A stretch of 64,000 bases of DNA. Source: Oscillospiraceae bacterium. GTDB taxonomy: Bacteria > Bacillota > Clostridia > Oscillospirales > Oscillospiraceae. Within the stretch, counting starts at the first letter, position 1. Every line of letters starts with the position of its first letter. Shown here in pieces: positions 1-64,000 of the stretch. A program made the translations under genes and the position numbers. The DNA lies in NCBI GenBank assembly GCA_015067995.1, contig SVLJ01000003.1:1-64000 (forward strand). Reading direction: 5' to 3'. The notes under the pieces are model-generated. The model did no database searches and was not told the DNA's origin. It worked only from the letters and a program-made list of their open reading frames with translations.

Positions 1-376
1 GGTTGCCCAGCGTGGCCAGATCATAGCCTGCGGCGTTCATCAGGTCGATGATGGTCTTGCCCTTGTCCATGGAGCCGTAGGCAGTGCCCTGAATGGCGTC
101 GCCTGCGTCCACCAGAACGGCGCCCAGAGAATCCTTCAGGGCCGCCACGTCGGAGTAGCGCAGACCATCGTTATCCATGTAGGTGTGGATGTCGTTGGTG
201 TAGAGGATGACGGCCTCGTCAGCGGCAGGAGCCGTCGCGGTGGGGGCCGGTGCGATGAGAATCGGAGGTTTGGGAGAGATGATCAGCAGATCGTCCACTG
301 CGCCGGCAGGTACGGCGAAGGACAGTGCCACGATCATGGCCATCAGCAGGGACAGGAACTTCTTTTGTGTTCTCAA
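1..376 (-). CDS. Secreted 5'-nucleotidase/UshA-like metallophosphatase (N-terminal part, cut by window edge)
   Basis: About 125 residues are visible. The start is read as TTG at 376-374, because AGGAAAGGTGG lies just upstream; the first in-frame ATG would remove half of the signal peptide. The N-terminus is a signal peptide (basic RTQKK, then a hydrophobic core ending PAGA), followed by a Pro/Ala-rich stretch. The metallophosphatase motifs then begin: YTNDIHTYMD (metal-binding D and H of the first motif), VDAGDAIQGTAYG (GD motif) and YDLATLGN (start of GNHE). This order is characteristic of 5'-nucleotidase/2',3'-cyclic phosphodiesterase enzymes that scavenge extracellular nucleotides. The C-terminal substrate domain lies outside the window, so the exact substrate is unknown. 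Confidence 0.85.
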   Translation of the reverse strand, partial: MRTQKKFLSLLMAMIVALSFAVPAGAVDDLLIISPKPPILIAPAPTATAPAADEAVILYTNDIHTYMDNDGLRYSDVAALKDSLGAVLVDAGDAIQGTAYGSMDKGKTIIDLMNAAGYDLATLGN

Positions 377-465
377 GAGAATACCACCTTTCCTATGATT
401 TTTGCGGGGTTTGATGCCAGATATTTTACCATGTTTTGCCGTAGGGGAAAAGAGGCGGCGTGCGC

Positions 466-514
466 TTTTGTAGAAAGCTACAAAACGGGCAAAGCGTTTT
501 TGTCGCTTTGCTCG
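466..514 (-). terminator. Double hairpin downstream of the 540-1232 gene
   Basis: Two adjacent hairpins: 486-496 with 504-514 (11 bp, one G-T pair) and 466-473 with 478-485 (perfect 8 bp, loop AAAG). On the minus strand the first stem is followed by TTTT, so it can terminate the gene ending at 540 before the 5'-nucleotidase gene. Confidence 0.6.
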
Positions 515-539
515 TTTACATAATATCGGAAAGGGCGGA

Positions 540-1232
540 TCAAGCCTTGAGGAAGACGCTCGTTTTGCTGCTCTGAACCTCCAGAGAGAGCTTTTCCAGA
601 TCCTTTTTGGAGAAGCCGTATTCCTTCTGGAAGTCCAAACTCTCCTCTTCGGTGAGGGTGGCGTCCGTCAGAATGGCTTCCGCCTCCAGCTGCCGCAGCA
701 CATGGATATTCCCTGTGACGGGATTGCCGGTAGAGGCATCCTTCATCACCTCAAAGGACACGGCGTTGGAGACCTGCTGCATATCCGTGGCATCCTGATG
801 GTGACTCTTCACGGCGAAATCCGGCACCCGTCCCTGCTGGGCGTCGCTGACCAGACGCTTGAGCTCCTTTTTGGAGATGCCGTAGGACTTCTTGCAGGTT
901 TGATAGGTTGCGGGGGAGATCATGTCCGCCGTGACGACGGTATTGGCAGACTGGATGGAGCTCAGAACGCCGTAAAGGCCGCTGAGCTTGCGGTATTTGC
1001 TGCGATCGTAATCGTAAGCGTACTTTGTGGAACGAAAGGCGAATGTGTTGGCATTGAAGGGAGCGGCGGAGCTGTTGCCCTTGCTCTTGTCTATCTTCTG
1101 GGTTTCCGCCAGCCAGGACTGCTCAAAATCCCGGTGGGTCTCGCCCAGAATGCCGTATTTATCTCCAATGGTTTTCGAATCCCAGATGGGCTGGGATGAC
1201 TGCTCTTTCCACTTGTTTTCCGGACCCGGCAT
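540..1232 (-). CDS. Hypothetical protein, 230 aa
   Basis: I do not recognise this protein. It begins MPGPENKW behind a good ribosome-binding site (GGAAGGAGG, about 7 bases upstream) and has no signal peptide or membrane segment, so it is probably cytoplasmic. It is Lys/Ser-rich. Two similar short segments, SYGISKKELKRLVSDAQ (about residue 115) and EYGFSKKDLEKLSLEVQ (about residue 205), suggest an internal duplication of a small helical motif. The neighbours (5'-nucleotidase downstream, broken galE upstream) give no functional hint. A terminator hairpin follows it. Confidence 0.7.
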   Translation of the reverse strand: MPGPENKWKEQSSQPIWDSKTIGDKYGILGETHRDFEQSWLAETQKIDKSKGNSSAAPFNANTFAFRSTKYAYDYDRSKYRKLSGLYGVLSSIQSANTVVTADMISPATYQTCKKSYGISKKELKRLVSDAQQGRVPDFAVKSHHQDATDMQQVSNAVSFEVMKDASTGNPVTGNIHVLRQLEAEAILTDATLTEEESLDFQKEYGFSKKDLEKLSLEVQSSKTSVFLKA

Positions 1233-1252
1233 CGTACAACCTCCTTCCGGGA

Positions 1253-1462
1253 TCAGGCTTCCGCCCGGTTGCAGGTTTCCGTTTCCTCGGGATTTGCGTG
1301 GATATCAGCAAGACAGGCGAGCAGGCCGATGGACTTACTGAACGGACAGAGCTTATCTCGCTCCTCGAACTGCTTGTCCACAATGGCTGTGCTGTGGCCT
1401 GCCTGGGCCAGTTCAACAACGGTATGGCTGCCAATGTATCCGGCACCTCCGGTTATAAGCAC
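1253..1462 (-). pseudogene. Fragment of UDP-glucose 4-epimerase (galE), N-terminal end only
   Basis: The first 25 residues read [18 protein letters not shown], the NAD-binding Rossmann motif (GxxGxxG) that opens GalE-type epimerases. After about residue 30 the sequence stops resembling the family, and the frame ends at 69 residues against about 330 for a full GalE. The usual 'M-K-V' start is also lost: the codons before GTG read ACG ACG AAA and a stop precedes them. This looks like a decayed remnant left by a rearrangement at the edge of the pilus block; I infer that it is not functional. Confidence 0.6.
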
Positions 1463-1843
1463 TTTCGTCGTTCATTGATCAACACAGATAGAACTGTTTG
1501 TTAGAAGCGCTGCCTTTTCCGGGCTGCTGTTTGAAATATTACGCTGGAAACAACATGAAAAAAGGGGGTGACTTCCTTGTAATTTTACGCCTGAAGTGGT
1601 ATATTTATCTACATATATCTACATATCTTTCGGAGTTGAACTACACCTGTTTGTTTTGCTTACGTGCATTTTCTGCCATCGCATGAAAGCCGTTTCCTTT
1701 GTCTGACCATGATCCATCATCCGCGCCTCCGAGCAATGCTTTCTTATCTGATTCCGCCTTCCTTAACCTTCCCTGTGTATGCACGCTTTTGAACGCAACG
1801 CATCTATCCTCCGGTTAAAGTATTTTGATAAAAGGGTGATTGT
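1463..1843. other. 380-bp intergenic leader upstream of the pilus locus
   Basis: AT-rich compared with the flanks. It contains a candidate promoter (listed separately) and two tandem copies of a 10-base unit, TATCTACATA, at about 1606-1625. A 43-codon frame at 1555-1686 has a purine-rich start but no recognisable product. No other gene is visible. Confidence 0.4.
1577..1605 (+). promoter_or_regulatory. Candidate sigma-A promoter of the tad operon
   Basis: TTGTAA (1577-1582), 17-base spacer, TATATT (1600-1605). It would give a leader of roughly 230 nt before tadZ. The TATCTACATA repeats lie immediately downstream of the -10 and could bind a regulator. Confidence 0.4.
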
Positions 1844-2905
1844 ATGAAAATCAAATTAGCCATTTTGGAAAAAGACCCGAGTTATTTGAACCGAATCGTA
1901 ACCGCTTTCAGTGTGAAATATGCCGATAATCTGGAAATATATTCTTTTACGAATGGGGAATTGGCTCTGTCGGCACTGGATACGAACCGGATTGATGTGT
2001 TTCTTGTCAGCGATGCCTTTGAAATCGAAATGAATGCAATCCCCAAGCGCTGCGGCTTTGCTTATTTTGTGGATTCTCCCGATGTAGAAACACTGAACAA
2101 CCAGAGAGCGATCTGCAAGTTCCAGAAAGCTGACTTGATCTACAAGGAAATCCTCAGCCTTTATTCGGAAAACAAAGGCGGCGCGACCGGATTGAAGTTT
2201 AACGACGATTCTACCAAACTGATCGCCTTTTCTTCTCCCAGCGGCGGAAGCGGCTCCTCTACCGCTGCGGCAGCCTGCGCTATGCATTTTGCGACAAAAG
2301 GGAAGAAGACGCTTTATTTGAACCTGGAGAAGTTCGGTTCTGCAGATGCCTTTTTTCGAGGCAGCGGCGGATTCGATATGAGTGATGTCATTTATGCGCT
2401 GAAAAGCAAGAAAACAAATTTGCCGATGAAACTGGAGGGCTGCGTAAAGCAGGCAGACAACGGGGTTTATTTTTACTCGCAGACCAAGGTTGCTCTGGAT
2501 ATGCTGGAACTGTCGGCTGAAGATATGATTCGTCTTCTTGCCGAACTGAAAATCACCGGCTCCTATGATTACATTGTGGCGGATATGGATTTCAGTATCG
2601 ACGCCGCATCCATTCAGGCTTACAAGCAGGCCCACGCTGTTGTGTGGGTGGGGGATGGTTCGGAACTGTCCAACATGAAAATTCAGCGGGCTTTTACGGC
2701 TGTTTCCATTTTGGAACAGAACGCGGGTGCGCCGCTGACAGACCGCCTTGGCCTGATCTATAACAAGTTCAGCAACAAAACCGGAAAAACTGCCGGAAAT
2801 ATTGGAATCCGTGAAATCGGCGGCGCACCTCGCTATGATCACGCCCCGGTGGAACAAATCCTGAACCAGTTGAGCGCGGCGGAAATGTTTGACAAAATCA
2901 TTTAG
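1844..2905 (+). CDS. tadZ: TadZ/CpaE-like pilus assembly ATPase
   Basis: 353 residues. Residues 1-120 form a receiver-like alpha/beta domain (KLAILEKDPSYLNRIVTAF at the start), followed by a MinD/ParA-like domain. The P-loop is the deviant SSPSGGSGSS at about residues 130-139, and YDYIVADMDF matches a Walker B-type strand. This architecture is that of TadZ/CpaE proteins, which place the Tad secretion machine in the cell. The usual GKTS-type Lys of the P-loop is absent, as in several TadZ members, so ATP hydrolysis may be weak or lost. Start ATG follows AAAGGGTGAT. It is first in the run of pilus genes, and its stop codon overlaps the first possible start of tadA. Confidence 0.85.
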   Translation: MKIKLAILEKDPSYLNRIVTAFSVKYADNLEIYSFTNGELALSALDTNRIDVFLVSDAFEIEMNAIPKRCGFAYFVDSPDVETLNNQRAICKFQKADLIYKEILSLYSENKGGATGLKFNDDSTKLIAFSSPSGGSGSSTAAAACAMHFATKGKKTLYLNLEKFGSADAFFRGSGGFDMSDVIYALKSKKTNLPMKLEGCVKQADNGVYFYSQTKVALDMLELSAEDMIRLLAELKITGSYDYIVADMDFSIDAASIQAYKQAHAVVWVGDGSELSNMKIQRAFTAVSILEQNAGAPLTDRLGLIYNKFSNKTGKTAGNIGIREIGGAPRYDHAPVEQILNQLSAAEMFDKII

Positions 2906-4167
2906 TGCCCAAAAGGACGGTGTTGACAGTGACTTTTGAACAGGAGCAGGAACTGGTCCTTGAAATCAAACGATATGTAACAGAAAACCTCCCTCTGAGC
3001 CAAATCGATGACGAAACCCTTCAGGAAAGGGTGGAGGAAATCACCGCACAGCGAATCGGCGCGCAGTACTGCCCCATCGATCAGCGCGTTTCTATTGTGG
3101 AGCAGGTGTACAGTTCCATTCGCGGTTTTGGTTTACTGGACAGCATTATTAAGGATGATACGATCACCGAGGTAATGATCAACGGTCCGGACAATATCTT
3201 CATTGAACAGAACGGCCGCTTGTTCAAACTGGATAAGCGGTTTGAAAGTCAGCGTCGTCTGGAGGATATCATCCAGCGAATCGTAGGTCTTGCCGGCCGT
3301 GAGGTCAATCAGGCAAATCCCATCTGTGATACGCGACTGCCGGACGGATCCCGTGTCAACGTTGTACTGCCCCCTATCGCCCTGTGCGGCCCAACTCTGA
3401 CCATCCGTAAGTTTTCAAAAACCCCTATGACCATTGAAAAATTAATCCAATATGGGTCCATCACCCGGGAAATCGCCGACAAACTGGAACTGCTGGTCAA
3501 GGCAAAGTACAACATTTTTATCAGCGGCGGTACCGGCTCCGGAAAAACCACATTCCTGAACGCCCTCTCCAATTACATTCCCAAAGACGAGCGCGTTATT
3601 ACCATTGAGGACTCCGCAGAACTCCAAATCACCGGTGTTGACAATTTGGTCAGCCTCGAGACCCGAAATGCCAACACCTCCGGCGCCGGTCAGATTACTA
3701 TCCGCGATCTGATCAAGTCCTCACTGCGAATGCGGCCAGAACGTATCGTTGTCGGCGAGGTGCGCGGAGGAGAGGCTCTGGATATGCTGCAGGCCATGAA
3801 TACCGGACATGACGGAAGCCTTTCCACAGGCCACGCCAACTCTACGGAAGATATGCTCAGCCGACTGGAGACCATGGTGCTGCAGGGAGCAGAAGGCCTG
3901 CCTCTGGAGGCCATCCGTCAGCAGATCGCATCTGCGGTAGATATTATTATCCACCTGTCCCGCCTGCGTGATAAATCCCGTAAGACGATGGAGATCACCG
4001 AGGTGGTGGGGTATGAAAACGGTCGGATTCTCCTGAACCCACTGTATGTCTTTGAAGAAGATGAAGATAGTACACTGGAGAAGGTATCCGGTTCACTGAA
4101 GCGAACCGGTAATCCGATGATCAACGACTTTAAACTGAAGCTTTCCGGCATCAAGACGGCAATTTGA
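2905..4167 (+). CDS. tadA: TadA/CpaF-type secretion ATPase
   Basis: A hexameric GspE-family motor that powers pilus polymerisation on the cytoplasmic face. Visible motifs: Walker [14 protein letters not shown] (about residue 207), Asp box [10 protein letters not shown], Walker [12 protein letters not shown] (about 279) and His box [13 protein letters not shown] (about 302). The length of about 410-420 aa is usual for CpaF. The start is uncertain: GTG 2905 overlaps the tadZ stop, but AAAAGGA at 2911-2917 would better serve TTG 2923 or GTG 2929, which gives [10 protein letters not shown]. TadB and TadC follow directly. Confidence 0.93.
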
Positions 4168-4178
4168 GGTGATAAGAA

Positions 4179-5048
4179 ATGGGACTTTTCACAACGAAGA
4201 ATAAGGAAAAGAAAGCACCCGAGCCTCAGTATTATATGTCTGCCACCCAAATGCCTACATATAACTACAGGGTATATCATATGTCTCTCGCAGAAAAGGC
4301 ACTGTATTTTCTGATCGCCTTCGCGGCGGGGGCTGCTGTTGGCTATTTGTTTTACGGCGGGATCGGAAAGGATGAGTTTGGCCAGCCCACCACTTTGACG
4401 TGGATTCTGAACATCACCATCCCTGTCGTTGTCGGCATGATTGCAGGTGTCCTGTTTGTTCCCATGCGCACAAAGGACATCATTGCAAAACGAAAAAAGG
4501 AACTTAACCATCAGTTCCGGGATATGCTGGAATCTTTGACCACGTCCCTTGGTGCAGGCAAGAATGTCAATGACTCGTTCATTGGGGTCTATGAAGATCT
4601 GAAGATCCAATATGATTCCGATGCATTTATTCTGAAAGAATTGGAAGTCGTTGTTGCGGGTATCCATAACAACATACCCATCGAGGATGTGCTTGAGGAT
4701 TTCGGCCGCAGAAGCGACAACGAAGATATTCTGAGTTTTGCCAACGTGTTCAAAATCAGCTATCGCAAGGGCGGCAATATCAAGGATATCATTCGCAACA
4801 CCCGCAACATCCTCGGCGATAAAATGGAAATTTCCGAGGATATTGAGACCCTTATGACCTCCAATAAGCTGGAGCAGAACATCATGGTCGTCATGCCGAT
4901 TGCATTGATTGGCATCATTAAGATGATGAGCCCGGAATTCGCAAAGAATTTTGTGACGCCTACCGGCATCATATCGACCACAATCAGCATCGCAATTTTT
5001 GTCGCGGCATATTTTATCGGAAAATCGGTGCTCAGCATCAAGATGTAA
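4179..5048 (+). CDS. tadB: TadB-like inner-membrane platform protein
   Basis: 289 residues with GGTGATAAGAA before ATG. Two N-terminal membrane segments (about residues 42-65 and 83-104), a cytoplasmic T2SF-type helical domain (FRDMLESLTTSLGAGKNVNDSF region) and two C-terminal membrane segments (LEQNIMVVMPIALIGI and TISIAIFVAAYFIG). This is the layout of TadB, the GspF-like platform subunit that couples TadA to pilin assembly. It lies between tadA and tadC with a gap of 11 bp. Confidence 0.85.
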   Translation: MGLFTTKNKEKKAPEPQYYMSATQMPTYNYRVYHMSLAEKALYFLIAFAAGAAVGYLFYGGIGKDEFGQPTTLTWILNITIPVVVGMIAGVLFVPMRTKDIIAKRKKELNHQFRDMLESLTTSLGAGKNVNDSFIGVYEDLKIQYDSDAFILKELEVVVAGIHNNIPIEDVLEDFGRRSDNEDILSFANVFKISYRKGGNIKDIIRNTRNILGDKMEISEDIETLMTSNKLEQNIMVVMPIALIGIIKMMSPEFAKNFVTPTGIISTTISIAIFVAAYFIGKSVLSIKM

Positions 5049-5061
5049 GGAGGTGGCTGCA

Positions 5062-5940
5062 ATGGCAGGACTGGAAACCCTGGATTTGATCATGATCGTT
5101 TGCGGCGCAGTCTCTTTGCTCATTTGGGTCATCTTCTTTTTCATGGGACTCAAGCACAATTCCCTGTTCGATGCTCTGGAGGAAAAAGATTATCCGTTCA
5201 AGGAGATCTACGGACTCGGGTATGCGGTGCTGGAACTGTTCCGCTATAAGTACAAGAGCAAGAATGACAGAAAGCTTCGCCAGCAGCTGGATATTCTTTA
5301 CGGAAGTAAATACTGCGAATACTACCTGCGCGTGATCCATGCACAGCAGATCACGCTGGCATTCACGGTTTTCGTGTTGTCTTTCGCGGTTTATGGGCTT
5401 ACTTCCGAGATTCTGGGCTGGGCTGTGTGTGTTATGTTCGCATTCCTAGCCTATTACTATTTTGGAACAGAGACCACACACAAGATCGCAAAGCGGTCGG
5501 AAGAATTGCTCCACGATTTTTCGGAAGTGGTGTCTAAGCTGGCGCTGCTGACCAATGCAGGCATGATTCTGCGTGAGGCGTGGCAGGAGGTTGCATTCGC
5601 AGGAACCGGTTTGATTTATACCGAAATGCAGCTGGCCGTTACCGAAATGAAAAACGGTGTTCCGGAAATCGATGCCATATTCAACTTTGGTACTCGCTGT
5701 ATCCTTCCGGAAATCAAGAAATTTACTTCTACGATCATTCAGGGCATGACCAAGGGCAACAGCGAACTGACTGCTATGCTTCAGGAGCAGAGCAAAGAGG
5801 TCTGGCAGTTAAAGAAGCAGCTGGTACGCCGCGCCGGAGAGAAGGCGGCAAGCAAGCTGCTTTTGCCGATTTGTATTATGTTCATTGGTATTCTGGTGAT
5901 GATCCTGGTCCCGATTTTCACAAATCTGGGTGCTTCGTAA
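5062..5940 (+). CDS. tadC: TadC-like membrane platform protein
   Basis: 292 residues. ATG 5062 is chosen because TAAGGAGGTGG sits 6-10 bases upstream; a longer frame from 4999 would run into tadB. Membrane segments are visible at about residues 7-28, 97-113, 115-135 and at the C-terminus (LLLPICIMFIGILVMILVPIF). The central LLHDFSEVVSKLALLTNAGM region is typical of the T2SF domain of TadC. It probably pairs with TadB. Confidence 0.85.
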   Translation: MAGLETLDLIMIVCGAVSLLIWVIFFFMGLKHNSLFDALEEKDYPFKEIYGLGYAVLELFRYKYKSKNDRKLRQQLDILYGSKYCEYYLRVIHAQQITLAFTVFVLSFAVYGLTSEILGWAVCVMFAFLAYYYFGTETTHKIAKRSEELLHDFSEVVSKLALLTNAGMILREAWQEVAFAGTGLIYTEMQLAVTEMKNGVPEIDAIFNFGTRCILPEIKKFTSTIIQGMTKGNSELTAMLQEQSKEVWQLKKQLVRRAGEKAASKLLLPICIMFIGILVMILVPIFTNLGAS

Positions 5941-6003
5941 AGTGATTGTGTGAGGCTATTATATTTTTTATATAGCAATGTTATGTGAAAGGAGGAGAAC
6001 GTG

Positions 6004-6237
6004 ATGATGTTTCAGAACATGATGCTGCTGGGCAGCATGGCAAAGTACAGACTGAAGAAGCTGTTCGCCGAAGAAAAGGGCGAAGTCAATATTGTTGCCA
6101 TCGTTGTCCTGATCGGTATTGCAGTCCTTCTGGCCCTGTTCTTCAAGGAGCAGATTCAGAATCTGTTGGAGTCTCTGTTTGATACCATCGGCAAGAACGC
6201 ACAGGATGCCGTCGGCGGCGCCGGTGCCGGCGAATAA
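6004..6237 (+). CDS. flp: Flp1-like prepilin (Tad pilus major subunit)
   Basis: 77 residues. GGAGG (5991-5995) fits ATG 6004 (8-base spacing) better than GTG 6001. A short basic leader ends EEKG, then EVNIVAIVVLIGIAVLLALFF forms the single hydrophobic helix, then a short polar tail ending GGAGAGE. Position, size and the 'EKGexNxvAI' pattern are those of Flp1-like pilins of Firmicutes, which the TadV-type peptidase (12149-12814 here) cuts after the Gly. A hairpin follows directly, as expected if this subunit is made in excess. Confidence 0.8.
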   Translation: MMFQNMMLLGSMAKYRLKKLFAEEKGEVNIVAIVVLIGIAVLLALFFKEQIQNLLESLFDTIGKNAQDAVGGAGAGE

Positions 6238-6251
6238 AAACTCTCTTCGAA

Positions 6252-6290
6252 GGTATGCAGGGAGAGCGCGAACCACTCTCCCTGCATACC
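6252..6290 (+). terminator. Perfect 15-bp hairpin after flp, no T-run
   Basis: GGTATGCAGGGAGAG (6252-6266) pairs perfectly with 6276-6290, with a 9-base loop. No T-run follows, so it more likely protects the flp mRNA 3' end or attenuates read-through than fully terminates. The operon continues 28 bp later. Confidence 0.6.
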
Positions 6291-6318
6291 GTATCACACG
6301 GAAGGAAGGGTAACAAAG

Positions 6319-6981
6319 ATGACAGGAAATATTCGAGACAAGATACAGAACGAAACGGGTGCCGTTCAGATCGTTGAGGCGGCCTTTGTCTTTCCTGTTA
6401 TGTTTATTATCCTTCTCTTTTTGATTTATATGGGAAACGCCCACTATATAAAGGCACAAATCGAATCGGTAGTAGAATCGTATGCTATCCAAGGGGCCAA
6501 TTATTGTGCAGATCCTATCCTTGAGACCATTCAGCAGGAGGATCGCGTTCCTGCCATTTCCGAGCTGAAGACGCAGCCGTATCGATATCTGTTCGGTGGG
6601 ATGAACGAAATTGAAAGAAGTATCGGAGAAGCCGTGGACAAGGAGATTTCCGGAACGGCGAAGTCTGCGTTTGCAAACATGAATCTCAAACTGAAAACAC
6701 CCAGCTCCCAGATTGCCAAATTCCACAATTATGTAGTGTATTCGACATTTTCCGTCAGTGTGGAATATGAGATCGAGTTTCCGATACAGTTTCTGGGTGA
6801 AGACAGTCCGCCGCTGCTGAAAATCACATCCCGGGCCGAAATGCCCGTCAGTGACACGGCAGAATTCATTCGAAACACCGACATGGTGATCGATCTTTTT
6901 GAAGACACCAAAATCGGCAAGGGAATTTCGGATGCATTCGGAAAAATAAACGACTTCATTTCGACGTTTGCAAGCAAGTAA
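6319..6981 (+). CDS. tadE: TadE-like pilus assembly protein
   Basis: 220 residues. After a short basic start, NETGAVQIVEAAFVFPVMFI is the TadE pseudopilin signature (Glu in the N-terminal part of the hydrophobic helix), followed by an extracellular domain with mixed alpha/beta character. TadE proteins are processed by the prepilin peptidase and act as minor pilins. ATG follows GGAAGGGTAACAAAG. It is tightly linked to the flp gene before it and the DUF5702-type gene after it. Confidence 0.8.
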   Translation: MTGNIRDKIQNETGAVQIVEAAFVFPVMFIILLFLIYMGNAHYIKAQIESVVESYAIQGANYCADPILETIQQEDRVPAISELKTQPYRYLFGGMNEIERSIGEAVDKEISGTAKSAFANMNLKLKTPSSQIAKFHNYVVYSTFSVSVEYEIEFPIQFLGEDSPPLLKITSRAEMPVSDTAEFIRNTDMVIDLFEDTKIGKGISDAFGKINDFISTFASK

Positions 6982-6994
6982 GTGAGGTGCTTTT

Positions 6995-9900
6995 GTGAAC
7001 TTCTGGAGAAAAACAAAAGGTGCAGTATCCATTTTTCTTGTGATCATTCTGGTCCCCATGCTGACCGTCTCCTCCCTGTTTGTTGACGCGAGCAAGGTGG
7101 CGCTTGCCAGAGGTGTAGCAGAATCCGCAGGCGATTTGGCTTTGAACACTGCTTTGACCGATTACGACACCAAACTAAAGGAAATGTACGGCCTGTTTGC
7201 CACGGCACAGGATACCGAAGAACTCTATGCAAAGCTGGAAGATTATTACAGAACCTGCATTACATCTGCCGGTGTGACAAACGAAGACGCGGATGCTTAC
7301 GTAGATCAGATCATGGTCCAGCTGGGCTTGCTGGCGGAAAACGATGCAACAGCCGATATTATGGGCATGGAGCTGGTGGATTTCAGCATATCCAAGCGCA
7401 CCGATGCAACGTTGGCCAATGCAACCATCCTGGAAAAGCAGATTGTTGATTTCATGAAATACCGCGCCCCCATCAATACGGGCCTCAGTTTCCTCTCCTC
7501 TCTACAGAGTTTCTCGACCATCAGCAAACAGACCGAACTCGTTGACAAACGGCAGAATTATTACCAGGCCGAACAGACGGTTATGGAAAATGCGCAGCAG
7601 GCGTGGACCTACATCAGCCGATACAATAAAAGCCAATTCATTAAGTCGGACGACTATTTCTCCACCATGGCAAAAAACTTTGGCCTGTATGAGACCAACT
7701 ATCAGGAAATTGCTCACAAGGTGATCAAGGACCTGTACGATACGCAGAATTACGACACCTTTTCTCCCTATCTCTATTCCATTGATTATAAAGAAGTTGA
7801 GGTTGACAAGAATACCACAAAGGTGATCCCTGTTTTCTACACCAATAAGGCGAAGACTGCCCAAAAAACAATGTACACCGAATACACCGCGTTTTCGAAG
7901 GAGAATCCGGCCTCTGCGAGTGATATCCGTTCTGCACTTGTGCAATATTATGCCATGTACAGGACGATGAAATCCGCACAGGAAGCTCTCTTGGAGTATG
8001 ATGAAGGCACTTACGGGCTGCAGTATCTGGTCCAGACAAACCGCGGCGACCTGTACAAAGCCTGGGTGACGTCAATGGCCTTGCTGTACGACCGGTACAG
8101 CGTACTGCGGCATGCGGCAACGTTCAGCGGTACAACCGAGTCCGGAGCCAGTGTGATGACCGTCTCGGAAGCCATATGCGGCGAAAAGAACGAGCACCCG
8201 TACTCTTATTATTACAGGAAGTTCACAGACAGTTTTGACGCTGTCGCAGCAGTGTTCAATCATGAACTCTCTCAGTATAATTCCACTTTGCAGGGATATG
8301 CAAATCAGGTAAAAGCAAACCATTCCACGGAGACATCCGGCGTGGAAGGGACCATCGCCATCCTGTATGGTGAGGTCACTGATTACAGAAAAAGCATCAG
8401 CGAGGCAAAGAAAAACCTGGAAACTGCCGTTACATACCTGGGATATGTATATGATGGCGTAAAAAAGGGAGGTACACTGGACGCGAAAAAGGCCGAATGG
8501 AGCAAACTGGCGGATTCGGATGATTTGGCAAACACTACTATGGCAAAGCAGGATAAGGCTGAAATCGACAGCCTGTCCACCTATTTGAACGCAGAAGATG
8601 TAGATAAATTGATCAAGCGATTGAACAATATCATTTTTCATCTGGGTGCTATGCTCGACCAGATCGACAGCTATACGTTCTTTGGCACAAAAATCGTTGA
8701 AATCGATAGCTATGCCACATTTCTGTACATTTTGAGAACGGAAATCGGAGCCGGAAAACTCAAGACGGTTCCGACAAACGAAGCGGCTCTGAACAAGCAG
8801 ATCGATACATGGTGCAACGGTAAATTCGTTGTGGGCCAAGCGGTCGATGTGTCTTGGGAGAATCAGCAGGGCACGCAGGCAAGGCTTGCCGGATCCGGCA
8901 CGGATAAACTGAATTTTTATACCTATCTGTACACCCACTTCAGCGGCGGTCCGGTCTCAGATGACGGCAATATCTCCAACTCTGACACAGAGCGGACGGA
9001 AGATTATGAAAACGGCGAAGGCCTTTACGAGAAAGTAAAGAAAAAAGCCTCGGAAACCGCCAAAACAGGTGCCGAAAGCGCCGATGATGGAAACATCAAC
9101 AACGGAAATGAACTGAACAAAGTGAGTCATCGACCTTCGGCAGCGGACAAGGGGAGCGAAGTTCCCAGTGCCAATGTGATCACCGGCGACACCCCTGCCG
9201 ATGAAAACTCCCCCGGCAAAACCGCTGCCGGCAATACCGCCGAAAGCCTGAGTTCCATGTTCAAGAATCTGTCCTCGGCCGTCACGGATATGGGTACCGA
9301 CCTGCGCGACAAACTGTATGTATCGGACTATATCCTCAGCATGTTCAGTTACGATACCATTGAGAAGGAATATTTGGTTACACACCCCGGCCAAAAAGAG
9401 GCATCCCTCCAGACACTGACCAAAGTTCCCATCACTCCGGATAACAGCTATGCATACGGCAGAGAAGTGGAGTACATCGTCTACGGAGGCACCAATGCAG
9501 GCAATCTGACCAAGGCGTATGGCTCCATCTACGGTGTCCGCCTGGGCTTCAACCTGATTTATGCCTTCTCCGCCCCCTCTATTCGTGATACCGCCTTTGC
9601 CATTGCCGCTCCCATTTCAGCTGCTACGCTGGGCGTGATTCCGGCTCCTTTGATTCAGGCCGCCATTATTATCGGCATTTCCTGCTGCGAATCGGCGTTG
9701 GATCTGGCCGACCTGAAAGACGGCGAAAGTGTACCGCTGTTCAAAAGCGCCGACACATTTAAATGCTCTGTCGGCGGTCTGGTGGGTGAGGTGAAAAAGG
9801 AGGTAGGCGAAAACCTGGCAGAAGTTGCCTCCGATGCAATTGACTGGGGCACCGAAGAGCTGAATGGCCTCCTGGACATGACCGATGAACAGTTGTCGGC

Positions 9901-10771
9901 ATATCTGGAGAGTGGTTCAGAGGATTTGATCAATAAGGCCTCGGAATCCTATGACACGCTGATTGCACGCCACGCCAATACAGCCATCCAGAAGCTCACC
10001 ACCATGTGCAACAACGCCATTGAGGAAAATATGCTCAATCCGGGCACTGACATGGTCGCCATGGTGGAAAAAGGTCTGGATGACTGGCTGGCTGATGAAC
10101 GGGCAATGGTCGGCAAATCCGATCTGGGGTATATCATCAAGGAAGAGGCGGTCAACGTCATCAAGGGGCAGTTCATTCAAAAGGTTCTGGATGCCCTGAC
10201 AGCAAGCGGGAACTACGCCCAGTCGTCTGTCGCCGAGGCCGCAAATGCTCTGACCGGCGTAATTAATCAGGTGCGCGACAAGATTACCGACACCATTTCC
10301 AACTCCTGCGACGCTGTCATCAAGCAAAAAGATGAGATGAAGCAGAAATTGTCCGATGCGGCAAACAAGGGTGCCGATGAATTAAAAAAGACGCTCACCG
10401 AACAGATCGACGGCGTGTTCGGCGGAATGACTGCCAACGGAAATGTGGCAGGCTCCGATGAAACGGGAATTGCATCGATGCTGGAGTTTGCTTACAGCGA
10501 TTATCTGCGTCTGTTCCTGATGATCGGCCTGTACATCAACGAGGAGGGTGTCCTGCTCCGAACGGCTGATGTGATTCAGACCAATATGTACGTACGTAAC
10601 GGTGGTGAAGGATACCTCCTGTCTAACGCCGCGGCATATGTTGAAATTTCTGCTACCATTCAAGTACCACCAACGCTGATGGCTCTGCCTCTCTTTGCCG
10701 CGGTGGAGGGCAATCCGGTCAATGACCAGAATTGGTATACATTTGATTATAGCTCCGTTTGCGGTTATTAA
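6995..10771 (+). CDS. Large DUF5702-type Tad-associated surface protein, 1258 aa
   Basis: GTG start behind GTGAGGTGC, 13 bp after tadE. One N-terminal hydrophobic helix (KGAVSIFLVIILVPMLTVSS) resembles the TadG/TadE anchor, followed by FVDASKVALARGVAESAGDLAL, typical of DUF5702 proteins of Firmicutes tad loci. The rest is a long, mainly helical exported region with a low-complexity linker at about residues 650-750 and a membrane-prone stretch near residues 855-900 (FAIAAPISAATLGVIPAPLIQ). Its exact role is unknown; by position it is a pilus tip, minor pilin or wall-spanning component. It is far larger than classical TadG (about 400-600 aa). Confidence 0.75.
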   Translation: MNFWRKTKGAVSIFLVIILVPMLTVSSLFVDASKVALARGVAESAGDLALNTALTDYDTKLKEMYGLFATAQDTEELYAKLEDYYRTCITSAGVTNEDADAYVDQIMVQLGLLAENDATADIMGMELVDFSISKRTDATLANATILEKQIVDFMKYRAPINTGLSFLSSLQSFSTISKQTELVDKRQNYYQAEQTVMENAQQAWTYISRYNKSQFIKSDDYFSTMAKNFGLYETNYQEIAHKVIKDLYDTQNYDTFSPYLYSIDYKEVEVDKNTTKVIPVFYTNKAKTAQKTMYTEYTAFSKENPASASDIRSALVQYYAMYRTMKSAQEALLEYDEGTYGLQYLVQTNRGDLYKAWVTSMALLYDRYSVLRHAATFSGTTESGASVMTVSEAICGEKNEHPYSYYYRKFTDSFDAVAAVFNHELSQYNSTLQGYANQVKANHSTETSGVEGTIAILYGEVTDYRKSISEAKKNLETAVTYLGYVYDGVKKGGTLDAKKAEWSKLADSDDLANTTMAKQDKAEIDSLSTYLNAEDVDKLIKRLNNIIFHLGAMLDQIDSYTFFGTKIVEIDSYATFLYILRTEIGAGKLKTVPTNEAALNKQIDTWCNGKFVVGQAVDVSWENQQGTQARLAGSGTDKLNFYTYLYTHFSGGPVSDDGNISNSDTERTEDYENGEGLYEKVKKKASETAKTGAESADDGNINNGNELNKVSHRPSAADKGSEVPSANVITGDTPADENSPGKTAAGNTAESLSSMFKNLSSAVTDMGTDLRDKLYVSDYILSMFSYDTIEKEYLVTHPGQKEASLQTLTKVPITPDNSYAYGREVEYIVYGGTNAGNLTKAYGSIYGVRLGFNLIYAFSAPSIRDTAFAIAAPISAATLGVIPAPLIQAAIIIGISCCESALDLADLKDGESVPLFKSADTFKCSVGGLVGEVKKEVGENLAEVASDAIDWGTEELNGLLDMTDEQLSAYLESGSEDLINKASESYDTLIARHANTAIQKLTTMCNNAIEENMLNPGTDMVAMVEKGLDDWLADERAMVGKSDLGYIIKEEAVNVIKGQFIQKVLDALTASGNYAQSSVAEAANALTGVINQVRDKITDTISNSCDAVIKQKDEMKQKLSDAANKGADELKKTLTEQIDGVFGGMTANGNVAGSDETGIASMLEFAYSDYLRLFLMIGLYINEEGVLLRTADVIQTNMYVRNGGEGYLLSNAAAYVEISATIQVPPTLMALPLFAAVEGNPVNDQNWYTFDYSSVCGY

Positions 10772-10793
10772 GGCAGCACGGTTTGGAAGGGAG

Positions 10794-12152
10794 ATGAACA
10801 GGTTGCGTAAATTGAAAACAGAATCCGGTATGATCACCATTGAGGCAACAATCTCTCTCAGCGCTTTTATGTTTGCCATTGTTACCGTTCTGACCATCGT
10901 AAACATCTGCCTCGTGCAGTCCAGAATGTCCTGCGCCATCAATGCTACGGCGAAGGAAATCTCTCAGTATAGTTATCTGTACTCTTTGACCGGGCTCAAC
11001 GATAGCCAAAACAAGGTTTATGAAGCAGGACAGGAGGGGACCAAACCCCTTACCCAGATTCTGACCGATGTGAACACGGTGTACAATGAAATCGAGAACC
11101 TCGGAAAGACCGGGAAACAGACACCGGAAAACGTGAAGGACATTCTGGGTGCGTGGGATTCGGTGGAAGGCAGTTTGAAGAACATTGGTGAGGCCGGCAG
11201 TTCTCTGGAGAGCACGCTGTCCGATATTGCCAAGGATCCCAAGAATCTGATGTTCGGAATTGCCAAAATGGCGGCAAACGAGGGGTTTGATTTGGTGAAG
11301 TCCCGCCTGATTGCCGCGCCTCTGGCCAAGGTGTTGGTTCAAAAGCATCTGGTCAGTGCCCAGGACGGCAATGTAAATGCGTATCTGAAGTTCCTGGGAG
11401 TGGTGCCCTCTGCCACAGGATCCTATATCGACGGACTGGATTTCTCCCAGTCTATGCTGTTTCCCAATGGTTCCAGTGAGATCCGGGTCATCGTGGAATA
11501 TGACGTCAAGGTCATCGCCTTACTCCCGATTGACTTCTCTTTCCACTTCAGCCAGACAGCGGTGACCCACGGATGGCTGGGCGGTGAAAGCAGTCATCAA
11601 ACCAGCCAAACATATACCAACGAAGCCAATAATACTCTTTGGACTCAGGCAACGGTGAAGGAGCGTTCCAACATGATTCGCCACATGGTGATCAAGGACA
11701 TGCTGGACGAGGGATATAAAAAAACCAGCGGACTGACGGATGTACAGTTGTATAACACGACAACCAACGAGTTTGTCATGATTGCGTCCATGAATCCGCT
11801 ATGGAGTTCCGAAGATGAGCCTGCCAGAACCCTCGCCGATCTGGACGATGTCGCCTTGACGACCAACATTGAACGTCTGTGCGGCAAGGCCAACAGCACC
11901 ACCGAAGGTTTGTCCAGGGTCAAAACGAAAACCGAAGTGAACGGAACTGCAACGAAAGCCGAGCACGAATGTGCCGGTGCTGCCACGAAAATCATTCTGG
12001 TGATTCCGGAAGATGACGGACTGAAGGAAAAAATCGAATCGATCATTGCCAATGCCAAAACAAATGGCGTGACCATTGAAGTTGTCCCCAGTTACGGCAG
12101 AGGGGCAAGGTCGACCCTGGTGGCAAATGGGGAGGAGGAAACGGGCGAATGA
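10794..12152 (+). CDS. TadE/TadF-like minor pilin, 452 aa
   Basis: The start is ATG 10794, behind GGAAGGGAG. The N-terminus MNRLRKLKTESGMITIEATI followed by a hydrophobic helix is a TadE-like pseudopilin signature (Glu five residues into the helix). The large C-terminal region contains a coiled-coil-prone section (about residues 60-150) and is presumably extracellular. The gene overlaps the following prepilin peptidase gene by ATGA, so the two are translationally coupled. Confidence 0.7.
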   Translation: MNRLRKLKTESGMITIEATISLSAFMFAIVTVLTIVNICLVQSRMSCAINATAKEISQYSYLYSLTGLNDSQNKVYEAGQEGTKPLTQILTDVNTVYNEIENLGKTGKQTPENVKDILGAWDSVEGSLKNIGEAGSSLESTLSDIAKDPKNLMFGIAKMAANEGFDLVKSRLIAAPLAKVLVQKHLVSAQDGNVNAYLKFLGVVPSATGSYIDGLDFSQSMLFPNGSSEIRVIVEYDVKVIALLPIDFSFHFSQTAVTHGWLGGESSHQTSQTYTNEANNTLWTQATVKERSNMIRHMVIKDMLDEGYKKTSGLTDVQLYNTTTNEFVMIASMNPLWSSEDEPARTLADLDDVALTTNIERLCGKANSTTEGLSRVKTKTEVNGTATKAEHECAGAATKIILVIPEDDGLKEKIESIIANAKTNGVTIEVVPSYGRGARSTLVANGEEETGE

Positions 12153-12814
12153 CGACAGCGGTGAATGCGATCATGTCTTTGGTACTGATCGCTGCGGGTT
12201 ATGTATATGCCTGTTACTATCTCAACGGTGTCGGTTGGAAGGAAAAGAACACAGCCGTTCTTTCCCTGAACCGAAATAAAGTGATTTATCTCCTTTGCGC
12301 AGCGCTGACATCCGGCGTTCTGATCATTTTGTTTCAAACGCTGTATGCGTTGTCCTGGATGCAGAGTACCAAGCTGCTTTGTCTTGTGCTGGTTTTGTTC
12401 CCCGCTGCTGCCATTGATATGCGGGTACAGAGAATCCCAAACAAATTGCTTCTGGCCGCTTTCATTGCCCGCTGCGTGCTTCTTGTCATTGAGTTTGCGA
12501 TCTCTCCGGCAGGCGGTTTTGCAGCCTTGAAGGACGGCGTAATTGGTGCCGTGGTGCTGGGAGTGTTCTTCCTGCTGCTGTTGCTGCTCTTTAAAAACAG
12601 CATCGGCATGGGCGATGTGAAGCTGTTTGCAATGATGGGGTTGTATCAAGGTTTATGGGGTGCTGTCAATGCAGTGTTCTTTTCGTTGATGGCTTCTTTC
12701 TTTCAGGCGGTTTTTCTACTGCTCACCAGGAAGAAAACGCGCAAGGACACCGTTTCGTTTGGACCCAGCATCCTTATCGGTACTGTAATTGCAATTGCTT
12801 TGGCGGGAATGTAA
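12149..12814 (+). CDS. A24-type prepilin peptidase (TadV/CpaA-like)
   Basis: 221 residues, six or more membrane helices. The two catalytic Asp motifs of A24 aspartic peptidases are visible: AAIDMRVQRIPN (about residue 90) and GMGDVKLFAMMG (GxGD, about residue 154). It lacks the N-terminal methylase domain of PilD, as in TadV. It should cleave the Flp and TadE-like prepilins encoded upstream. The start codon overlaps the preceding stop (ATGA). Confidence 0.9.
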   Translation: MTTAVNAIMSLVLIAAGYVYACYYLNGVGWKEKNTAVLSLNRNKVIYLLCAALTSGVLIILFQTLYALSWMQSTKLLCLVLVLFPAAAIDMRVQRIPNKLLLAAFIARCVLLVIEFAISPAGGFAALKDGVIGAVVLGVFFLLLLLLFKNSIGMGDVKLFAMMGLYQGLWGAVNAVFFSLMASFFQAVFLLLTRKKTRKDTVSFGPSILIGTVIAIALAGM

Positions 12815-12830
12815 GAAGGGACGTGTCTGC

Positions 12831-14144
12831 ATGAAAAAATACAGAGCATTGATTCCAATTGGCATGGTCGTTCTGATGCTGGCATCTTGGTATACGCTGA
12901 TTTCCGATACGGCGCAAGTGAATGCTGAGTACGATCATTACCTGTCGGAAGCCAGAAGATTTGCCGAAGACGGCATTACCAAATATGCCATCCAAAACTA
13001 CACGTCGGCACTGGAAATCAAGAGCAGCGCCGAGCTGTACGCAGAGGTGGCAGATTATTATAAGACCCAGGGCAAATCCGCAGAATGTCTGGCCTGGTGT
13101 CGTGAGCTTTTTGAAGCCTTCCCCACCCATCCTCTGGCTTACGACTACCTGCTGAATGCATATGTGGATGCCGGGGATTACGAATCCTGCTACGATGTTC
13201 TGAATGTGGCAGCAAAGCGAAATATTTCCAGTGAGTATATGGATCAGGTAAATGCCGAGCTGATGTATACCTTCCGGCTGGACTTCAACACCTACAGTGA
13301 TGTGGGCATTTACAGCAACAATTATTGTGCGGTAAACAACAAGGATCGCTGGGGTTTTGTGGACCGATACGGCAATCTTCGCGTTGCCTGCAGCTACCCT
13401 CAGGTCGGCGCTTATACCAAGATCAATTTCGTATCGGTTGTCAATCCAAAAGGTGAGGCATTTTTTATTGATAAAACAGGTTCCAAGGTCATGGTTTCGA
13501 AAGAACCCTACCAAAAGTTCGGCCTGTTGGTAAACGGTATCATTGCAGCGCAGCGAATGGACGGGAAATACATCTATGTTAATGACAAGTTTTCTGTTCT
13601 GTTCGGCGAATACGACTACGCTTCGACAGTCAACAACCATGTTGCTGCAGTAAAAAATGGGGCCGCCTGGCAACTGATTGATGCTCAGGGCAACGCGATT
13701 ACAAATCAAACCTATCTGGACGTTAAACTGGATGAAAAGCAGATCGCGTTCCGCAATGACCGCCTGTTTGTTTCGACAGCCCCCGGCAAGTACATCATGA
13801 TCGACGCCGCCGGAACGCAGATTGGATCCCTTACATTTGAAGATGCGCAAATCTTCTCGGGCGCTGCTCCCGCAGCGGTCAAAATCGACGGCAGGTGGTG
13901 TTTCATCGGCGCCGACGGCAGTCTGATCTCCAATCACAAATACGATGATGCCCGTTCCTATGCAAATGGCCTTGCTGCCGTGTGCATTGACGGGAAGTGG
14001 GGCTTTGTCGATCTGAATGAAGATGTTGTGATCGAACCGCAATTTTATTCTGCAAAGGATTTTAACGAAAAAGGAAGCTGTTTTGTGAAAACCGGAGACA
14101 AATGGCAGCTCCTGAAACTGTATCGTTTGAATAGGGAGGGCTAA
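12831..14144 (+). CDS. Membrane-anchored TPR and WG-repeat protein
   Basis: 437 residues. ATG 12831 follows AAGAAGGGACG. An N-terminal hydrophobic segment (ALIPIGMVVLMLASWYTLI) anchors it. Residues about 30-140 form TPR-like helices (YLSEARRFAEDGITKYAIQN). The C-terminal two thirds contain WG repeats: WGFVDRYGNL, WQLIDAQGNAI, WCFIGADGSLI, WGFVDLNEDVVIEPQF. WG repeats form beta folds used in extracellular recognition. The gene sits between the pilus genes and the FHA/PP2C pair; its partner is unknown. Confidence 0.75.
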   Translation: MKKYRALIPIGMVVLMLASWYTLISDTAQVNAEYDHYLSEARRFAEDGITKYAIQNYTSALEIKSSAELYAEVADYYKTQGKSAECLAWCRELFEAFPTHPLAYDYLLNAYVDAGDYESCYDVLNVAAKRNISSEYMDQVNAELMYTFRLDFNTYSDVGIYSNNYCAVNNKDRWGFVDRYGNLRVACSYPQVGAYTKINFVSVVNPKGEAFFIDKTGSKVMVSKEPYQKFGLLVNGIIAAQRMDGKYIYVNDKFSVLFGEYDYASTVNNHVAAVKNGAAWQLIDAQGNAITNQTYLDVKLDEKQIAFRNDRLFVSTAPGKYIMIDAAGTQIGSLTFEDAQIFSGAAPAAVKIDGRWCFIGADGSLISNHKYDDARSYANGLAAVCIDGKWGFVDLNEDVVIEPQFYSAKDFNEKGSCFVKTGDKWQLLKLYRLNREG

Positions 14145-14146
14145 GA

Positions 14147-15613
14147 ATGAGTGCGTTTTCTTATGAAAGTCAGGGGACAAACACCTATCTGGTATATCAG
14201 GTGCAGGAAGATGATGTCATTGATTCCATGAGCCTTGGCATGCTGTCCAATAACAAGATTTCCGGCATAGCACAGACCCAGTTTCTGCAGATCGATGCTG
14301 CAAGGTTTTTGAAATACAACGTGTCTTCCAAGGTGTCTTTGCGACAGTTTTTCAGCGGTTCCGTAAACAAAAAGCGCCTGATTGGGGCGTTCGGCAGCAT
14401 TATAGACGGTTGTCTGGCTGCAGAAGACTACATGATTGATATCAGCAGCCTGTTGTTTGATATGGATCATATGTATGTTGACGTTTCTTCCAACGAGGTG
14501 TTTCTGATCTGTCTTCCGGTCTGCAACACTGAGAAAGTGCCGACCGATTTGGGCGGGTTCTTTAAAAATATCATGTTTACAACGCAGTTTGACCAAAGTG
14601 AAAACTGCGACCATGTGGCGCGTATCATTAATTTCCTGAATGGGTCTCCCGTTTTTTCCCTGCACGATTTCAAAGCACTTCTGTCTGAAATCAAAACGGC
14701 GCCTGTTGCAGCACAGGCACCCCGTTCGACTGCCGTTCAGCCCACAAAGACCGCTGTACCCGTACAGACTCAGGAAGTGCCGCCTCAGGCAGCGGCACCC
14801 GTTGCAGCCAAGCCGATCTCGATTCCGAAGGCAGAACCGGCTCCTGCGCCGGCCCCGGCAGCCGAACCGACTCCTGTAGCCCCTCCGGAAAAGAAAATCA
14901 GTATGATGCATTTGCTGATGCATTACAGCAAGGAAAATGCGGCAGCATACAAAGCCCAGAAAGAAGCACAGAAAAGCGCAGCCAGCGTAGCTGCGCCTGT
15001 AAAACCCGGCAAGAAAGAAAAGAAAGAAAAAGAAAAGAAGAACCAGCCTGTAGCATCCTTTGCAATCCCCGGTCAGGCTGCTCAGCCGGTTTCTCAGCCT
15101 GTCGTACAGCCCACTCCGCAGGCGGCCCCTCAGCCTAAGGTTCAGGCTGCACCTCAGAGTGCATCTCCCGCTCCCACTCCCTCGACGCCGCCCGTTTATG
15201 TCCCTGCCCAGACTCCGCAGGGGCAGGGCAGAAACTTTGGCGAGACGGTATGTCTTGGCGGCGGAGCGTCCCTCGGAACCACAGTGCTTTGCGAAGCCTC
15301 GTCTCCGGAGCAGACTGTCAAGCCGTACCTGATTCGCGCGAAAAACAATGAGAAGATCATGCTGAACAAATCGAATTTCCGTGTGGGTAAGGAAAGTTCC
15401 TTCGTGGATTATTTTATTGGAGATAATCCCGCAGTCAGCCGCAGCCATGCATGCTTTATTACCCGTGAAGGCGAGTTCTTCGTTATGGACACCAACTCCA
15501 CAAATCACACTTACGTGAACGGGGAACGGCTGCAGAGCAATACGGAATTTCAGATTTCTCACGGTGACAAAATCCGCCTGGGAAACGAGGAATTTGAATT
15601 TAAGCTCTATTGA
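14147..15613 (+). CDS. FHA-domain protein with N-terminal DUF6382-like domain
   Basis: 488 residues. Residues 1-190 resemble the DUF6382 domain found before FHA domains in Firmicutes. Residues about 190-375 are an Ala/Pro/Gln-rich linker with a Lys-rich patch and the motif GETVCLGGGASLGTTVLCE, in which TTVL may be a phospho-threonine site. Residues about 385-488 are a good FHA domain: FRVGKESSFVDY, VSRSHACF and NSTNHTYVNGERL supply the R, S, H and N that bind phospho-Thr. It lies 2 bp after the WG-repeat gene and just before a PP2C gene; the Ser/Thr kinase is 3.3 kb further on. Confidence 0.88.
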   Translation: MSAFSYESQGTNTYLVYQVQEDDVIDSMSLGMLSNNKISGIAQTQFLQIDAARFLKYNVSSKVSLRQFFSGSVNKKRLIGAFGSIIDGCLAAEDYMIDISSLLFDMDHMYVDVSSNEVFLICLPVCNTEKVPTDLGGFFKNIMFTTQFDQSENCDHVARIINFLNGSPVFSLHDFKALLSEIKTAPVAAQAPRSTAVQPTKTAVPVQTQEVPPQAAAPVAAKPISIPKAEPAPAPAPAAEPTPVAPPEKKISMMHLLMHYSKENAAAYKAQKEAQKSAASVAAPVKPGKKEKKEKEKKNQPVASFAIPGQAAQPVSQPVVQPTPQAAPQPKVQAAPQSASPAPTPSTPPVYVPAQTPQGQGRNFGETVCLGGGASLGTTVLCEASSPEQTVKPYLIRAKNNEKIMLNKSNFRVGKESSFVDYFIGDNPAVSRSHACFITREGEFFVMDTNSTNHTYVNGERLQSNTEFQISHGDKIRLGNEEFEFKLY

Positions 15614-15682
15614 TGGAAATACAGCATCAAAACGCCTGAGTGTTTGTACAGTGACTTCCGGTTAAGAGGGGAGGTAAGGATC

Positions 15683-16450
15683 CTGAATTTTATCGTTTCC
15701 GCCGCAACAGACGTAGGCCTGATCAAGACTGTCAACCAGGATTGCTATTGCGTGAAGGTGTTTCAAACATGTCTTGGTGAAGTCGTGTTTGCGATTCTTT
15801 GTGATGGTATGGGCGGTTTGTCAAACGGCGAAGTTGCCAGCGCGACTCTTGTAGATGCTTTTTGCAACTGGACTGCAGCGAGATTGCCGGATCTCTGTGA
15901 TCGCGGTATTCCCGACGGAGAGATCCGTTCGGATTGGGTCTCGTTGATCCATGATTGCAACGAACAGTTAAAATCCTACGGTGCTTCCGGCGGCTTCAGC
16001 CTGGGTACTACGATTACCGCCATATTATTGACCTCCCAGCGGTATTATATCGTCCATGTGGGTGATACGAGGGCATATGAGATTACAGACTGCGTGAGAA
16101 TTCTAACTCAGGATCAAACTCTGGTTGCCCGAGAAGTAGAGCGCGGCATGTTGACAAAGGATGAAGCAAAAACCGACCCTCGCAGAAGCATTCTTTTACA
16201 GTGCGTTGGTGCATCCGAAACGGTGTACCCGGATCTGTTTTTTGGGGATACTGCCGAGAATGCGGTTTATATGCTATGCTGCGATGGATTCCGGCATGAA
16301 ATTACGGAAGAAGAGATATATCAATATCTGAATCCCTGTATCATGTCGGATACCGCGGTCATGAAAAGGAACTTGGATGCACTGATTGAACTGAACAAGC
16401 AGCGGCAGGAACGGGACAACATATCCGTTGTCGCAATCAGGACGTACTGA
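15683..16450 (+). CDS. PP2C-type Ser/Thr protein phosphatase
   Basis: About 255 residues. Metal-binding motifs in order: VNQDCY, ILCDGMGGLSNGE, HVGDTRAY, MLCCDGFRHE, ERDNISVV. The homology begins FIVSAATDVGLIKTVNQD. AGGGGAGG at 15667-15674 points to a start near 15683, which is CTG; a TTG at 15644 lies upstream of that site and has no ribosome-binding site of its own. No membrane segment is visible, so it should act in the cytoplasm and reverse phosphorylation by the kinase at 18950-20929. Confidence 0.88.
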   Translation: MNFIVSAATDVGLIKTVNQDCYCVKVFQTCLGEVVFAILCDGMGGLSNGEVASATLVDAFCNWTAARLPDLCDRGIPDGEIRSDWVSLIHDCNEQLKSYGASGGFSLGTTITAILLTSQRYYIVHVGDTRAYEITDCVRILTQDQTLVAREVERGMLTKDEAKTDPRRSILLQCVGASETVYPDLFFGDTAENAVYMLCCDGFRHEITEEEIYQYLNPCIMSDTAVMKRNLDALIELNKQRQERDNISVVAIRTY

Positions 16451-16549
16451 TAGGCCGGGGTACTTACTCCGTACCGGATATCGATCTTGTGTTATCGATG
16501 GGCTTGTGGATCGTCCTGCAAACGCTGCGTGTTGCAGCAGAGTTCACCG

Positions 16550-16584
16550 AAAACAGGCGCGGCATGAAACTCCGTGCCTGTTTT
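16550..16584 (+). terminator. Hairpin in the 170-bp gap before the lipoprotein cluster
   Basis: AAAACAGGC (16550-16558) pairs with GCCTGTTTT (16576-16584), extended by an inner CGG/CCG. It may attenuate or end transcription of the pilus-signalling genes before the first lipoprotein gene. A second small hairpin lies at 16454-16477. Confidence 0.4.
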
Positions 16585-16618
16585 GGCATACCCGGAACTG
16601 TAAAATGGGGTGTTTTAT

Positions 16619-17470
16619 TTGAAACGTTTGTGTACCATGATGTTGGCTTTGACCATTGTTTTTGGCATGTGTTCCTGCGGGCAAAGGGACGCGGCAGGCA
16701 ATGACGGTGTACTTACCTGGCAGGAGCAGTACGACCTGGGTGTGCGCTATCTGACGGAGGGTAATTATGAAGAAGCCATTCTGGCATTCACCGCCGCCAT
16801 CGAAATTGACCCCAGGCAGGCCGATGCTTACATCGGTTTGGCCGAGGTCTACACCCAACAGGGCAACACCGAGAAGGCTGCCGAGATTCTGAATAAGGCC
16901 GTTGCGGAAATTGGCGGGACGGATGCGCTGACTGCAGCGCTGGAAACGCTCTCATCTGCCTCCGGTTCCATACAACAACCCACTCCGGAGTCTTCCGGGC
17001 CGCCAGACCAGGACCTGTCCCGCAGCGAGCGGAACGACTATCCGGACGGAACGTATCTGATTGACGAATATGACGCCAACGGAAATCATGTGCGCCAAAC
17101 TATGTACAAAGCCGATGGAGTCGTGGATTATTATCATGCGTGGGAATACGGCGCAAACGGCAGCCTGATGCGGCACACTGAACACAGCGACAGTGATGAG
17201 AGACTTACGGAATACAATGCCGCCGGACACCCGGTGTGCGAAACCCGTTACATGCCTGACGGTACCATATATGGCTATACCGCGTGGGAATACGATGCCG
17301 ACGGAAGACTGGTGCGGGAAACGGATAAGAACAGTGGATGGCATCGCGTGGATGAATTCGATATTGACGGAAACCGGGTGCGCAGAACTTACTACAAAAC
17401 CGATGGCAGCACGGAAAGCGTATTTGAATACAACGCGGACGGCAATGTAACGGCGCGGTATGATTATTAA
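16619..17470 (+). CDS. TPR lipoprotein 1 with YD/MORN-like repeats
   Basis: 283 residues. TTG 16619 is preferred (ATGGGGTG upstream), because it gives an MKR... start like the paralogues; GTG 16610 is possible. Signal peptide with lipobox MCSC-G. Residues about 35-85 hold the shared TPR module (WQEQYDLGVRYLTEGNYEEA). After a short Pro/Ser linker come repeats of about 25 residues of the type 'YDANGNHVRQTMYKADG', similar to YD or MORN-like beta repeats. Predicted to be anchored in the outer face of the membrane. First of five paralogues in the cluster; function unknown. Confidence 0.8.
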   Translation: MKRLCTMMLALTIVFGMCSCGQRDAAGNDGVLTWQEQYDLGVRYLTEGNYEEAILAFTAAIEIDPRQADAYIGLAEVYTQQGNTEKAAEILNKAVAEIGGTDALTAALETLSSASGSIQQPTPESSGPPDQDLSRSERNDYPDGTYLIDEYDANGNHVRQTMYKADGVVDYYHAWEYGANGSLMRHTEHSDSDERLTEYNAAGHPVCETRYMPDGTIYGYTAWEYDADGRLVRETDKNSGWHRVDEFDIDGNRVRRTYYKTDGSTESVFEYNADGNVTARYDY

Positions 17471-17486
17471 CGGAGGGATGCATTTC

Positions 17487-18869
17487 ATGAAGCGAGTTAT
17501 CAGCCTGTTGTTGGCTTTAGCTCTGGTGCTTTGCGCCTGTGGAAAAAAGAACGAAGACACTGCCGCGTGGCAGGAACAGTATGACTTGGGCGTACGCTAT
17601 CTGACCGAGGGTAAGTATGAGGAAGCCATTCTGGCCTTTACGGCTGCCATTGAGATTGACCCCAAGCTGGTGGATGCCTATGTGGCATTGGCGGATGCGT
17701 ATCTGAACGCCGGCCAGTACGAAAAGGCGGTCGAGGTGATGGAGCAGGGCCGCAGTGCCTGTGGAGATACAGAGGCCTTTGACCGCGTTGCGGGTTCTTT
17801 GGATTTCCTGTCCTCCGGCGGAACAGGCATCCGTATTACCGAATTCTATTTTGACAAGGCAGCCTATCAGGCCGGGCAGGCTACCGAATTCCTTGTGTCG
17901 GTGGCCTATCGCTGCCCTGAGGGCGTGGACTGTATCCTGATGATTGGCGCCAACACCCATGAACCTACTTCTTACCGCATGATGGACGAGGATTTTGCCG
18001 TCAGCGGAAGCAGTGGCTATCAGTTTAAAGTGAATGTTACTCCGGTCCAGTGGGAAAATGCTCTGTTTGGAATATACGTCAACCTGTCGGAGGCAGGTCA
18101 CGCCGAAAGCTGGACACCCTTTGCATCCGATACCATGTACATTGATGCCGAGGGCAACCTGAGCCGGGAGATGAACCGGGAACCCGGCGGCTCTTATGAA
18201 GAGGATATCGCCGAGGAGGACCTGCATATGCTGATGCATGACATGCTGCAGCAGGAAGGTGCCTTGACCTACTCCGATCTGCCGGAACTGTTTACCACCC
18301 CCTATAATCAGCTGGGCGACCTGCTGGAGCGTAAATATGTGGAAGGAAGCGAATCAACTTCGGAGATGACCGGCAAATACAGCATCCTGGTGAATGGAGA
18401 AATTCAGTCTGTGGACTATACCATTCCGGTGCAGAATTGCGCTTATCAGGGCGAGAATCATAGCGATGTTTGGGTATCTGCCCCGGTGGGGGACAGCCGC
18501 TGTTTGGATTTCGGCGTTGATACCTATGGCTCTGCAGGTTGGCGGGGAATTCAAATGGGTGATTCCTATACCGTGGTGCTGGAAAAGCTTGGCTTTGATC
18601 CTGAAAAGTTTGGCTTTGATCCTGAAAAGCTGAAGAATTATTACGAGGTGACGATTGCCATCTGTACCAGACGGGAAATAAACGACGTCTGGTTTATGAG
18701 CGAAACCAGCCGCGAAGACCCATTGCGGTATCTCAATGTCGTTTTTTATAACAAAAATGATACCAGAGCCGAAGCTGACTACAATATTTACTTTACGTTT
18801 AATGACGGAGAACACCTGAGCGCGGTGCTTTATTCCAATTTTGCTTTGTTGACGGAACTGACTTCCTGA
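17487..18869 (+). CDS. TPR lipoprotein 2
   Basis: 460 residues. ATG 17487 gives MKRVISLLLALALVLCACGK, a clear lipoprotein signal (lipobox LCAC), with CGGAGGG 9 bases upstream. Residues about 25-105 are the shared TPR module (WQEQYDLGVRYLTEGKYEEA, then a second TPR). The C-terminal 350 residues have no repeat and are unlike the paralogues: a probable beta-rich domain, then an acidic helix, then a domain ending in FTFNDGEHLSAVLY. A 21-bp tandem duplication (about 18589-18630) encodes GFDPEKF/GFDPEKL. Function unknown. Confidence 0.8.
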   Translation: MKRVISLLLALALVLCACGKKNEDTAAWQEQYDLGVRYLTEGKYEEAILAFTAAIEIDPKLVDAYVALADAYLNAGQYEKAVEVMEQGRSACGDTEAFDRVAGSLDFLSSGGTGIRITEFYFDKAAYQAGQATEFLVSVAYRCPEGVDCILMIGANTHEPTSYRMMDEDFAVSGSSGYQFKVNVTPVQWENALFGIYVNLSEAGHAESWTPFASDTMYIDAEGNLSREMNREPGGSYEEDIAEEDLHMLMHDMLQQEGALTYSDLPELFTTPYNQLGDLLERKYVEGSESTSEMTGKYSILVNGEIQSVDYTIPVQNCAYQGENHSDVWVSAPVGDSRCLDFGVDTYGSAGWRGIQMGDSYTVVLEKLGFDPEKFGFDPEKLKNYYEVTIAICTRREINDVWFMSETSREDPLRYLNVVFYNKNDTRAEADYNIYFTFNDGEHLSAVLYSNFALLTELTS

Positions 18870-18949
18870 GCTTTTTGAAGGGCACGGGGCGGATGGCCGG
18901 ATGATAGAGGTTTTCCCTGACCGACGGCAACAATAAAGGAGACAGACGT

Positions 18950-20929
18950 ATGAATGCCACATTCAACGATACATATGAAATTAAATCCATCATCGGAAAG
19001 GGCGGTATGTCCACCGTCTATCTTGCTGAGCATAAGCGACTGCATACCCGTTGGGCGGTTAAAGAGGTTCGCAAGGAGCAGGGCGCAAAATTTGACTTTC
19101 TGGCGGAGTCCAATATCCTCAAACGCCTGCAGCACCCTATGCTGCCCCGTATTGTGGATATTTTTGAGGATATAGATCACATCTACATTGCCGAAGACTT
19201 TGTGGAGGGTTTGTCGCTGGAAGAAGTGCTGCGCCGCGAGAAAAAGGTAGATGAGCAAGTCGGCCTTCAGTGGTTCCGTGATCTGTGCGGGGTGCTGCAT
19301 TACCTGCACACGCAGCAGCCCAACCCGATCATTTACCGGGACATGAAGCCGGCCAACGTCATGCTGCAGCCCGACGGTAACCTGAAGCTGATCGACTTTG
19401 GTATCGCCCGTGAATATAAGCAGGAATCTACTGCGGATACCACCTATATCGGTACCAAGGGCTACGCTGCTCCGGAGCAGTTTGGCACGGCGCAGAGTGA
19501 TGCCAGAACCGACATTTATGCTCTGGGTGTGACCATGTACCACCTGCTGACCGGAAAGAGCCCCTATGAGCCGCCGTACAACTTTGTGCCTGTGCGGGAA
19601 CTGGTGCCCTCGCTGTCTCATGGCATTGAATATATTTTGAACAAGTGTGTTCAGTCGGAGCCGGAAGCTCGCTATCAAAACGTGGACGAACTTCTGGACG
19701 ACCTGAACCATATTTATAAATTTGACAAGGCCTACAAAAAATATCGGGCCGCAAAACGCGGCCGCGTGGTAACCATTGTTGTGATGCTGCTGGCTTCGGC
19801 GGCGCTGACGGCAGGCGGATGGCTGATGATGGGGCAGGAGAAGGAGACGGAATATACCGCCCTTCTGGCTCAGGCAAGCACACTGTATTCATCCAGTTAT
19901 GATGGTGCTGTGGCCGTGTTGGATCGGGCCAGAGCACTGTTCCCTGATCGGGTGGATGCCGATCGGCAGCAAACCTACGCCCTGTATCTGAATGGTCGCT
20001 GGCGGGAGTGTATCGAGTTCGGTACTGCGGCTCTGAACAAATATGGTTCCGATCCGCAGACCCGCCTGACCATGGCTTCCGCCCAGTTTGAACTGGGTGA
20101 TTACAAGGCGGCAGGAGAGGGGTTTGCCCGAGGCGGTGAACTGTCCGAAAGCAATCTGCGTGATTATGCCGTCTGTCTGGGTCGCATGGGACATACAGAA
20201 GCAGCCGAGGCTATTCTGAACCAGTTGATCAAGCAGGGCGGCGATTCGGTTCTGACCCAGTACGTACAGGGTGAAGTGCTCATTGCCAAGGAGGATTATG
20301 CGGCAGCCGAAGAGATCTTGCTGGTTGTACTGGAACAAAGCGAGGACTTTGCATTGACCCGCCGCTGCTACATTTCGCTGGGTGACCTGTATCGCGAATG
20401 TGCCGGCCTTTCCGGTGCGGGCAAATCGCCCATCATGAGTCCTGCAACCAAGTCCGCTGAACTGCTGGCCCAGGCGGTTAGTCTGGAGGGTTTGCGTTAT
20501 GACAGCGCGATTTGGGAGACGCTGGCTTTGGCTTACTTTGAAGCCTACCACACCGATACCTCGGCGCCGGAAAACTATCTGGTCAAGGCGGCCGAGTGCT
20601 TCGACCGGGTCATCGAGCTGGGAGTCACCAAGGAATACCTCTACTCCAACCTTTACACCATTTACTATGAGATGAAGGACTATACCCAGGCCGAACAGGC
20701 TCTGACCGACTATGAGCAGATGTTCCCCCAGGACTACATGCCCCACGCCCTGCGAGGCATGCTTCTGATTACCATCGAAAATCAAAAGGAACAGGAGCAG
20801 AGGAATTATTCCCCTGTTCTGGAGCAGTATGAAATTGCCGGAAGCAAGATCCGCAGTTCTGACGAGACTACGTATTATCAGCAACTGGGAAGCCTGATCG
20901 AAAACCTGAAGAAAAACGGCTGGCTGTAA
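18950..20929 (+). CDS. Transmembrane Ser/Thr protein kinase with extracellular TPRs
   Basis: 659 residues. Kinase domain at about residues 8-265: IGKGGMSTVYLAE (Gly loop), WAVKEV (ATP Lys), YRDMKPANVML (catalytic loop, Y in place of H in HRD), LIDFGIAR (DFG) and GTKGYAAPEQ (APE). A single membrane helix follows (VVTIVVMLLASAALTAGGWLMM, about 272-293). The rest is TPR-like helices, expected outside the cell. This is a PknB-like layout with TPRs in place of PASTA domains. AAAGGAGA precedes ATG. It sits among the TPR lipoproteins, which could be its extracellular partners (inference). Confidence 0.9.
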   Translation: MNATFNDTYEIKSIIGKGGMSTVYLAEHKRLHTRWAVKEVRKEQGAKFDFLAESNILKRLQHPMLPRIVDIFEDIDHIYIAEDFVEGLSLEEVLRREKKVDEQVGLQWFRDLCGVLHYLHTQQPNPIIYRDMKPANVMLQPDGNLKLIDFGIAREYKQESTADTTYIGTKGYAAPEQFGTAQSDARTDIYALGVTMYHLLTGKSPYEPPYNFVPVRELVPSLSHGIEYILNKCVQSEPEARYQNVDELLDDLNHIYKFDKAYKKYRAAKRGRVVTIVVMLLASAALTAGGWLMMGQEKETEYTALLAQASTLYSSSYDGAVAVLDRARALFPDRVDADRQQTYALYLNGRWRECIEFGTAALNKYGSDPQTRLTMASAQFELGDYKAAGEGFARGGELSESNLRDYAVCLGRMGHTEAAEAILNQLIKQGGDSVLTQYVQGEVLIAKEDYAAAEEILLVVLEQSEDFALTRRCYISLGDLYRECAGLSGAGKSPIMSPATKSAELLAQAVSLEGLRYDSAIWETLALAYFEAYHTDTSAPENYLVKAAECFDRVIELGVTKEYLYSNLYTIYYEMKDYTQAEQALTDYEQMFPQDYMPHALRGMLLITIENQKEQEQRNYSPVLEQYEIAGSKIRSSDETTYYQQLGSLIENLKKNGWL

Positions 20930-20942
20930 GGAGAGAATTGCC

Positions 20943-22850
20943 ATGAAAAGAATGAGAGGTTTGTGTTTGATACTGGCGCTGGCTTTGGTCATTTGTGCCT
21001 GTGCCCAGAAGGCTGACGGTTCCACCTGGCAGGACCAGTACGACCTGGGTGTTCGTTATCTGGCAGAGGGTAAGTATGACGAGGCCATCCTGGCTTTTGA
21101 AGCTGCTATTGAGATAGACCCGAAGCAGGCGGATGCATACATCGGTCTGGCAGAGGTCTATACGACACGGGGCAATGTGGATAAGGCTGTCAAGATTCTG
21201 GAACAGGCTGTTGCTGAGGTCGGTGAAACCGAGGCGTTGACAGAGGCTGTAACTGCCCTCCCGCCGTTGGCTGCACCGGAACCCATACCGGAGCCCACAC
21301 CGGAACCTGCGCCGGAGCCCACACCGGAGCCTGTACCGGAGCCTGCACCGGAGCCCACACCGGAACCCACACCGGAGCCTGCGCCGGAACCTGTACCGGA
21401 ACCCACACCGGAGCCCACACCGGAACCTGTACCGGAGCCTGCGCCGGAGCCTGCACCGGAGCCTGCGCCGGAACCTGCACCTGAGCCTGTACCGGAGCCT
21501 GTACCGGAGCCCACACCGGAACCTGTACCGGAGCCTGCGCCGGAGCCTGCACCGGAGCCTGCGCCGGAGCCTGCACCGGAACCCACTCCTGCGCCATCTG
21601 GCACGCGTACCGAGAGATATGATTACGATGATGGCAGCTATATCATTTACGAATACAATGCCACCGGCGGATTGGTGCGGGAAACCGAATACAACAGAAA
21701 CAACGTCATGATCAGCGACTACAAGTACAACGCAGCCGGCTATACGATTTGGGCAGCGGTTTACTATTCTGACGGTACCCCGCAACGTGAAAGCGAGTAC
21801 AATTCCACGGGCAACATGTTGAAGGATACCTTCTACAAGCCCGATGGTTCCGTTGATTATTATTGGGTTTATGTGTATGATGCCACCGGCAGAACGATCC
21901 GCAACAGTGAATACAACGGCGCCAATATCATGATCAGCGACTACAAGTACAACACTGCCGGTTATACGATTTGGGCTGCATCCTACTATTCTGACGGCAC
22001 CCCGAAACATGAAACCGAGTACAATTCCACGGGTAACATGTTGAAGGACACCTTCTACAACCCCGATGGTTCCGTTGATTATTATTGGGTTTACGCGTAT
22101 GACACCACCGGCGGAACGATCCGCAACAGTGAATACAACGGCGCCAATATCATGATCAGCGACTACAAGTACAACACTGCCGGTTATACGATTTGGGCTG
22201 CATTCTACTATTCTGACGGCACCCCGAAACATGAAACCGAGTACAATTCCACGGGCAAAATGTTGAAGGACACCTTCTACAACCCCGATGGTTCCGTTGA
22301 TTATTATTGGGTTTACGCGTATGACACCACCGGCAGAACGATCCGCAGCAGTGAATACAACGGCGCCAATATCATGATCAGCGACTACAAGTACAACACT
22401 GCCGGTTATACGATTTGGGCTGCATCCTACTATTCTGACGGCACCCCGAAACATGAAACCGAGTACAATTCCACGGGCAAAATGTTGAAGGACACCTTCT
22501 ACAACCCCGATGGTTCCGTTGATTATTATTGGGTTTACGCGTATGACACCACCGGCAGAACGATCCGCAGCAGTGAATACAACGGCGCCAATATCATGAT
22601 CAGCGACTACAAGTACAACACTGCCGGTTATACGATTTGGGCTGCATCCTACTATTCTGACGGCACCCCGAAACATGAAACCGAGTACAATTCCACGGGT
22701 AACATGTTGAAGGAAACCTTCTACAACCCCGATGGTTCCGTTGATCATTATTGGGTCTACTTGTATGACACCACCGGCGGATTGGTGCGGGAAACCGAAT
22801 ACGATTCCAATAATAAGATGATCACCGACTACAAGTACAACGCAGCGTGA
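20943..22850 (+). CDS. TPR lipoprotein 3 with PEP linker and 74-aa repeats
   Basis: 635 residues. Lipoprotein signal MKRMRGLCLILALALVICAC, shared TPR module (residues about 28-110), a Pro-Glu-Pro-X linker of about 100 residues, then five and a half copies of a 74-residue YD-like repeat (motifs SEYNGANIMISDYKYNTAG, YYSDGTPKHETEYNSTG). Start ATG after AAGGAGAG, 13 bp behind the kinase gene. The frame ends abruptly inside the sixth repeat; the rest of the old C-terminus survives out of frame just downstream. The linker suits crossing the cell wall. Function unknown. Confidence 0.85.
   Translation: MKRMRGLCLILALALVICACAQKADGSTWQDQYDLGVRYLAEGKYDEAILAFEAAIEIDPKQADAYIGLAEVYTTRGNVDKAVKILEQAVAEVGETEALTEAVTALPPLAAPEPIPEPTPEPAPEPTPEPVPEPAPEPTPEPTPEPAPEPVPEPTPEPTPEPVPEPAPEPAPEPAPEPAPEPVPEPVPEPTPEPVPEPAPEPAPEPAPEPAPEPTPAPSGTRTERYDYDDGSYIIYEYNATGGLVRETEYNRNNVMISDYKYNAAGYTIWAAVYYSDGTPQRESEYNSTGNMLKDTFYKPDGSVDYYWVYVYDATGRTIRNSEYNGANIMISDYKYNTAGYTIWAASYYSDGTPKHETEYNSTGNMLKDTFYNPDGSVDYYWVYAYDTTGGTIRNSEYNGANIMISDYKYNTAGYTIWAAFYYSDGTPKHETEYNSTGKMLKDTFYNPDGSVDYYWVYAYDTTGRTIRSSEYNGANIMISDYKYNTAGYTIWAASYYSDGTPKHETEYNSTGKMLKDTFYNPDGSVDYYWVYAYDTTGRTIRSSEYNGANIMISDYKYNTAGYTIWAASYYSDGTPKHETEYNSTGNMLKETFYNPDGSVDHYWVYLYDTTGGLVRETEYDSNNKMITDYKYNAA
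21283..21590 (+). repeat. PEP(T/A/V) coding repeat
   Basis: About 25 tandem 12-base units encoding PEPT, PEPA or PEPV in irregular order. Low-complexity wall-spanning linker of lipoprotein 3; likely length-variable by slippage. Confidence 0.85.
21629..22850 (+). repeat. 222-bp tandem repeat array (5.5 copies)
   Basis: The landmark CGTTGAT recurs at 21851, 22073, 22295, 22517 and 22739, exactly 222 bp (74 codons) apart. Inner copies differ by only a few bases, so the array expanded recently; the first and last units are more diverged. Confidence 0.92.
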
Positions 22851-22932
22851 AACCGAGTATCCTTCCGCGTGTAATATTGTTCAGAAAACATACTGCAACC
22901 CTGATAGCAGCGTGCGTGAAACGGTTGATTAA
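22851..22932 (+). pseudogene. Out-of-frame C-terminal remnant of lipoprotein 3
   Basis: Read one frame away from the upstream gene, this stretch encodes ETEYPSACNIVQ and NPDSSVRETVD, the natural continuation of the repeat (compare HETEYNSTG and NPDGSV), then a stop. Aligning it with unit 1 shows that about 50 bp between 'KYNAAG' and 'RESEY' are missing. The loss is not a multiple of three and truncates lipoprotein 3. Confidence 0.7.
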
Positions 22933-22956
22933 TAAAGATAAAAGGGGAACGCCTAT

Positions 22957-24039
22957 ATGAAACGCCTGATATGTTTGTTTTTATCCCTGCTGATTATACT
23001 TTGGGTCTGCGGAAAGATAACAGAAACCAGCATCACATGGCAGGAACAGTACGATTTGGGTGTGCGCTATCTGACCGAAGGCAACTATGCGGAGGCTATT
23101 CTGGCTTTCAGCGCCGCCATTGAGATTGAGCCCAATATGACCGCTGCCTATCTGGGGCGTGCGGATGCCTATATTGGCTCGGGCGAAACGGAAGCCAATT
23201 TGGCTGCGGCTCTGGCAGATTATGAAACAAGCCTGAAACTAGACGAGGCCAATGCGGCTGCATGGCTGGGCCTGGCCGATGTGTACATCCGACAGGGGAA
23301 TTTTGACAAGGCACTGGAGGTGCTGCGAAAGGGCCTTGGTGCATCCGGCAGCAATGCGGAGATCGCAGATAAGATAGCCGAGATAGAATCGGGCAATATC
23401 TCCGACTCTTCGGGCAAGACCCGGCGGAAGAGTACATACGACGGAGAAGGAACTCTGATTTGGTATCATACCTACACTTATAATGAACAGGGCCGGAGCG
23501 CCTCTGTAACTGCCTACGATGGTCAGGGCAATCAAACCAGTCATGTGGATTTGCAGTATGACGCACAGGGAAACAACATAGTTTCGTACTATACGTATAC
23601 TGCGAACGGCCGGGTGGGTCGAATTGAATGTGACTTCGATGACAATCGGAAAGTGACGGAAAGACGCCATTTCGATGTAGACACCGGGGAGTTAGAAACC
23701 CGTTTTCTGGAGTCCTATGACAGTGAAGGCCGTGAAATCAAAAGTGAACAGTACAATTGCCGCGGCGACAAAGAGGAACTTGTCTACTACGACATCTATG
23801 AGTACGATGAGCATGGGCGCCAGGTAAAAACAAGCCGTTACGCTTCTGACGGTGCGCTGCGATCCTATTCAACAAGAACATACCTGAAAAACGGAAAAAC
23901 TCATGAGTACAGCTGGTATGACGCTTATGGGAATCTGCAATGGAAAAGGGTATCGCGCTATGATGAAAAAGGCAATTATATCGGGGAAGAGAGATATGAT
24001 GCCGAGGGAAAGCTGACACAATCCACGGTGTATGAGTGA
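22957..24039 (+). CDS. TPR lipoprotein 4 with YD-like repeats
   Basis: 360 residues. Start MKRLICLFLSLLIILWVCGK, lipobox WVC (weaker than in the paralogues). Residues about 24-140 contain the shared TPR motif plus a second pair (AWLGLADVYIRQGNFDKALEV). Residues about 150-360 are degenerate YD-like repeats (YTYNEQGRSASVTAYDGQGNQ, YEYDEHGRQVKTSRYASDG). These repeats are diverged from each other, unlike those of lipoprotein 3. AAAGGGGAACG precedes ATG. Confidence 0.8.
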   Translation: MKRLICLFLSLLIILWVCGKITETSITWQEQYDLGVRYLTEGNYAEAILAFSAAIEIEPNMTAAYLGRADAYIGSGETEANLAAALADYETSLKLDEANAAAWLGLADVYIRQGNFDKALEVLRKGLGASGSNAEIADKIAEIESGNISDSSGKTRRKSTYDGEGTLIWYHTYTYNEQGRSASVTAYDGQGNQTSHVDLQYDAQGNNIVSYYTYTANGRVGRIECDFDDNRKVTERRHFDVDTGELETRFLESYDSEGREIKSEQYNCRGDKEELVYYDIYEYDEHGRQVKTSRYASDGALRSYSTRTYLKNGKTHEYSWYDAYGNLQWKRVSRYDEKGNYIGEERYDAEGKLTQSTVYE

Positions 24040-24055
24040 GGAAAGAGGCGTATCC

Positions 24056-24448
24056 ATGACAAACGGACAATTGATGTTTTATGCAGGCATTGGCCTGTTT
24101 GGGCTGACAATCCTGTTGGCCATCGTATTTCTGATCAAGAAACCGAAGTACCGCCCGGAAAATGCTTCTGTCGGGGGCGGGCAAACCATCCCTCTGCGCA
24201 ACGGTTATCCCACGGAACCTATGACGGTCCGATACGGTGCAGCTGATCGCAAGAGTACCGAAACCAACGGGCATGTTGCTGAGATCACTGCCGCCGCCAA
24301 TGGAACGGTTTTATTGGAGGAAGAAAATACATCTTTGGCTGCAGAGACGGAGCTCCTTGTTGCAGAGACGGAGCTGCTGCCGCCGGAAACCCAGCTGCTG
24401 CCGCCGGAAACCCAGCTGCTCAGTGAAGGAACCGCTCTGCTGAAATAA
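24056..24448 (+). CDS. Single-pass membrane protein with Thr-Leu-Leu repeats
   Basis: 130 residues. ATG 24056 follows GAGGAAAGAGG. One N-terminal membrane helix (MFYAGIGLFGLTILLAIVFLI), then a cytoplasmic tail that ends in seven spaced copies of a T-x-L-L/T-V-L-L type motif: GTVLLEE, ETELLVA, ETELLPP, ETQLLPP, ETQLLSE, GTALLK. The repeats PPETQLLPPETQLL are recent 24-bp duplications. Similar 'TTVL' motifs accompany FHA domains in Firmicutes. I infer that these Thr residues could be targets of the kinase and ligands of the FHA protein in this locus; no family name is recognised. Confidence 0.65.
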   Translation: MTNGQLMFYAGIGLFGLTILLAIVFLIKKPKYRPENASVGGGQTIPLRNGYPTEPMTVRYGAADRKSTETNGHVAEITAAANGTVLLEEENTSLAAETELLVAETELLPPETQLLPPETQLLSEGTALLK

Positions 24449-24476
24449 CATAGAATCCATTTCGGGGGGGACAAGC

Positions 24477-26801
24477 GTGAAAAAGAACATAGTAAGCCTT
24501 TTCCTTGTCTTAATCATGACACTGTGTTCCTGCGGACAAAAAGCAGAGGTTACCAACTGGAAAGAACAGTATGATCTGGGTGTACGATACCTGACCGAAG
24601 GCAATTATGAACAGGCTGTTTTGGCCTTTGAGGCTGCCATTCAGATTGACCCCAAGCAGGCTGACGCCTATATCGCTCTGGCTGAAGTTTACATAAAGCA
24701 GGGTGATTCTGAGAAGGCCACCGAAATTTTGGATAAGGCTGTAGAAGCAGTCGGAGAAACGAAAGAACTGACCGAAGCATTGGCTGCCGTTTTGCCGATG
24801 GGGCTTCCCCCGGAAGTGACACCCGGAGACACACCGGAACCGACCCCGGAGCCTGAACCTAAGCCCGAACCGGCGCCCGCCCCGGAGCCGGAGCCCACCC
24901 CGGAGCCCGAGCCCACCCCGGAGTCCGAGATCGAGCCTTCGTTAGAACCTACGCCTACAAAACCTTCATCCGAGCCTATGGACGCTACTGTTGCTCCAGA
25001 CACAACGACAATCTTAAATGTGGGCGACCACATTTATTTTGGTAGCGCTAACCTGGAGAAAACGCCTGACATTTGGCAAGTAATCAATGTGGATGGGAAT
25101 TATGCACTCATTTATAACATGTGCATGTATCCCGGCGTGTTTGATGCAACCATTCATGCAGTATCCAAAACGATGAGCCTAACACAGTATCACTCGTATG
25201 GTTCGGCAACATGGGAATATAGTGATGCTAGAACCTGGCTAAATTCTCGGGATGCAACAGTGTCATACCAAGATATTCAGTTTGATTATGGTACAGCAGG
25301 AATTGCTACCGTTCCATGGCCTTCTGAAAGTATTCCTACCTATGTTGATACCGGTGGCTATTTGAATAGATTTACCGAGTATGAATATAGTATCATTCAG
25401 CCTGTTGCTCACCAAAGCCTGATTCCATACACTGAGTCTGGCAAAAAAAGTGTATTAGATACAGCATTCAAGGATTTTTCTGCTGACCTAAGTCTGTTTT
25501 ATCAGGAACCTTATGGCGTTTCAGAAACAACAGATTTGATGTTCTTGCTGAATGGGTGGGAATTCAAAAATTATGTTCTGACTAATGATTTGTGTGGATA
25601 TCGCTATCCAAATGGAAATAACTTGGCAGCATTTTGGTTAAGAGATTCTGTTGAAACTCAATTTACCCGCTTCTATGCATACTATGGAACTCACATGCTT
25701 ACTATCAGCAATGCCAATGTTGGCTCTAATCAAGCAGATATGAGTGCTGCAATTAGACCTGCTTGTTATATTGACATGCGGTATATCGCTGAAGTAACCG
25801 GAACAGGATCGTTTGATGATCCACACCGATTGACCATTGATCCGTCTGTTATCAATAGGGAAATTGAAGAGCATCATGTATCTATCGATGTTGATGATCC
25901 CACCCCGGAGCCGGAGCCCGAGCCCTCTCCGGTAGTTACACCGCCCTCGACTCCGATGCCTGCCCCACCGTCTTCTGTTCAACCCGAGACGGTCAGTTAT
26001 AAACTGGTCAATTCCAATGCAACGGCGGTCAGCGTATCCAACACGGCATCGTCCAAAGCGCGGTATGACTATGCGGGATATGATGCCTCCGGTGCTGTAA
26101 AGGGGTGCGGCTGGGATACGTACGGAAGTATTTCGATCCCCGCCAACGGCTATTGTGTGGTCACTGCTTCCGGTGCCATTGAGTTTATGGCTACGGATGG
26201 AGTTGCTATCACCGAAAGCGCGGAGCCTGCCCTGATGGCGTTCACCCTGGAACCGGGCAAGAGCTACCGTTTGGAGAACAACGGGAAGCAATACTATGAC
26301 GTGCGCAACAACTCGAACAACAACTCCAGAACCTATGATGAGGCGATGTATCCAGCCGACAGTTCAGCATCCGGCAATCGCGGCACATGGGGAGACATTC
26401 GTGTTTATGCAGGCGGGCACACCGTGGTGACCATAGGTGAAAATGCCATCGTCGCATACTATCCTTACGAGATGCGCAGTACGCTGTCGCTGACGGAAAG
26501 CGCGGAGCCTGCCCTGATGGCGTTCACCCTGGAACCGGGCAAGAGCTACCGTTTGGAGAACAACGGGAAGCAATACTATGACGTGCGCAACAACTCGAAC
26601 AACAACTCCAGAACCTATGATGAGGCGATGTATCCAGCCGACAGTTCTGCATCCGGCAATCGCGGCACATGGGGAGACATTCGTGTTTATGCGGGCGGGC
26701 ACACCGTGGTGACCATAGGTGAAAATGCCATCGTCGCATACTATCCTTACGAGATGCGCAGTACGCTGTCGCTGACGGATTTTAACGGAAGGGTCTCATG
26801 A
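24477..26801 (+). CDS. TPR lipoprotein 5 with DUF6273-like domain and 94-aa duplication
   Basis: 774 residues. GTG start after GGGGGGGACAAGC; signal MKKNIVSLFLVLIMTLCSCG (lipobox LCSC). Shared TPR module at residues about 24-100, PEP-type linker (115-165), then a domain at about 180-460 with DIWQVINVDGNYALIYNM, WEYSDARTWLNSRDA and AIRPACYIDM, resembling DUF6273, a secreted domain of unknown function. A second Pro-rich linker leads to a beta-type region whose last 188 residues are two almost identical 94-residue units. Likely surface-exposed. Lower GC at 25000-25900 suggests that the DUF6273 segment was acquired separately. Confidence 0.82.
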   Translation: MKKNIVSLFLVLIMTLCSCGQKAEVTNWKEQYDLGVRYLTEGNYEQAVLAFEAAIQIDPKQADAYIALAEVYIKQGDSEKATEILDKAVEAVGETKELTEALAAVLPMGLPPEVTPGDTPEPTPEPEPKPEPAPAPEPEPTPEPEPTPESEIEPSLEPTPTKPSSEPMDATVAPDTTTILNVGDHIYFGSANLEKTPDIWQVINVDGNYALIYNMCMYPGVFDATIHAVSKTMSLTQYHSYGSATWEYSDARTWLNSRDATVSYQDIQFDYGTAGIATVPWPSESIPTYVDTGGYLNRFTEYEYSIIQPVAHQSLIPYTESGKKSVLDTAFKDFSADLSLFYQEPYGVSETTDLMFLLNGWEFKNYVLTNDLCGYRYPNGNNLAAFWLRDSVETQFTRFYAYYGTHMLTISNANVGSNQADMSAAIRPACYIDMRYIAEVTGTGSFDDPHRLTIDPSVINREIEEHHVSIDVDDPTPEPEPEPSPVVTPPSTPMPAPPSSVQPETVSYKLVNSNATAVSVSNTASSKARYDYAGYDASGAVKGCGWDTYGSISIPANGYCVVTASGAIEFMATDGVAITESAEPALMAFTLEPGKSYRLENNGKQYYDVRNNSNNNSRTYDEAMYPADSSASGNRGTWGDIRVYAGGHTVVTIGENAIVAYYPYEMRSTLSLTESAEPALMAFTLEPGKSYRLENNGKQYYDVRNNSNNNSRTYDEAMYPADSSASGNRGTWGDIRVYAGGHTVVTIGENAIVAYYPYEMRSTLSLTDFNGRVS
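26214..26777 (+). repeat. Two nearly identical 282-bp tandem copies
   Basis: Copy 1 at 26214-26495, copy 2 at 26496-26777, with only a couple of base differences (for example GTTCAGC/GTTCTGC). The 94-codon period keeps the frame. A very recent duplication inside lipoprotein 5. Confidence 0.93.
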
Positions 26802-26876
26802 GATCCAGAATACTGCCTCTGATTAGTATGCTTTCTAAGTTCCTTAGTCAAAATTAAAATGCAGTATTGCATGCTG

Positions 26877-26920
26877 TCAAAGAACACCAGTTCTCAAAAG
26901 CGAGAACTGGTGTTCTTTGA
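26877..26920 (+). terminator. Perfect 19-bp hairpin at the end of the lipoprotein operon
   Basis: 26877-26895 pairs perfectly with 26902-26920 around the loop AAAAGC. There is no T-run directly after it; a second small GGGGCT/AGCCCC stem follows at about 26931. Probably the 3' end of the long pilus/lipoprotein transcript. Confidence 0.6.
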
Positions 26921-26930
26921 CAACCTGAAA

Positions 26931-26975
26931 GGGGGCTGTAAAAAAGCCCCTATGCGTGGAGCGGACTTTGCTCCG
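26931..26975 (-). terminator. Terminator of tRNA-Leu(UAG)
   Basis: On the minus strand GGAGC-AAAGTCC-GCTCC (26957-26975) is followed by GGGGCTTTTTTACAGCCCC, giving a T-run. It directly follows the tRNA 3' end. Confidence 0.6.
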
Positions 26976-26978
26976 ACG

Positions 26979-27062
26979 TGGTGCGCCTGAAGGGACTCGA
27001 ACCCACACGCTGAAAGCACGAGAACCTAAATCTCGCATGTCTACCAATTCCATCACAGGCGC
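26979..27062 (-). tRNA. tRNA-Leu (anticodon UAG), CCA encoded
   Basis: 84 nt. Acceptor GCGCCTG (27062-27056) pairs with CAGGCGC, followed by A and an encoded CCA. The anticodon stem CGAGA/TCTCG encloses the loop TTTAGGT, giving anticodon TAG. The T-loop GGGTTCGAGTCCC is canonical, and a long variable arm is present, as expected for class II tRNA. It marks the right edge of the lower-GC pilus block. Confidence 0.93.
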
Positions 27063-27080
27063 ATATTCCATTGAACAAGG

Positions 27081-27109
27081 ATTATATCACACATTCCGCT
27101 CTTGAACAA
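27081..27109 (-). promoter_or_regulatory. Promoter of tRNA-Leu(UAG)
   Basis: Minus strand: TTGTTC (27109-27104), 17-base spacer, TATAAT (27086-27081), with transcription starting about 10 bases before the tRNA. It overlaps the divergent MFS promoter. Confidence 0.65.
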
Positions 27110-27130
27110 TAGGGAAAAATGCCGTATAAT
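27102..27130 (+). promoter_or_regulatory. Promoter of the MFS transporter gene
   Basis: TTGAAC (27102-27107), 17-base spacer, TATAAT (27125-27130); ATG is 39 bases downstream. Confidence 0.75.
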
Positions 27131-27168
27131 GAGCCGACATGTGATTTTTAACGAAACGAGGTGGCAGG

Positions 27169-28356
27169 ATGCCGAACCAACGATACGTCAACCGAATGTA
27201 CTGCCTGATGCAGATGGGCTACTGGGGAATGCTGGGCTCCTTCACAGCCTTCCAGTCGGCTATCCTGCTGGATCGCGGCTTTTCCAGCGGCGATGTGGGT
27301 GTTTTTCTGGCGCTGGGCTGCCTCTCCGGCATGGTCTCCATGCCCCTCATCGGCAACTGGGCGGACAAGCATCCGGAAGTCCCCGTCAAGTGGCTGTTTG
27401 TGGGACTGCTGGTCCCCACGCTGGTCATCAATTTCGCGTTCTTCTTCACCCGTCCCGGCTGGTGGGGCACGGCGGCGGTCTTCCTCCTGCTGGGCGTGCT
27501 GGAGACCAACTCCTTCCCCCTCATCGACTCCATGGCCATGCAGTTTATCAACGCCGGTGTGGACATTCAGTACAGCCTCGGCCGGGGGTTGGGGGCGTTT
27601 GCCTACGCCCTCATCTGTGTGATCGAGGGACAGCAGACGGCACGCTTCGGCATCCAGACCGCCATGCTCACCCACGGCGTACTCATCGTGGCCATGATGG
27701 GCATCGTGTCGCTGTTTCCGCAGTTCCCGCGGGAGGCGCTGGTTCCGGCGGAGGAACGGAAGGCCACCCATTCGGCGCTGCAGGTGCTGCGCGCCAACCC
27801 GCCCTTTACCCTGATGCTCTTCGGCGCTTTCTTCGGCATGATCGCCATTATGCCCATCCCCAACTTTATGGTGACTATGATCGGAGATCTGGGCGGCGAC
27901 AGCGGCCATCTGGGCCTTGCCCAGTTCCTGATGGCGGCATCGGAGCTGCCGGGCGCATTTCTTGTGCAGAAGTTCTACCGCCGGTACGGCAGCGAGAAGG
28001 TGGTGCTGGTGTCGCTGGCCTTCATGATCGTCCGGCCTGCCCTGATCCTGGCCTCCGGCAGCCTCGCCATGCTGCTGCTGGTGCAGCCCATCCAGATGCT
28101 GGGCTACGGCCTCTTCACCCCTGTCAGCACCTACTTCACCAACGAAAATGTGGCGCCGGAGGACCGGATGCAGGGCCAGTCCCTGAAAATGGTCATCACC
28201 ACCGGCTTCGGCAGCATGGCCGGTAATCTGATTTCCGGCTGGGCGCTGGACATCGGCGGCATCCCCATGATGCTCACCATCTGCATCGTCAGCGGCTGCA
28301 TCGGCCTGTGTCTGGGCATTCTGGCAGTACAGGTGCGTCGGCGTCAGGCAGCGTGA
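27169..28356 (+). CDS. Major facilitator superfamily (MFS) transporter
   Basis: 395 residues, about 12 membrane helices. Between helices 2 and 3 the loop reads GNWADKHPEVPVK, the MFS motif A equivalent (GxxADxxxxR/K). A conserved acidic 'LETNSFPLIDSMAM' segment lies in helix 5. The overall length and pattern resemble MFS_1-like/nucleoside-symporter-type carriers. The substrate cannot be read from the sequence. ATG is preceded by ACGAGGTGG. A rho-independent terminator follows. Confidence 0.85.
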   Translation: MPNQRYVNRMYCLMQMGYWGMLGSFTAFQSAILLDRGFSSGDVGVFLALGCLSGMVSMPLIGNWADKHPEVPVKWLFVGLLVPTLVINFAFFFTRPGWWGTAAVFLLLGVLETNSFPLIDSMAMQFINAGVDIQYSLGRGLGAFAYALICVIEGQQTARFGIQTAMLTHGVLIVAMMGIVSLFPQFPREALVPAEERKATHSALQVLRANPPFTLMLFGAFFGMIAIMPIPNFMVTMIGDLGGDSGHLGLAQFLMAASELPGAFLVQKFYRRYGSEKVVLVSLAFMIVRPALILASGSLAMLLLVQPIQMLGYGLFTPVSTYFTNENVAPEDRMQGQSLKMVITTGFGSMAGNLISGWALDIGGIPMMLTICIVSGCIGLCLGILAVQVRRRQAA

Positions 28357-28371
28357 TTCTCCCTGTATATG

Positions 28372-28405
28372 AAACGACCCATCCGGTACGCCGGACGGGT
28401 CGTTT
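28372..28405. terminator. Bidirectional terminator between MFS and pyridoxamine-kinase genes
   Basis: AAACGACCC plus TCCGG (28372-28386) pairs with 28391-28405 (one mismatch), loop TACG. T-runs flank the stem on the + side (TTTT), serving two convergent genes. Confidence 0.8.
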
Positions 28406-28416
28406 TACGTTATGCG

Positions 28417-29247
28417 TTATGCCAGAGCCTCAATGAGCTTGCCCAGTACCGGCTCGAACCGTGCGCCGTACCAGTGGTTGGGGTCGCCTCCGGTCTCCCG
28501 GATACATGCCACGGTGTAATCCGCCGCGATCTGCGCTGCCTCCAGGGCGGTCCTGCCCCGCACCAGTGCGCCCACAAAGGCGGAGCTGTAAATATCGCCG
28601 GTGCCGTGGCAGCTGTTGGGGAGCTTGTCGTGCTCGTAATAGGCGTACTGGCCGTTCTCCAGCACCACCACGCCGGTCTTGCCCTCGGCGTAGGAAACGC
28701 CGGTGAAGATCACGTTCCGGCAGCCCAGTGCCGTCAGCTTTTCCAGCAGAATGTCGATATAGGCGCGGCCATAGCTGGGTCGGTACTCCGTGTTGGTCAG
28801 GAAGCAGGCCTCGGTGAGGTTGGGGATGATGTAGTCCGCCTTGCCGCACAGACCCTTCATGGCATCTACAAAGGCAGCGTCAAAGCCGGGGTACAGCTTG
28901 CCGTTGTCCGCCATGGCGGGGTCAACGATGTTCACGCAGCCCTTGCCGCTGACAGAGTCGAACAGGTCTGCCACATAGTCGATCTGCCGGGTGCTGCCCA
29001 GATACCCGGTGTAGATGGCGTCGAAGGTAATGCCTTCCTTCACCCAGTGGTTGCGGATGGCGGGCATGTCCTCCGTGAGGTCCCGGAAGGTGTAGCCGGA
29101 GAAACCGGCGGTGTGGGTGGACAGCACGGCGGAGGGCAGGACGCAGGTCTCGATGCCGCAGGCGGAGATGATGGGCAGCGCCACCGTCAGGGAGCACTGG
29201 CCAAGGCAGGAAATATCCTGCACGGTGAGGATCTTTTTATAAGACAT
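28417..29247 (-). CDS. Pyridoxamine/pyridoxal kinase-like (PfkB/ribokinase fold)
   Basis: 276 residues. ATG 29247 (MSYKKILTVQDISCLGQCSL) is chosen because AAAGGAG lies 9 bases upstream; a TTG at 29256 is closer than usual. The N-terminal QDISCLGQCSLTVALPIIS and LSTHTAGFSG match COG2240 pyridoxine/pyridoxamine kinases, and LPNSCHGTGDIYSSAFVGA is the PfkB anion-hole/catalytic Asp motif (GTGD). It salvages B6 vitamers to PLP-pathway phosphates in the cytoplasm. A perfect palindrome overlaps its promoter. Confidence 0.88.
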   Translation of the reverse strand: MSYKKILTVQDISCLGQCSLTVALPIISACGIETCVLPSAVLSTHTAGFSGYTFRDLTEDMPAIRNHWVKEGITFDAIYTGYLGSTRQIDYVADLFDSVSGKGCVNIVDPAMADNGKLYPGFDAAFVDAMKGLCGKADYIIPNLTEACFLTNTEYRPSYGRAYIDILLEKLTALGCRNVIFTGVSYAEGKTGVVVLENGQYAYYEHDKLPNSCHGTGDIYSSAFVGALVRGRTALEAAQIAADYTVACIRETGGDPNHWYGARFEPVLGKLIEALA

Positions 29248-29301
29248 GGCATACAACTCCTTTACAGGGAAATTTTCATTGCCGTCATTGTATACCTGCG
29301 T

Positions 29302-29323
29302 CTGGCTATAAGGATATAGCCAG
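29302..29323. promoter_or_regulatory. Perfect 9-4-9 palindrome upstream of the pyridoxamine kinase gene
   Basis: CTGGCTATA-AGGA-TATAGCCAG. A minus-strand -10 (TACAAT, 29292-29287) lies 17 bases from the palindrome centre, which therefore covers the -35 position. Likely operator for repression of this gene; the regulator is unknown. Confidence 0.6.
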
Positions 29324-29353
29324 AAACGGAAGATTATTTATGACCAGACAGCA

Positions 29354-30628
29354 TCAGAATGTCCATTCGTCTGGGGAGGTGCGGTACGCCCACGGACGGC
29401 TGGCGTAGGTGAGCTCGCTGTCATCGTCCATGCAGTAGGCGGAGTCGGAGAAGACCAGCTCCCTGCCATACTCGTCGGTGACGAACACGGCAAAGCAGAG
29501 GGTGTCCTCCCGGGTGATGCCGACGGAATAATTTTCCGGCAGGCAGTAAAAATCGTGACCTTCAAATCCGTGGAAGGTGGCGGGCTGGGGGCAGGACTCC
29601 AGCCATGTTAGCAGTGTCCGGTTCCGGAAAAGACCCACCTGTGCCGAGGCGATTTTTGCCACCGGAAGATCCTTCGTCGTACTGCTGCTGTCCTGCATCA
29701 TGCGGAGGTGGACATAACGGTCATTGCCGCTGTAGGTGACGACGCCGTTTTTCACATCCATGAAGGTCATGTGGCCGTCTATGTGGAGGTAGTCCGGGAA
29801 GGTGACGGAAAGCAGTCCCTCGTAGGTGTCCAGCAGCTGGGTCTGGCGGGTGCCGTCGGGGTAGATGAACACCACCGACAGCGTGATGCTGTCCGTCAGC
29901 TCCACCGTGGCCTCGCCGACAAAGGCGCGGCCCGGGGCAAGGTCTGCCGGGAAATCCGCAGGGCCGTCGCCGCTGTCTGCCAGAAAGACGGCGCTCATGC
30001 CCTCCTGATACGTTTTGGGCACTGCCCGCAGGGCAAAGGTGACGGTATTGCGCCCCAGATCGCTGGCTGTCAGCCTGGCGCTGTAGTCGGCGGTGAGGGC
30101 GTTCTGCGCCTTGAGGATGCTCTCCACCCGGTTGGAGATGCCGTTGATCTGGTTGTTTACCGTGCTGTTGATGTTGCTGACGGAATTCTGCAGGGCGTTA
30201 TACTGGGTGTTGAGCCGGTCAAGGCGGCTGACGGTGTTGTACATGCCCACGGCGAAGCATATCCCCGCCGCGGCGATACATACTTTCAACAGAGTGCGGC
30301 GCTTCCTGGGCAGAGGCCGGGGCTGCGCCGCCAGATACCGTGCCACGATCTCCTCCACCATTTTTAATTGCGTTTCGGTCAGTTCGCCGGTGGGTTCGGC
30401 GGTTTCCGGGGCCTCGTGGGGGACGGCGGCCTCCTCCACTCCCAGCAGCCAGCCTACGGAGACACCGAACAGGCGGCTCAGGGCGATGAGCTTCTCGATC
30501 TCCGGCAGGGCGGCATCGGATTCCCACTTGTAAATGGCCTGACGGGAAACGCCCAGCTGTTCGCCCAGCGCCTCCTGAGAGAGTCCGCGCTCTTTTCTCT
30601 TCTGCGCGATCCGGTTGCCGATGGTCAT
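29354..30628 (-). CDS. Membrane-anchored XRE-family regulator
   Basis: 424 residues; ATG 30628 follows AAAGGAGGGTCTGCCA. Residues 1-65 are a helix-turn-helix of the XRE type (RKERGLSQEALGEQLGVSRQ, AIYKWESDAALPEIEKLIAL). A linker leads to one membrane helix (TLLKVCIAAAGICFAVGMY, about 104-122), then a coiled coil (RLNTQYNALQNSVSNINSTV) and an extracytoplasmic C-terminal half with beta character. A one-component sensor: DNA binding inside, signal reception outside. The signal is unknown. Confidence 0.85.
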   Translation of the reverse strand: MTIGNRIAQKRKERGLSQEALGEQLGVSRQAIYKWESDAALPEIEKLIALSRLFGVSVGWLLGVEEAAVPHEAPETAEPTGELTETQLKMVEEIVARYLAAQPRPLPRKRRTLLKVCIAAAGICFAVGMYNTVSRLDRLNTQYNALQNSVSNINSTVNNQINGISNRVESILKAQNALTADYSARLTASDLGRNTVTFALRAVPKTYQEGMSAVFLADSGDGPADFPADLAPGRAFVGEATVELTDSITLSVVFIYPDGTRQTQLLDTYEGLLSVTFPDYLHIDGHMTFMDVKNGVVTYSGNDRYVHLRMMQDSSSTTKDLPVAKIASAQVGLFRNRTLLTWLESCPQPATFHGFEGHDFYCLPENYSVGITREDTLCFAVFVTDEYGRELVFSDSAYCMDDDSELTYASRPWAYRTSPDEWTF

Positions 30629-30775
30629 TGGCAGACCCTCCTTTTGTGTTTTGATGATGCCAGTATAGCAGTTTTCGGCGCATTTTCCACCAACGGCGGC
30701 TTTTCTTTTTGTCAACTACTGGTTAGCAGGCGAAAGTTGGTTGACATAACGCTGAAAATTGTGTTGTCTTTGTCA

Positions 30776-30805
30776 TTGACGGGGACTTTCCGGCGGTGAT
30801 AAGAT
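30776..30805 (+). promoter_or_regulatory. Candidate promoter of the DUF4358 lipoprotein gene
   Basis: TTGACG (30776-30781), 18-base spacer, TAAGAT (30800-30805). Another TTGACA at 30741-30746 lacks a good -10 at the right distance. Confidence 0.45.
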
Positions 30806-30900
30806 AAGACCATATTGGACAAGATTTGCAGGGAGCATTTCCGTACCCATGTGATGGACCCGAAGGTTGATCACGAATACCGAAGACAGGAGCGGATGAC

Positions 30901-31353
30901 ATGAGAAAGCGCGTATTATTGCCTATGATTTTGCTGCTGGCGCTGCTGCTGTGCGCCTGCGGCGGGAAGTCCTATTTTTCCGTTGACGACGTGGATATGC
31001 TGCTGGATGCCGGTGTCTTTGGCGACAGCGATATGGAGGAGCTGGACGATGACGTTCTGCTGATGCTCTACGGCATCGACGAGGCCACCGTGCTGAAATG
31101 CGACGGCTATCTGGCGGCCAACACCTCCGTCAGCGCCGACGAGCTGGTGCTGTTCGTCATGCAGGATGAGGATGCCGCCGAAGCGGCGGTGGAGGCCTGC
31201 CGGAAGCGGCTCAATGCCCAGCTGGACATGTGCCGTACCCACTGCCCCGACGCCGTGCCCCGTCTGGAACATGCGTACCTCCGGCGTCTGGACAACACCG
31301 TGCTGCTGGCGGTGGGGGACTCGGCCTTTATCGAGGAGCTGATGAAAGACTGA
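30901..31353 (+). CDS. DUF4358-type lipoprotein
   Basis: 150 residues. Lipoprotein signal MRKRVLLPMILLLALLLCAC (lipobox LCAC-G). The mature part, with VDMLLDAGVFGDSDMEELDD, MLYGIDEATVLKCDGYLA, SADELVLFVMQDEDAAE and a C-terminal NTVLLAVGD, follows the DUF4358 pattern of Clostridia. Function unknown; surface-anchored. ATG is preceded by GACAGGAGCGG. Confidence 0.75.
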   Translation: MRKRVLLPMILLLALLLCACGGKSYFSVDDVDMLLDAGVFGDSDMEELDDDVLLMLYGIDEATVLKCDGYLAANTSVSADELVLFVMQDEDAAEAAVEACRKRLNAQLDMCRTHCPDAVPRLEHAYLRRLDNTVLLAVGDSAFIEELMKD

Positions 31354-31360
31354 GCATGAG

Positions 31361-31394
31361 AAAGCCTGCCCCGCCGTTGGACGGAGCAGGCTTT
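31361..31394. terminator. Bidirectional terminator
   Basis: AAAGCCTGC (31361-31369) pairs with GCAGGCTTT (31386-31394), with an inner CCG/CGG. It serves the convergent genes on both sides. Confidence 0.75.
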
Positions 31395-31400
31395 TCTGCG

Positions 31401-31643
31401 TCACTTTTTGGGGTAGGGAGCCGGAATGTCGGTGCGCCCCAGCAGATAGTCCACGCTGACGCCGTAGAAGTCCGCCAGCTTCAGCAGCACATCAATAGGA
31501 TAGTTCAGCACGCCGATCTCGTACTGTGAGTATGTGTTCTGCTTGATATGGAGGTATTCCGCGATCTGCTTCTGCGTATATCCATTGTCGATTCGCAGAC
31601 TGCGGATGTTTTCAAAACGAAGGACATCATAACGCATATTCAT
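31401..31643 (-). CDS. Small XRE-family transcriptional regulator
   Basis: About 80 residues, almost entirely one helix-turn-helix domain: IRSLRIDNGYTQKQIAEYLH, IKQNTYSQYEIGVLNYPIDV, then LADFYGVSVDYLLGRTD, the classic XRE C-terminal helix. Start is ATG 31643 or GTG 31646; ATG 31637 is possible. Probably represses its own promoter through three TCAGATATT-type boxes in the divergent region shared with the 49-residue gene. Confidence 0.88.
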   Translation of the reverse strand: MNMRYDVLRFENIRSLRIDNGYTQKQIAEYLHIKQNTYSQYEIGVLNYPIDVLLKLADFYGVSVDYLLGRTDIPAPYPKK

Positions 31644-31659
31644 CACCCGGTATCACAAT

Positions 31660-31709
31660 AGAATATCCTGAAATCAGATATTGCATTTTATCTTGTTTTC
31701 AGATATTCT
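31660..31709. promoter_or_regulatory. Three TCAGATATTCT-like boxes, likely XRE operator
   Basis: Inverted copy at 31660-31671 (AGAATATCCTGA), direct copies at 31674-31683 (TCAGATATTG) and 31699-31709 (TCAGATATTCT), between divergent genes. Confidence 0.5.
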
Positions 31710-31729
31710 GCGGATGGGGAGGTGATGAT

Positions 31730-31879
31730 ATGCCGGATTATCAGAAGCTGTATACGCTGCTGTTCCATGCCGTGACGGACGCGCTGGAGGATATGGAGCG
31801 CATGGATTTCGGCAGGGCCAGGGAGCGGCTGATCGCCGCGCAGCAGGAGGCGGAGGAGAAATATATGGACGGGGAATGA
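31730..31879 (+). CDS. Small conserved-type protein, 49 aa
   Basis: Starts MPDYQKLYTLLFHAVTDALE behind GGGGAGGTGAT and ends KYMDGE. Fully helical, amphipathic, with the ERLIAAQQEAEE tail. This small-protein type is common in Clostridia beside XRE genes, but I know no function for it. A strong terminator follows 3 bp later. Confidence 0.65.
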   Translation: MPDYQKLYTLLFHAVTDALEDMERMDFGRARERLIAAQQEAEEKYMDGE

Positions 31880-31882
31880 AAA

Positions 31883-31908
31883 CGAGGAAGCGCCGCGGCG
31901 CTTCCTCG
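31883..31908. terminator. Bidirectional terminator between the 49-aa gene and ftsH
   Basis: Perfect 12-bp stem CGAGGAAGCGCC/GGCGCTTCCTCG with a 2-base centre. Confidence 0.7.
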
Positions 31909-31915
31909 CTGTGCG

Positions 31916-33988
31916 TTATTCGCTCTTGTCCTCTTTGCCTTCATCCTCCGGCTTGGCGTCCTCCGCGGGCTCGGCGGGACTCTCGATCTTCTCGGAGACC
32001 ATGTGCACCTTCCTGGCGGGTGCCTCGATGGCGGGATCGTCGTGGCGGTTGGGACGGGTGGAGAAGTAGGCGTCGTTGGCGGTGGCGGGGTCGCGGCCCT
32101 CGATGATGGCCACCATTTCGCCGCCGGTGATGGTTTCCTTCTCCAGCAGGTAGGCCACCACCTTGTCCATATCCGCCCGGTTTTCCCGGATGATATCCAC
32201 GGCGGCGGTGTAGCAGCCGTCCAGAATCTCCTTCACGGCTCTGTCCATCTGGGCGGCGGTGTCCTGTGCGCAGTCCATGCCGTAGCCGCCGTCCAGATAC
32301 ATATTCCGTCTGGAGGCCAGCGCCATCATGCCGAACTGATCGCTCATGCCGAACATGGCCACCATGTTCCGGGCGATGTTGGTGGCGTCCTGAATGTCCT
32401 GAGAAGCGCCGTTGGTCATGGTGTTCAGCACCACCTCCTCGGCGGCACGGCCGCCCATGGACACGGCGATCTTGGCCAGCAGCTCGTCCCGGGTGCGCAG
32501 CTCCGTCTTGTCCTCCTCGGGCATCAGCAGGGTGTAGCCCAGACTGCCCTGAGTGTGGGGGACGATGGTGATCTTCTGCACCGGCTCGGTGTTCTTCTGC
32601 TTATAGGCCACCATGGCGTGACCCACCTCGTGATAGGCCACCAGCTTCTTCTCAAACTCGGTGAGGACGCTGCCCTTCTTCTCCGTACCGGCGATGACCA
32701 GCTCGAAGGCGGCCAGCAGATCCTCCTGGGTCACCAGCTTGCGGCCCTTGCGGACGGCACGGAGGGCGGCCTCGTTGACAAGGTTGGCAAGGTCTGCGCC
32801 CACACAGCCGGCGGTGGCCAGAGCCACCTTCTTCAGGTCCACATCCTCCGCCAGCTTGATGTTGCGGGTATGCACCTCCAGCGTGGCAAGTCGGCCCGCC
32901 AGATTGGGACGGTCGATGATGATGCGGCGGTCGAACCGGCCGGGGCGCAGCAGCGCCTGATCCAGCACCTCGGGACGGTTGGTGGCGGCCAGCAGGATGA
33001 CGCCCTTGGTGGGGTCGAAGCCGTCCATCTCCGCCAGCAGCTGGTTGAGGGTCTGCTCACGCTCGTCGTTGCCGCCCATGCGGTTGTCACGGGATTTGCC
33101 GATGGTGTCGATCTCGTCGATGAAGACGATGCAGGGGGCCACCTTGCTGGCCTCCTTGAACAGGTCACGGACACGGGAAGCACCCACGCCCACGAACATC
33201 TCCACAAAGTCGGAGCCGCTGATGGAGAAGAAGGGAACGCCCGCTTCGCCTGCCACGGCCTTGGCCAGCAGCGTCTTGCCGGTGCCCGGAGGGCCCACCA
33301 GCAGCGCGCCCTTGGGCAGCTTCGCGCCGATATCGGTATACTTGCCGGGGTTATGGAGGAAGTCGATGATCTCCGTCAGGGATTCCTTGGCCTCGTCCTG
33401 TCCCGCCACGTCACGGAAGGTGACGCCGGTGGATTTCTCCATATACACCTTGGCGTTGGCCTTGCCCACGCCGCCGATGCCGCCCATGCCGCCGCCCCGC
33501 TTGCTCATGATGCGCATCATCAGATTGAACATCAGGAAGATCAGCAGGAAGGGGACGATATAGGAGATCAGGAAGGCCAGAATGGGAGAGATCTGGGCCT
33601 GATAGGGCTGGGTGTGGTAAACGTCATACTCGTCCAGCAGGTCGTACAGGGCGGAGCCCTCCAGCTGGACAGTGTACAGCTCCACATCGTCGTAGGTCTT
33701 GCCCTCCTCGTCGGTGAAGACGTAGCTCTCCGTGGGGGTGATGGACAGGGTGCCGGTATCGGCGTCAATGATGACCTTCTCCACAAGGCCCTCGCGCACC
33801 ATGTCCTTGAACTCGCTGTAGGCGATCTCGTGCTGGGTGGCGGATTCCAGCTCTCCCTCCCGCTGGGCACCGAAGTAGCTGAACACCAGCGTCAGCACCA
33901 GCGCCCATGCCACCAGCGAGAGCATCCCCCGCCAGGAATTGCCCTTGCCGGGCTTTTGATTGTTGTTTTTCTTGTCGTTCTGGTTCAT
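31916..33988 (-). CDS. ftsH: ATP-dependent zinc metalloprotease FtsH
   Basis: 690 residues, a usual length. Two membrane helices (about 22-40 and 138-158) flank the extracytoplasmic domain. AAA domain: Walker A GPPGTGKT (about 230), Walker B IVFIDEID, second region of homology [20 protein letters not shown]. Protease zinc site HEVGH (about 452). It degrades misfolded membrane and some regulatory proteins. The C-terminus is acidic and low-complexity. ATG follows AAAGGAGTTCATA; a good promoter lies upstream. Confidence 0.97.
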
Positions 33989-34049
33989 TATGAACTCCTT
34001 TCAAAGGCAAAGCGGCGCAAAAAGACCGCTGATCCTGCATTTCCATGGA

Positions 34050-34078
34050 AGTATACCACAGAAACCATTTTCTAACAA
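34050..34078 (-). promoter_or_regulatory. Promoter of ftsH
   Basis: Minus strand TTGTTA (34078-34073), 17-base spacer, TATACT (34055-34050); about 60 bases before the start codon. Confidence 0.7.
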
Positions 34079-34120
34079 GGCGAAGAGAAGACGTTTTCTT
34101 GAATTTTCCGTGAATTTTAC

Positions 34121-34149
34121 TTTCCTATACGCTCCGACTGTGATATACT
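34121..34149 (+). promoter_or_regulatory. Promoter of rlmB
   Basis: TTTCCT (34121-34126), 17-base spacer, TATACT (34144-34149); the -35 is weak. Confidence 0.5.
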
Positions 34150-34180
34150 GACCCTGTATGACATAAAAGGTGGTAATACC

Positions 34181-34948
34181 ATGGACAATGAAAAGAAAAA
34201 TCTGCTGACCGCCGAGGCGGACGGCATTATCGAGGGACGCAACGCCGTCGTGGAAGCGCTCCGGGCCGGTGTGCAGATCGACAAGATCTATCTCATGAAG
34301 GGTGAGACGGACAAGACGCTGGGGCACATCGCCTCCACCGCCCGTGCCGCCGGTATCGTGGTGGTGGACGCAGACCGCCGCAAGCTGGACAACATGAGCC
34401 GCACCCACGCCCATCAGGGCGTCATCGCGCTGGCCTCTGTCCGGGAGTACTCCACGGTGGAGGACATCCTGCAGAGCGCGGCGGACAAGGGGGAGAATCC
34501 CCTGCTGGTGATCTGTGACGAGATCTCCGACCCCCACAATTTAGGCGCCATCATCCGCACCGCCGAGTGCGCCGGCGCCCACGGCATCATCATCCCCAAG
34601 CGCCGCAGCGCCGGTCTCACCGCCATCGTGGCCAAGACCTCCGCAGGCGCGGTGTCCCACATGCCCGTGGCGCGGGTGCCCAACATCGCCGCACTGCTGA
34701 AGGATCTCAAGAAGCAGGGCGTTTGGGTCTTCGGCACTGCCGCCGGCGGCAACACCACCCTCTATGACGCCGATCTCAAGGGCCCCGCCGCCATCGTCAT
34801 CGGCAGCGAGGGCGACGGCATGACCCGCCTTGTTACGGAGAACTGCGATTTTCTGGTGAGCATCCCCATGAAGGGACGCATCAATTCCCTCAACGCTTCC
34901 GCCGCGGCAGCCATCCTGCTGTACGAGGCGGTACGGCAGAGAGGCTGA
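34181..34948 (+). CDS. rlmB: 23S rRNA 2'-O-methyltransferase (RlmB/TrmH SPOUT family)
   Basis: 255 residues. The N-terminal substrate-binding domain opens with IIEGRNAVVEALRAG. SPOUT motifs: SDPHNLGAIIRTAECAGAHG (motif 1), IVIGSEGDGMTRLV (motif 2) and IPMKGRINSLNASAAAAILL (motif 3, knot). This matches RlmB, which methylates G2251 of 23S rRNA; close paralogues such as TrmH-like enzymes cannot be excluded. AAAGGTGGTAATACC precedes ATG. Confidence 0.9.
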   Translation: MDNEKKNLLTAEADGIIEGRNAVVEALRAGVQIDKIYLMKGETDKTLGHIASTARAAGIVVVDADRRKLDNMSRTHAHQGVIALASVREYSTVEDILQSAADKGENPLLVICDEISDPHNLGAIIRTAECAGAHGIIIPKRRSAGLTAIVAKTSAGAVSHMPVARVPNIAALLKDLKKQGVWVFGTAAGGNTTLYDADLKGPAAIVIGSEGDGMTRLVTENCDFLVSIPMKGRINSLNASAAAAILLYEAVRQRG

Positions 34949-35002
34949 GGATACAACGATGACGCCGGGCGCACACCGGCTGCCTGTACGGGAGATCAGA
35001 GC

Positions 35003-37087
35003 ATGGATCACAAAGACAGGAAAAGTGCATATGACGACGAGCTGAGAGACGCCAAGTGGCTGGTGGAAGGCGTGGTGGACGAGGGCTATCAGCTGGAGGA
35101 TATCCTGACGGAGTTCAGCGGCGGACCTGCCGGTGAGCCCGGGGAGAAGCCTGCGGCGGAGGAACCGGAGTCTCCGGCGGAGGAACCCAGACCGGTGCAG
35201 GGAAAGCGGCTGCAGTGGAAGCGGAAGCCGGAGGACGAGCCTCCCGGGGAGGAGCCTGCGCCTCCGGCGGCAGAGCCGGAAAAGAAACCGGAGGCCTCGG
35301 TGGAGGAGCTGGTGAGCCGCGCCATTGATGAGGTGCGGGAGGAGGAAGCACGGCGGCCGGAGAAACGCCGCCGGGGCCTGTTCTCCCGGAGGCGCATGGA
35401 GGATACCGAACCGCTGCCGCAGCCGCCGGAGCCGGAGGAGGAAGTCCCGGAGGAGGAGCCCATCGGCCCGGAGGAGTCCCTGCGTGACACGGCCATTGCC
35501 GCCCGCCGCCGGTGGCGGCGTCAGCAGATGCAGCTGCCCTTTGCCGCGGTGCTGACGGCGCTGACCATCGCACTGCTGGTGGTGGAGCGTCAGGGCATCG
35601 TGCTGCCCTACTGGAGCGGCGATGTGCTGGTGCAGGCGCTGGTGCTGGGCTGTACGCTGGCCGTGGTTTCGGCTTTGTGCTGGGATGTGTTTTACCGGAC
35701 GGTGCGGCTTGTACTGCGGGGACGGTTTTCCTGCGATCTGCTGGCCTCGGCTGCGGCGCTGGTGACGCTGGCGGACTGCTTCACGTGGCCCGTTTACACC
35801 CAGCGTCCGGATGTGCTGCCCTATGCCGCGCCGGTGTGCGCCGCGCTGACCGCCGCCCTCTGGGGCGAGGTGCGCCGCAGCCGCGCCGTGTTTGAGACCT
35901 GCCGCACCGCCTCCGTCAGCGAAGAGCCGCTGTACGGCGTGACGGATACGCCCTCCGGCGCCTGCAAGGAGCGGGGCCGGGTGGAGGGCTTCTGGACCGA
36001 TCTGATGAAGGACGAGGGGCCGGTGCTGTGGCAGACGGCGCTGGTGCCGGTGATCTTCATGGGTACGCTGGTGTTTGCCGGACTTGCCTCCCTTGGCAAG
36101 GGACTGGACGAGAGCTTTCTCGTCAGCTGGTCCGCCGTTTTAGCCGCCTCCTGCTCGCTGTCGCTGCCGCTGGTGTGGACGCTGCCATGGTCGGGTCTGG
36201 CACGGCAGCTGCAGAAAACCAACTGTGCCGTGGCAGGCTGGGCAGGCGCCCGTGCCATCAGCAAAAAGAAGGCGCTGGTGCTGGGAGACGAGGATCTCTT
36301 CCCGCCGGGAACCATGAAATTCAACGGCATCAAGCTCTACGGAGAGGAGATGCGCCGCGCCGCGGCCTACGCCGCGTCGGTGATGAAGGAATCCGGCAGC
36401 GGCCTGCGCCGCCTGTTTGACGACCTGCTCCGGGGTGAGGGCGGCCGGTATATGAAGATGGAGAATTTCAGCTTCTACGAGGAGGGCGGCTGGTCCGCCG
36501 ATTACCGGGGTGAGACCGTGCTGCTGGGTACCGCCTCCTTTATGCGGAAGATGGATGTACGTCTGCCCGGCAACCTCAATGTGAAGACCGGCATCTTTCT
36601 GGCGGTGGATCGCCAGCTGCTGGCGGTGTTCGCCGTGAAGTATGACGCCTCGGACAACGCGGAGCTGGCCCTGAAGATCCTCAGACGCAATGCCGTGATT
36701 CCTGTGCTGGCGGCCCGTGACCCCAACATCACGCCCATGCTGCTGCGGCGGAAGTTCAGCCGCGGCGTGAAGGTCACCTATCCCATGCTGGCGGAACGGC
36801 TGGGACTCAGTGAGCTGGAGGAGCACCGGGGCAGACCCCGCGCCATGCTGCTGCGGGAGGGTCTGCTGCCCTACGCAGAGGCGGTGGTGGGCAGCCTGCG
36901 CTGCTGCAAGAGCGCCAAAGACAGCGCCCTGTTTGCCCTGCTGGGCAGCACCGCCGGTACACTGCTCACCGGTTATCTGGTGAATTTAGGGGCCTTCGCC
37001 CTGATGGAGCCCCTGACGGTGCTGGTGTTTCTGGCGCTGTGGCTGGCGCCGACACTGCTGTTCACCGCGTGGGCAGGGAAGTTCTGA
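35003..37087 (+). CDS. P-type-ATPase-like membrane pseudoenzyme
   Basis: 694 residues. Residues 1-165 are cytoplasmic, with Pro/Glu-rich low-complexity sequence. Hydrophobic helices follow at about 175-195, 207-225, 235-260, 275-295, 345-362 and 375-395, and two at the C-terminus. The region after helix 6 resembles heavy-metal P-type ATPases: NCAVAGWAGARAISKKKALV occupies the place before DKTGT, and an N-domain-like segment (DYRGETVLLGTASFMRKMDV) follows. However, the phosphorylation motif is replaced by LGDEDLFPPG (about 427-436) and no TGD or GDGxND motif is present, so it cannot autophosphorylate. Structural or regulatory role inferred. Confidence 0.6.
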   Translation: MDHKDRKSAYDDELRDAKWLVEGVVDEGYQLEDILTEFSGGPAGEPGEKPAAEEPESPAEEPRPVQGKRLQWKRKPEDEPPGEEPAPPAAEPEKKPEASVEELVSRAIDEVREEEARRPEKRRRGLFSRRRMEDTEPLPQPPEPEEEVPEEEPIGPEESLRDTAIAARRRWRRQQMQLPFAAVLTALTIALLVVERQGIVLPYWSGDVLVQALVLGCTLAVVSALCWDVFYRTVRLVLRGRFSCDLLASAAALVTLADCFTWPVYTQRPDVLPYAAPVCAALTAALWGEVRRSRAVFETCRTASVSEEPLYGVTDTPSGACKERGRVEGFWTDLMKDEGPVLWQTALVPVIFMGTLVFAGLASLGKGLDESFLVSWSAVLAASCSLSLPLVWTLPWSGLARQLQKTNCAVAGWAGARAISKKKALVLGDEDLFPPGTMKFNGIKLYGEEMRRAAAYAASVMKESGSGLRRLFDDLLRGEGGRYMKMENFSFYEEGGWSADYRGETVLLGTASFMRKMDVRLPGNLNVKTGIFLAVDRQLLAVFAVKYDASDNAELALKILRRNAVIPVLAARDPNITPMLLRRKFSRGVKVTYPMLAERLGLSELEEHRGRPRAMLLREGLLPYAEAVVGSLRCCKSAKDSALFALLGSTAGTLLTGYLVNLGAFALMEPLTVLVFLALWLAPTLLFTAWAGKF

Positions 37088-37096
37088 ATACAATAT

Positions 37097-37138
37097 AAAA
37101 GAGCGTGCGTCTGACAGCGTTGGACGTGCGCTCTTTTT
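37097..37138 (+). terminator. Rho-independent terminator
   Basis: AAAAGAGCGTGCGTC (37097-37111) pairs with GACGTGCGCTCTTTT (37123-37137), with a short TG/TG mismatch, and ends in a T-run. Confidence 0.8.
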
Positions 37139-37210
37139 GAACAGTAAGCCAAAAAACACCCCCTTTTTTTCGACTACCTGCCGAAAATGGAAAACATGAC
37201 AATATTCTTA

Positions 37211-37239
37211 TTGTATTGGAGGCGTATTTGTTGTATAAT
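37211..37239 (+). promoter_or_regulatory. Promoter of the EF-G-like gene
   Basis: TTGTAT (37211-37216), 17-base spacer, TATAAT (37234-37239). Confidence 0.7.
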
Positions 37240-37329
37240 CTCCATATTGAGCGTCCGGACACTTCGGGAAATCGATTTCCATGGATGAAACGGGGTTTCC
37301 GGTTAGTAACATAAGGAGTGTAAGCAATT

Positions 37330-39402
37330 ATGAGCTATTCTGTTCAGAACATCCGCAACGTCTGTCTGCTGGGTCACAGCGGCAGCGGCAAGACTGCCCT
37401 TACCGAGAGCCTGCTGTATATGACCGGCGTTATCGACCGCATGGGCCGTGCCGCTGACGGCAACACCCTGTGTGACTTCGATCCCGAAGAAGTCAAGCGT
37501 CAGATCTCCATTTCCACCGCCGTGGCTCCCGTGGAGTACAAGGGCTGCCGTATCAACGTGCTGGATACTCCCGGTGCATTTGACTTCGCCGGTGAGGTGA
37601 TGGAGGCTCTGCGCGCTGCTGACGCGGCCGTCATCGTCTGCTCCGCCAAGGACGGCGTGTCCGTGGGTCTGGAAAAGGCGTGGAAGTACTGCGAAGAGCG
37701 CAATATGCCCCGCTTTATCTATATCTCCAAGACCGACGAGGACAACAGCGACTACAACGCCACCTACGAGGCTCTGCGTGAGCGCTTCGGCAACAAGATC
37801 GCTCCCATCGTGGTGCCCATCTGGAACGGCGACAAGAAGGTCACCGGCCTCATCGACGTGCTGAACAAGCGCGCCTACGAGATGAAGAACCTCAAGCGCG
37901 TGGAGATCGAGGTTCCCGCCGACAAGGCCGACGTTATCGAGGAGTTTAACGAGGCTCTCAAGGAGTCCGTGGCCGAGACCAGCGAGGAGTTCATGGAGAA
38001 GTTCTTCGGCGGTGAGGATTTCACCTACGCCGAGATGATCCAGGGCCTGCGCCAGGGCGTCCGTGACCTGAGCCTGGTTCCCGTGATGTGCGGCAGCGCC
38101 GTCAACTGCATGGGCAGCCTGATGCTGATGGACAACATCGTGGAGCTGCTGCCCAACCCCGCAGAGGGCAACTACCACAAGGCCACCAAGGCCGACGGCA
38201 CCACCGAGGAGTTCGTGGTTTCTCCCGGCGGCGTGCCCACCGCTTTCGTTTTCAAGACCGTCTCCGACCAGTACGGCAAGTATTCCTACGTGAAGGTCCT
38301 CTCCGGCACCATCACCTCCGATATGCCCATGGTCAACAGCCGTACCGGCAGCTCTGAAAAGCTGGGCCGCCTGTACCTGATCCGCGGCAAGAAGACCGAG
38401 GAAGTCAAGGAGCTCGGCTGCGGCGAGATCGGCGCCATCGCCAAGATGGACAAGGTCAAGACCAACGATACTCTGTGCGACACCCGCAAGGTGGTGGCTC
38501 TGAAGGCCATCCCCTTCGCAGAGCCCTGCTACTCCGTGGCCATCGCTCCCAAGACCCGCGGTCAGGAAGACAAGGTCGCTCAGGGCCTCAACCGCCTCAA
38601 CGAAGAGGACCCCAGCTTCTCCGTGGTCAGCAACGCCGAGACCCATCAGATGGTCCTCTCCGCCGCCGGCGACATCCAGGTGGATGTGCTGGTCAGCAAG
38701 CTGAAGAGCCGTTTCAACGTGGAGACCGAGCTGAAGCCCGTCCGCGTTGCCTATCGTGAGAAGATCCGCAAGACCGTGCAGAAGCAGGGCCGTCATAAGA
38801 AGCAGACCGGCGGCAGCGGCCAGTTCGGTGACGTGTGGATCCGCTTCGAGCCCCAGACCGAGAGCGAAGAGGTCATCTTCGCAGAGGAAGTCTTCGGCGG
38901 CTCCGTGCCCCGCAACTTCTTCCCCGCCGTTGAGAAGGGTATCCGCGAGGCCTGCGTCCATGGTCCTCTGGCCGGTTATCCCGTGGTGAATCTGAAGGCC
39001 GTCCTGTACGATGGCTCCTACCATCCCGTGGACTCCTCCGAAATCGCCTTCAAGACCGCCGCTCAGCTGGCCTTCAAGGCTGCTCTGCCCGAGGCCAACC
39101 CCTGCCTGATGGAGCCCGTCGGTGAGCTGAAGGTCACCGTGCCCGACAGCTACATGGGCGACGTTATCGGCGACCTGAACAAGCGCCGCGGCCGCGTCAT
39201 GGGCATGGATCCCACCGGCGACGGCGAGCAGATCATCACCGCTGAGGTTCCCATGGGCGAGATGAGCACCTATGCCATCGATCTGCGCTCCATGACTCAG
39301 AGCCGTGGTTCCTTCGTGTTCCACTTCGTCCGCTATGAGGATTGTCCCCCTGCCGCACAGGAGAAGGCCATCGCCGAGGCGAAGGCTCTGGCTGAGGAAT
39401 AA
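37330..39402 (+). CDS. Elongation factor G-like GTPase
   Basis: 690 residues with the five-domain EF-G layout. G1 GHSGSGKTALTE, G3 NVLDTPGAFDF. G4 is ISKTDED in place of NKxD, and the effector region is ISISTAVAPVEYKG, so it is a paralogue rather than canonical FusA (which usually sits in the str operon). Domains IV and V end in RRGRVMGMDPTGDG and VPMGEMSTYAIDLRSMTQ. Codon use is strongly biased to C-ending codons, suggesting high expression. It may serve in translocation, ribosome rescue or protection; the precise role is not readable. Confidence 0.9.
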   Translation: MSYSVQNIRNVCLLGHSGSGKTALTESLLYMTGVIDRMGRAADGNTLCDFDPEEVKRQISISTAVAPVEYKGCRINVLDTPGAFDFAGEVMEALRAADAAVIVCSAKDGVSVGLEKAWKYCEERNMPRFIYISKTDEDNSDYNATYEALRERFGNKIAPIVVPIWNGDKKVTGLIDVLNKRAYEMKNLKRVEIEVPADKADVIEEFNEALKESVAETSEEFMEKFFGGEDFTYAEMIQGLRQGVRDLSLVPVMCGSAVNCMGSLMLMDNIVELLPNPAEGNYHKATKADGTTEEFVVSPGGVPTAFVFKTVSDQYGKYSYVKVLSGTITSDMPMVNSRTGSSEKLGRLYLIRGKKTEEVKELGCGEIGAIAKMDKVKTNDTLCDTRKVVALKAIPFAEPCYSVAIAPKTRGQEDKVAQGLNRLNEEDPSFSVVSNAETHQMVLSAAGDIQVDVLVSKLKSRFNVETELKPVRVAYREKIRKTVQKQGRHKKQTGGSGQFGDVWIRFEPQTESEEVIFAEEVFGGSVPRNFFPAVEKGIREACVHGPLAGYPVVNLKAVLYDGSYHPVDSSEIAFKTAAQLAFKAALPEANPCLMEPVGELKVTVPDSYMGDVIGDLNKRRGRVMGMDPTGDGEQIITAEVPMGEMSTYAIDLRSMTQSRGSFVFHFVRYEDCPPAAQEKAIAEAKALAEE

Positions 39403-39497
39403 TTTCCACAAAGCATCATCCAGGGAGGCTGGCAGAAATGCCGGCCTCCTTTTTTGCAAACACCATCGGTTCATCAGATTCAGCAAGGAGGCGTACC

Positions 39498-40847
39498 ATG
39501 AAAAGTAAAATTTGTCTGCTGCTGGCGGCGCTGCTGCTTGTAACGCTGGCTGCCTGCGGAGAAACCCAGCCACCGGCCGCGTCGAATCCCCCCGCCGCTT
39601 CCAGTACCCCCGCCCAGCCGGAAAAACCGGCAGAGCCTGAGACTCCCGCCCAGCCGGAAAAACCGGCGGAACCCGAAACACCCGCCCAGCCGGAAAAACC
39701 GGCTCTGACGGCGGCGGAACAGGCGGTGCTGCAGCAGCGCCGGGACACCGCCGAGGCCACTATGCGCGCCATGGCCACGGTGCTGTGGCAGGCACAGGAG
39801 GACGTCGAATACAGCCTCAGCAGCGGCGTACCCTATGCAGAGGCGGCGGCAAACAAGCGGCTGGCCGTCCGGGCAGGGCGGATCTACCGCGGCATGATCT
39901 ACAGCTACGGCCACTCGTCGCTGGCCCCCTTTATGGACTACGCCGGTGAGCCGGAGGGACTCGTCTATCCGGTGTCCGGTCTGGACTGGCTGGCGGTGGG
40001 CGGCAAATCGTCCCTGCCCCGCATCGGCAACGACTGCTCCGGCGCGCTGGTCTGCGCGTGGAACAGTACCGGCGCCACTGTTCCGGCCAAGGCCACCAAT
40101 CTGATGTGCGCCGACAACGGCTTCCTGCCGGTGGGCGACTATGTCTCCGACCCCACCAAAAACGCCGACACCCATCTGGTGACCACCCAGCAGAACGGAG
40201 AGCAGGTGATGTTCCGCGCCTACGCCCAGCTGCAGAAGGCTGACGGCGTGGTGCGCAGAAAGGGTTCCTCCGGTCATGCCCGGATGGTGGTGAAGGCCCA
40301 TACCGAATACAATGCCGACGGCACTATCAACGGCGACCGCAGCTACATCATCGCGCTGGAGCAGACCAGCACCCTCCAGCGGGGCGAGAAGACGGTCTTC
40401 GATACCCGCCTGCAGAAGACGGTGTACGCCATCTACGGCGTGGACGTGAAGTATACCTACAAAAAGCTGTATACCGACGGCTATCTGCCCATCACCTGCC
40501 GGGAGCTCATCGACCCCGCCCCCATCCCGGCGGTTCAGGTGACGGACAGCCTTACCGCCCACAGCGCCGATACCATCCTCACCGGCACCATCAGCGCCAA
40601 CCGCAGCATCGTCAGCGTCAGCGTCACCGTTACCGACGGCGCGGGCAATGTGATCGCCCAGGCGTCTGCGCCGTCCATCCGTGGAAAGCTCACGGCCTTT
40701 GACATGCAGCTCCTGTGCAGCGGACAGGGCGTCCGGGGCAGCGTGGAGCCCGCGGCGCTGAAGCCCGGCAGCTACCACTGCACCACCGTCTGCAGCCTGC
40801 TCACCGGCGAGACGATCACCGTCCGGGATTTCGATTTCATCGTGTAA
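39498..40847 (+). CDS. Lipoprotein with NlpC/P60-like cysteine-peptidase domain
   Basis: 449 residues. ATG 39498 follows AGCAAGGAGGCG. Signal MKSKICLLLAALLLVTLAAC (lipobox LAAC-G), then three copies of a PAEPETPAQPEK-type linker. The middle domain has IGNDCSGALVCAWN (catalytic Cys of NlpC/P60, about residue 179) and SGHARMVVKAH (His, about 260), typical of cell-wall peptide hydrolases. The C-terminal 100 residues form an Ig-like beta domain. Likely remodels or binds peptidoglycan on the outer membrane face. NlpC assignment is by motif only. Confidence 0.7.
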   Translation: MKSKICLLLAALLLVTLAACGETQPPAASNPPAASSTPAQPEKPAEPETPAQPEKPAEPETPAQPEKPALTAAEQAVLQQRRDTAEATMRAMATVLWQAQEDVEYSLSSGVPYAEAAANKRLAVRAGRIYRGMIYSYGHSSLAPFMDYAGEPEGLVYPVSGLDWLAVGGKSSLPRIGNDCSGALVCAWNSTGATVPAKATNLMCADNGFLPVGDYVSDPTKNADTHLVTTQQNGEQVMFRAYAQLQKADGVVRRKGSSGHARMVVKAHTEYNADGTINGDRSYIIALEQTSTLQRGEKTVFDTRLQKTVYAIYGVDVKYTYKKLYTDGYLPITCRELIDPAPIPAVQVTDSLTAHSADTILTGTISANRSIVSVSVTVTDGAGNVIAQASAPSIRGKLTAFDMQLLCSGQGVRGSVEPAALKPGSYHCTTVCSLLTGETITVRDFDFIV

Positions 40848-40862
40848 TGTCACAATTCTAAA

Positions 40863-40881
40863 AATAATAGTAATTATTATT
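40863..40881. promoter_or_regulatory. 7-5-7 palindrome in the rubrerythrin upstream region
   Basis: AATAATA-GTAAT-TATTATT. AT-rich and reminiscent of Fur/PerR-type boxes, though it does not match either consensus exactly. Confidence 0.4.
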
Positions 40882-40911
40882 GATTATTTTTGGTTTTGTT
40901 GCTTTTGCCAC

Positions 40912-40939
40912 TTTACATATCAGAATATGCTGATATACT
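40912..40939 (+). promoter_or_regulatory. Rubrerythrin promoter with palindromic operator in the spacer
   Basis: TTTACA (40912-40917), 16-base spacer, TATACT (40934-40939). The spacer holds the inverted repeat ATATCAG (40917-40923)/CTGATAT (40930-40936), placed where a bound repressor would block RNA polymerase. Confidence 0.65.
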
Positions 40940-41007
40940 AAAGCCATAACAAAGAACCAAACAAAAAAACAAAATTCTAAATTGAAATTATATGGAGGAA
41001 ATTGATT

Positions 41008-41595
41008 ATGAAGAAGTGGGTCTGCTCTGTTTGCGGTTATGTTCACGAGGGTGACGCTGCCCCCGAAAAGTGCCCCGTCTGCAAGGTTCTCGCCGAGAAG
41101 TTCAACGAGGTCAAGGGTGAGATGAAGCTGGCTGCCGAGCATGAGTACGGCATCTATGCCAAGACTGTCAAGAACAATCCCGATATCTCCGACGCTGACA
41201 AGAAGTACATCTTCGAGCAGCTGATGGCCAACTTCAACGGCGAGTGCTCCGAGGTGGGTATGTACCTGTGCATGGCTCGCATCGCACATCGCGAGGGCTA
41301 TCCCGAGATCGGCCTGTACTGGGAGAAGGCCGCATGGGAAGAGGCCGAGCACGCCGCCAAGTTCGCCGAGCTGCTGGGCGAGGATCTGGAGCCCATGATG
41401 AAGGCCACCACCAAGGATAACCTCAAGTGGCGCGTTGACTGCGAGTACGGCGCTACCGCCGGTAAGTTCGATCTGGCCAAGGTCGCCAAGATGAACAATC
41501 TGGACGCCATCCACGACACCGTCCACGAGATGGCCCGCGACGAGGCCCGTCACGGCAAGGCTCTGGAGGGCCTGCTGAACCGTTACTTCAAGTAA
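41008..41595 (+). CDS. Reverse rubrerythrin (rubredoxin domain N-terminal)
   Basis: 195 residues. The N-terminal rubredoxin-like knuckle [12 protein letters not shown] and EKCPVCKV precede the ferritin-like di-iron domain, the reverse of classical rubrerythrin. Iron ligands lie in [21 protein letters not shown], and [12 protein letters not shown] at the end. These enzymes reduce H2O2 and O2 with electrons from NADH via rubredoxin in strict anaerobes. ATG is preceded by TGGAGGAAATTGATT. Codon bias suggests high expression. It opens the rubrerythrin-ferritin-rubredoxin stress cluster. Confidence 0.93.
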
Positions 41596-41607
41596 GAAGA
41601 ACTGACG

Positions 41608-41639
41608 CACCGCCGGTCCCCAAACCGGGGCCGGCGGTG
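41608..41639 (+). terminator. Hairpin after reverse rubrerythrin
   Basis: CACCGCCGG (41608-41616) pairs with CCGGCGGTG (41631-41639), with inner CCCC/GGGG. No long T-run, so partial read-through into ferritin is possible. Confidence 0.6.
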
Positions 41640-41671
41640 TTCCCTTACCACACTGTGAAAGGAGCATCGGC

Positions 41672-42181
41672 ATGAACGATAAAATCGCCGCCCTGCTGAA
41701 TCAGCAGATCAACAAGGAGTTTTACAGTGCATATCTGTATCTGGATATGTCCAACTATTATGATGAACTGGATCTGGACGGCTACGCCAATTACTACAAC
41801 GTTCAGGCTCAGGAGGAACGTGACCATGCCCTGCTGTTCATGAAGTATATGCAGAGCATTGGACTGAAGGTCACTCTGGAAGCCATTGATAAGCCGGATA
41901 AGGTGTATTCCTCCGTGCTGGACCCGCTGGTGGCTGCTGCCGAGCATGAACGCTATGTGTCTGCGCTCATCAACGCGATCTATCACGAGTGCCATGAAGC
42001 CAGGGATTACCGGACGCTGAAGTTCCTGGACTGGTTTGTGGATGAGCAGCGGGAGGAAGAGGATTCCGCCGATTCCATGGTGAACCGCTATAAGCTCTTT
42101 GGAAATGACCCCAGAGGCCTGTACCTGCTGGATCAGGAATATGCCGGCCGTGTCTATGCCGCACCCAGTCTGGTGCTGTGA
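41672..42181 (+). CDS. Ferritin (bacterial non-haem type)
   Basis: 169 residues. Ferroxidase ligands visible: Glu in INKEFYSAYLYLDMSNYYDE, EERDHALLFMKYMQ (ExxH) and WFVDEQREEEDSADSMVNR. Length and motifs match FtnA-like ferritins that store iron and lower Fenton chemistry. ATG follows GTGAAAGGAGCATCGGC. Only 28 bp separate its end from the rubredoxin start, suggesting co-transcription. Confidence 0.93.
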   Translation: MNDKIAALLNQQINKEFYSAYLYLDMSNYYDELDLDGYANYYNVQAQEERDHALLFMKYMQSIGLKVTLEAIDKPDKVYSSVLDPLVAAAEHERYVSALINAIYHECHEARDYRTLKFLDWFVDEQREEEDSADSMVNRYKLFGNDPRGLYLLDQEYAGRVYAAPSLVL

Positions 42182-42209
42182 TCAAAAACGAATTTGAAGG
42201 AGAAAAACG

Positions 42210-42365
42210 ATGGAAAAGTACATCTGCCCCTGCGGCTATGAATACGATCCCGAACAGGGCGACATCGAGAACGGTGTTGAGCCCGGCACGGCATGGGAGA
42301 ACGTTCCCGAAGATTGGGTCTGCCCCGTCTGCGGCCTGGGCAAGGACGCCTTTGAAAAGGCATAA
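42210..42365 (+). CDS. Rubredoxin with shortened N-terminal knuckle
   Basis: 51 residues. It begins [18 protein letters not shown] and carries the second knuckle [14 protein letters not shown]. It matches rubredoxin throughout ([17 protein letters not shown]), but the first Cys pair is C-x-C-G instead of C-x-x-C-G. As it stands, all four Cys ligands are present with one residue less between the first two. It is the likely electron donor to the reverse rubrerythrin. AAGGAGAAAAACG precedes ATG. Confidence 0.92.
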
Positions 42366-42378
42366 AAACGGATATGAG

Positions 42379-42413
42379 AAAGCGGAAGCCGGTTTCCCGG
42401 CTTCCGCTTTTTG
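42379..42413. terminator. Strong bidirectional terminator
   Basis: AAAGCGGAAGCCGG (42379-42392) pairs perfectly with 42397-42410 around TTTC, then a T-run. It separates the rubredoxin gene from the convergent giant repeat protein. Confidence 0.9.
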
Positions 42414-42453
42414 TGTTCTCTCTTCGGCCGTCAGGCCAAACGGAGGGATGGAA

Positions 42454-45400
42454 TTACTTCAGGGTGCTGTACCAGCCGATGCCCTGATCCTGCCAGCCGA
42501 CACTGATGAGCATGGCGCGCTCACCTGCGTCGCTGGTGAAGTGCCACGCGCCGCGGACGGCGTTGGGGTTCCAGAGGCGATACTGCGCCACTTCCGTGTC
42601 GGGTGCGGAGTTGAAGGCCACGCCCTCCACGTGCCAGTCACCGGCAGTCTTCTGAGCAATTTCGGCCTCATCCATGGTGTACAGGTGGTCGCCGCTGACG
42701 GGGTTGTACAGACGGTACACCGGTGCACCGATGGCGGGGTAGTTGAAGCCCACGCCCTCATAGTTCCAGCCTTCCGTCACCAGAGTATCCCGCTCCAGCT
42801 CGCTGCCGGTGTAGAAGTGCTCACCGGCGTTGGGGTCGTACATACGGAACATGGGGACGGTGGTGAACTTGGTGTGGATCTCCACGCTGCCCGGAGCGTA
42901 CTCGTGGGTGCCGTCACCGTTGACATCCACGCCGGGGAACTGTGCTTCCACGGTGACAAAGCCTGCATCGGGAGAGTAGAGCACGGTGCCTTCCACATAC
43001 GCCTCGCCCTCATCTTCGGTAATGACGAAGACGGGAGAGACATTCATATTGGAGGATACCATATCCCTCATTTCCAGACCGGGGCCTGCATAGAAGGTGC
43101 AGATGGCCTCGGGGCTGCCGTGGATAGAGGTCAGGGTCTGCGCCGCGGGAGTAACGGTGACTTCCACGGTGGTCTGCACGCTGTCAATACCGCTGACTGC
43201 AGGGGTGAAGATCGCCGTGTAGCTGGCAGTGCCTGCATACAGCAGGGTGTTGGGCTCAGCCCATGCCCATGTGCCGGAGATGGGCGTGTCGCCTGCATTG
43301 GTGACCTTGCCGCCGGTCAAAACGGAAGCAGACAGCTTCCCATTGGGAGCGTAGGTCACATTGGCAGCCGTGGGCTTCTGATCAACGTTGGCTGCGCCGC
43401 TGGAGTACAGACATTCGGAGCAGGTATTGCCGTTCCACTCATGTGCTTCCTGAGGAACCACGACGGCATGGCAGCAGGTATACGCCTTGCTGTGGTGTGT
43501 GGCGGTCTTGGTCCACTCAGCGGTGCCGGTGTGGTTGGAGGGGTTCAGCGCACCGTAGGGATTGCCGCAGGCGGTACAGACGGCCTTTGCGGTACAGGTG
43601 GCAGTGCCGCCGGTGTGGGTGCAGCCGTAACCGCAGTCGGAGCAGACACCGCCGTTCCACTTGTGCTCTTCCTGAGGAACCACGACGGCATGGCAGCAGG
43701 TGTATTCCTTGCTGTGGTGTGTGGCGGTCTTGGTCCACTCGGCGGTGCCGGTGTGGTTGGAGGGGTTCAGCGCACCGTAGGGATTGCCGCAGGCGGTACA
43801 GACGGCCTTTGCGGTACAGGTGGCAGTGCCGCCGGTGTGAGTGCAGCCGTAACCGCAGTCGGAGCAGACACCGCCGTTCCAGTCATGCTCTTCCTGAGGA
43901 ACCACGACGGCATGGCAGCAGGTGTATGCCTTGCTGTGGTGGGTGGCGGTCTTGGTCCACTCAGCGGTGCCGGTGTGGTTGGAGCCGTTCAGCGCACCGT
44001 AGGGGCTGCCGCAGGTGGTACAGACGGCCTTTGCGGTACAGGTGGCAGTGCCGCCGGTGTGAGTGCAGTTGTAGCCGCACTCAGAGCAGACGCCATTGTT
44101 CCACTCATGGATTTCGTTGGGGATGACCACGGCATGGCAGCAGGTATATTCCTTGCTGTGGTGGGTGGCGGTCTTGGTCCACTGGGCGATGCCGCTATGA
44201 TTGGCGGCGTTCAGCGCACCGTAGGGGTTACCGCAGGCGGTACAGACGGCCTTTGCGGTACAGGTGGCGGTGCCGCCGGTGTGGGTGCAGCCGTAACCGC
44301 ACTCGCCGCAGACGCTGCCCGTCCAGTCATGCTCTTCCTGAGGAACCACGACGGCATGGCAGCAGGTGTACTCCTTGCTGTGGTGGGTGGCGGTCTTGAT
44401 CCAGTCGGCCGTGCCGGTGTGGTTGGAGCCGTTCATCGCACCGTAGGGGCTGCCGCAGGTGGTACAGACGGCCTTTGCGGTACAGGTGGCAGTGCCGCCG
44501 GTGTGAGTGCAGTTGTAGCCGCACTCAGAGCAGACGCCATTGTTCCACTCATGGACTTCGTTGGGGATCACCACTGCGTCGCAGCAGGTGTAGGCCTTGC
44601 TATGGGTGTCGGCATCCGCGGTCCACTGGGCGGTGCCGGTGTGGTTGGAAGAATTCAGTTCGCCGTAGCTCTGACCGCATTCGGTACAGACGGCCTGTGC
44701 GGTACAGGTGGCGGTACCGCCGGTATGTGCGCAGTTCCAGGTGATCACAAACTCGTTGCTGGTGGCGACGATCTCATCGCCCACATAGGCCGCGATGCGG
44801 AAGCGATGGGTTGCGTGATCGACGCTTTCAAAATCGTAGTCATCCAGCGCATTTTGGGGCGTCTGCACATCCCACTGATCCCATGCCTCGCCGTCCCAGT
44901 ACTGGATCTCGTTGCTGGTGGGCAGGAAGTTGGTCTCCCATGCGGTGTTGTGTGCCTCGCCTGCCATCACCTCGCCGCCCACGGGCTGGGTGGTGAAGGT
45001 GTAGAGCTCGATCTCGGGAGCGGCGGCGGGATTGCGGAAGGTGTACTGAATGGTGACCTTGTTGTCCTCCACGGTGACGGGGGTGAGATAGCTGATCTGG
45101 CTGCCGTTGACCAGAATGGTGAGGGCGTTGGCATCGGCAAACTGCACCATGTCGACGCCGCCTGCCTGTACGGCGGCCACCACGATCTCCACCTGATAGG
45201 GGATGCCGGACTCGAACACATCGTCCACGGTGCCTTCTTCAACGTCGGTCCACGTCACGCGCTCCACGGTATAGAGGGTGGGATCACCGGAGGTGATGTC
45301 GGTGTCGGGCACTTGGCCGCCCACGGGTGCATCCAGATCGGAGAGGGTGATGGTGGAAACCGTCTGCTCTGCGCAGGTGAAGGTGTAGTAAATACGAGCC

Positions 45401-48400
45401 TCGCTCATATTTGTCCAGCCCTCGTTGATCTCGGCGGTATTGCCGTTGATGGTGGCAGTGGGCAGAGCGTCATGCTCGCTCATATTGCGGAAGCGGAAGC
45501 CGTTGGCGGTATCTGCCACAAGGTTCAGCTGGCAGATATACGTTTCGCCGGGAACAAAGGTATCGGTGGGGAACACATAGTCCCAGTCGCCGGTCCACCA
45601 CTGCATACCGTTTCTGACGCCGTAGGTTTCGTTGTTTTTGGCGGTATTCATATGATAGCCGGTGCCGCGGACAGACCAGTTGTAGTCAGGCTTCTGTCCC
45701 GCAACGGGTGCGGTGACATTTTCCGCGGTGATCTTTTCCACTACGCTGTCCACGCACTCGCCGAAGTTGTATTCCACGGTGATATAGCGGGAAGGATCCT
45801 GCTCATAGGCCTTGATAACATTGGCGGAATAGCCGTTGACGGTGGCGGTCACATTGGGCTGAATGGTGCCCGTGTCGATCAGCGGGAACTCATAGCCCTC
45901 GTTGGTACGGATGTCCACGTAAAGCTTGTAATAGTAGCCCGACATAAAGGAGTGGGTTCCATTGATCTCCCACCAGTCGTCGTTGTCGGAGGACATATAC
46001 CACTGGCGGTAGTCGGTGTAATTGCTGCTGCCGCCCACGGCGTAGTAGGCATCGCTGCCGCAGCCGATGCCGTAGGAGGGAGTGCTGCCCTCCATGGGGG
46101 CGGTGACGGTCAGCTCCACCTGTGGAACGACATTGGGACACGCGCCGAAGTCCACGGACATCACGATGCCCTTTTTGGCATTACCGCCGTGGGCATTGAC
46201 GGTGGCGGTTTTATAGCTGATTTCGGCGCTGGTCAAGGGATCAGCGAACCTCACGCCATTATCAGCAACGAGGGTAACTTCCACGCGGTAGGTTCTGCCC
46301 GCCTCAAAGTGCGGGGCATATGCCAGATTCAGCGCTTCTCCGTTTTCATACCACACGATAGACTCCACCGTGCAGCCCTCGGGCACCCAATACACCTCTT
46401 CGGGATAAACGGTGGCGCTTTCGCCTGCAACGGGAGTCTCGACGTAAATTTCCACTTCAGAAATCTCCGTGTAGACCTCAACATAGCCGTTGATGGTGTC
46501 ACAGGTAGCGGGGTCGGTCTTGACACCGTTGACGGTCATCGCACAACCGTCCATCACATAGTCATCCAGCGTATCGGCGGCATAGCGCCCCAGCTTAATA
46601 CCGTCCGAGGTCATGCCGTAGATGCGCAGACCGCAGTCGTTCCAAACCGTGATGCCGTGGTCTACGGAACCATCACCCGTATCGCGCTCAACATAGAACT
46701 TGCCGTCCCAGATGCTGACGGAAAGGGAACGGTATTCTCCCTCTTCGCCAACAGCCATTGCGCAGATGCCGTCATCACCGCCGTAAACCTCGCCGATGAT
46801 GGTAGCACCGTTCTGAATGCTGACGCTGCCGCGGCGTGCGTTGATACCGTAGCAGTAACCTGTGTGGTAACCGTTGCTACCGCGAACGGTAGCGCCGTCC
46901 ACCGTCAAGTGGCCTCCGTCTACCGTAATGGCACTGTTTACAAAATACAATGTGCCGCCCTCGTAGGTCAGACTTCCGTTACCATGGATATAGAGAGAAG
47001 AATCAGCAGCATCTGTCAATGTCAGCAGCTGAATATAATATTTCAGGTCGTAGTTTCCGGTCAGCGGACATCTGAAAACCGCATTGCCCAAGAGGTTCAA
47101 GTCTTTGTGGCCGCGCACCACGATAGCTGTTCTCGTGATACCGTCGGGTTCTTTTTCTTCATCATGAGGAATCATGGGCAGCATGTCCTCCACATTGCCG
47201 AGAGCAACGTAGCGGATGTCGGGGCTTTCCATGGCGTACTTGAACTCGTCGTAGGAGTAGCAGACCATGGGATAGTAAGAACCGCTGCCCTCGCCGGGCT
47301 TGGGCTGGACGGTGTAGGTGATATACACCTTCAGATGCGTCCCACCGCTGTGTGCCTCGGTTTCAATGTCTACAAAAGAGGCATGGGCCTGTTGATAGTC
47401 GTTCAGCACCAGTGTGGGGCTGTCTGCGAAGCGGCAGGTTGTTTCGTACTCGTCCTTGATGACAAGCTCGAATTCAAGGCGGTATTTTTTGCCCACTTCA
47501 AGGTCGATGGAAGCAATGCTGTCGATTTCTTTCTCCGTCTCCACATCATACCACTCGTAGTAATTCGAAAACCGAATTTCATAGGGTGCATTCTGTTGCG
47601 TATATGAGGTGGTGAAGGGCAGACCGGAGGTACTGTTGTCTCCGCCGCGGATCAGGTAGAAGTCCTCGTTGCCTGCTTTGGTATCCAGGGTAACGGTGTT
47701 GATCGCGTCCAAATCGCTGACGTTGTAGGTATAGGTCACGGTCGCCACCGTGCGGTCATCGGAAAGGCTGACAACGCCGTATTCCTCTTCCCCCTGCATA
47801 CCCTTCTGCGCCAGCAGGTTTTCGGAGAACTTGTAGCCGGGGAGGGCGGTCAGTTCGATCATATGCACATAGGTGTTGCCCGCTTCGAATCGGTTTTTGC
47901 CAGTGGAGGTATCCCATGTGCAGGCATTACCCCAGCTGCCGGTGTTCCATTCCTCGCGGGTGATGGCACAGTTGTTGTAGATCAGCTTAGCGGCGTCGGG
48001 CTGAGCGTCCCCGTCTCTGGGTGTGCCGTAATAGACCATGGACACCTTGTTGATGTCGGGATAAGTACGGTCTCCGGGGATGCGGAAGGTGAATCGGACA
48101 AACATAACAGTGTGGTCATCATTGAAGCCCGTGACCTCATAGTCCCACATGGAGCGCTCCGGCCCCATCAGATGCACGGTGGCATTTTCCGCAAAGGTAT
48201 AGCCGCTATTCGCTTCGAAATAGAAGTAGTCGGTGGTATAGCTGCGGCCTGCCTCAAATTCGTAGCCGCGGTCATAATGGTGGCCGATATTTGCCGAGAT
48301 CAGCACGCCGTTTTCATCCCGCCATTCCGAGCCGTTCCACGTGCGGCTGTAGGGCTCGCCGTCGGGAATGTCAGGCATAAAGTGGCTCACTTCCATGCCG

Positions 48401-49959
48401 GCACGGGGAATGTTTTCCGACGCGATCTTGCCAACGACCTCCGCGATCTCGTTATCGTCCTTGTCACGGAAGATGGCATACAGGAACTTATCGCCGGTGG
48501 CAGTGAAGGAATACTCGGCCTCTCTGGAGATGGTGGCACCCTGCGTGCCCTGCCGCCATTCCACAAAGACATAGCCCGGTGTGGGCGCTGCTTTCACCGT
48601 CACGGCAGTACCCTCGATCGCCGACATCGTTTCGCCCGAACTCGTCCAGTCCACGACCCCCACATTGGTTTCCAGATACACCTGACCGCCGCTGTCCATA
48701 ACACCGTTTGTACCGTCATAAGCATAGGCACCGATGGTGTAGAGCGTGGTGGATGCGGGGCCGGTATAGCGGGGACTCTCGTTGTAAACGCTGTCTCTTG
48801 CATTGCTCGCGGTGGCCTTCACAGCAAAGAACCAGTCCTCGCCGATGGTTGCCACGGAGCTGAAATCAAAATATGTATCCGTCGTCGTCCAGTGGTTATA
48901 GCCGGAACCGCTGGGCTGGTAGAGATAAACAGTATAGCTTTCCGCGCCGTCAACGGCACTCCACCCCGCCATATTGCCGTTCCAATAGAGATTGGAGGGC
49001 GCTTCCAGCTTGCCATAGGGACTGGAATACATGAAATATTCGGTACCGCCATGGGAAGAAACATTGCTGCCTTTGGGACTAAGCGAAACCATGATGGTGC
49101 CGGAGTCTTTTTTATAGGCGTTTAACTTCTCCTGAAGGGAATAGCTGCATTGCGTCAGGCCGTTTTCCGCCATGAAAAGGCCGTCCTTCGTCCAGATGCT
49201 CAGATCGTAAGAGGTAGCACCGGGAACCGAATTCCACAACAGCGTACCGTTTTCGTTCACAGTAAGGATCTGCTGGCTTTCGGCGCGCAGACCGCTGCCG
49301 ACAATATGACCTCTGCGGTAGCTCTCATTGTACTCGCTGGGGCGGTAATCCCCTGTGGAGGTGGCTCTGACGGTAAAATACCAGCCGTCGCTCACACGGG
49401 TGGCCACCTCCGGATAGTTGGTGCAGGCGAAATAGGATGTATCGCCAAGGTCGTAATGGTTGAAGGCACCGCCACTGGGCTGATACAGGTAAATCGTATA
49501 GCCGTCGGCATTGGCAACGTCGTCCCAATCCGGATTGCCATTGACGTCCCAGCGCAGGTTGGTGGGCGCTTCCAGCTTGGGATAGGGGCTGGCATACAGG
49601 AAGTTGGCGCTACCCCCCTGTCCGGAGCCACCCCAGACATTAATGGTCACTTCCACGGTACCGGAGTCCTTTTTGTATCCGTCCAGCATCGCTTCCAGTT
49701 CGTAGCTTGTGACCGTAAGGCCGGTCTCCGACTTGACGAGACCGCCTTTCATCCGAACGTTCAGATCATAAGAGGTCGCGCCGGGGACATCGGTCCACGT
49801 CAGCACGCCGTTGTTGTCCACGGTAAGGGTCAGGTCGCCTGCGGCTACGCTGTCGGCTCTTACTCCATACGGACTTTCTGCCGCCATAGCCGTCACGCTC
49901 AAGCCCAGCACTAAGATAAGGGCAAAGAACAAGCCAATAAGTTTTTGTGTTCGTTTCAT
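42454..49959 (-). CDS. Giant secreted repeat protein (adhesin-like), 2501 aa
   Basis: ATG 49959 (MKRTQKLIGLFFALILVLGL) follows TAAGGAGGAAGATCAGAAT; signal peptide cut near AMAA. The N-terminal quarter has repeats 'LTVDNNGVLTWTDVPGATSYDL', fibronectin-III/Ig-like. The middle contains many beta modules of about 110 residues and a beta-helix-like patch (about 1000-1150, GGHLTVDGATVRGSNG). Residues about 1743-2186 are six 74-residue Cys/His-rich repeats. The last 135 residues are three DUF5648-type units (RMYDPNAGEHFYTGSELERD). No LPxTG sorting motif or C-terminal membrane anchor is visible, so it is secreted or held non-covalently. Ligand unknown. Confidence 0.85.
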   Translation of the reverse strand: MKRTQKLIGLFFALILVLGLSVTAMAAESPYGVRADSVAAGDLTLTVDNNGVLTWTDVPGATSYDLNVRMKGGLVKSETGLTVTSYELEAMLDGYKKDSGTVEVTINVWGGSGQGGSANFLYASPYPKLEAPTNLRWDVNGNPDWDDVANADGYTIYLYQPSGGAFNHYDLGDTSYFACTNYPEVATRVSDGWYFTVRATSTGDYRPSEYNESYRRGHIVGSGLRAESQQILTVNENGTLLWNSVPGATSYDLSIWTKDGLFMAENGLTQCSYSLQEKLNAYKKDSGTIMVSLSPKGSNVSSHGGTEYFMYSSPYGKLEAPSNLYWNGNMAGWSAVDGAESYTVYLYQPSGSGYNHWTTTDTYFDFSSVATIGEDWFFAVKATASNARDSVYNESPRYTGPASTTLYTIGAYAYDGTNGVMDSGGQVYLETNVGVVDWTSSGETMSAIEGTAVTVKAAPTPGYVFVEWRQGTQGATISREAEYSFTATGDKFLYAIFRDKDDNEIAEVVGKIASENIPRAGMEVSHFMPDIPDGEPYSRTWNGSEWRDENGVLISANIGHHYDRGYEFEAGRSYTTDYFYFEANSGYTFAENATVHLMGPERSMWDYEVTGFNDDHTVMFVRFTFRIPGDRTYPDINKVSMVYYGTPRDGDAQPDAAKLIYNNCAITREEWNTGSWGNACTWDTSTGKNRFEAGNTYVHMIELTALPGYKFSENLLAQKGMQGEEEYGVVSLSDDRTVATVTYTYNVSDLDAINTVTLDTKAGNEDFYLIRGGDNSTSGLPFTTSYTQQNAPYEIRFSNYYEWYDVETEKEIDSIASIDLEVGKKYRLEFELVIKDEYETTCRFADSPTLVLNDYQQAHASFVDIETEAHSGGTHLKVYITYTVQPKPGEGSGSYYPMVCYSYDEFKYAMESPDIRYVALGNVEDMLPMIPHDEEKEPDGITRTAIVVRGHKDLNLLGNAVFRCPLTGNYDLKYYIQLLTLTDAADSSLYIHGNGSLTYEGGTLYFVNSAITVDGGHLTVDGATVRGSNGYHTGYCYGINARRGSVSIQNGATIIGEVYGGDDGICAMAVGEEGEYRSLSVSIWDGKFYVERDTGDGSVDHGITVWNDCGLRIYGMTSDGIKLGRYAADTLDDYVMDGCAMTVNGVKTDPATCDTINGYVEVYTEISEVEIYVETPVAGESATVYPEEVYWVPEGCTVESIVWYENGEALNLAYAPHFEAGRTYRVEVTLVADNGVRFADPLTSAEISYKTATVNAHGGNAKKGIVMSVDFGACPNVVPQVELTVTAPMEGSTPSYGIGCGSDAYYAVGGSSNYTDYRQWYMSSDNDDWWEINGTHSFMSGYYYKLYVDIRTNEGYEFPLIDTGTIQPNVTATVNGYSANVIKAYEQDPSRYITVEYNFGECVDSVVEKITAENVTAPVAGQKPDYNWSVRGTGYHMNTAKNNETYGVRNGMQWWTGDWDYVFPTDTFVPGETYICQLNLVADTANGFRFRNMSEHDALPTATINGNTAEINEGWTNMSEARIYYTFTCAEQTVSTITLSDLDAPVGGQVPDTDITSGDPTLYTVERVTWTDVEEGTVDDVFESGIPYQVEIVVAAVQAGGVDMVQFADANALTILVNGSQISYLTPVTVEDNKVTIQYTFRNPAAAPEIELYTFTTQPVGGEVMAGEAHNTAWETNFLPTSNEIQYWDGEAWDQWDVQTPQNALDDYDFESVDHATHRFRIAAYVGDEIVATSNEFVITWNCAHTGGTATCTAQAVCTECGQSYGELNSSNHTGTAQWTADADTHSKAYTCCDAVVIPNEVHEWNNGVCSECGYNCTHTGGTATCTAKAVCTTCGSPYGAMNGSNHTGTADWIKTATHHSKEYTCCHAVVVPQEEHDWTGSVCGECGYGCTHTGGTATCTAKAVCTACGNPYGALNAANHSGIAQWTKTATHHSKEYTCCHAVVIPNEIHEWNNGVCSECGYNCTHTGGTATCTAKAVCTTCGSPYGALNGSNHTGTAEWTKTATHHSKAYTCCHAVVVPQEEHDWNGGVCSDCGYGCTHTGGTATCTAKAVCTACGNPYGALNPSNHTGTAEWTKTATHHSKEYTCCHAVVVPQEEHKWNGGVCSDCGYGCTHTGGTATCTAKAVCTACGNPYGALNPSNHTGTAEWTKTATHHSKAYTCCHAVVVPQEAHEWNGNTCSECLYSSGAANVDQKPTAANVTYAPNGKLSASVLTGGKVTNAGDTPISGTWAWAEPNTLLYAGTASYTAIFTPAVSGIDSVQTTVEVTVTPAAQTLTSIHGSPEAICTFYAGPGLEMRDMVSSNMNVSPVFVITEDEGEAYVEGTVLYSPDAGFVTVEAQFPGVDVNGDGTHEYAPGSVEIHTKFTTVPMFRMYDPNAGEHFYTGSELERDTLVTEGWNYEGVGFNYPAIGAPVYRLYNPVSGDHLYTMDEAEIAQKTAGDWHVEGVAFNSAPDTEVAQYRLWNPNAVRGAWHFTSDAGERAMLISVGWQDQGIGWYSTLK
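43402..44733 (-). repeat. Six 222-bp tandem repeats encoding Cys/His-rich modules
   Basis: Each unit is 74 codons: CTHTGGTATCTAKAVCTACG, then ATHHSKEYTCCHAVV and a closing CxxCGY. Copies 2-6 differ at few positions; copy 1 is more diverged. Four to six Cys and several His per unit suggest metal binding or disulfides. Confidence 0.93.
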
Positions 49960-49988
49960 ATTCTGATCTTCCTCCTTATTCAGGTGTT

Positions 49989-50246
49989 TTACAAAAGGGA
50001 TTTCCCGCATTCCGGACAGTACCGTGACCCGGGCGAGAGCACCGTGTCACAGTCCGGGCAGCAGGTGTGCTGCTGCTTGTAGCGGTCGTACAGCGTTTCG
50101 CCGGACAGTTTTGCCTTACAGTCCGGACAGGAGCCGGCTTTCCCGCGAACCATCCGGCCGCAGTTGGCGCACACCTTCGTTTTCTTCATCACATTGGGGC
50201 CAAAGCCGAATTCCTCCAATGTGCGGTATCGCATCAGCTGGGTCAT
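49989..50246 (-). CDS. Zinc-ribbon protein, 85 aa
   Basis: Two or three Cys pairs: KVCANCGRMV, SCPDCKAK, CCPDCDTVL and RYCPECGKSLL, i.e. paired zinc ribbons. The start ATG 50246 overlaps the stop of the preceding gene by ATGA. Small, cytoplasmic, no enzymatic motif. It lies 30 bp upstream of the giant repeat protein, so it may be co-transcribed with it. Function unknown. Confidence 0.8.
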   Translation of the reverse strand: MTQLMRYRTLEEFGFGPNVMKKTKVCANCGRMVRGKAGSCPDCKAKLSGETLYDRYKQQHTCCPDCDTVLSPGSRYCPECGKSLL

Positions 50247-50611
50247 GCGCCTGCCCTCCCTTCATAAAAGAGCGGCTTGCCGCAGGCGGGACAGGTCTTG
50301 CCGTGGGTATGGAGCTTCACGCCGCAATGCTTGCAGTATCTTGGCAGCGCTTCGTACGGGGCACAGTCCACACACTCCAGAACCTCCGCATTGAACATGG
50401 CGTCCGAGACCCACCTGCCGCACCTGTGGCAGACGTTGAAATGCTGCTTTCCTTCACGGTCCCACGCAAGCGCCAGCGCCTGCTCCGGCGTGTCTGCCCG
50501 GTACGGCCCGGTGGTACACACATGCGCGCCGGACAGGTGGCAGTAAAACCGGTATCGGATGCCTCCGGCATCGGCGATGCACTTGTAGGGAGCGGTTTTT
50601 ACGTCAGTCAT
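50243..50611 (-). CDS. Zinc-ribbon protein, 122 aa
   Basis: ATG 50611 (MTDVKTAPYKCIADAGGIRY) follows GAAAGGTGT. Cys/His pairs: HVCTTG..., VCHRCGRWVSD, LECVDC, RYCKHCGVKLHTHGKTCPAC. The N-terminal half (RYRFYCHLSGAHVCTT) is not recognised. It overlaps the next zinc-ribbon gene by 4 bases (ATGA), so the two are coupled, and it is divergent from the LuxR-type regulator. Confidence 0.8.
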   Translation of the reverse strand: MTDVKTAPYKCIADAGGIRYRFYCHLSGAHVCTTGPYRADTPEQALALAWDREGKQHFNVCHRCGRWVSDAMFNAEVLECVDCAPYEALPRYCKHCGVKLHTHGKTCPACGKPLFYEGRAGA

Positions 50612-50662
50612 ACACCTTTCTGTCCCCCTTTCGCGCCCCCCCTCTTGCGGAGGAACGCACAC

Positions 50663-50691
50663 TTGATTCGATCCAGACTTTGTGATATTCT
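50663..50691 (+). promoter_or_regulatory. Candidate promoter of the LuxR-type regulator gene
   Basis: TTGATT (50663-50668), 17-base spacer, TATTCT (50686-50691), giving a leader of about 180 nt. Confidence 0.5.
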
Positions 50692-50769
50692 GAAGATATG
50701 GAATGGCAAGGGCCATACCCTCCTTCGGTATACCTGCATACCATTGTATATGCACCTTTCCTTCCTGTC

Positions 50770-50829
50770 CCCACACCTTTGGTGTGGGATGGGAGAAAAG
50801 TTTCCGAAAAAGTGTGGGAAAAAGTGTGG
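50770..50829. promoter_or_regulatory. GTGTGG box cluster in the leader of the LuxR-type gene
   Basis: Inverted repeat CCCACACC-TTT-GGTGTGGG (50770-50788), then two tandem 12-base units GAAAAAGTGTGG (50806-50829). Possible operator for autoregulation, or an RNA structure in the leader. Confidence 0.45.
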
Positions 50830-50875
50830 GTTGACCACCCACGGCCCCCCAAAATCGTCGGTCGAGGGAAAACCT

Positions 50876-51958
50876 ATGAAAAAAGTGCTGACAACCATGC
50901 CTCTTCTGCTGCTGCCGCTCTGTCTGTCCGGCTGCAGCAGGGTGGGAGACAAGGACGCGAGTCTGTCCATCATATACGCGGCTACGGTGGCACTGGCGCT
51001 TACGGTGCTGGTGTGCTATTGCCGGCAGATCCGGGATAAGAACTGCTGGTTCGTGCTGCTGTTTTCCTCCGTTCCGGTGGTCAACGCGGGATATTTCTGG
51101 ATGTCGGTGTCGGCATCGCTGGAACAGGCGCTGATGGCCAACCGCGTGGCGTATCTGGGCTCCGTGCTGCTGCCGCTGTCCATGCTGATGATCATTCTGA
51201 ACGTCACCAACACCCGGTACGGCAAGTGGCTGCCCCGCATCCTGTTCGCCATCGCGGCGGTGGTGTTTTTCGTTGTCGCAAGCCCCGGTATTCTGGACAT
51301 CTATTACCGGGAGGTCTCCTTTGAGATCCGGAACGGCGTGTCTACGCTGGTGAAGGTCTACGGGCCGCTGCACCCCATGTACCTGTTCTATCTGCTGGGA
51401 TATTTCGGCGCCATGGTGGCGGTCATCATCCGCGCGTCGGCGAAACGGCAGATGGACTCCACGGCCCATGCGGTGGTGCTTGCCATTGCGGTGTTTGTCA
51501 ATATCGGCGTGTGGTTCATCGAGCAGCTGAGCCGCATTGACTTTGAGATGCTCTCCGTGTCCTATATCATCAGCGAGCTGTTCCTGCTGGGCGCGCACCT
51601 GATGGAGCGGGAGACCAGACGGCTGCAGAAGCTTGTCATGGACGCGCAGGCCATGCCGGAGATCCCGGCTGCCGCCGCCGCGCCCGCCGCAGCCGCCCCT
51701 GATCGCCATGAGCTGTTCATTTCCGGCCTGCAGGAGCTGACCCAGACGGAAAAAATCATTTACGAGGCCTACATCGCCCACGTCACCACCAAGGAGATCA
51801 TGGCCACGCTGAACATCAAGGAAAACACGCTGAAATTCCACAACAAGAACCTTTACAGCAAGCTGGGCGTCTCCTCCCGCAAGGAGCTGGTGGAGATCTA
51901 CAGGCAGCTCAAGGCCATCGGAGAGTGCGGAGAGAGCCAGACCCATGCGGTGAGGTGA
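50876..51958 (+). CDS. Seven-helix membrane sensor fused to LuxR DNA-binding domain
   Basis: 360 residues; ATG 50876 (MKKVLTTMPLLLLPLCLSGC). Residues about 30-240 contain about seven membrane helices resembling the histidine-kinase 7TM sensor domain. An Ala/Pro linker leads to a LuxR helix-turn-helix (TQTEKIIYEAYIAHVTTKEI, MATLNIKENTLKFHNKNLYS, KLGVSSRKELVEIY, about 290-345). No kinase domain is present, so it signals directly to DNA as a one-component system. It is divergent from the zinc-ribbon/giant-protein genes, its likely targets (inference). Confidence 0.85.
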   Translation: MKKVLTTMPLLLLPLCLSGCSRVGDKDASLSIIYAATVALALTVLVCYCRQIRDKNCWFVLLFSSVPVVNAGYFWMSVSASLEQALMANRVAYLGSVLLPLSMLMIILNVTNTRYGKWLPRILFAIAAVVFFVVASPGILDIYYREVSFEIRNGVSTLVKVYGPLHPMYLFYLLGYFGAMVAVIIRASAKRQMDSTAHAVVLAIAVFVNIGVWFIEQLSRIDFEMLSVSYIISELFLLGAHLMERETRRLQKLVMDAQAMPEIPAAAAAPAAAAPDRHELFISGLQELTQTEKIIYEAYIAHVTTKEIMATLNIKENTLKFHNKNLYSKLGVSSRKELVEIYRQLKAIGECGESQTHAVR

Positions 51959-51990
51959 CATTCGCACCGGAGGGGCGTCATTGCATACAA

Positions 51991-52022
51991 AAAGAGGAAG
52001 CCGAATGTTCGGCTTCCTCTTT
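51991..52022. terminator. Bidirectional terminator
   Basis: AAAGAGGAAGCCGAA (51991-52005) pairs with 52008-52022; A- and T-runs on both sides. Confidence 0.85.
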
Positions 52023-52042
52023 TCTCTTGCTGTGTATGCCAA

Positions 52043-52417
52043 TCACTTGTCGGCCTTCTCGGCGATGGTCTTGGGGGTGATCTTCACCCGCAGATGCCAG
52101 CCCTCGCCGCACTTGCCCTTCTCGTCGTTGACCTCGATGTCAAACCACATCTTCCGGCGCTCGATCTCCCGGAGGCGGGCGGTGGCGGTGACCTTCATGC
52201 CCACAGGGGTAGGCGCCAGATGGCGGCAGTGGATCTCTGCGCCTACGGTGGTCTCGCCCTCCTCCAGATAGGCCTTTGCCAGCTCCAGAGCGCAGGCTTC
52301 CATCAGAGCCACCATGTTGGGGGTGGAGAGGATCTTGCTTCCGGCGGAGCCGATGCGCTTGGCGGTCATCTCGTCGGTGACTTCCCAGGTGAGGCTGTGT
52401 TCGGTAGGCTTGGTCAT
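52043..52417 (-). CDS. Hotdog-fold thioesterase (FlK-like)
   Basis: 124 residues. TPNMVALMEACALELAKAYL carries the Thr and Glu, and GAEIHCRHLAPTPVGMKV the His, of the catalytic triad described for fluoroacetyl-CoA thioesterase-type hotdog enzymes. It should hydrolyse an acyl-CoA thioester; the natural substrate is unknown. The start ATG is preceded by AAAGGAGAACATTCAC. Divergent from the 78-residue gene. Confidence 0.85.
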   Translation of the reverse strand: MTKPTEHSLTWEVTDEMTAKRIGSAGSKILSTPNMVALMEACALELAKAYLEEGETTVGAEIHCRHLAPTPVGMKVTATARLREIERRKMWFDIEVNDEKGKCGEGWHLRVKITPKTIAEKADK

Positions 52418-52571
52418 GTGAATGTTCTCCTTTCAGCGGCACAGTGCCTGTTGCATTGACTACATTGTAGCACAACCGTCGAAAAGTGCAACCGCTTTCT
52501 CTTGCGCGGCAGGCAGCGGCGTGCTACAATCAAGGAGAAAATCACCCCATGGGGAAAAGGAGAATACAGCA

Positions 52572-52808
52572 ATGGCAGAAATCAATATCAAAGATATGAT
52601 CGAGGAACTGGTGAAGAAGATCACCGCTGACGAGACTCTGAAAAAGCAGTTTGAAAAGGCGCCTGTGGCTGTGGTGGAAAAGCTTCTGGGCGTGGATCTG
52701 CCTGACGACAAGATCGAGAAGCTGGTGGATGGCATCAAGGCCAAGCTGGCCATCGACGATGTGGGCGATGTGCTGGGCGCACTGGGCGGCCTGTTCGGCA
52801 GAAAGTGA
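52572..52808 (+). CDS. Small helical protein, 78 aa
   Basis: MAEINIKDMIEELVKKITAD start after AAAAGGAGAATACAGCA. All-helical and acidic, with VVEKLLGVDLPDDKIEKLVD and a C-terminal LGGLFGRK. No recognised function. It lies 9 bp before the M20 amidohydrolase gene and is likely co-transcribed. Confidence 0.75.
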   Translation: MAEINIKDMIEELVKKITADETLKKQFEKAPVAVVEKLLGVDLPDDKIEKLVDGIKAKLAIDDVGDVLGALGGLFGRK

Positions 52809-52817
52809 GGCGCGATC

Positions 52818-54194
52818 ATGAACACTGCAAGACGCGATCTGCATCTGAACAACGCGGAGAAAAACGCGCAGCTGACGCTGGATGCGCTGGACTTCCTCTG
52901 GAAAAACCCCGAGACCGGCTATAAGGAGTGGAAGGCCAACGCCTATCTCACCGAGCGCTTTGAGGCGCTGGGCTACACCGTGACGCCTGCCGGGAATATC
53001 CCGGGCTTCATGGCTGATCTGGATACCGGACGTCCCGGCCCCTGTGTGGCCGTGTTCGGTGAGCTGGACGCTCTGGTGGTGGAGAGCCATCCCGAATGTG
53101 ACAAGGAGACCGGCGCCGTCCATTCCTGCGGCCACTGCTGTCAGGCGGCGGGCCTGCTGGGACTGGCGGCTGCCCTGAAGGAGCCCGGCGCACTGGACGG
53201 ACTGTCCGGCACGATCCGGCTCATCGCCGTGCCTGCCGAGGAGCTCATCGAGGTGGACTTCCGTGAGCAGCTGCGCCGGGACGGCATCATCAAGTATTAC
53301 GGCGGCAAGACGGAGTTTATGTACCGCGGCCTGCTGGACGGCGTGGATCTGGCCATGATGTGCCATTCCTCCACCGCCGCGCCCCACAAGGGCACCATCC
53401 GGGGCGGCTCCAACGGCTTCATCACCAAGCAGGTGACCTTCGTGGGCCGCAGCGCCCACGCCGGCGGCTCTCCCCATAAGGGCATCAACGCCCTCTACGC
53501 CGCCAATCAGGGCCTTAACTCCATCAACGCCCTCCGTGAGACCTTCCAGGATTCCGCCCACATCCGGGTGCATCCCATCGTCACCGGCGGCGGCACGGTG
53601 GTCAACGCCATTCCGGAGAAGGTCACCATGGAGAGCTACATCCGCGGCGCTACCATGGAAGCCGTCCGGGATGCCAACAACAAGGTCAACCGTGCGCTGG
53701 CTGCCTCTGCCGCGGCGCTGGGTGCCAATGTGGTGCTGTGTGACCGCCCCGGCTACTTCCCCCGCATCCACTCCCGTCCCTTCATGGCGCTGGCAAAGGA
53801 GGCCATGGAGCAGGTGATGGAGTCCGTCTCTTACGATCCCGACGGGTGGGGCACCGGCAGCAGCGACATGGGCGACGTGTCTTCCGTCATGGCCACCATC
53901 CATCCCTACATCGGCGGCTGCGCCGGTACGGAGCACGGTGACAACTACTGCGTTGCCGATCCCAACGCCGCCTGCGTGGATATGGTGAAGGCCGAGCTGC
54001 TGATCCTGGAGCTGCTGCTGTCCGACGGCGCGGCACGGGCGAAGGAGATCGCGGCGGAGTTCGTTCCCACCTACGCCAGCATCGCCGAGTATCTGGCCTA
54101 CGCCGACAGCTTCGTGCTGGATCGGGAGGCCGTCAAATACGACGAGGCGGGCAACGTGCTGCTGAATCTGGGCAGCGAGGAGCGCGGCTTCTGA
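52818..54194 (+). CDS. M20-family amidohydrolase (AbgB/M20D-like)
   Basis: 458 residues. Motifs: VFGELDALVV (first Asp), AVHSCGHCCQAAGLLG (metal-site region), IAVPAEELIEV (catalytic Glu pair) and RSAHAGGSPHKGINAL (His of the dimerisation domain). The metal motif reads CGHCCQ rather than the usual CGHDxH. The family hydrolyses N-acyl or amide bonds of amino acids or of p-aminobenzoyl-glutamate; the substrate here is unknown. Cytoplasmic; no signal. Confidence 0.88.
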   Translation: MNTARRDLHLNNAEKNAQLTLDALDFLWKNPETGYKEWKANAYLTERFEALGYTVTPAGNIPGFMADLDTGRPGPCVAVFGELDALVVESHPECDKETGAVHSCGHCCQAAGLLGLAAALKEPGALDGLSGTIRLIAVPAEELIEVDFREQLRRDGIIKYYGGKTEFMYRGLLDGVDLAMMCHSSTAAPHKGTIRGGSNGFITKQVTFVGRSAHAGGSPHKGINALYAANQGLNSINALRETFQDSAHIRVHPIVTGGGTVVNAIPEKVTMESYIRGATMEAVRDANNKVNRALAASAAALGANVVLCDRPGYFPRIHSRPFMALAKEAMEQVMESVSYDPDGWGTGSSDMGDVSSVMATIHPYIGGCAGTEHGDNYCVADPNAACVDMVKAELLILELLLSDGAARAKEIAAEFVPTYASIAEYLAYADSFVLDREAVKYDEAGNVLLNLGSEERGF

Positions 54195-54273
54195 TACGAA
54201 TTTCCGAAAACATGGTGCGCCCGGGAATTTCGCCTTGAAATTCCCGGGCGTATGTGTTATACTTCATAAGTAC

Positions 54274-54359
54274 GCCGGTGTGATGGAATGGTAGACGTGA
54301 CGGACTCAAAATCCGTTCCTGGCGACAGGGTGTGGGTTCGAGTCCCACCACCGGCACCA
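54274..54359 (+). tRNA. tRNA-Leu (anticodon CAA), CCA encoded
   Basis: 86 nt. Acceptor GCCGGTG (54274-54280) pairs with CACCGGC (54349-54355), then A and CCA. Anticodon stem ACGGA/TCCGT encloses CTCAAAA, giving CAA. A long variable arm (class II) and canonical T-loop GGGTTCGAGTCCC are present. Confidence 0.94.
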
Positions 54360-54418
54360 CGTCGGAGCAAAGTCTGCTTTGCTCCGACGTCATTTATTCT
54401 TTCAGAATAAATGACGTC
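54360..54418 (+). terminator. Overlapping hairpins after tRNA-Leu(CAA)
   Basis: Stem 1: 54360-54372 with 54377-54389 (perfect 13 bp). Stem 2: 54386-54400 with 54404-54418 (perfect 15 bp). They share GACG at 54386-54389, so both cannot form fully at once. Stem 1 begins directly after the tRNA CCA. Confidence 0.75.
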
Positions 54419-54445
54419 ATCCGCCCGCTCCCTTGCTCCTCCTTT

Positions 54446-54480
54446 CCAAATCGAACCCGCTGCGCTGGGCTTCGATTTGG
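54446..54480 (+). other. Hairpin in the leader of the SGNH hydrolase gene
   Basis: CCAAATCGAA (54446-54455) pairs with TTCGATTTGG (54471-54480), extended by CCC/GGG. A weaker stem lies at about 54533-54559. The 54419-54585 stretch otherwise holds no gene; it may be a structured leader. Confidence 0.4.
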
Positions 54481-54585
54481 TTTTGGGTGCAAAACTTGGA
54501 GCAGACAGCTTATTGATCGCACAGAGGCAGAACCCTCGTTACCCTCTGGGTGACGGGGGGTGCTTTCCGACAGGAGGACAAGCCT

Positions 54586-55986
54586 ATGCACGAAAGATGG
54601 TATCCTCTTACCGATTCCGGTTACTACACCGGGGATCTCACCGTAATGCTCTCCACGGAGTGGGAGTGCTGCGCAGCGGATGTGTCTCCATACCGGGGCT
54701 GCACCGTGGAAGTGCACGCTGTCTCCGATGGGACCGGCTTCTGCGCCCTGACGGATGGAAGCGGCGCTGTACTGCAGCGCTGGAGCGCCGTCCCGGAGAC
54801 GCTGGCCCTTCCGGACAACGCCGGGCGGCTGTACATCAGCAACCGCCATACGGAGAATCCCGATTTTTACATCGCTGTGCCCCGGGGTGTGCGGAAAGCA
54901 CCCAACGGCCTGCTGTTTTACGAGGACTTTACCGCACCTGACGCACCGGACGGCACGCCGCTGCCGCTGGGCATCGACAACGCTTTGGTGATCCCCCGTT
55001 CCACGGCGCTGGATGACTGGACCTTCACCGCGGAGATCACCTCCGCGGATCACACCGAGGAGGTCTTCTTCGGCTCCCGGATCACCCAGTCCCGCCCGTG
55101 CCGTCATGCCACGCTGTGCTCTGTTAATTTTGCCGATGCCACTTTGCGTTTGTATCGCGGCAGTGACGGATCAGCTGCCCCCACCGATGCGGTGCAGAGT
55201 GCGGATATTTCGTCCATTATCCCCACCGACAGAGGCCGCTGCCATTACACCCTCCGGGTGGAGCGGGTGGATTCTGCCATCCGTGCCTCCGTCATCAGCG
55301 GCGTTACCGGCCAAAGTGTCTCCGTCTTTCAGGAGCTGTATCCGGAGGAGACCGCCGCTACCGTGGCCGGGGCCTGCGCGGCGGGCAAGATGTTCGACTC
55401 GCCCCAGCTCTTCGCCGCTGCGGGACAGCCTCTGCTGCGCCGGTGCTATGGCGCCGCCAAAACCACACCAAAGGTGATGTTCTTTGGCGACAGCCTGACC
55501 CAGGGCGCGCACAATCTGCCCAAGGACGGCTGGGCCCAGATGTCTGCGGCGTATTTTGGCGACAGCATGTGCTGCGGCCGAGGCTCCGGCGACATCTGGA
55601 GCTGCCTCAATCAGGTGCGTTCTCTGGTGCCGGCGTGCCGTCCCAAGGCCATGGTGGTCACCATCGGCGCCAACAACAGCGTGGACGTTACCGCCAGCCT
55701 ATACCAGAAGTTCATTCACATGGCGGAATACTGGGGCGTCATCCTCGTCCTCAACTGCGTCCCCGCCTGTGACAAGCGTCCCCAGAATGAGGCCATGAAC
55801 CGGATCCTCCGGCGGCTGCCTGCCCTGAAGTGCCGGTTCGATCTGGTCACCACCCGCGATTTTGTCCCCGGCGGCCCTCAGATCGCCGAATATTACGTGG
55901 CGGACATGACTCATCTCAACGGCGCAGGCAACCGCGCGCTGTATGAGCGGTTTATCCACGATTTCGCATGGCTGAAGACATTATAA
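54586..55986 (+). CDS. SGNH/GDSL-type hydrolase with N-terminal beta domain
   Basis: 466 residues; ATG 54586 after ACAGGAGGACAAGCCT. Residues 1-290 are beta-rich, with no clear family (possible carbohydrate-binding role). The C-terminal part is SGNH: MFFGDSLTQGA (nucleophile Ser, about residue 303), GRGSGD (Gly block), IGANNS (Asn block, N in place of D) and DMTHLN (Asp-His, about 441). Such enzymes are esterases or deacetylases acting on polysaccharides or lipids. No signal peptide is visible, so it may act inside the cell. Confidence 0.8.
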   Translation: MHERWYPLTDSGYYTGDLTVMLSTEWECCAADVSPYRGCTVEVHAVSDGTGFCALTDGSGAVLQRWSAVPETLALPDNAGRLYISNRHTENPDFYIAVPRGVRKAPNGLLFYEDFTAPDAPDGTPLPLGIDNALVIPRSTALDDWTFTAEITSADHTEEVFFGSRITQSRPCRHATLCSVNFADATLRLYRGSDGSAAPTDAVQSADISSIIPTDRGRCHYTLRVERVDSAIRASVISGVTGQSVSVFQELYPEETAATVAGACAAGKMFDSPQLFAAAGQPLLRRCYGAAKTTPKVMFFGDSLTQGAHNLPKDGWAQMSAAYFGDSMCCGRGSGDIWSCLNQVRSLVPACRPKAMVVTIGANNSVDVTASLYQKFIHMAEYWGVILVLNCVPACDKRPQNEAMNRILRRLPALKCRFDLVTTRDFVPGGPQIAEYYVADMTHLNGAGNRALYERFIHDFAWLKTL

Positions 55987-56003
55987 AATAGAATGACCAG
56001 CAG

Positions 56004-56202
56004 AAGGAGGCGTTGCAAAATGCAACGCCTCCTTGAAATTCCGCAAGAAGTTTATGACTTCTTGCGGAATTTTCGCCTGCGGGCGGGAGATTTGAACCGT
56101 GACAGCCCAGGCTGCCTTCTCTTGCCGCTGCGCGGCAATTCACCTTGTGGGGGCTCCAAGACCGCCCCCTTCACACATCCCCTGCCAGGAGTGCCTACTC
56201 CT
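56004..56202. ncRNA. Structured intergenic element with five hairpins
   Basis: Stems: 56004-56017/56021-56034 (14 bp), 56036-56051/56057-56072 (16 bp), 56122-56128/56132-56138 (7 bp), 56149-56154/56164-56169 (6 bp) and 56187-56192/56197-56202 (6 bp), all perfect. No ORF of good quality. At minimum the first is a terminator for the SGNH gene; the whole may be a structured RNA or an interspersed repeat. Confidence 0.4.
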
Positions 56203-56243
56203 CTTGCGGGTATTTCTATTTTGCAACAGACCCTTTTTCGCAT

Positions 56244-56870
56244 TTACGGCAGTGGTAGGCGGCGTTCCGTCTGCACCCGGCCCAGGCACAGCAGCGACCG
56301 GGTCTCACCTGCGGGGATCAGAATGTCCTCCTGCGGCCTCCGGCGGTCAACGGCAAAGAGATAGGTGATGCCGAAGACGTCCCGGTGGTACTGGCGGCAG
56401 AGAGTGACGCCCCGGTACTGGAACAGTCCCACATCCCCGGGGGTCAGGGCGCAGTCGTCGCACAGCAGCAGCTCCCCCTGCCGGAAGTGGGGCAGCAGGG
56501 AATCGTCCGGCACCCGGAAGCCGAAGCTGACATTTTCCGACTGACCGTCCCACCGGATGGCCACAAAGGGCGGCGGCGGGCCGGGGAGAACCCGGTAGTC
56601 CGTGACGGGCAGGGTCGGCACGTTTTCTGCCGCCAGCCCATCGGCGGCATGTTCCAGCTGCCGGATAGTCAGCTCGTCCCGGTAAAAATGCTCCTGCTCC
56701 AGATGCGCCAGCTCATGGCGCAGCCGCTCCGCCTGCTTCTCCGGCGGGAAGAGGGTATTGATATAAATGGTAAATGTACCGTCGCCATGGGAGGCCGCCA
56801 CGGATTCACTGGCCATATTGGGGAACTGCACATAGCGCACCCAGTAATCCACGCCCTCGATATACTTCAT
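56244..56870 (-). CDS. ImmA/IrrE-type metalloprotease fused to a LexA/S24-like domain
   Basis: 208 residues. The N-terminal half carries the zinc motif RHELAHLEQE (H52, E53, H56) and QLEHAADGLAAE, the ImmA/IrrE arrangement. The C-terminal half resembles an S24 peptidase: FRVPDDSLLPHFRQGELLLC (candidate nucleophile Ser124) and GDVGLFQYRGVTLCRQYHR, where the catalytic Lys expected near 158-160 is replaced by Cys/Arg. The start overlaps the repressor stop (ATGA). Likely the anti-repressor or SOS switch of the prophage, cleaving or sensing the XRE repressor (inference). Confidence 0.75.
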   Translation of the reverse strand: MKYIEGVDYWVRYVQFPNMASESVAASHGDGTFTIYINTLFPPEKQAERLRHELAHLEQEHFYRDELTIRQLEHAADGLAAENVPTLPVTDYRVLPGPPPPFVAIRWDGQSENVSFGFRVPDDSLLPHFRQGELLLCDDCALTPGDVGLFQYRGVTLCRQYHRDVFGITYLFAVDRRRPQEDILIPAGETRSLLCLGRVQTERRLPLP

Positions 56871-57232
56871 GTGTTGCTCTGCATCTCCTCGATCATTTTC
56901 ACAATGGCTTCGATCTGGCTCTTTGTGGCGTTCTTCGTCACAGAGAACAGCAGCCGCGTCTCCGGTCGGCTGCGCAGCTCGTCCAGATATTCCCGCAGGT
57001 CGTCATCGACATTGTCGATGGCGGCATTTTTGTTTGGCTCATCTCCCGTCAGCAGATAGTCGGTGGTGACGCCGAAATACTCGGCGATCCTGTTCAGCGT
57101 CTCGCCGTTGGGGGTGGCGCCGGTGCGCTTCCACTTGCTGCCGATGGTGCGGCTGAGCCCCATCTCCACCGCGGCACGGGTCACACTGACGCCCTTTTTC
57201 TCACAAAGCTGGCAAAACAGGTCATAAAACAC
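56867..57232 (-). CDS. Prophage XRE-family repressor
   Basis: 121 residues. GTG 57232 is chosen because AAAGAAAGAGG lies 8 bases upstream and VFYDLFCQLCEKKGVSVTRA matches how phage XRE repressors begin; a longer TTG frame from 57307 lacks a ribosome-binding site. The HTH is VTRAAVEMGLSRTIGSKWKR followed by LNRIAEYFGVTTDYLLTGDE. The C-terminal 50 residues are helical (dimerisation). It faces the strong early promoter with palindromic operators. Confidence 0.88.
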   Translation of the reverse strand: MFYDLFCQLCEKKGVSVTRAAVEMGLSRTIGSKWKRTGATPNGETLNRIAEYFGVTTDYLLTGDEPNKNAAIDNVDDDLREYLDELRSRPETRLLFSVTKNATKSQIEAIVKMIEEMQSNT

Positions 57233-57267
57233 AAAATCAGCCTCTTTCTTTTGTGCAAGAGGACGAA

Positions 57268-57419
57268 GCTTACTTTTTTCAGCTTTTGACGTTGACAAGC
57301 CTACCAAAGTATACTATACTGGGGGTACAGTGTACGACTAAAGTAAGCTGTTGTGGAGGAAATCCGCCTCTTGCTTTGATATATCCAAGAAAAGCATACC
57401 ACAATGGCTTACCTTAGTC
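57268..57419. promoter_or_regulatory. Prophage control region: operators
   Basis: Perfect palindromes AGTATA-C-TATACT (57308-57320) and GTACA-G-TGTAC (57325-57335). In addition, boxes GCTTACTTT (57268-57276), GACTAAAGTAAGC (57336-57348) and its inverted partner GCTTACCTTAGTC (57407-57419). Probable binding sites of the XRE repressor. Confidence 0.6.
57292..57320 (+). promoter_or_regulatory. Strong rightward prophage promoter
   Basis: TTGACA (57292-57297), 17-base spacer, TATACT (57315-57320), near-consensus. The first palindrome covers the -10, so repressor binding would block it. Confidence 0.85.
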
Positions 57420-57447
57420 AACTGCAAAATGACAGGAGGATACGACT

Positions 57448-57651
57448 TTGGAGGACAATTACAGCCTGTGGAGGCTGATGGAGCGGGAGGAGGAGCGGTG
57501 CATGGCGCGGCTGCCGGTGTGCAGCTACTGCGGACGAAATGTGCAGGAGGACTACTATTACCGCATCAACGATGAGATCATCTGCCCGGACTGCATGGAG
57601 CACTGCTTCCGGGTGGAGCGGGAGTATCCGGAGGGAGGGGGCGCTCTGTGA
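57448..57651 (+). CDS. Small prophage zinc-finger protein, 67 aa
   Basis: TTG start (MEDNYSLWRLMEREEERCMA) with AGGAGG 8 bases upstream. Two Cys pairs, PVCSYCGRNV and IICPDCMEHCF, form a likely zinc ribbon. First gene after the early promoter. Its stop overlaps the next start (GTGA). Function unknown, perhaps regulatory. Confidence 0.75.
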   Translation: MEDNYSLWRLMEREEERCMARLPVCSYCGRNVQEDYYYRINDEIICPDCMEHCFRVEREYPEGGGAL

Positions 57652-58160
57652 AGGAGAGGCCGGGCTTTATGCTGTATTTTGAGGTGGCGGACGCCCTGAG
57701 CTCCATGGCGGACGCGGAGGCGGGACAGCTGCTCAAGGCGCTAATCGCCTATGCCCGATGGGGAGAGGTGCGGGAAATGACGGGGATGGCGGCCTTTGCC
57801 TTTGAGATGATGCGGGGACGCATGGACAGGGATGCCGAGGCATATCGGGAGAAGTGCCGGAAGAATGCGTACAACGCATATACCGGGGCAGCCAGACACC
57901 GTGGAGAAACACCAATGGCATATGAGAACTGGATGGAAGCGTTGGCATGCGAACGCATGCCAACTACAACTACAAACACAACCTCAAACACAACAGCAAT
58001 CTCAGACACAGACCGAAAGCCGCCGGATGTGGGACTTTCCACGGGGTTTTCCACAAAGGACTGCCGGGACGATGACACGGCGTGGGTGCTGGAGTATCTG
58101 GAAGAGCGGAAACGAAGCGGGAAGGGAGGAGCAGAATGCAGGAAACATACAGGAAGCTGA
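57648..58160 (+). CDS. DUF6291-type prophage protein
   Basis: 170 residues, GTG start overlapping the previous stop. MLYFEVADALSSMADAEAGQ LLKALIAYARWGE matches the N-terminal domain of DUF6291 proteins found beside phage replication or replisome-organiser genes. The C-terminal part is Thr/Asn-rich and ends in a basic helix. It might load a replication factor; no enzymatic motif is seen. Confidence 0.7.
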   Translation: MKERPGFMLYFEVADALSSMADAEAGQLLKALIAYARWGEVREMTGMAAFAFEMMRGRMDRDAEAYREKCRKNAYNAYTGAARHRGETPMAYENWMEALACERMPTTTTNTTSNTTAISDTDRKPPDVGLSTGFSTKDCRDDDTAWVLEYLEERKRSGKGGAECRKHTGS

Positions 58161-58363
58161 GGGAAGAGCTGGAAGGCTGCCGGCAGATCATGGCACTGGA
58201 TCAGGCGGTGCTGGCGGCCGTTTTGACTGAAATCGGAGAGGTGACGGTGCGCCGGGAGGACATCCGCCGTCATCTGCAGGAAAATCGGCAGGTGCGGGCG
58301 GCCTATGATCCGGAGGCGGGTACATACACCCTCCGGCCGGAAGGAGCGGATGGCCTTGTGTGA
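58136..58363 (+). CDS. Prophage hypothetical protein, 75 aa
   Basis: ATG 58136 (MQETYRKLREELEGCRQIMA) behind AAGGGAGGAGCAGA. Mainly helical. It overlaps the preceding gene by 25 bases in another frame and the following one by 14. Not recognised. Confidence 0.65.
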   Translation: MQETYRKLREELEGCRQIMALDQAVLAAVLTEIGEVTVRREDIRRHLQENRQVRAAYDPEAGTYTLRPEGADGLV

Positions 58364-58670
58364 GGAAAAGAGCCCTGTGCAGCGGGACGAAAAGGGCCGC
58401 TTCGTCAAGGGCGTCAGCGGCAATCCCAGCGGCCGGCCGCCGCTGCCGCCGGATTTCCGCCGGTTCGGCAGGGAGGCCGCTGCCCGCCTCCGCGCCATTG
58501 CCGACGATCCGGACACTCCGGTGAAGCTGAAGGCGGAGATCGAGTGGTTTTTCATTGAGGGCGTGTACGGCAAGGCCGCTTCCCGGACGGAAAAGGAGGG
58601 GAAGGGAAGCGCCCCGTCCACGGAGCAGACCATCAAATTTGAGGGGGTGTTGGAGGAATGGAGCGGATAA
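58350..58670 (+). CDS. DUF5681-type protein, possible small terminase
   Basis: 106 residues; ATG 58350 with AAGGAG just upstream. RDEKGRFVKGVSGNPSGRPP is the DUF5681 signature, found at the N-terminus of phage small terminase-like proteins. A helical segment follows (REAAARLRAIADDPDTPVKL). Position directly before the large terminase supports DNA recognition in packaging. The last codons lie inside a 146-bp tandem repeat. Confidence 0.75.
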   Translation: MALCEEKSPVQRDEKGRFVKGVSGNPSGRPPLPPDFRRFGREAAARLRAIADDPDTPVKLKAEIEWFFIEGVYGKAASRTEKEGKGSAPSTEQTIKFEGVLEEWSG

Positions 58671-58962
58671 GAAGGGCTCCCGCCGCAAACCAGCGCAGCG
58701 TTTGCGGTGGGAAGAGGACGAGCAGCGGAGGGAAGGAGGTGTGGCGTGTACGCCGCACCGAGAGATCCGGAGCTTGTGAGGACGACGAGGGGGTGTTGGA
58801 GGAATGGAGCGGATAAGAAGGGCTCCCGCCGCAAACCAGCGCAGCGTTTGCGGTGGGAAGAGGACGAGCAGCGGAGGGAAGGAGGTGTGGCGTGTACGCC
58901 GCACCGAGAGATCCGGAGCTTGTGAGGACGACGAGGGGGTGCTGGAGGAATGGAGCGGATAA
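58641..58962 (+). repeat. Two 146-bp tandem repeats plus a partial third, between the terminase genes
   Basis: GAGGGGGTG... starts at 58641, 58787 and 58933 (period 146). Each copy holds the overlap GAATGGAGCGGATAA (stop of the DUF5681 frame within the ATG GAG CGG ATA start of terL). The first two ATGs (58659, 58805) enter 52-codon dead-end frames; only the third (58950) opens terL. An inner stem CCGCAAAC/GTTTGCGG lies in each copy. Confidence 0.9.
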
Positions 58963-60368
58963 GTGAGCCGTTGATTTTCCGGCATCTCCGTGAGGAGGTG
59001 CCCAACCCCAAGCAGCAGCGGTTTTTTCGGGCACGGGCAAAGCACATCGGCTACGGCGGCGCCCGGGGCGGCGGCAAAAGCTGGGCCGCCCGACGCAAGG
59101 GTGTGATGCTGTGCATGCGCTACCCCGGCCTCAAGGGCATCCTCATCCGCCGCACCATGCCGGAGCTGCGCAACAACCACATCCTTCCCCTGATGAGCGA
59201 ACTGAACGGCTACGCACAGTACAGCAGCGACCAGCGGGCCTTCCGGTTTCCCAACGGCAGCCGCTTTATGATGGGCTACTGCGACAACGAGGGCGACCTG
59301 CTGCAGTATCAGGGACAGGAGTTCGACTTCATCATCTTCGAGGAGGCCACCGGTCTGCCGGAGGAGTGGATGAAGTTCATCTGCACCGCCCTGCGCACCG
59401 TCCGGACGGACTTCACGCCCCGGGTGTACTACACCATGAACCCCGGCGGCCCCGGTCACGCCTACATCAAGCGCATCTTCATCGACCGGCAGTACCGGGA
59501 TGGGGAGCGGCCGGAGGACTATGTGTTCATTCAGGCCACGGTACATGACAACCGGGTGCTGATGGACGCCAACCCCGACTACATCCGGATGCTGGAGGCG
59601 CTGCCGGAGCACAAGCGCCGTGCCCACCTCCACGGTGAGTGGGATGTGTACGAGGGGCAGGTGTTTGAGGAGCTGCGCAACGACCCCGACCACTATGAAG
59701 ACCGGCTGTGGACGCATGTCATCGCCCCCTTTGACATTCCGGAGCGGTGGGAGGTCTGGCGCAGCTTCGACTTCGGCTACGCCAAGCCCTTCTCCTGCGG
59801 CTGGTGGGCGGTGGATCACGACGGGAGGCTCTACCGCATTCTGGAGCTGTACGGCTGCGTCCCGGACCAGCCGGACACCGGCATCCGGTGGTCGCCGGAC
59901 GAGATCTTCCGGGAGATCCATCGGCTGGAAACAGAGCATCCGTGGCTGCGGGGCAGGCGAATCCAGGGAGTGGCGGACCCCGCCATCTGGGACGCCAGCC
60001 ACGGCATATCCATCGCGGAGACGGCGGAGCGGCATCGGGTGTACTTCGAGCCGGGAGACCACCAGCGGCTGCCGGGGTGGATGCAGGTGCATTACCGGCT
60101 GCAGTTTGATGCCAACGGCATCCCCATGCTGTACGTCTTTTCCGGCTGCCGTGCCTTTCTGCGCACCATGCCGCTGCTCACCTACGATCCCCAGAAGCCG
60201 GAGGATGTGGACACCCGGCAGGAGGATCACGTGGCGGACGAGGTGCGTTACCTCTGTATGGCCAATCCCATGAAGCCGGTGCGGACGGTGCAGCGCACAC
60301 CGCAGGTGTTCGATCCCCTCAGCAGCGATGCGCCCCACGACCGCTACGCATTCTACAAAAAATACTGA
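58950..60368 (+). CDS. terL: Phage terminase large subunit
   Basis: 472 residues. ATPase: Walker A GYGGARGGGKSWAARR (about residue 36), Walker B FDFIIFEEATG. Nuclease: WRSFDFGYAKPFSC (first Asp), GVADPAIWDAS and EDHVADEVRY (later acidic residues). It cuts concatemeric DNA and drives it into the procapsid. The start lies in the third copy of the 146-bp repeat. Confidence 0.95.
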   Translation: MERISEPLIFRHLREEVPNPKQQRFFRARAKHIGYGGARGGGKSWAARRKGVMLCMRYPGLKGILIRRTMPELRNNHILPLMSELNGYAQYSSDQRAFRFPNGSRFMMGYCDNEGDLLQYQGQEFDFIIFEEATGLPEEWMKFICTALRTVRTDFTPRVYYTMNPGGPGHAYIKRIFIDRQYRDGERPEDYVFIQATVHDNRVLMDANPDYIRMLEALPEHKRRAHLHGEWDVYEGQVFEELRNDPDHYEDRLWTHVIAPFDIPERWEVWRSFDFGYAKPFSCGWWAVDHDGRLYRILELYGCVPDQPDTGIRWSPDEIFREIHRLETEHPWLRGRRIQGVADPAIWDASHGISIAETAERHRVYFEPGDHQRLPGWMQVHYRLQFDANGIPMLYVFSGCRAFLRTMPLLTYDPQKPEDVDTRQEDHVADEVRYLCMANPMKPVRTVQRTPQVFDPLSSDAPHDRYAFYKKY

Positions 60369-60402
60369 ACGCGGCATTTGCCGCAAGAGGAGGAAACCGA
60401 GA

Positions 60403-62256
60403 ATGAACGAAATCAACCCTCTGCAGACGCTGCCTGTGGGCGAGAAGCGGCTGGAGGAGGCCGCGGAGACCCTGCGGCGCTACAAGGCCGGGAAGGCGGC
60501 CTTTGAAAACCGGATTCTGGAGGAGGAGCGCTGGTACCGCCTGCGCCACTGGGAGCTGATCCGGGGCGCGGACGCCGGACGGGGCGACGAGGCCAGACCC
60601 GAGCCCACGTCGGCATGGCTGTTCAACTCCATTGCCAACAAGCACGCCGACATGATGGACAACTATCCCGAACCCAATGTGCTGCCCCGGGAGGAGCGGG
60701 ACGAGGCCGACGCCGAGACCCTCTCCGGCATCCTGCCGGTGATCTTCCAGCGCTGCGGCTACGAGCAGACCTACGACCGGGCGGCATGGTACAAGCTCAA
60801 GCACGGCGTGGCCGCCAAGGGCGTCTTCTGGAACCCGGAGCTGGAGCAGGGCATGGGCGATGTGGATGTGCGGTTCATGGATATGCTGAACCTCTTCTGG
60901 GAACCGGGCATCACCGATCTGCAGGCCAGCCGCAATCTCTTTGTGGTGGAGCTGCGGGACAACGACCTGCTGGAGCGGGAATACCCTCAGCTGCAGGGCA
61001 GGCTGGGAAGCCGGGTCATCGATGTGAAGCAGTATATCTACGATGACGCCGTGGATGTCAGCGGCAAAAGCGTGGTGGTGGACTGGTACTACAAGCAGCG
61101 CACCGCCACCGGCCGCACCGTCCTCCACTACTGCAAGTTCGTGGGAGATCAGGTGTTGTTTGCCAGCGAAAATGAGCCGGAGCGGTACCCCATGGGCTTC
61201 TACGCCCACGGCCGCTATCCCGTGGAGCTGGATGTGCTGTTCCCGGAGGAGGGCACGCCGGTGGGCTTCGGCTACATCGCCATTATGAAGTCCCCCCAGC
61301 TCTACATCGACAAGCTCTCGCAGGTGATCCTGGAAAACGCCATGATGAGCGCCCGGGTGCGCTATCTGGTGAAGGAGGGCGCGGGCATCAGTGACGAGGA
61401 GTTTCTGGACTGGAGCCGTCCGCTGGTGAAGTACAACGGCGACCCCAACAACATCGTGCCGGTGCAGGTGCAGCCGGTGGGAGGCAATGCGCTGAACATC
61501 CTGCAGATGAAGATCAACGAGCTGAAGGAGACCTCCAGCAACCGGGATGTCAGTCAGGGCAGCAGCTCCGGCGGCGTTACGGCGGCGGCAGCCATCGCCG
61601 CGCTGCAGGAGGCAGGCAACAAGACCAGCCGGGACATGATCGGCGCCAGCTACCGCAGCTTTACGCAGGAGTGCTATCTGGCCATCGAGCTGATCCGTCA
61701 GTTCTACGATGAGCTGCGCTGCTTCCGCATCACCGGCGATACCGGCGGCTACCGCTACGTACGCTACAGCAACGGCGCCATCCGGGGACAGCTGCTGCCT
61801 CCCGCATGGCCCGGTCAGGAGCGGGAACCCGGCTATCTGCCCGCCACCCGCGTGCCGGTGTTCGATGTGGTGGTGAAGCCCCAGAAGCGCAGTTCCTACT
61901 CCAAAATGGCCCAGAACGAGCTGGCCAAGGAGCTGTACCGTCTGGGCTTCTTCCGGGCGGAGCTGGCAGACCAGAGCCTCGTGGCGCTGGAGCTGATGGA
62001 CTTTGACGGACAGGAGAAGGTGAAGCGCAGCATCCAGCGGGGCAAGACCCTGTACGAACAGGTGGAACGCCTCACCGCCGCCCTGAGCCGCCTTACCGGC
62101 GGCGGAGCATTGGCATCGGAAACCGGAAAGCCCCGCGTCCCCGCTGTGCCGAAGAAATCCATGGGCAGCGCCGCCACCGATGCCGCAAAAGCCACCATGA
62201 CCGCCTACGGCGAGAAGCTGGCAAAGCGCGCCAGGGTGGATATGGACGCCCACTGA
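60403..62256 (+). CDS. Phage portal protein
   Basis: 617 residues; ATG 60403 behind AAGAGGAGGAAACCGAGA. Helical N-terminus (YKAGKAAFENRILEEERWYR), the DNA-channel type region, VKYNGDPNNIVPVQVQPVGG and a Gly/Ala-rich crown (QGSSSGGVTAAAAIAALQEA). Length and order (terL-portal-scaffold-capsid) match portals of podo-like phages with N4-gp56 capsids. It forms the dodecameric vertex for DNA entry. Confidence 0.88.
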   Translation: MNEINPLQTLPVGEKRLEEAAETLRRYKAGKAAFENRILEEERWYRLRHWELIRGADAGRGDEARPEPTSAWLFNSIANKHADMMDNYPEPNVLPREERDEADAETLSGILPVIFQRCGYEQTYDRAAWYKLKHGVAAKGVFWNPELEQGMGDVDVRFMDMLNLFWEPGITDLQASRNLFVVELRDNDLLEREYPQLQGRLGSRVIDVKQYIYDDAVDVSGKSVVVDWYYKQRTATGRTVLHYCKFVGDQVLFASENEPERYPMGFYAHGRYPVELDVLFPEEGTPVGFGYIAIMKSPQLYIDKLSQVILENAMMSARVRYLVKEGAGISDEEFLDWSRPLVKYNGDPNNIVPVQVQPVGGNALNILQMKINELKETSSNRDVSQGSSSGGVTAAAAIAALQEAGNKTSRDMIGASYRSFTQECYLAIELIRQFYDELRCFRITGDTGGYRYVRYSNGAIRGQLLPPAWPGQEREPGYLPATRVPVFDVVVKPQKRSSYSKMAQNELAKELYRLGFFRAELADQSLVALELMDFDGQEKVKRSIQRGKTLYEQVERLTAALSRLTGGGALASETGKPRVPAVPKKSMGSAATDAAKATMTAYGEKLAKRARVDMDAH

Positions 62257-62300
62257 GCCGGGGCGTATGCATCACCCATCAGGGAAAGGAAGGAAATACC

Positions 62301-63512
62301 ATGATTCACATTTACTATGCATATGAAGGAAAATACCACATCCTGCGCATCACCGGCCATGCCGGTTACGCCCCCCGGGGGCAGGACATCGTCTGCGCGG
62401 GAGTCAGCGCCGTTACCCACGCCCTGCTGGCGTATATGCGGGAACTGAGGGCGGTGAAGAAGGCCTGCGGTCAGTCGGGGGAGCTGGAGCTCCTCTGCCA
62501 TGGCTGCGATGAGACCCATGCTGCCTTTGACATGGCGCTGGCCGGATATGAAGCGATCGCGAAGGCTTATCCACAGCATGTGGAAGTCGATATACCACCC
62601 GAACGGAAGGGCGAAGAAGAACACGGGCCTGCCTTTGACCTGCAGCTGTTTGGCGACGGCGCAGCAGCTGCCGGAGCGGGGACGGGCCGGGCTGAGACCA
62701 CAGCAGGAGCCGGAAGCAGCCGCCGGCTCACCACGGGCGCGACCCAGACACCGGGCGGCACAGAAACCGCCCAGCCTCCCGCCGCCGGGGAGGCAAAGAG
62801 CAGCGACGCAGCGGACAAGCGCAAGGCCTTCCGGGCCCTCATCGAGGGCGAGTACAAGGAGCAGTACACCGAGCTGTTCCAGAACGCCTTCAACCGGCGT
62901 TTCCGGGAGGCCAAGGGCATGGAGAGCCGTCTCAAGGCGCAAAAGCCCGTTCTGGAGCTGCTGGCTCAGCGCTACAACGTCCAGCCCGACGACATGGCCG
63001 GTCTGCGCTCCGCCATGGAGGCGGACGAGAGCTACTGGCGTGCCGCCGCGGAAAAGGCCGGTATGAGCGTGGAGCAGTACCGCCAGTTTGAAAAGCTGCG
63101 TCAGGACAGCCGCCAGCTGCAGCAGCTGCGTCAGCGCCAGAGGGCCGGACAGCAGCTCACCGGCTGGCTCCGGGAGGCCAGTGCGGTGAGAAACCAGTAC
63201 CCCGCCTTCGACTTCCAGGCAGAGCTGGCAGACGGCAATTTCCGTCAGCTGCTGCGCTCCGGTGTGGGTGTGCAGCAGGCCTATGAGCTGCGCCACATGG
63301 AGGAGATCAAGGCTGCCGCCGCCCGACAGGCGGCACAGTCCGCAGGCGAGCAGATGGCCGCCCGCATCCAGAGCCGCAGCGTCCGTCCCAGAGAGAACGG
63401 CATTTCCACACAGAGCGCCGCCGTCACAGGCAGCGATGTGCGCTCTTTGACCCCCGCCCAGCGGAGGGAGATCGCACGCCGCGTACAGAGAGGGGACAAG
63501 ATCCGATTCTGA
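62301..63512 (+). CDS. Fusion of Prp-type cysteine protease and phage scaffold protein
   Basis: 403 residues; ATG 62301 behind AAAGGAAGGAAATACC. Residues 1-100 match Prp (YsxB), the protease that trims ribosomal protein L27: TGHAGYAPRGQDIVCAGVSA carries His20 and Cys32, spaced as in Prp. Residues 112-118 read FDLQLFG, closely like the Prp cleavage motif (L27 LNLQFFA). A Gly/Ala/Thr linker follows (119-165), then an Ala/Gln-rich helical scaffold domain (about 170-403) ending in a basic tail. I infer self-cleavage at residue 118 to free the scaffold and cleavage of the capsid protein at its own FDLQLFA. Confidence 0.85.
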   Translation: MIHIYYAYEGKYHILRITGHAGYAPRGQDIVCAGVSAVTHALLAYMRELRAVKKACGQSGELELLCHGCDETHAAFDMALAGYEAIAKAYPQHVEVDIPPERKGEEEHGPAFDLQLFGDGAAAAGAGTGRAETTAGAGSSRRLTTGATQTPGGTETAQPPAAGEAKSSDAADKRKAFRALIEGEYKEQYTELFQNAFNRRFREAKGMESRLKAQKPVLELLAQRYNVQPDDMAGLRSAMEADESYWRAAAEKAGMSVEQYRQFEKLRQDSRQLQQLRQRQRAGQQLTGWLREASAVRNQYPAFDFQAELADGNFRQLLRSGVGVQQAYELRHMEEIKAAAARQAAQSAGEQMAARIQSRSVRPRENGISTQSAAVTGSDVRSLTPAQRREIARRVQRGDKIRF

Positions 63513-63545
63513 GTCCTTACCAACATTTGAAAGGGGAAAATTACC

Positions 63546-64000
63546 ATGATGAACAACACTATGCATACCATCCGTTTTGATCTGCAGCTGTTTGCAGAGC
63601 CCAACACCCAGACCACCGCAGGCCTCTCCGAGGAGATGCGTGTGTTCTACAGCGACTATCTGGTGGACAACGCCGTGCCCCGTCTGGTGCACGACCAGTT
63701 CGGCCAGAAGCATCCCATTCCCGAGGGCGGCGGCAAGACCATCGAGTTCCGCAAGTACAGCCACCTGCCCAAGCTGACCACCCCCCTCACCGAGGGTGTC
63801 ACTCCCGACGGCCAGAGCCTCACCGTCAGCACCGTCACCGCCACTGTGGCGCAGTACGGCGGCTACGTGACCCTCAGCGATGTGCTGCTGCTCACCGCTG
63901 TGGACAACAATCTGATGCAGGCCACCAAGCTGCTGGGCGCTCAGGCCGGTGCCACCCTGGACACCATCACCCGTGAGGTGCTGGTGGGCGGCACCAACGT
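63546..64000 (+). CDS. Major capsid protein (N4-gp56 type), N-terminal part, cut by window edge
   Basis: About 151 residues seen. ATG 63546 (63549 possible) behind AAAGGGGAAAATTACC. Residues 11-17 are FDLQLFA, a Prp-like cleavage site with E-P-N after it. The core has RLVHDQFGQKHPIPEGGGKT, VAQYGGYVTLSDVLLLTAVD and LLGAQAGATLDTITREVL, the N4-gp56 coat protein pattern. The rest lies outside the window. Confidence 0.9.
   Translation, partial: MMNNTMHTIRFDLQLFAEPNTQTTAGLSEEMRVFYSDYLVDNAVPRLVHDQFGQKHPIPEGGGKTIEFRKYSHLPKLTTPLTEGVTPDGQSLTVSTVTATVAQYGGYVTLSDVLLLTAVDNNLMQATKLLGAQAGATLDTITREVLVGGTN

Follow-up and report, generated by a model that had tools for sequence, protein, structure and literature searches.

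In phage lambda, the protease C and the scaffold Nu3 share a reading frame that holds an internal start. A protease joined to a scaffold is also found in phage P2, whose gpO has an N-terminal protease and a C-terminal scaffold, reportedly cleaves both itself and the capsid protein, and is inactivated by the S107A substitution (PMC7552001). Proteases of MEROPS family C108 are in turn known to act on phage heads. In particular, the Cp-1 protease, a C108 member, is described in PMC12445089 as cutting the N-terminus of the head protein, while in staphylococcal phage 80alpha it is the host Prp that cuts both the capsid and the scaffold proteins (PMC5744158). According to that paper, 80alpha is viable without cleavage of either protein, the uncut scaffold N-terminus is required, and what Prp cleavage contributes to heads is not yet clear. 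Each of the three elements (phage C108 proteases, processing of capsid and scaffold proteins by Prp, and protease-scaffold fusions) is already known; a Prp-scaffold fusion, its recurrence and the link between enzyme loop and substrate position P3 described below were not found in the open-access PMC literature searched.

The window, i.e., the whole stretch of 64,000 nt analysed here (contig SVLJ01000003.1 of Oscillospiraceae bacterium GCA_015067995.1, positions 1 to 64,000, forward strand), contains an open reading frame of 403 aa (62301-63512, plus strand) with an ATG start and AAGGAAGG ahead of it. An earlier note had read this frame as a Prp-like protease joined to a scaffold domain, with His20 and Cys32 in the proper spacing, FDLQLFG at residues 112-118 and FDLQLFA at residues 11-17 of the adjacent capsid protein, and all of these elements were found at the claimed residues. 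Indeed, Pfam PF04327 (Peptidase_Prp) matches residues 1-94 with 57.6 bits against a cut-off of 27, H20, D29 and C32 lie in the spacing H-x8-D-x2-C, and residues 113-403 match phrog_13908, a family without a named function, at E 1.3e-76. A scaffold role of the C-terminal domain is suggested by its position, by its helices and by a BFVD match named 'Scaffolding protein' (A0A8S5QTW4). Profile and sequence evidence thus confirms a Prp-family cysteine protease followed by a predicted disordered linker with FDLQLFG and by a helical scaffold-like domain (Table 1). The extent proposed earlier, 62301-63600, covers the whole fusion and also takes in 55 bases from the start of the capsid gene.

Table 1. 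Features of the fusion locus and its neighbours (window coordinates)
Feature	Coordinates	Strand	Basis
Large terminase gene	58950..60368	+	PHROGs and Pfam terminase matches
P22-like portal gene	60328..62256	+	Pfam P22_portal, 102.3 bits
Prp-family (C108) protease domain, residues 1-100; L2 loop between H20 and C32	62301..62600	+	PF04327 match
Linker, residues 102-167, predicted disordered	62604..62801	+	pLDDT <50
FDLQLFG, residues 112-118, putative self-cleavage site (after F117)	62634..62654	+	Sequence; motif recurrence
Helical scaffold-like domain, residues 168-403	62802..63509	+	phrog_13908, pre-capsid position, model helices
Major capsid protein gene, 330 aa, runs on to contig base 64538	63546..64000	+	phrog_1357 major head protein, Pfam Phage_capsid_4; full length in L045
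FDLQLFA, capsid residues 11-17, putative cleavage site (after F16)	63576..63596	+	Sequence; Prp-loop covariation

The protease domain could also be compared with solved Prp sequences, an alignment that the earlier note had proposed. With the single fusion protein as a phmmer query, PDB sequences gave no match at E 0.01; the profile search recovered four Prp sequences, the profile alignment to which places the active site of the fusion, and the predicted model of the domain has the Prp fold. In addition, the counterparts of G21, H22, G29, D31, C34 and S38 of SaPrp, the roles of which are given in PMC9405229, are invariant in 18/18 aligned fusions. The best score against the NCBIfam Prp equivalogs is 34.5 bits, below cut-offs of at least 133, so that by these models the window Prp is not an orthologue of the cellular L27 protease. 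An assembly or frameshift artefact can be ruled out, since two IMG/VR virus contigs with different sample numbers (L003 and L004) carry the fusion unchanged, at 100% identity. Free scaffold made from an internal start was likewise rejected for this gene, there being no ATG, GTG or TTG within 14 codons upstream of the junction motif; every scaffold copy would therefore come with a protease.

The pairing of the two motifs resembles the substrates of 80alpha, where an LQxF/A motif lies near the N-termini of both the scaffold and the capsid protein and the protease belongs to the same family; unlike the unfused host enzyme of 80alpha, the protease of the window phage is encoded by the phage and joined to the scaffold. 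Across the six frames of the window (127,996 codons), [DN]LQxF[AG] matches twice, at the fusion junction and on the capsid protein. At least one match arose in 176 of 200,000 composition shuffles of the 403-aa frame and in 104 of 200,000 shuffles of the 151-aa capsid part within the window. The window also holds 2.2 copies of a 146-base repeat unit, matching at 99% (58641-58963), directly ahead of the large terminase gene, and a minus-strand frame of 2518 aa (42454-50010) with repeated Cys-rich units of the CTHTGGTATC...HEWN type near its C-terminal part. No PADLOC match to anti-phage defence was found.

Several described phages come close to this arrangement. Like the window's Prp, the Cp-1 protease is phage-encoded and of the same family, but it is a separate gene with a short loop (GHGDDTDQSCA), and no LQxF site was seen near residue 48 of the Cp-1 capsid protein. 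The stand-alone Prps of phiFL3A (Enterococcus), PLgT-1 (Lactococcus) and TMW 1.1365 P3 (Latilactobacillus) share with the window a position after the portal and LQxFA motifs on scaffold and capsid protein, but are not fused, and the phiFL3A scaffold belongs to another family (phrog_172). Like P2 gpO, the chain has an N-terminal protease, here joined to a C-terminal part that is probably a scaffold, although the protease is of a different type, a C108 cysteine protease; the fusion is best filed as a Prp-family protease that would work like P2 gpO rather than as a member of gpO. Candidate internal starts, recalling lambda C/Nu3, occur in 21/35 distinct fusions, whereas the window gene has none and its protease is of another family than that of lambda.

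A search for further Prp-scaffold fusions, also suggested earlier, showed that the arrangement recurs. The first loci, with 194 Prp matches, yielded 24 fusions distinct in their downstream part, and 23 of 135 distinct Prp domains were fused (both among the matches listed). Once genome-contig loci were added, where 13 of 80 were fused (the best 80 of at least 362), the total rose to at least 35 distinct fusions, counted by the first 60 residues after the Prp domain. All 35 of those found among the matches listed have a junction site of the form xLQxF[AGS], which ends in A or G in 34 of them and in Ser in one (L255, FLQCFS). The fused genome-contig loci include Faecalibacterium prausnitzii, F. 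longum, F. hattorii and F. gallinarum, while none of the 41 Prps at genome-contig loci with an L27-like AHKKG/ASKKG frame extends more than 12 residues beyond the Prp domain (among the best 80 of at least 362). In two fusions (L037, 4595-5680; L176, 3604-4695), a second LQxFA site follows about 47 residues later, which would suit removal of a spacer by a cut on either side. The BFVD protein A0A8S5S6H4 (405 aa, 'Uncharacterized protein'), which matches over 334 columns, is perhaps another fusion. Among capsid-retrieved loci, fusions are a minority (6 of 126 distinct Prps, among the matches listed), and the Prp is usually a separate gene: of 160 such loci with more than 2,500 bases upstream, repeated contigs kept, 150 have a Prp match and 10 have none, some of the latter with NLQLFA (among the matches listed). 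Capsid relatives with LQxF motifs and no Prp match in the upstream DNA (L094/L411, L416 and L346) may use host Prp.

Two relatives indicate how the window fusion may have formed. In L007 (60% identical), the Prp and scaffold genes are separate with an ATGA overlap, and the scaffold starts MNITRTQGAACDLQLFADG, an N-terminus that equals the junction site of the window fusion. In L005 (67% identical), Prp and scaffold are read in one frame, within which an ATG is preceded by AGGAG. The stretch with the scaffold start, present in both, is absent from the window, so that the putative scaffold-trimming site of L007 would have become the putative site at which protease and scaffold part. A comparison of the window with L005 gives a dN lower than dS for each half (0.28 vs 0.56 in Prp; 0.15 vs 0.52 in the scaffold part). 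The Faecalibacterium fusions and that of the window fall into clades that do not make up a single group on the capsid tree (AU p 3.2e-7, for a group named after the tree had been seen and with L255 and L039 left out). A single origin is rejected accordingly: the fusion arose at least twice, and the window and Faecalibacterium fusions are separate.

The enzyme and its presumed substrates vary together. The main count was based on capsid-retrieved loci, for which Prp status was ignored at retrieval, together with the window (L002) and without L142 and L161, which had been returned again under old ids. The capsid scans covered the best 80 of 170, 71 of 71 and the best 80 of at least 596 matches; the Prp pattern scans (best 80 of 134 and best 80 of at least 362) used patterns with GQDIVCA, which favour the normal loop, and for this reason the main count rests on the capsid-retrieved loci. 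Among the matches listed there (126 distinct Prps, 15 uncounted), the capsid P3 residue is Gln in 65 of 67 distinct Prps with a normal L2 loop (H-x11-C), in 1/8 of those with 10 residues from His to Cys and in 1/36 of those with other lengths; pooled, the altered loops have P3 Gln in 2/44 and lack it in 42/44. By eye, three normal-loop loci (L458, L465 and L466) read NLQLM, and L391, scored as a miss and left out of the tree, reads INAQLFA. A set of mixed retrieval (129 distinct, among the matches listed) gave capsid Gln in 86/88 normal-loop and 1/30 other Prps (11 uncounted), and scaffold Gln in 73/80 and 1/26, respectively (23 uncounted).

On a capsid tree of 110 rows, there are 9 loop changes and 8 Gln changes. 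Independent pairs (5 supported, 3.8 on average changing the same way, 0 opposite, median p 0.125) are consistent with a link without being significant, and a Pagel-type test on a midpoint-rooted quick tree gives LR 45.9 and p 2.5e-9; when events are few, tests of this kind may exaggerate the signal, the Prp tree may differ from that of the capsid protein, and the link was noticed before testing. A physical reason is provided by SaPrp, where the P3 Gln bonds Gly29 and Asp31 of L2 (PMC9405229, section 3.4.1), so that the covariation is as these contacts predict. Altered-loop phages, L047, L048, L049 and L051 among them, have a shortened L2 loop and a capsid protein that starts with an LxLF(D/N) core and has no P3 Gln; three of their Prp-like proteins fall under the Pfam cut-off. 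A reading of these relatives as dead enzymes, which followed a regular-expression pass, was dropped after a residue-level check, which found both His and Cys in place with fewer residues between them. An alignment of 15 altered-loop Prps shows no variation at the His, the Ala after it, the Cys or the Ser at the fourth position after the Cys, so that these enzymes are probably active. The loop of the Cp-1 protease, the enzyme described as acting on its head protein, is of this short type as well.

The covariation of loop and capsid motif speaks for action of the phage enzyme on these sites, and the host genomes bear on the same question. Of 18 genomes, 16 yielded an L27; among the 15 N-termini read, 11 are extended (QFFAHKK) and 4 start with MAHKK. 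The latter, in G060, G129, G109 and G017 (L225-L228), have no N-terminal extension and come from the same family as the window's genome. G109 is 95% complete, and its single PF04327 match is a phage gene, located downstream of a capsid gene with the motif FDLQFFA at a distance of about 1 kb; no motif was seen in its scaffold-position protein. No PF04327 match was found at E 0.01 in G129, G060 and G017, of which G129 and G017 are less than 90% complete, and the L27 match of G017 contains a stop. In three hosts of short-loop phages (G029, G091 and G077), L27 reads IGLQFFAHKK and the phage capsids VLDLFD, ILSLFD and DLALFD, without Gln. The window's host has its own Prp, which matches the phage domain over 33 residues at 39%, and an extended L27; host cleavage is therefore possible there.

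Indeed, host Prp might do the cutting, with the phage domain mainly binding the motif as a chaperone or adaptor. Host Prp cuts both proteins of 80alpha (PMC5744158), and Prp has been proposed as an L27 chaperone (section 3.3.2 of PMC9405229), but the phage domain keeps its catalytic residues, the G109 host has no other PF04327 match, and loop and motif covary, which makes this reading quite improbable. The reverse relation, with host L27 or the ribosome as the target of the phage enzyme, draws on family membership shared with host Prp and on the related motif in L27. However, the enzyme is fused to or lies beside head genes, and a relative phage occurs where L27 has no extension and no other Prp match is present; action on L27, which the earlier note had raised, is unsupported as a general role, and we give it very little credence.

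If the phage enzyme does act on head proteins, the fusion itself could still be incidental: it would act on the capsid protein, with spacer and scaffold start lost and the junction cut unneeded. The absence from the window of the stretch seen in L005 and L007, the small share of fused Prps among those retrieved by capsid and the dispensability of cleavage in 80alpha (PMC5744158) fit such a view, whereas the two or more origins and the junction motif kept in every distinct fusion speak against it, and we regard it as unlikely. Nor is it at all probable that the motif common to both proteins signals assembly or docking instead of marking a cut site. The need of 80alpha for an intact scaffold N-terminus and not for its cleavage (PMC5744158) would agree with this, as would the LxLF core kept at both N-termini in altered-loop phages, but P1' is Ala in 85/88 normal-loop capsid motifs (among the loci listed), which fits the small P1' of Prp substrates described in PMC9405229. 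Within normal-loop phages, scaffold and capsid motifs also agree at P2 in 54/77 cases versus 38.8 after permutation (0/5000 permutations).

We thus consider it rather likely that the fusion is a phage-encoded C108 head-maturation protease, in one chain with the scaffold, that would cut the capsid protein and its own junction. From the domains, fold, active-site residues, motif conservation, recurrence of the fusion and covariation of loop and motif observed here, we infer cleavage as well as its timing, incorporation into procapsids and release. The scaffold half would bring the protease into the assembling procapsid, where the enzyme would cut after F117 at its own junction, perhaps between neighbouring chains, freeing the protease from the scaffold, and after F16 of the capsid protein, removing the first 16 residues. 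The earlier idea of a phage-borne Prp on a scaffold holds as regards fold, active-site residues, junction motif and covariation, and is less isolated than claimed, given that stand-alone Prp is usual in this phage group and given the Cp-1 protease and P2 gpO.

Collectively, these data suggest that a phage of a gut-type bacterium probably possesses a shell-trimming tool delivered by the scaffold itself. More tentatively, and with a probability that we would put somewhat short of even, a mostly-gut phage group may have its own Prp enzymes coevolved with capsid and scaffold sites, in pairs apart from Prp-L27, with a normal-loop class that needs P3 Gln, a short-loop class that cuts an LxLF core lacking this Gln, and at least two lineages in which fusion to the scaffold gave a one-to-one, self-releasing maturation protease. 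Since the phage itself encodes the protease and couples it to the scaffold, the enzyme could be tested via the phage gene or by co-expression, leaving an essential host gene untouched. The fusion would add a cysteine protease to the protease-scaffold designs, and the covariation of loop and P3 represents a direct prediction of specificity for a protease family that is studied as an antibiotic target.
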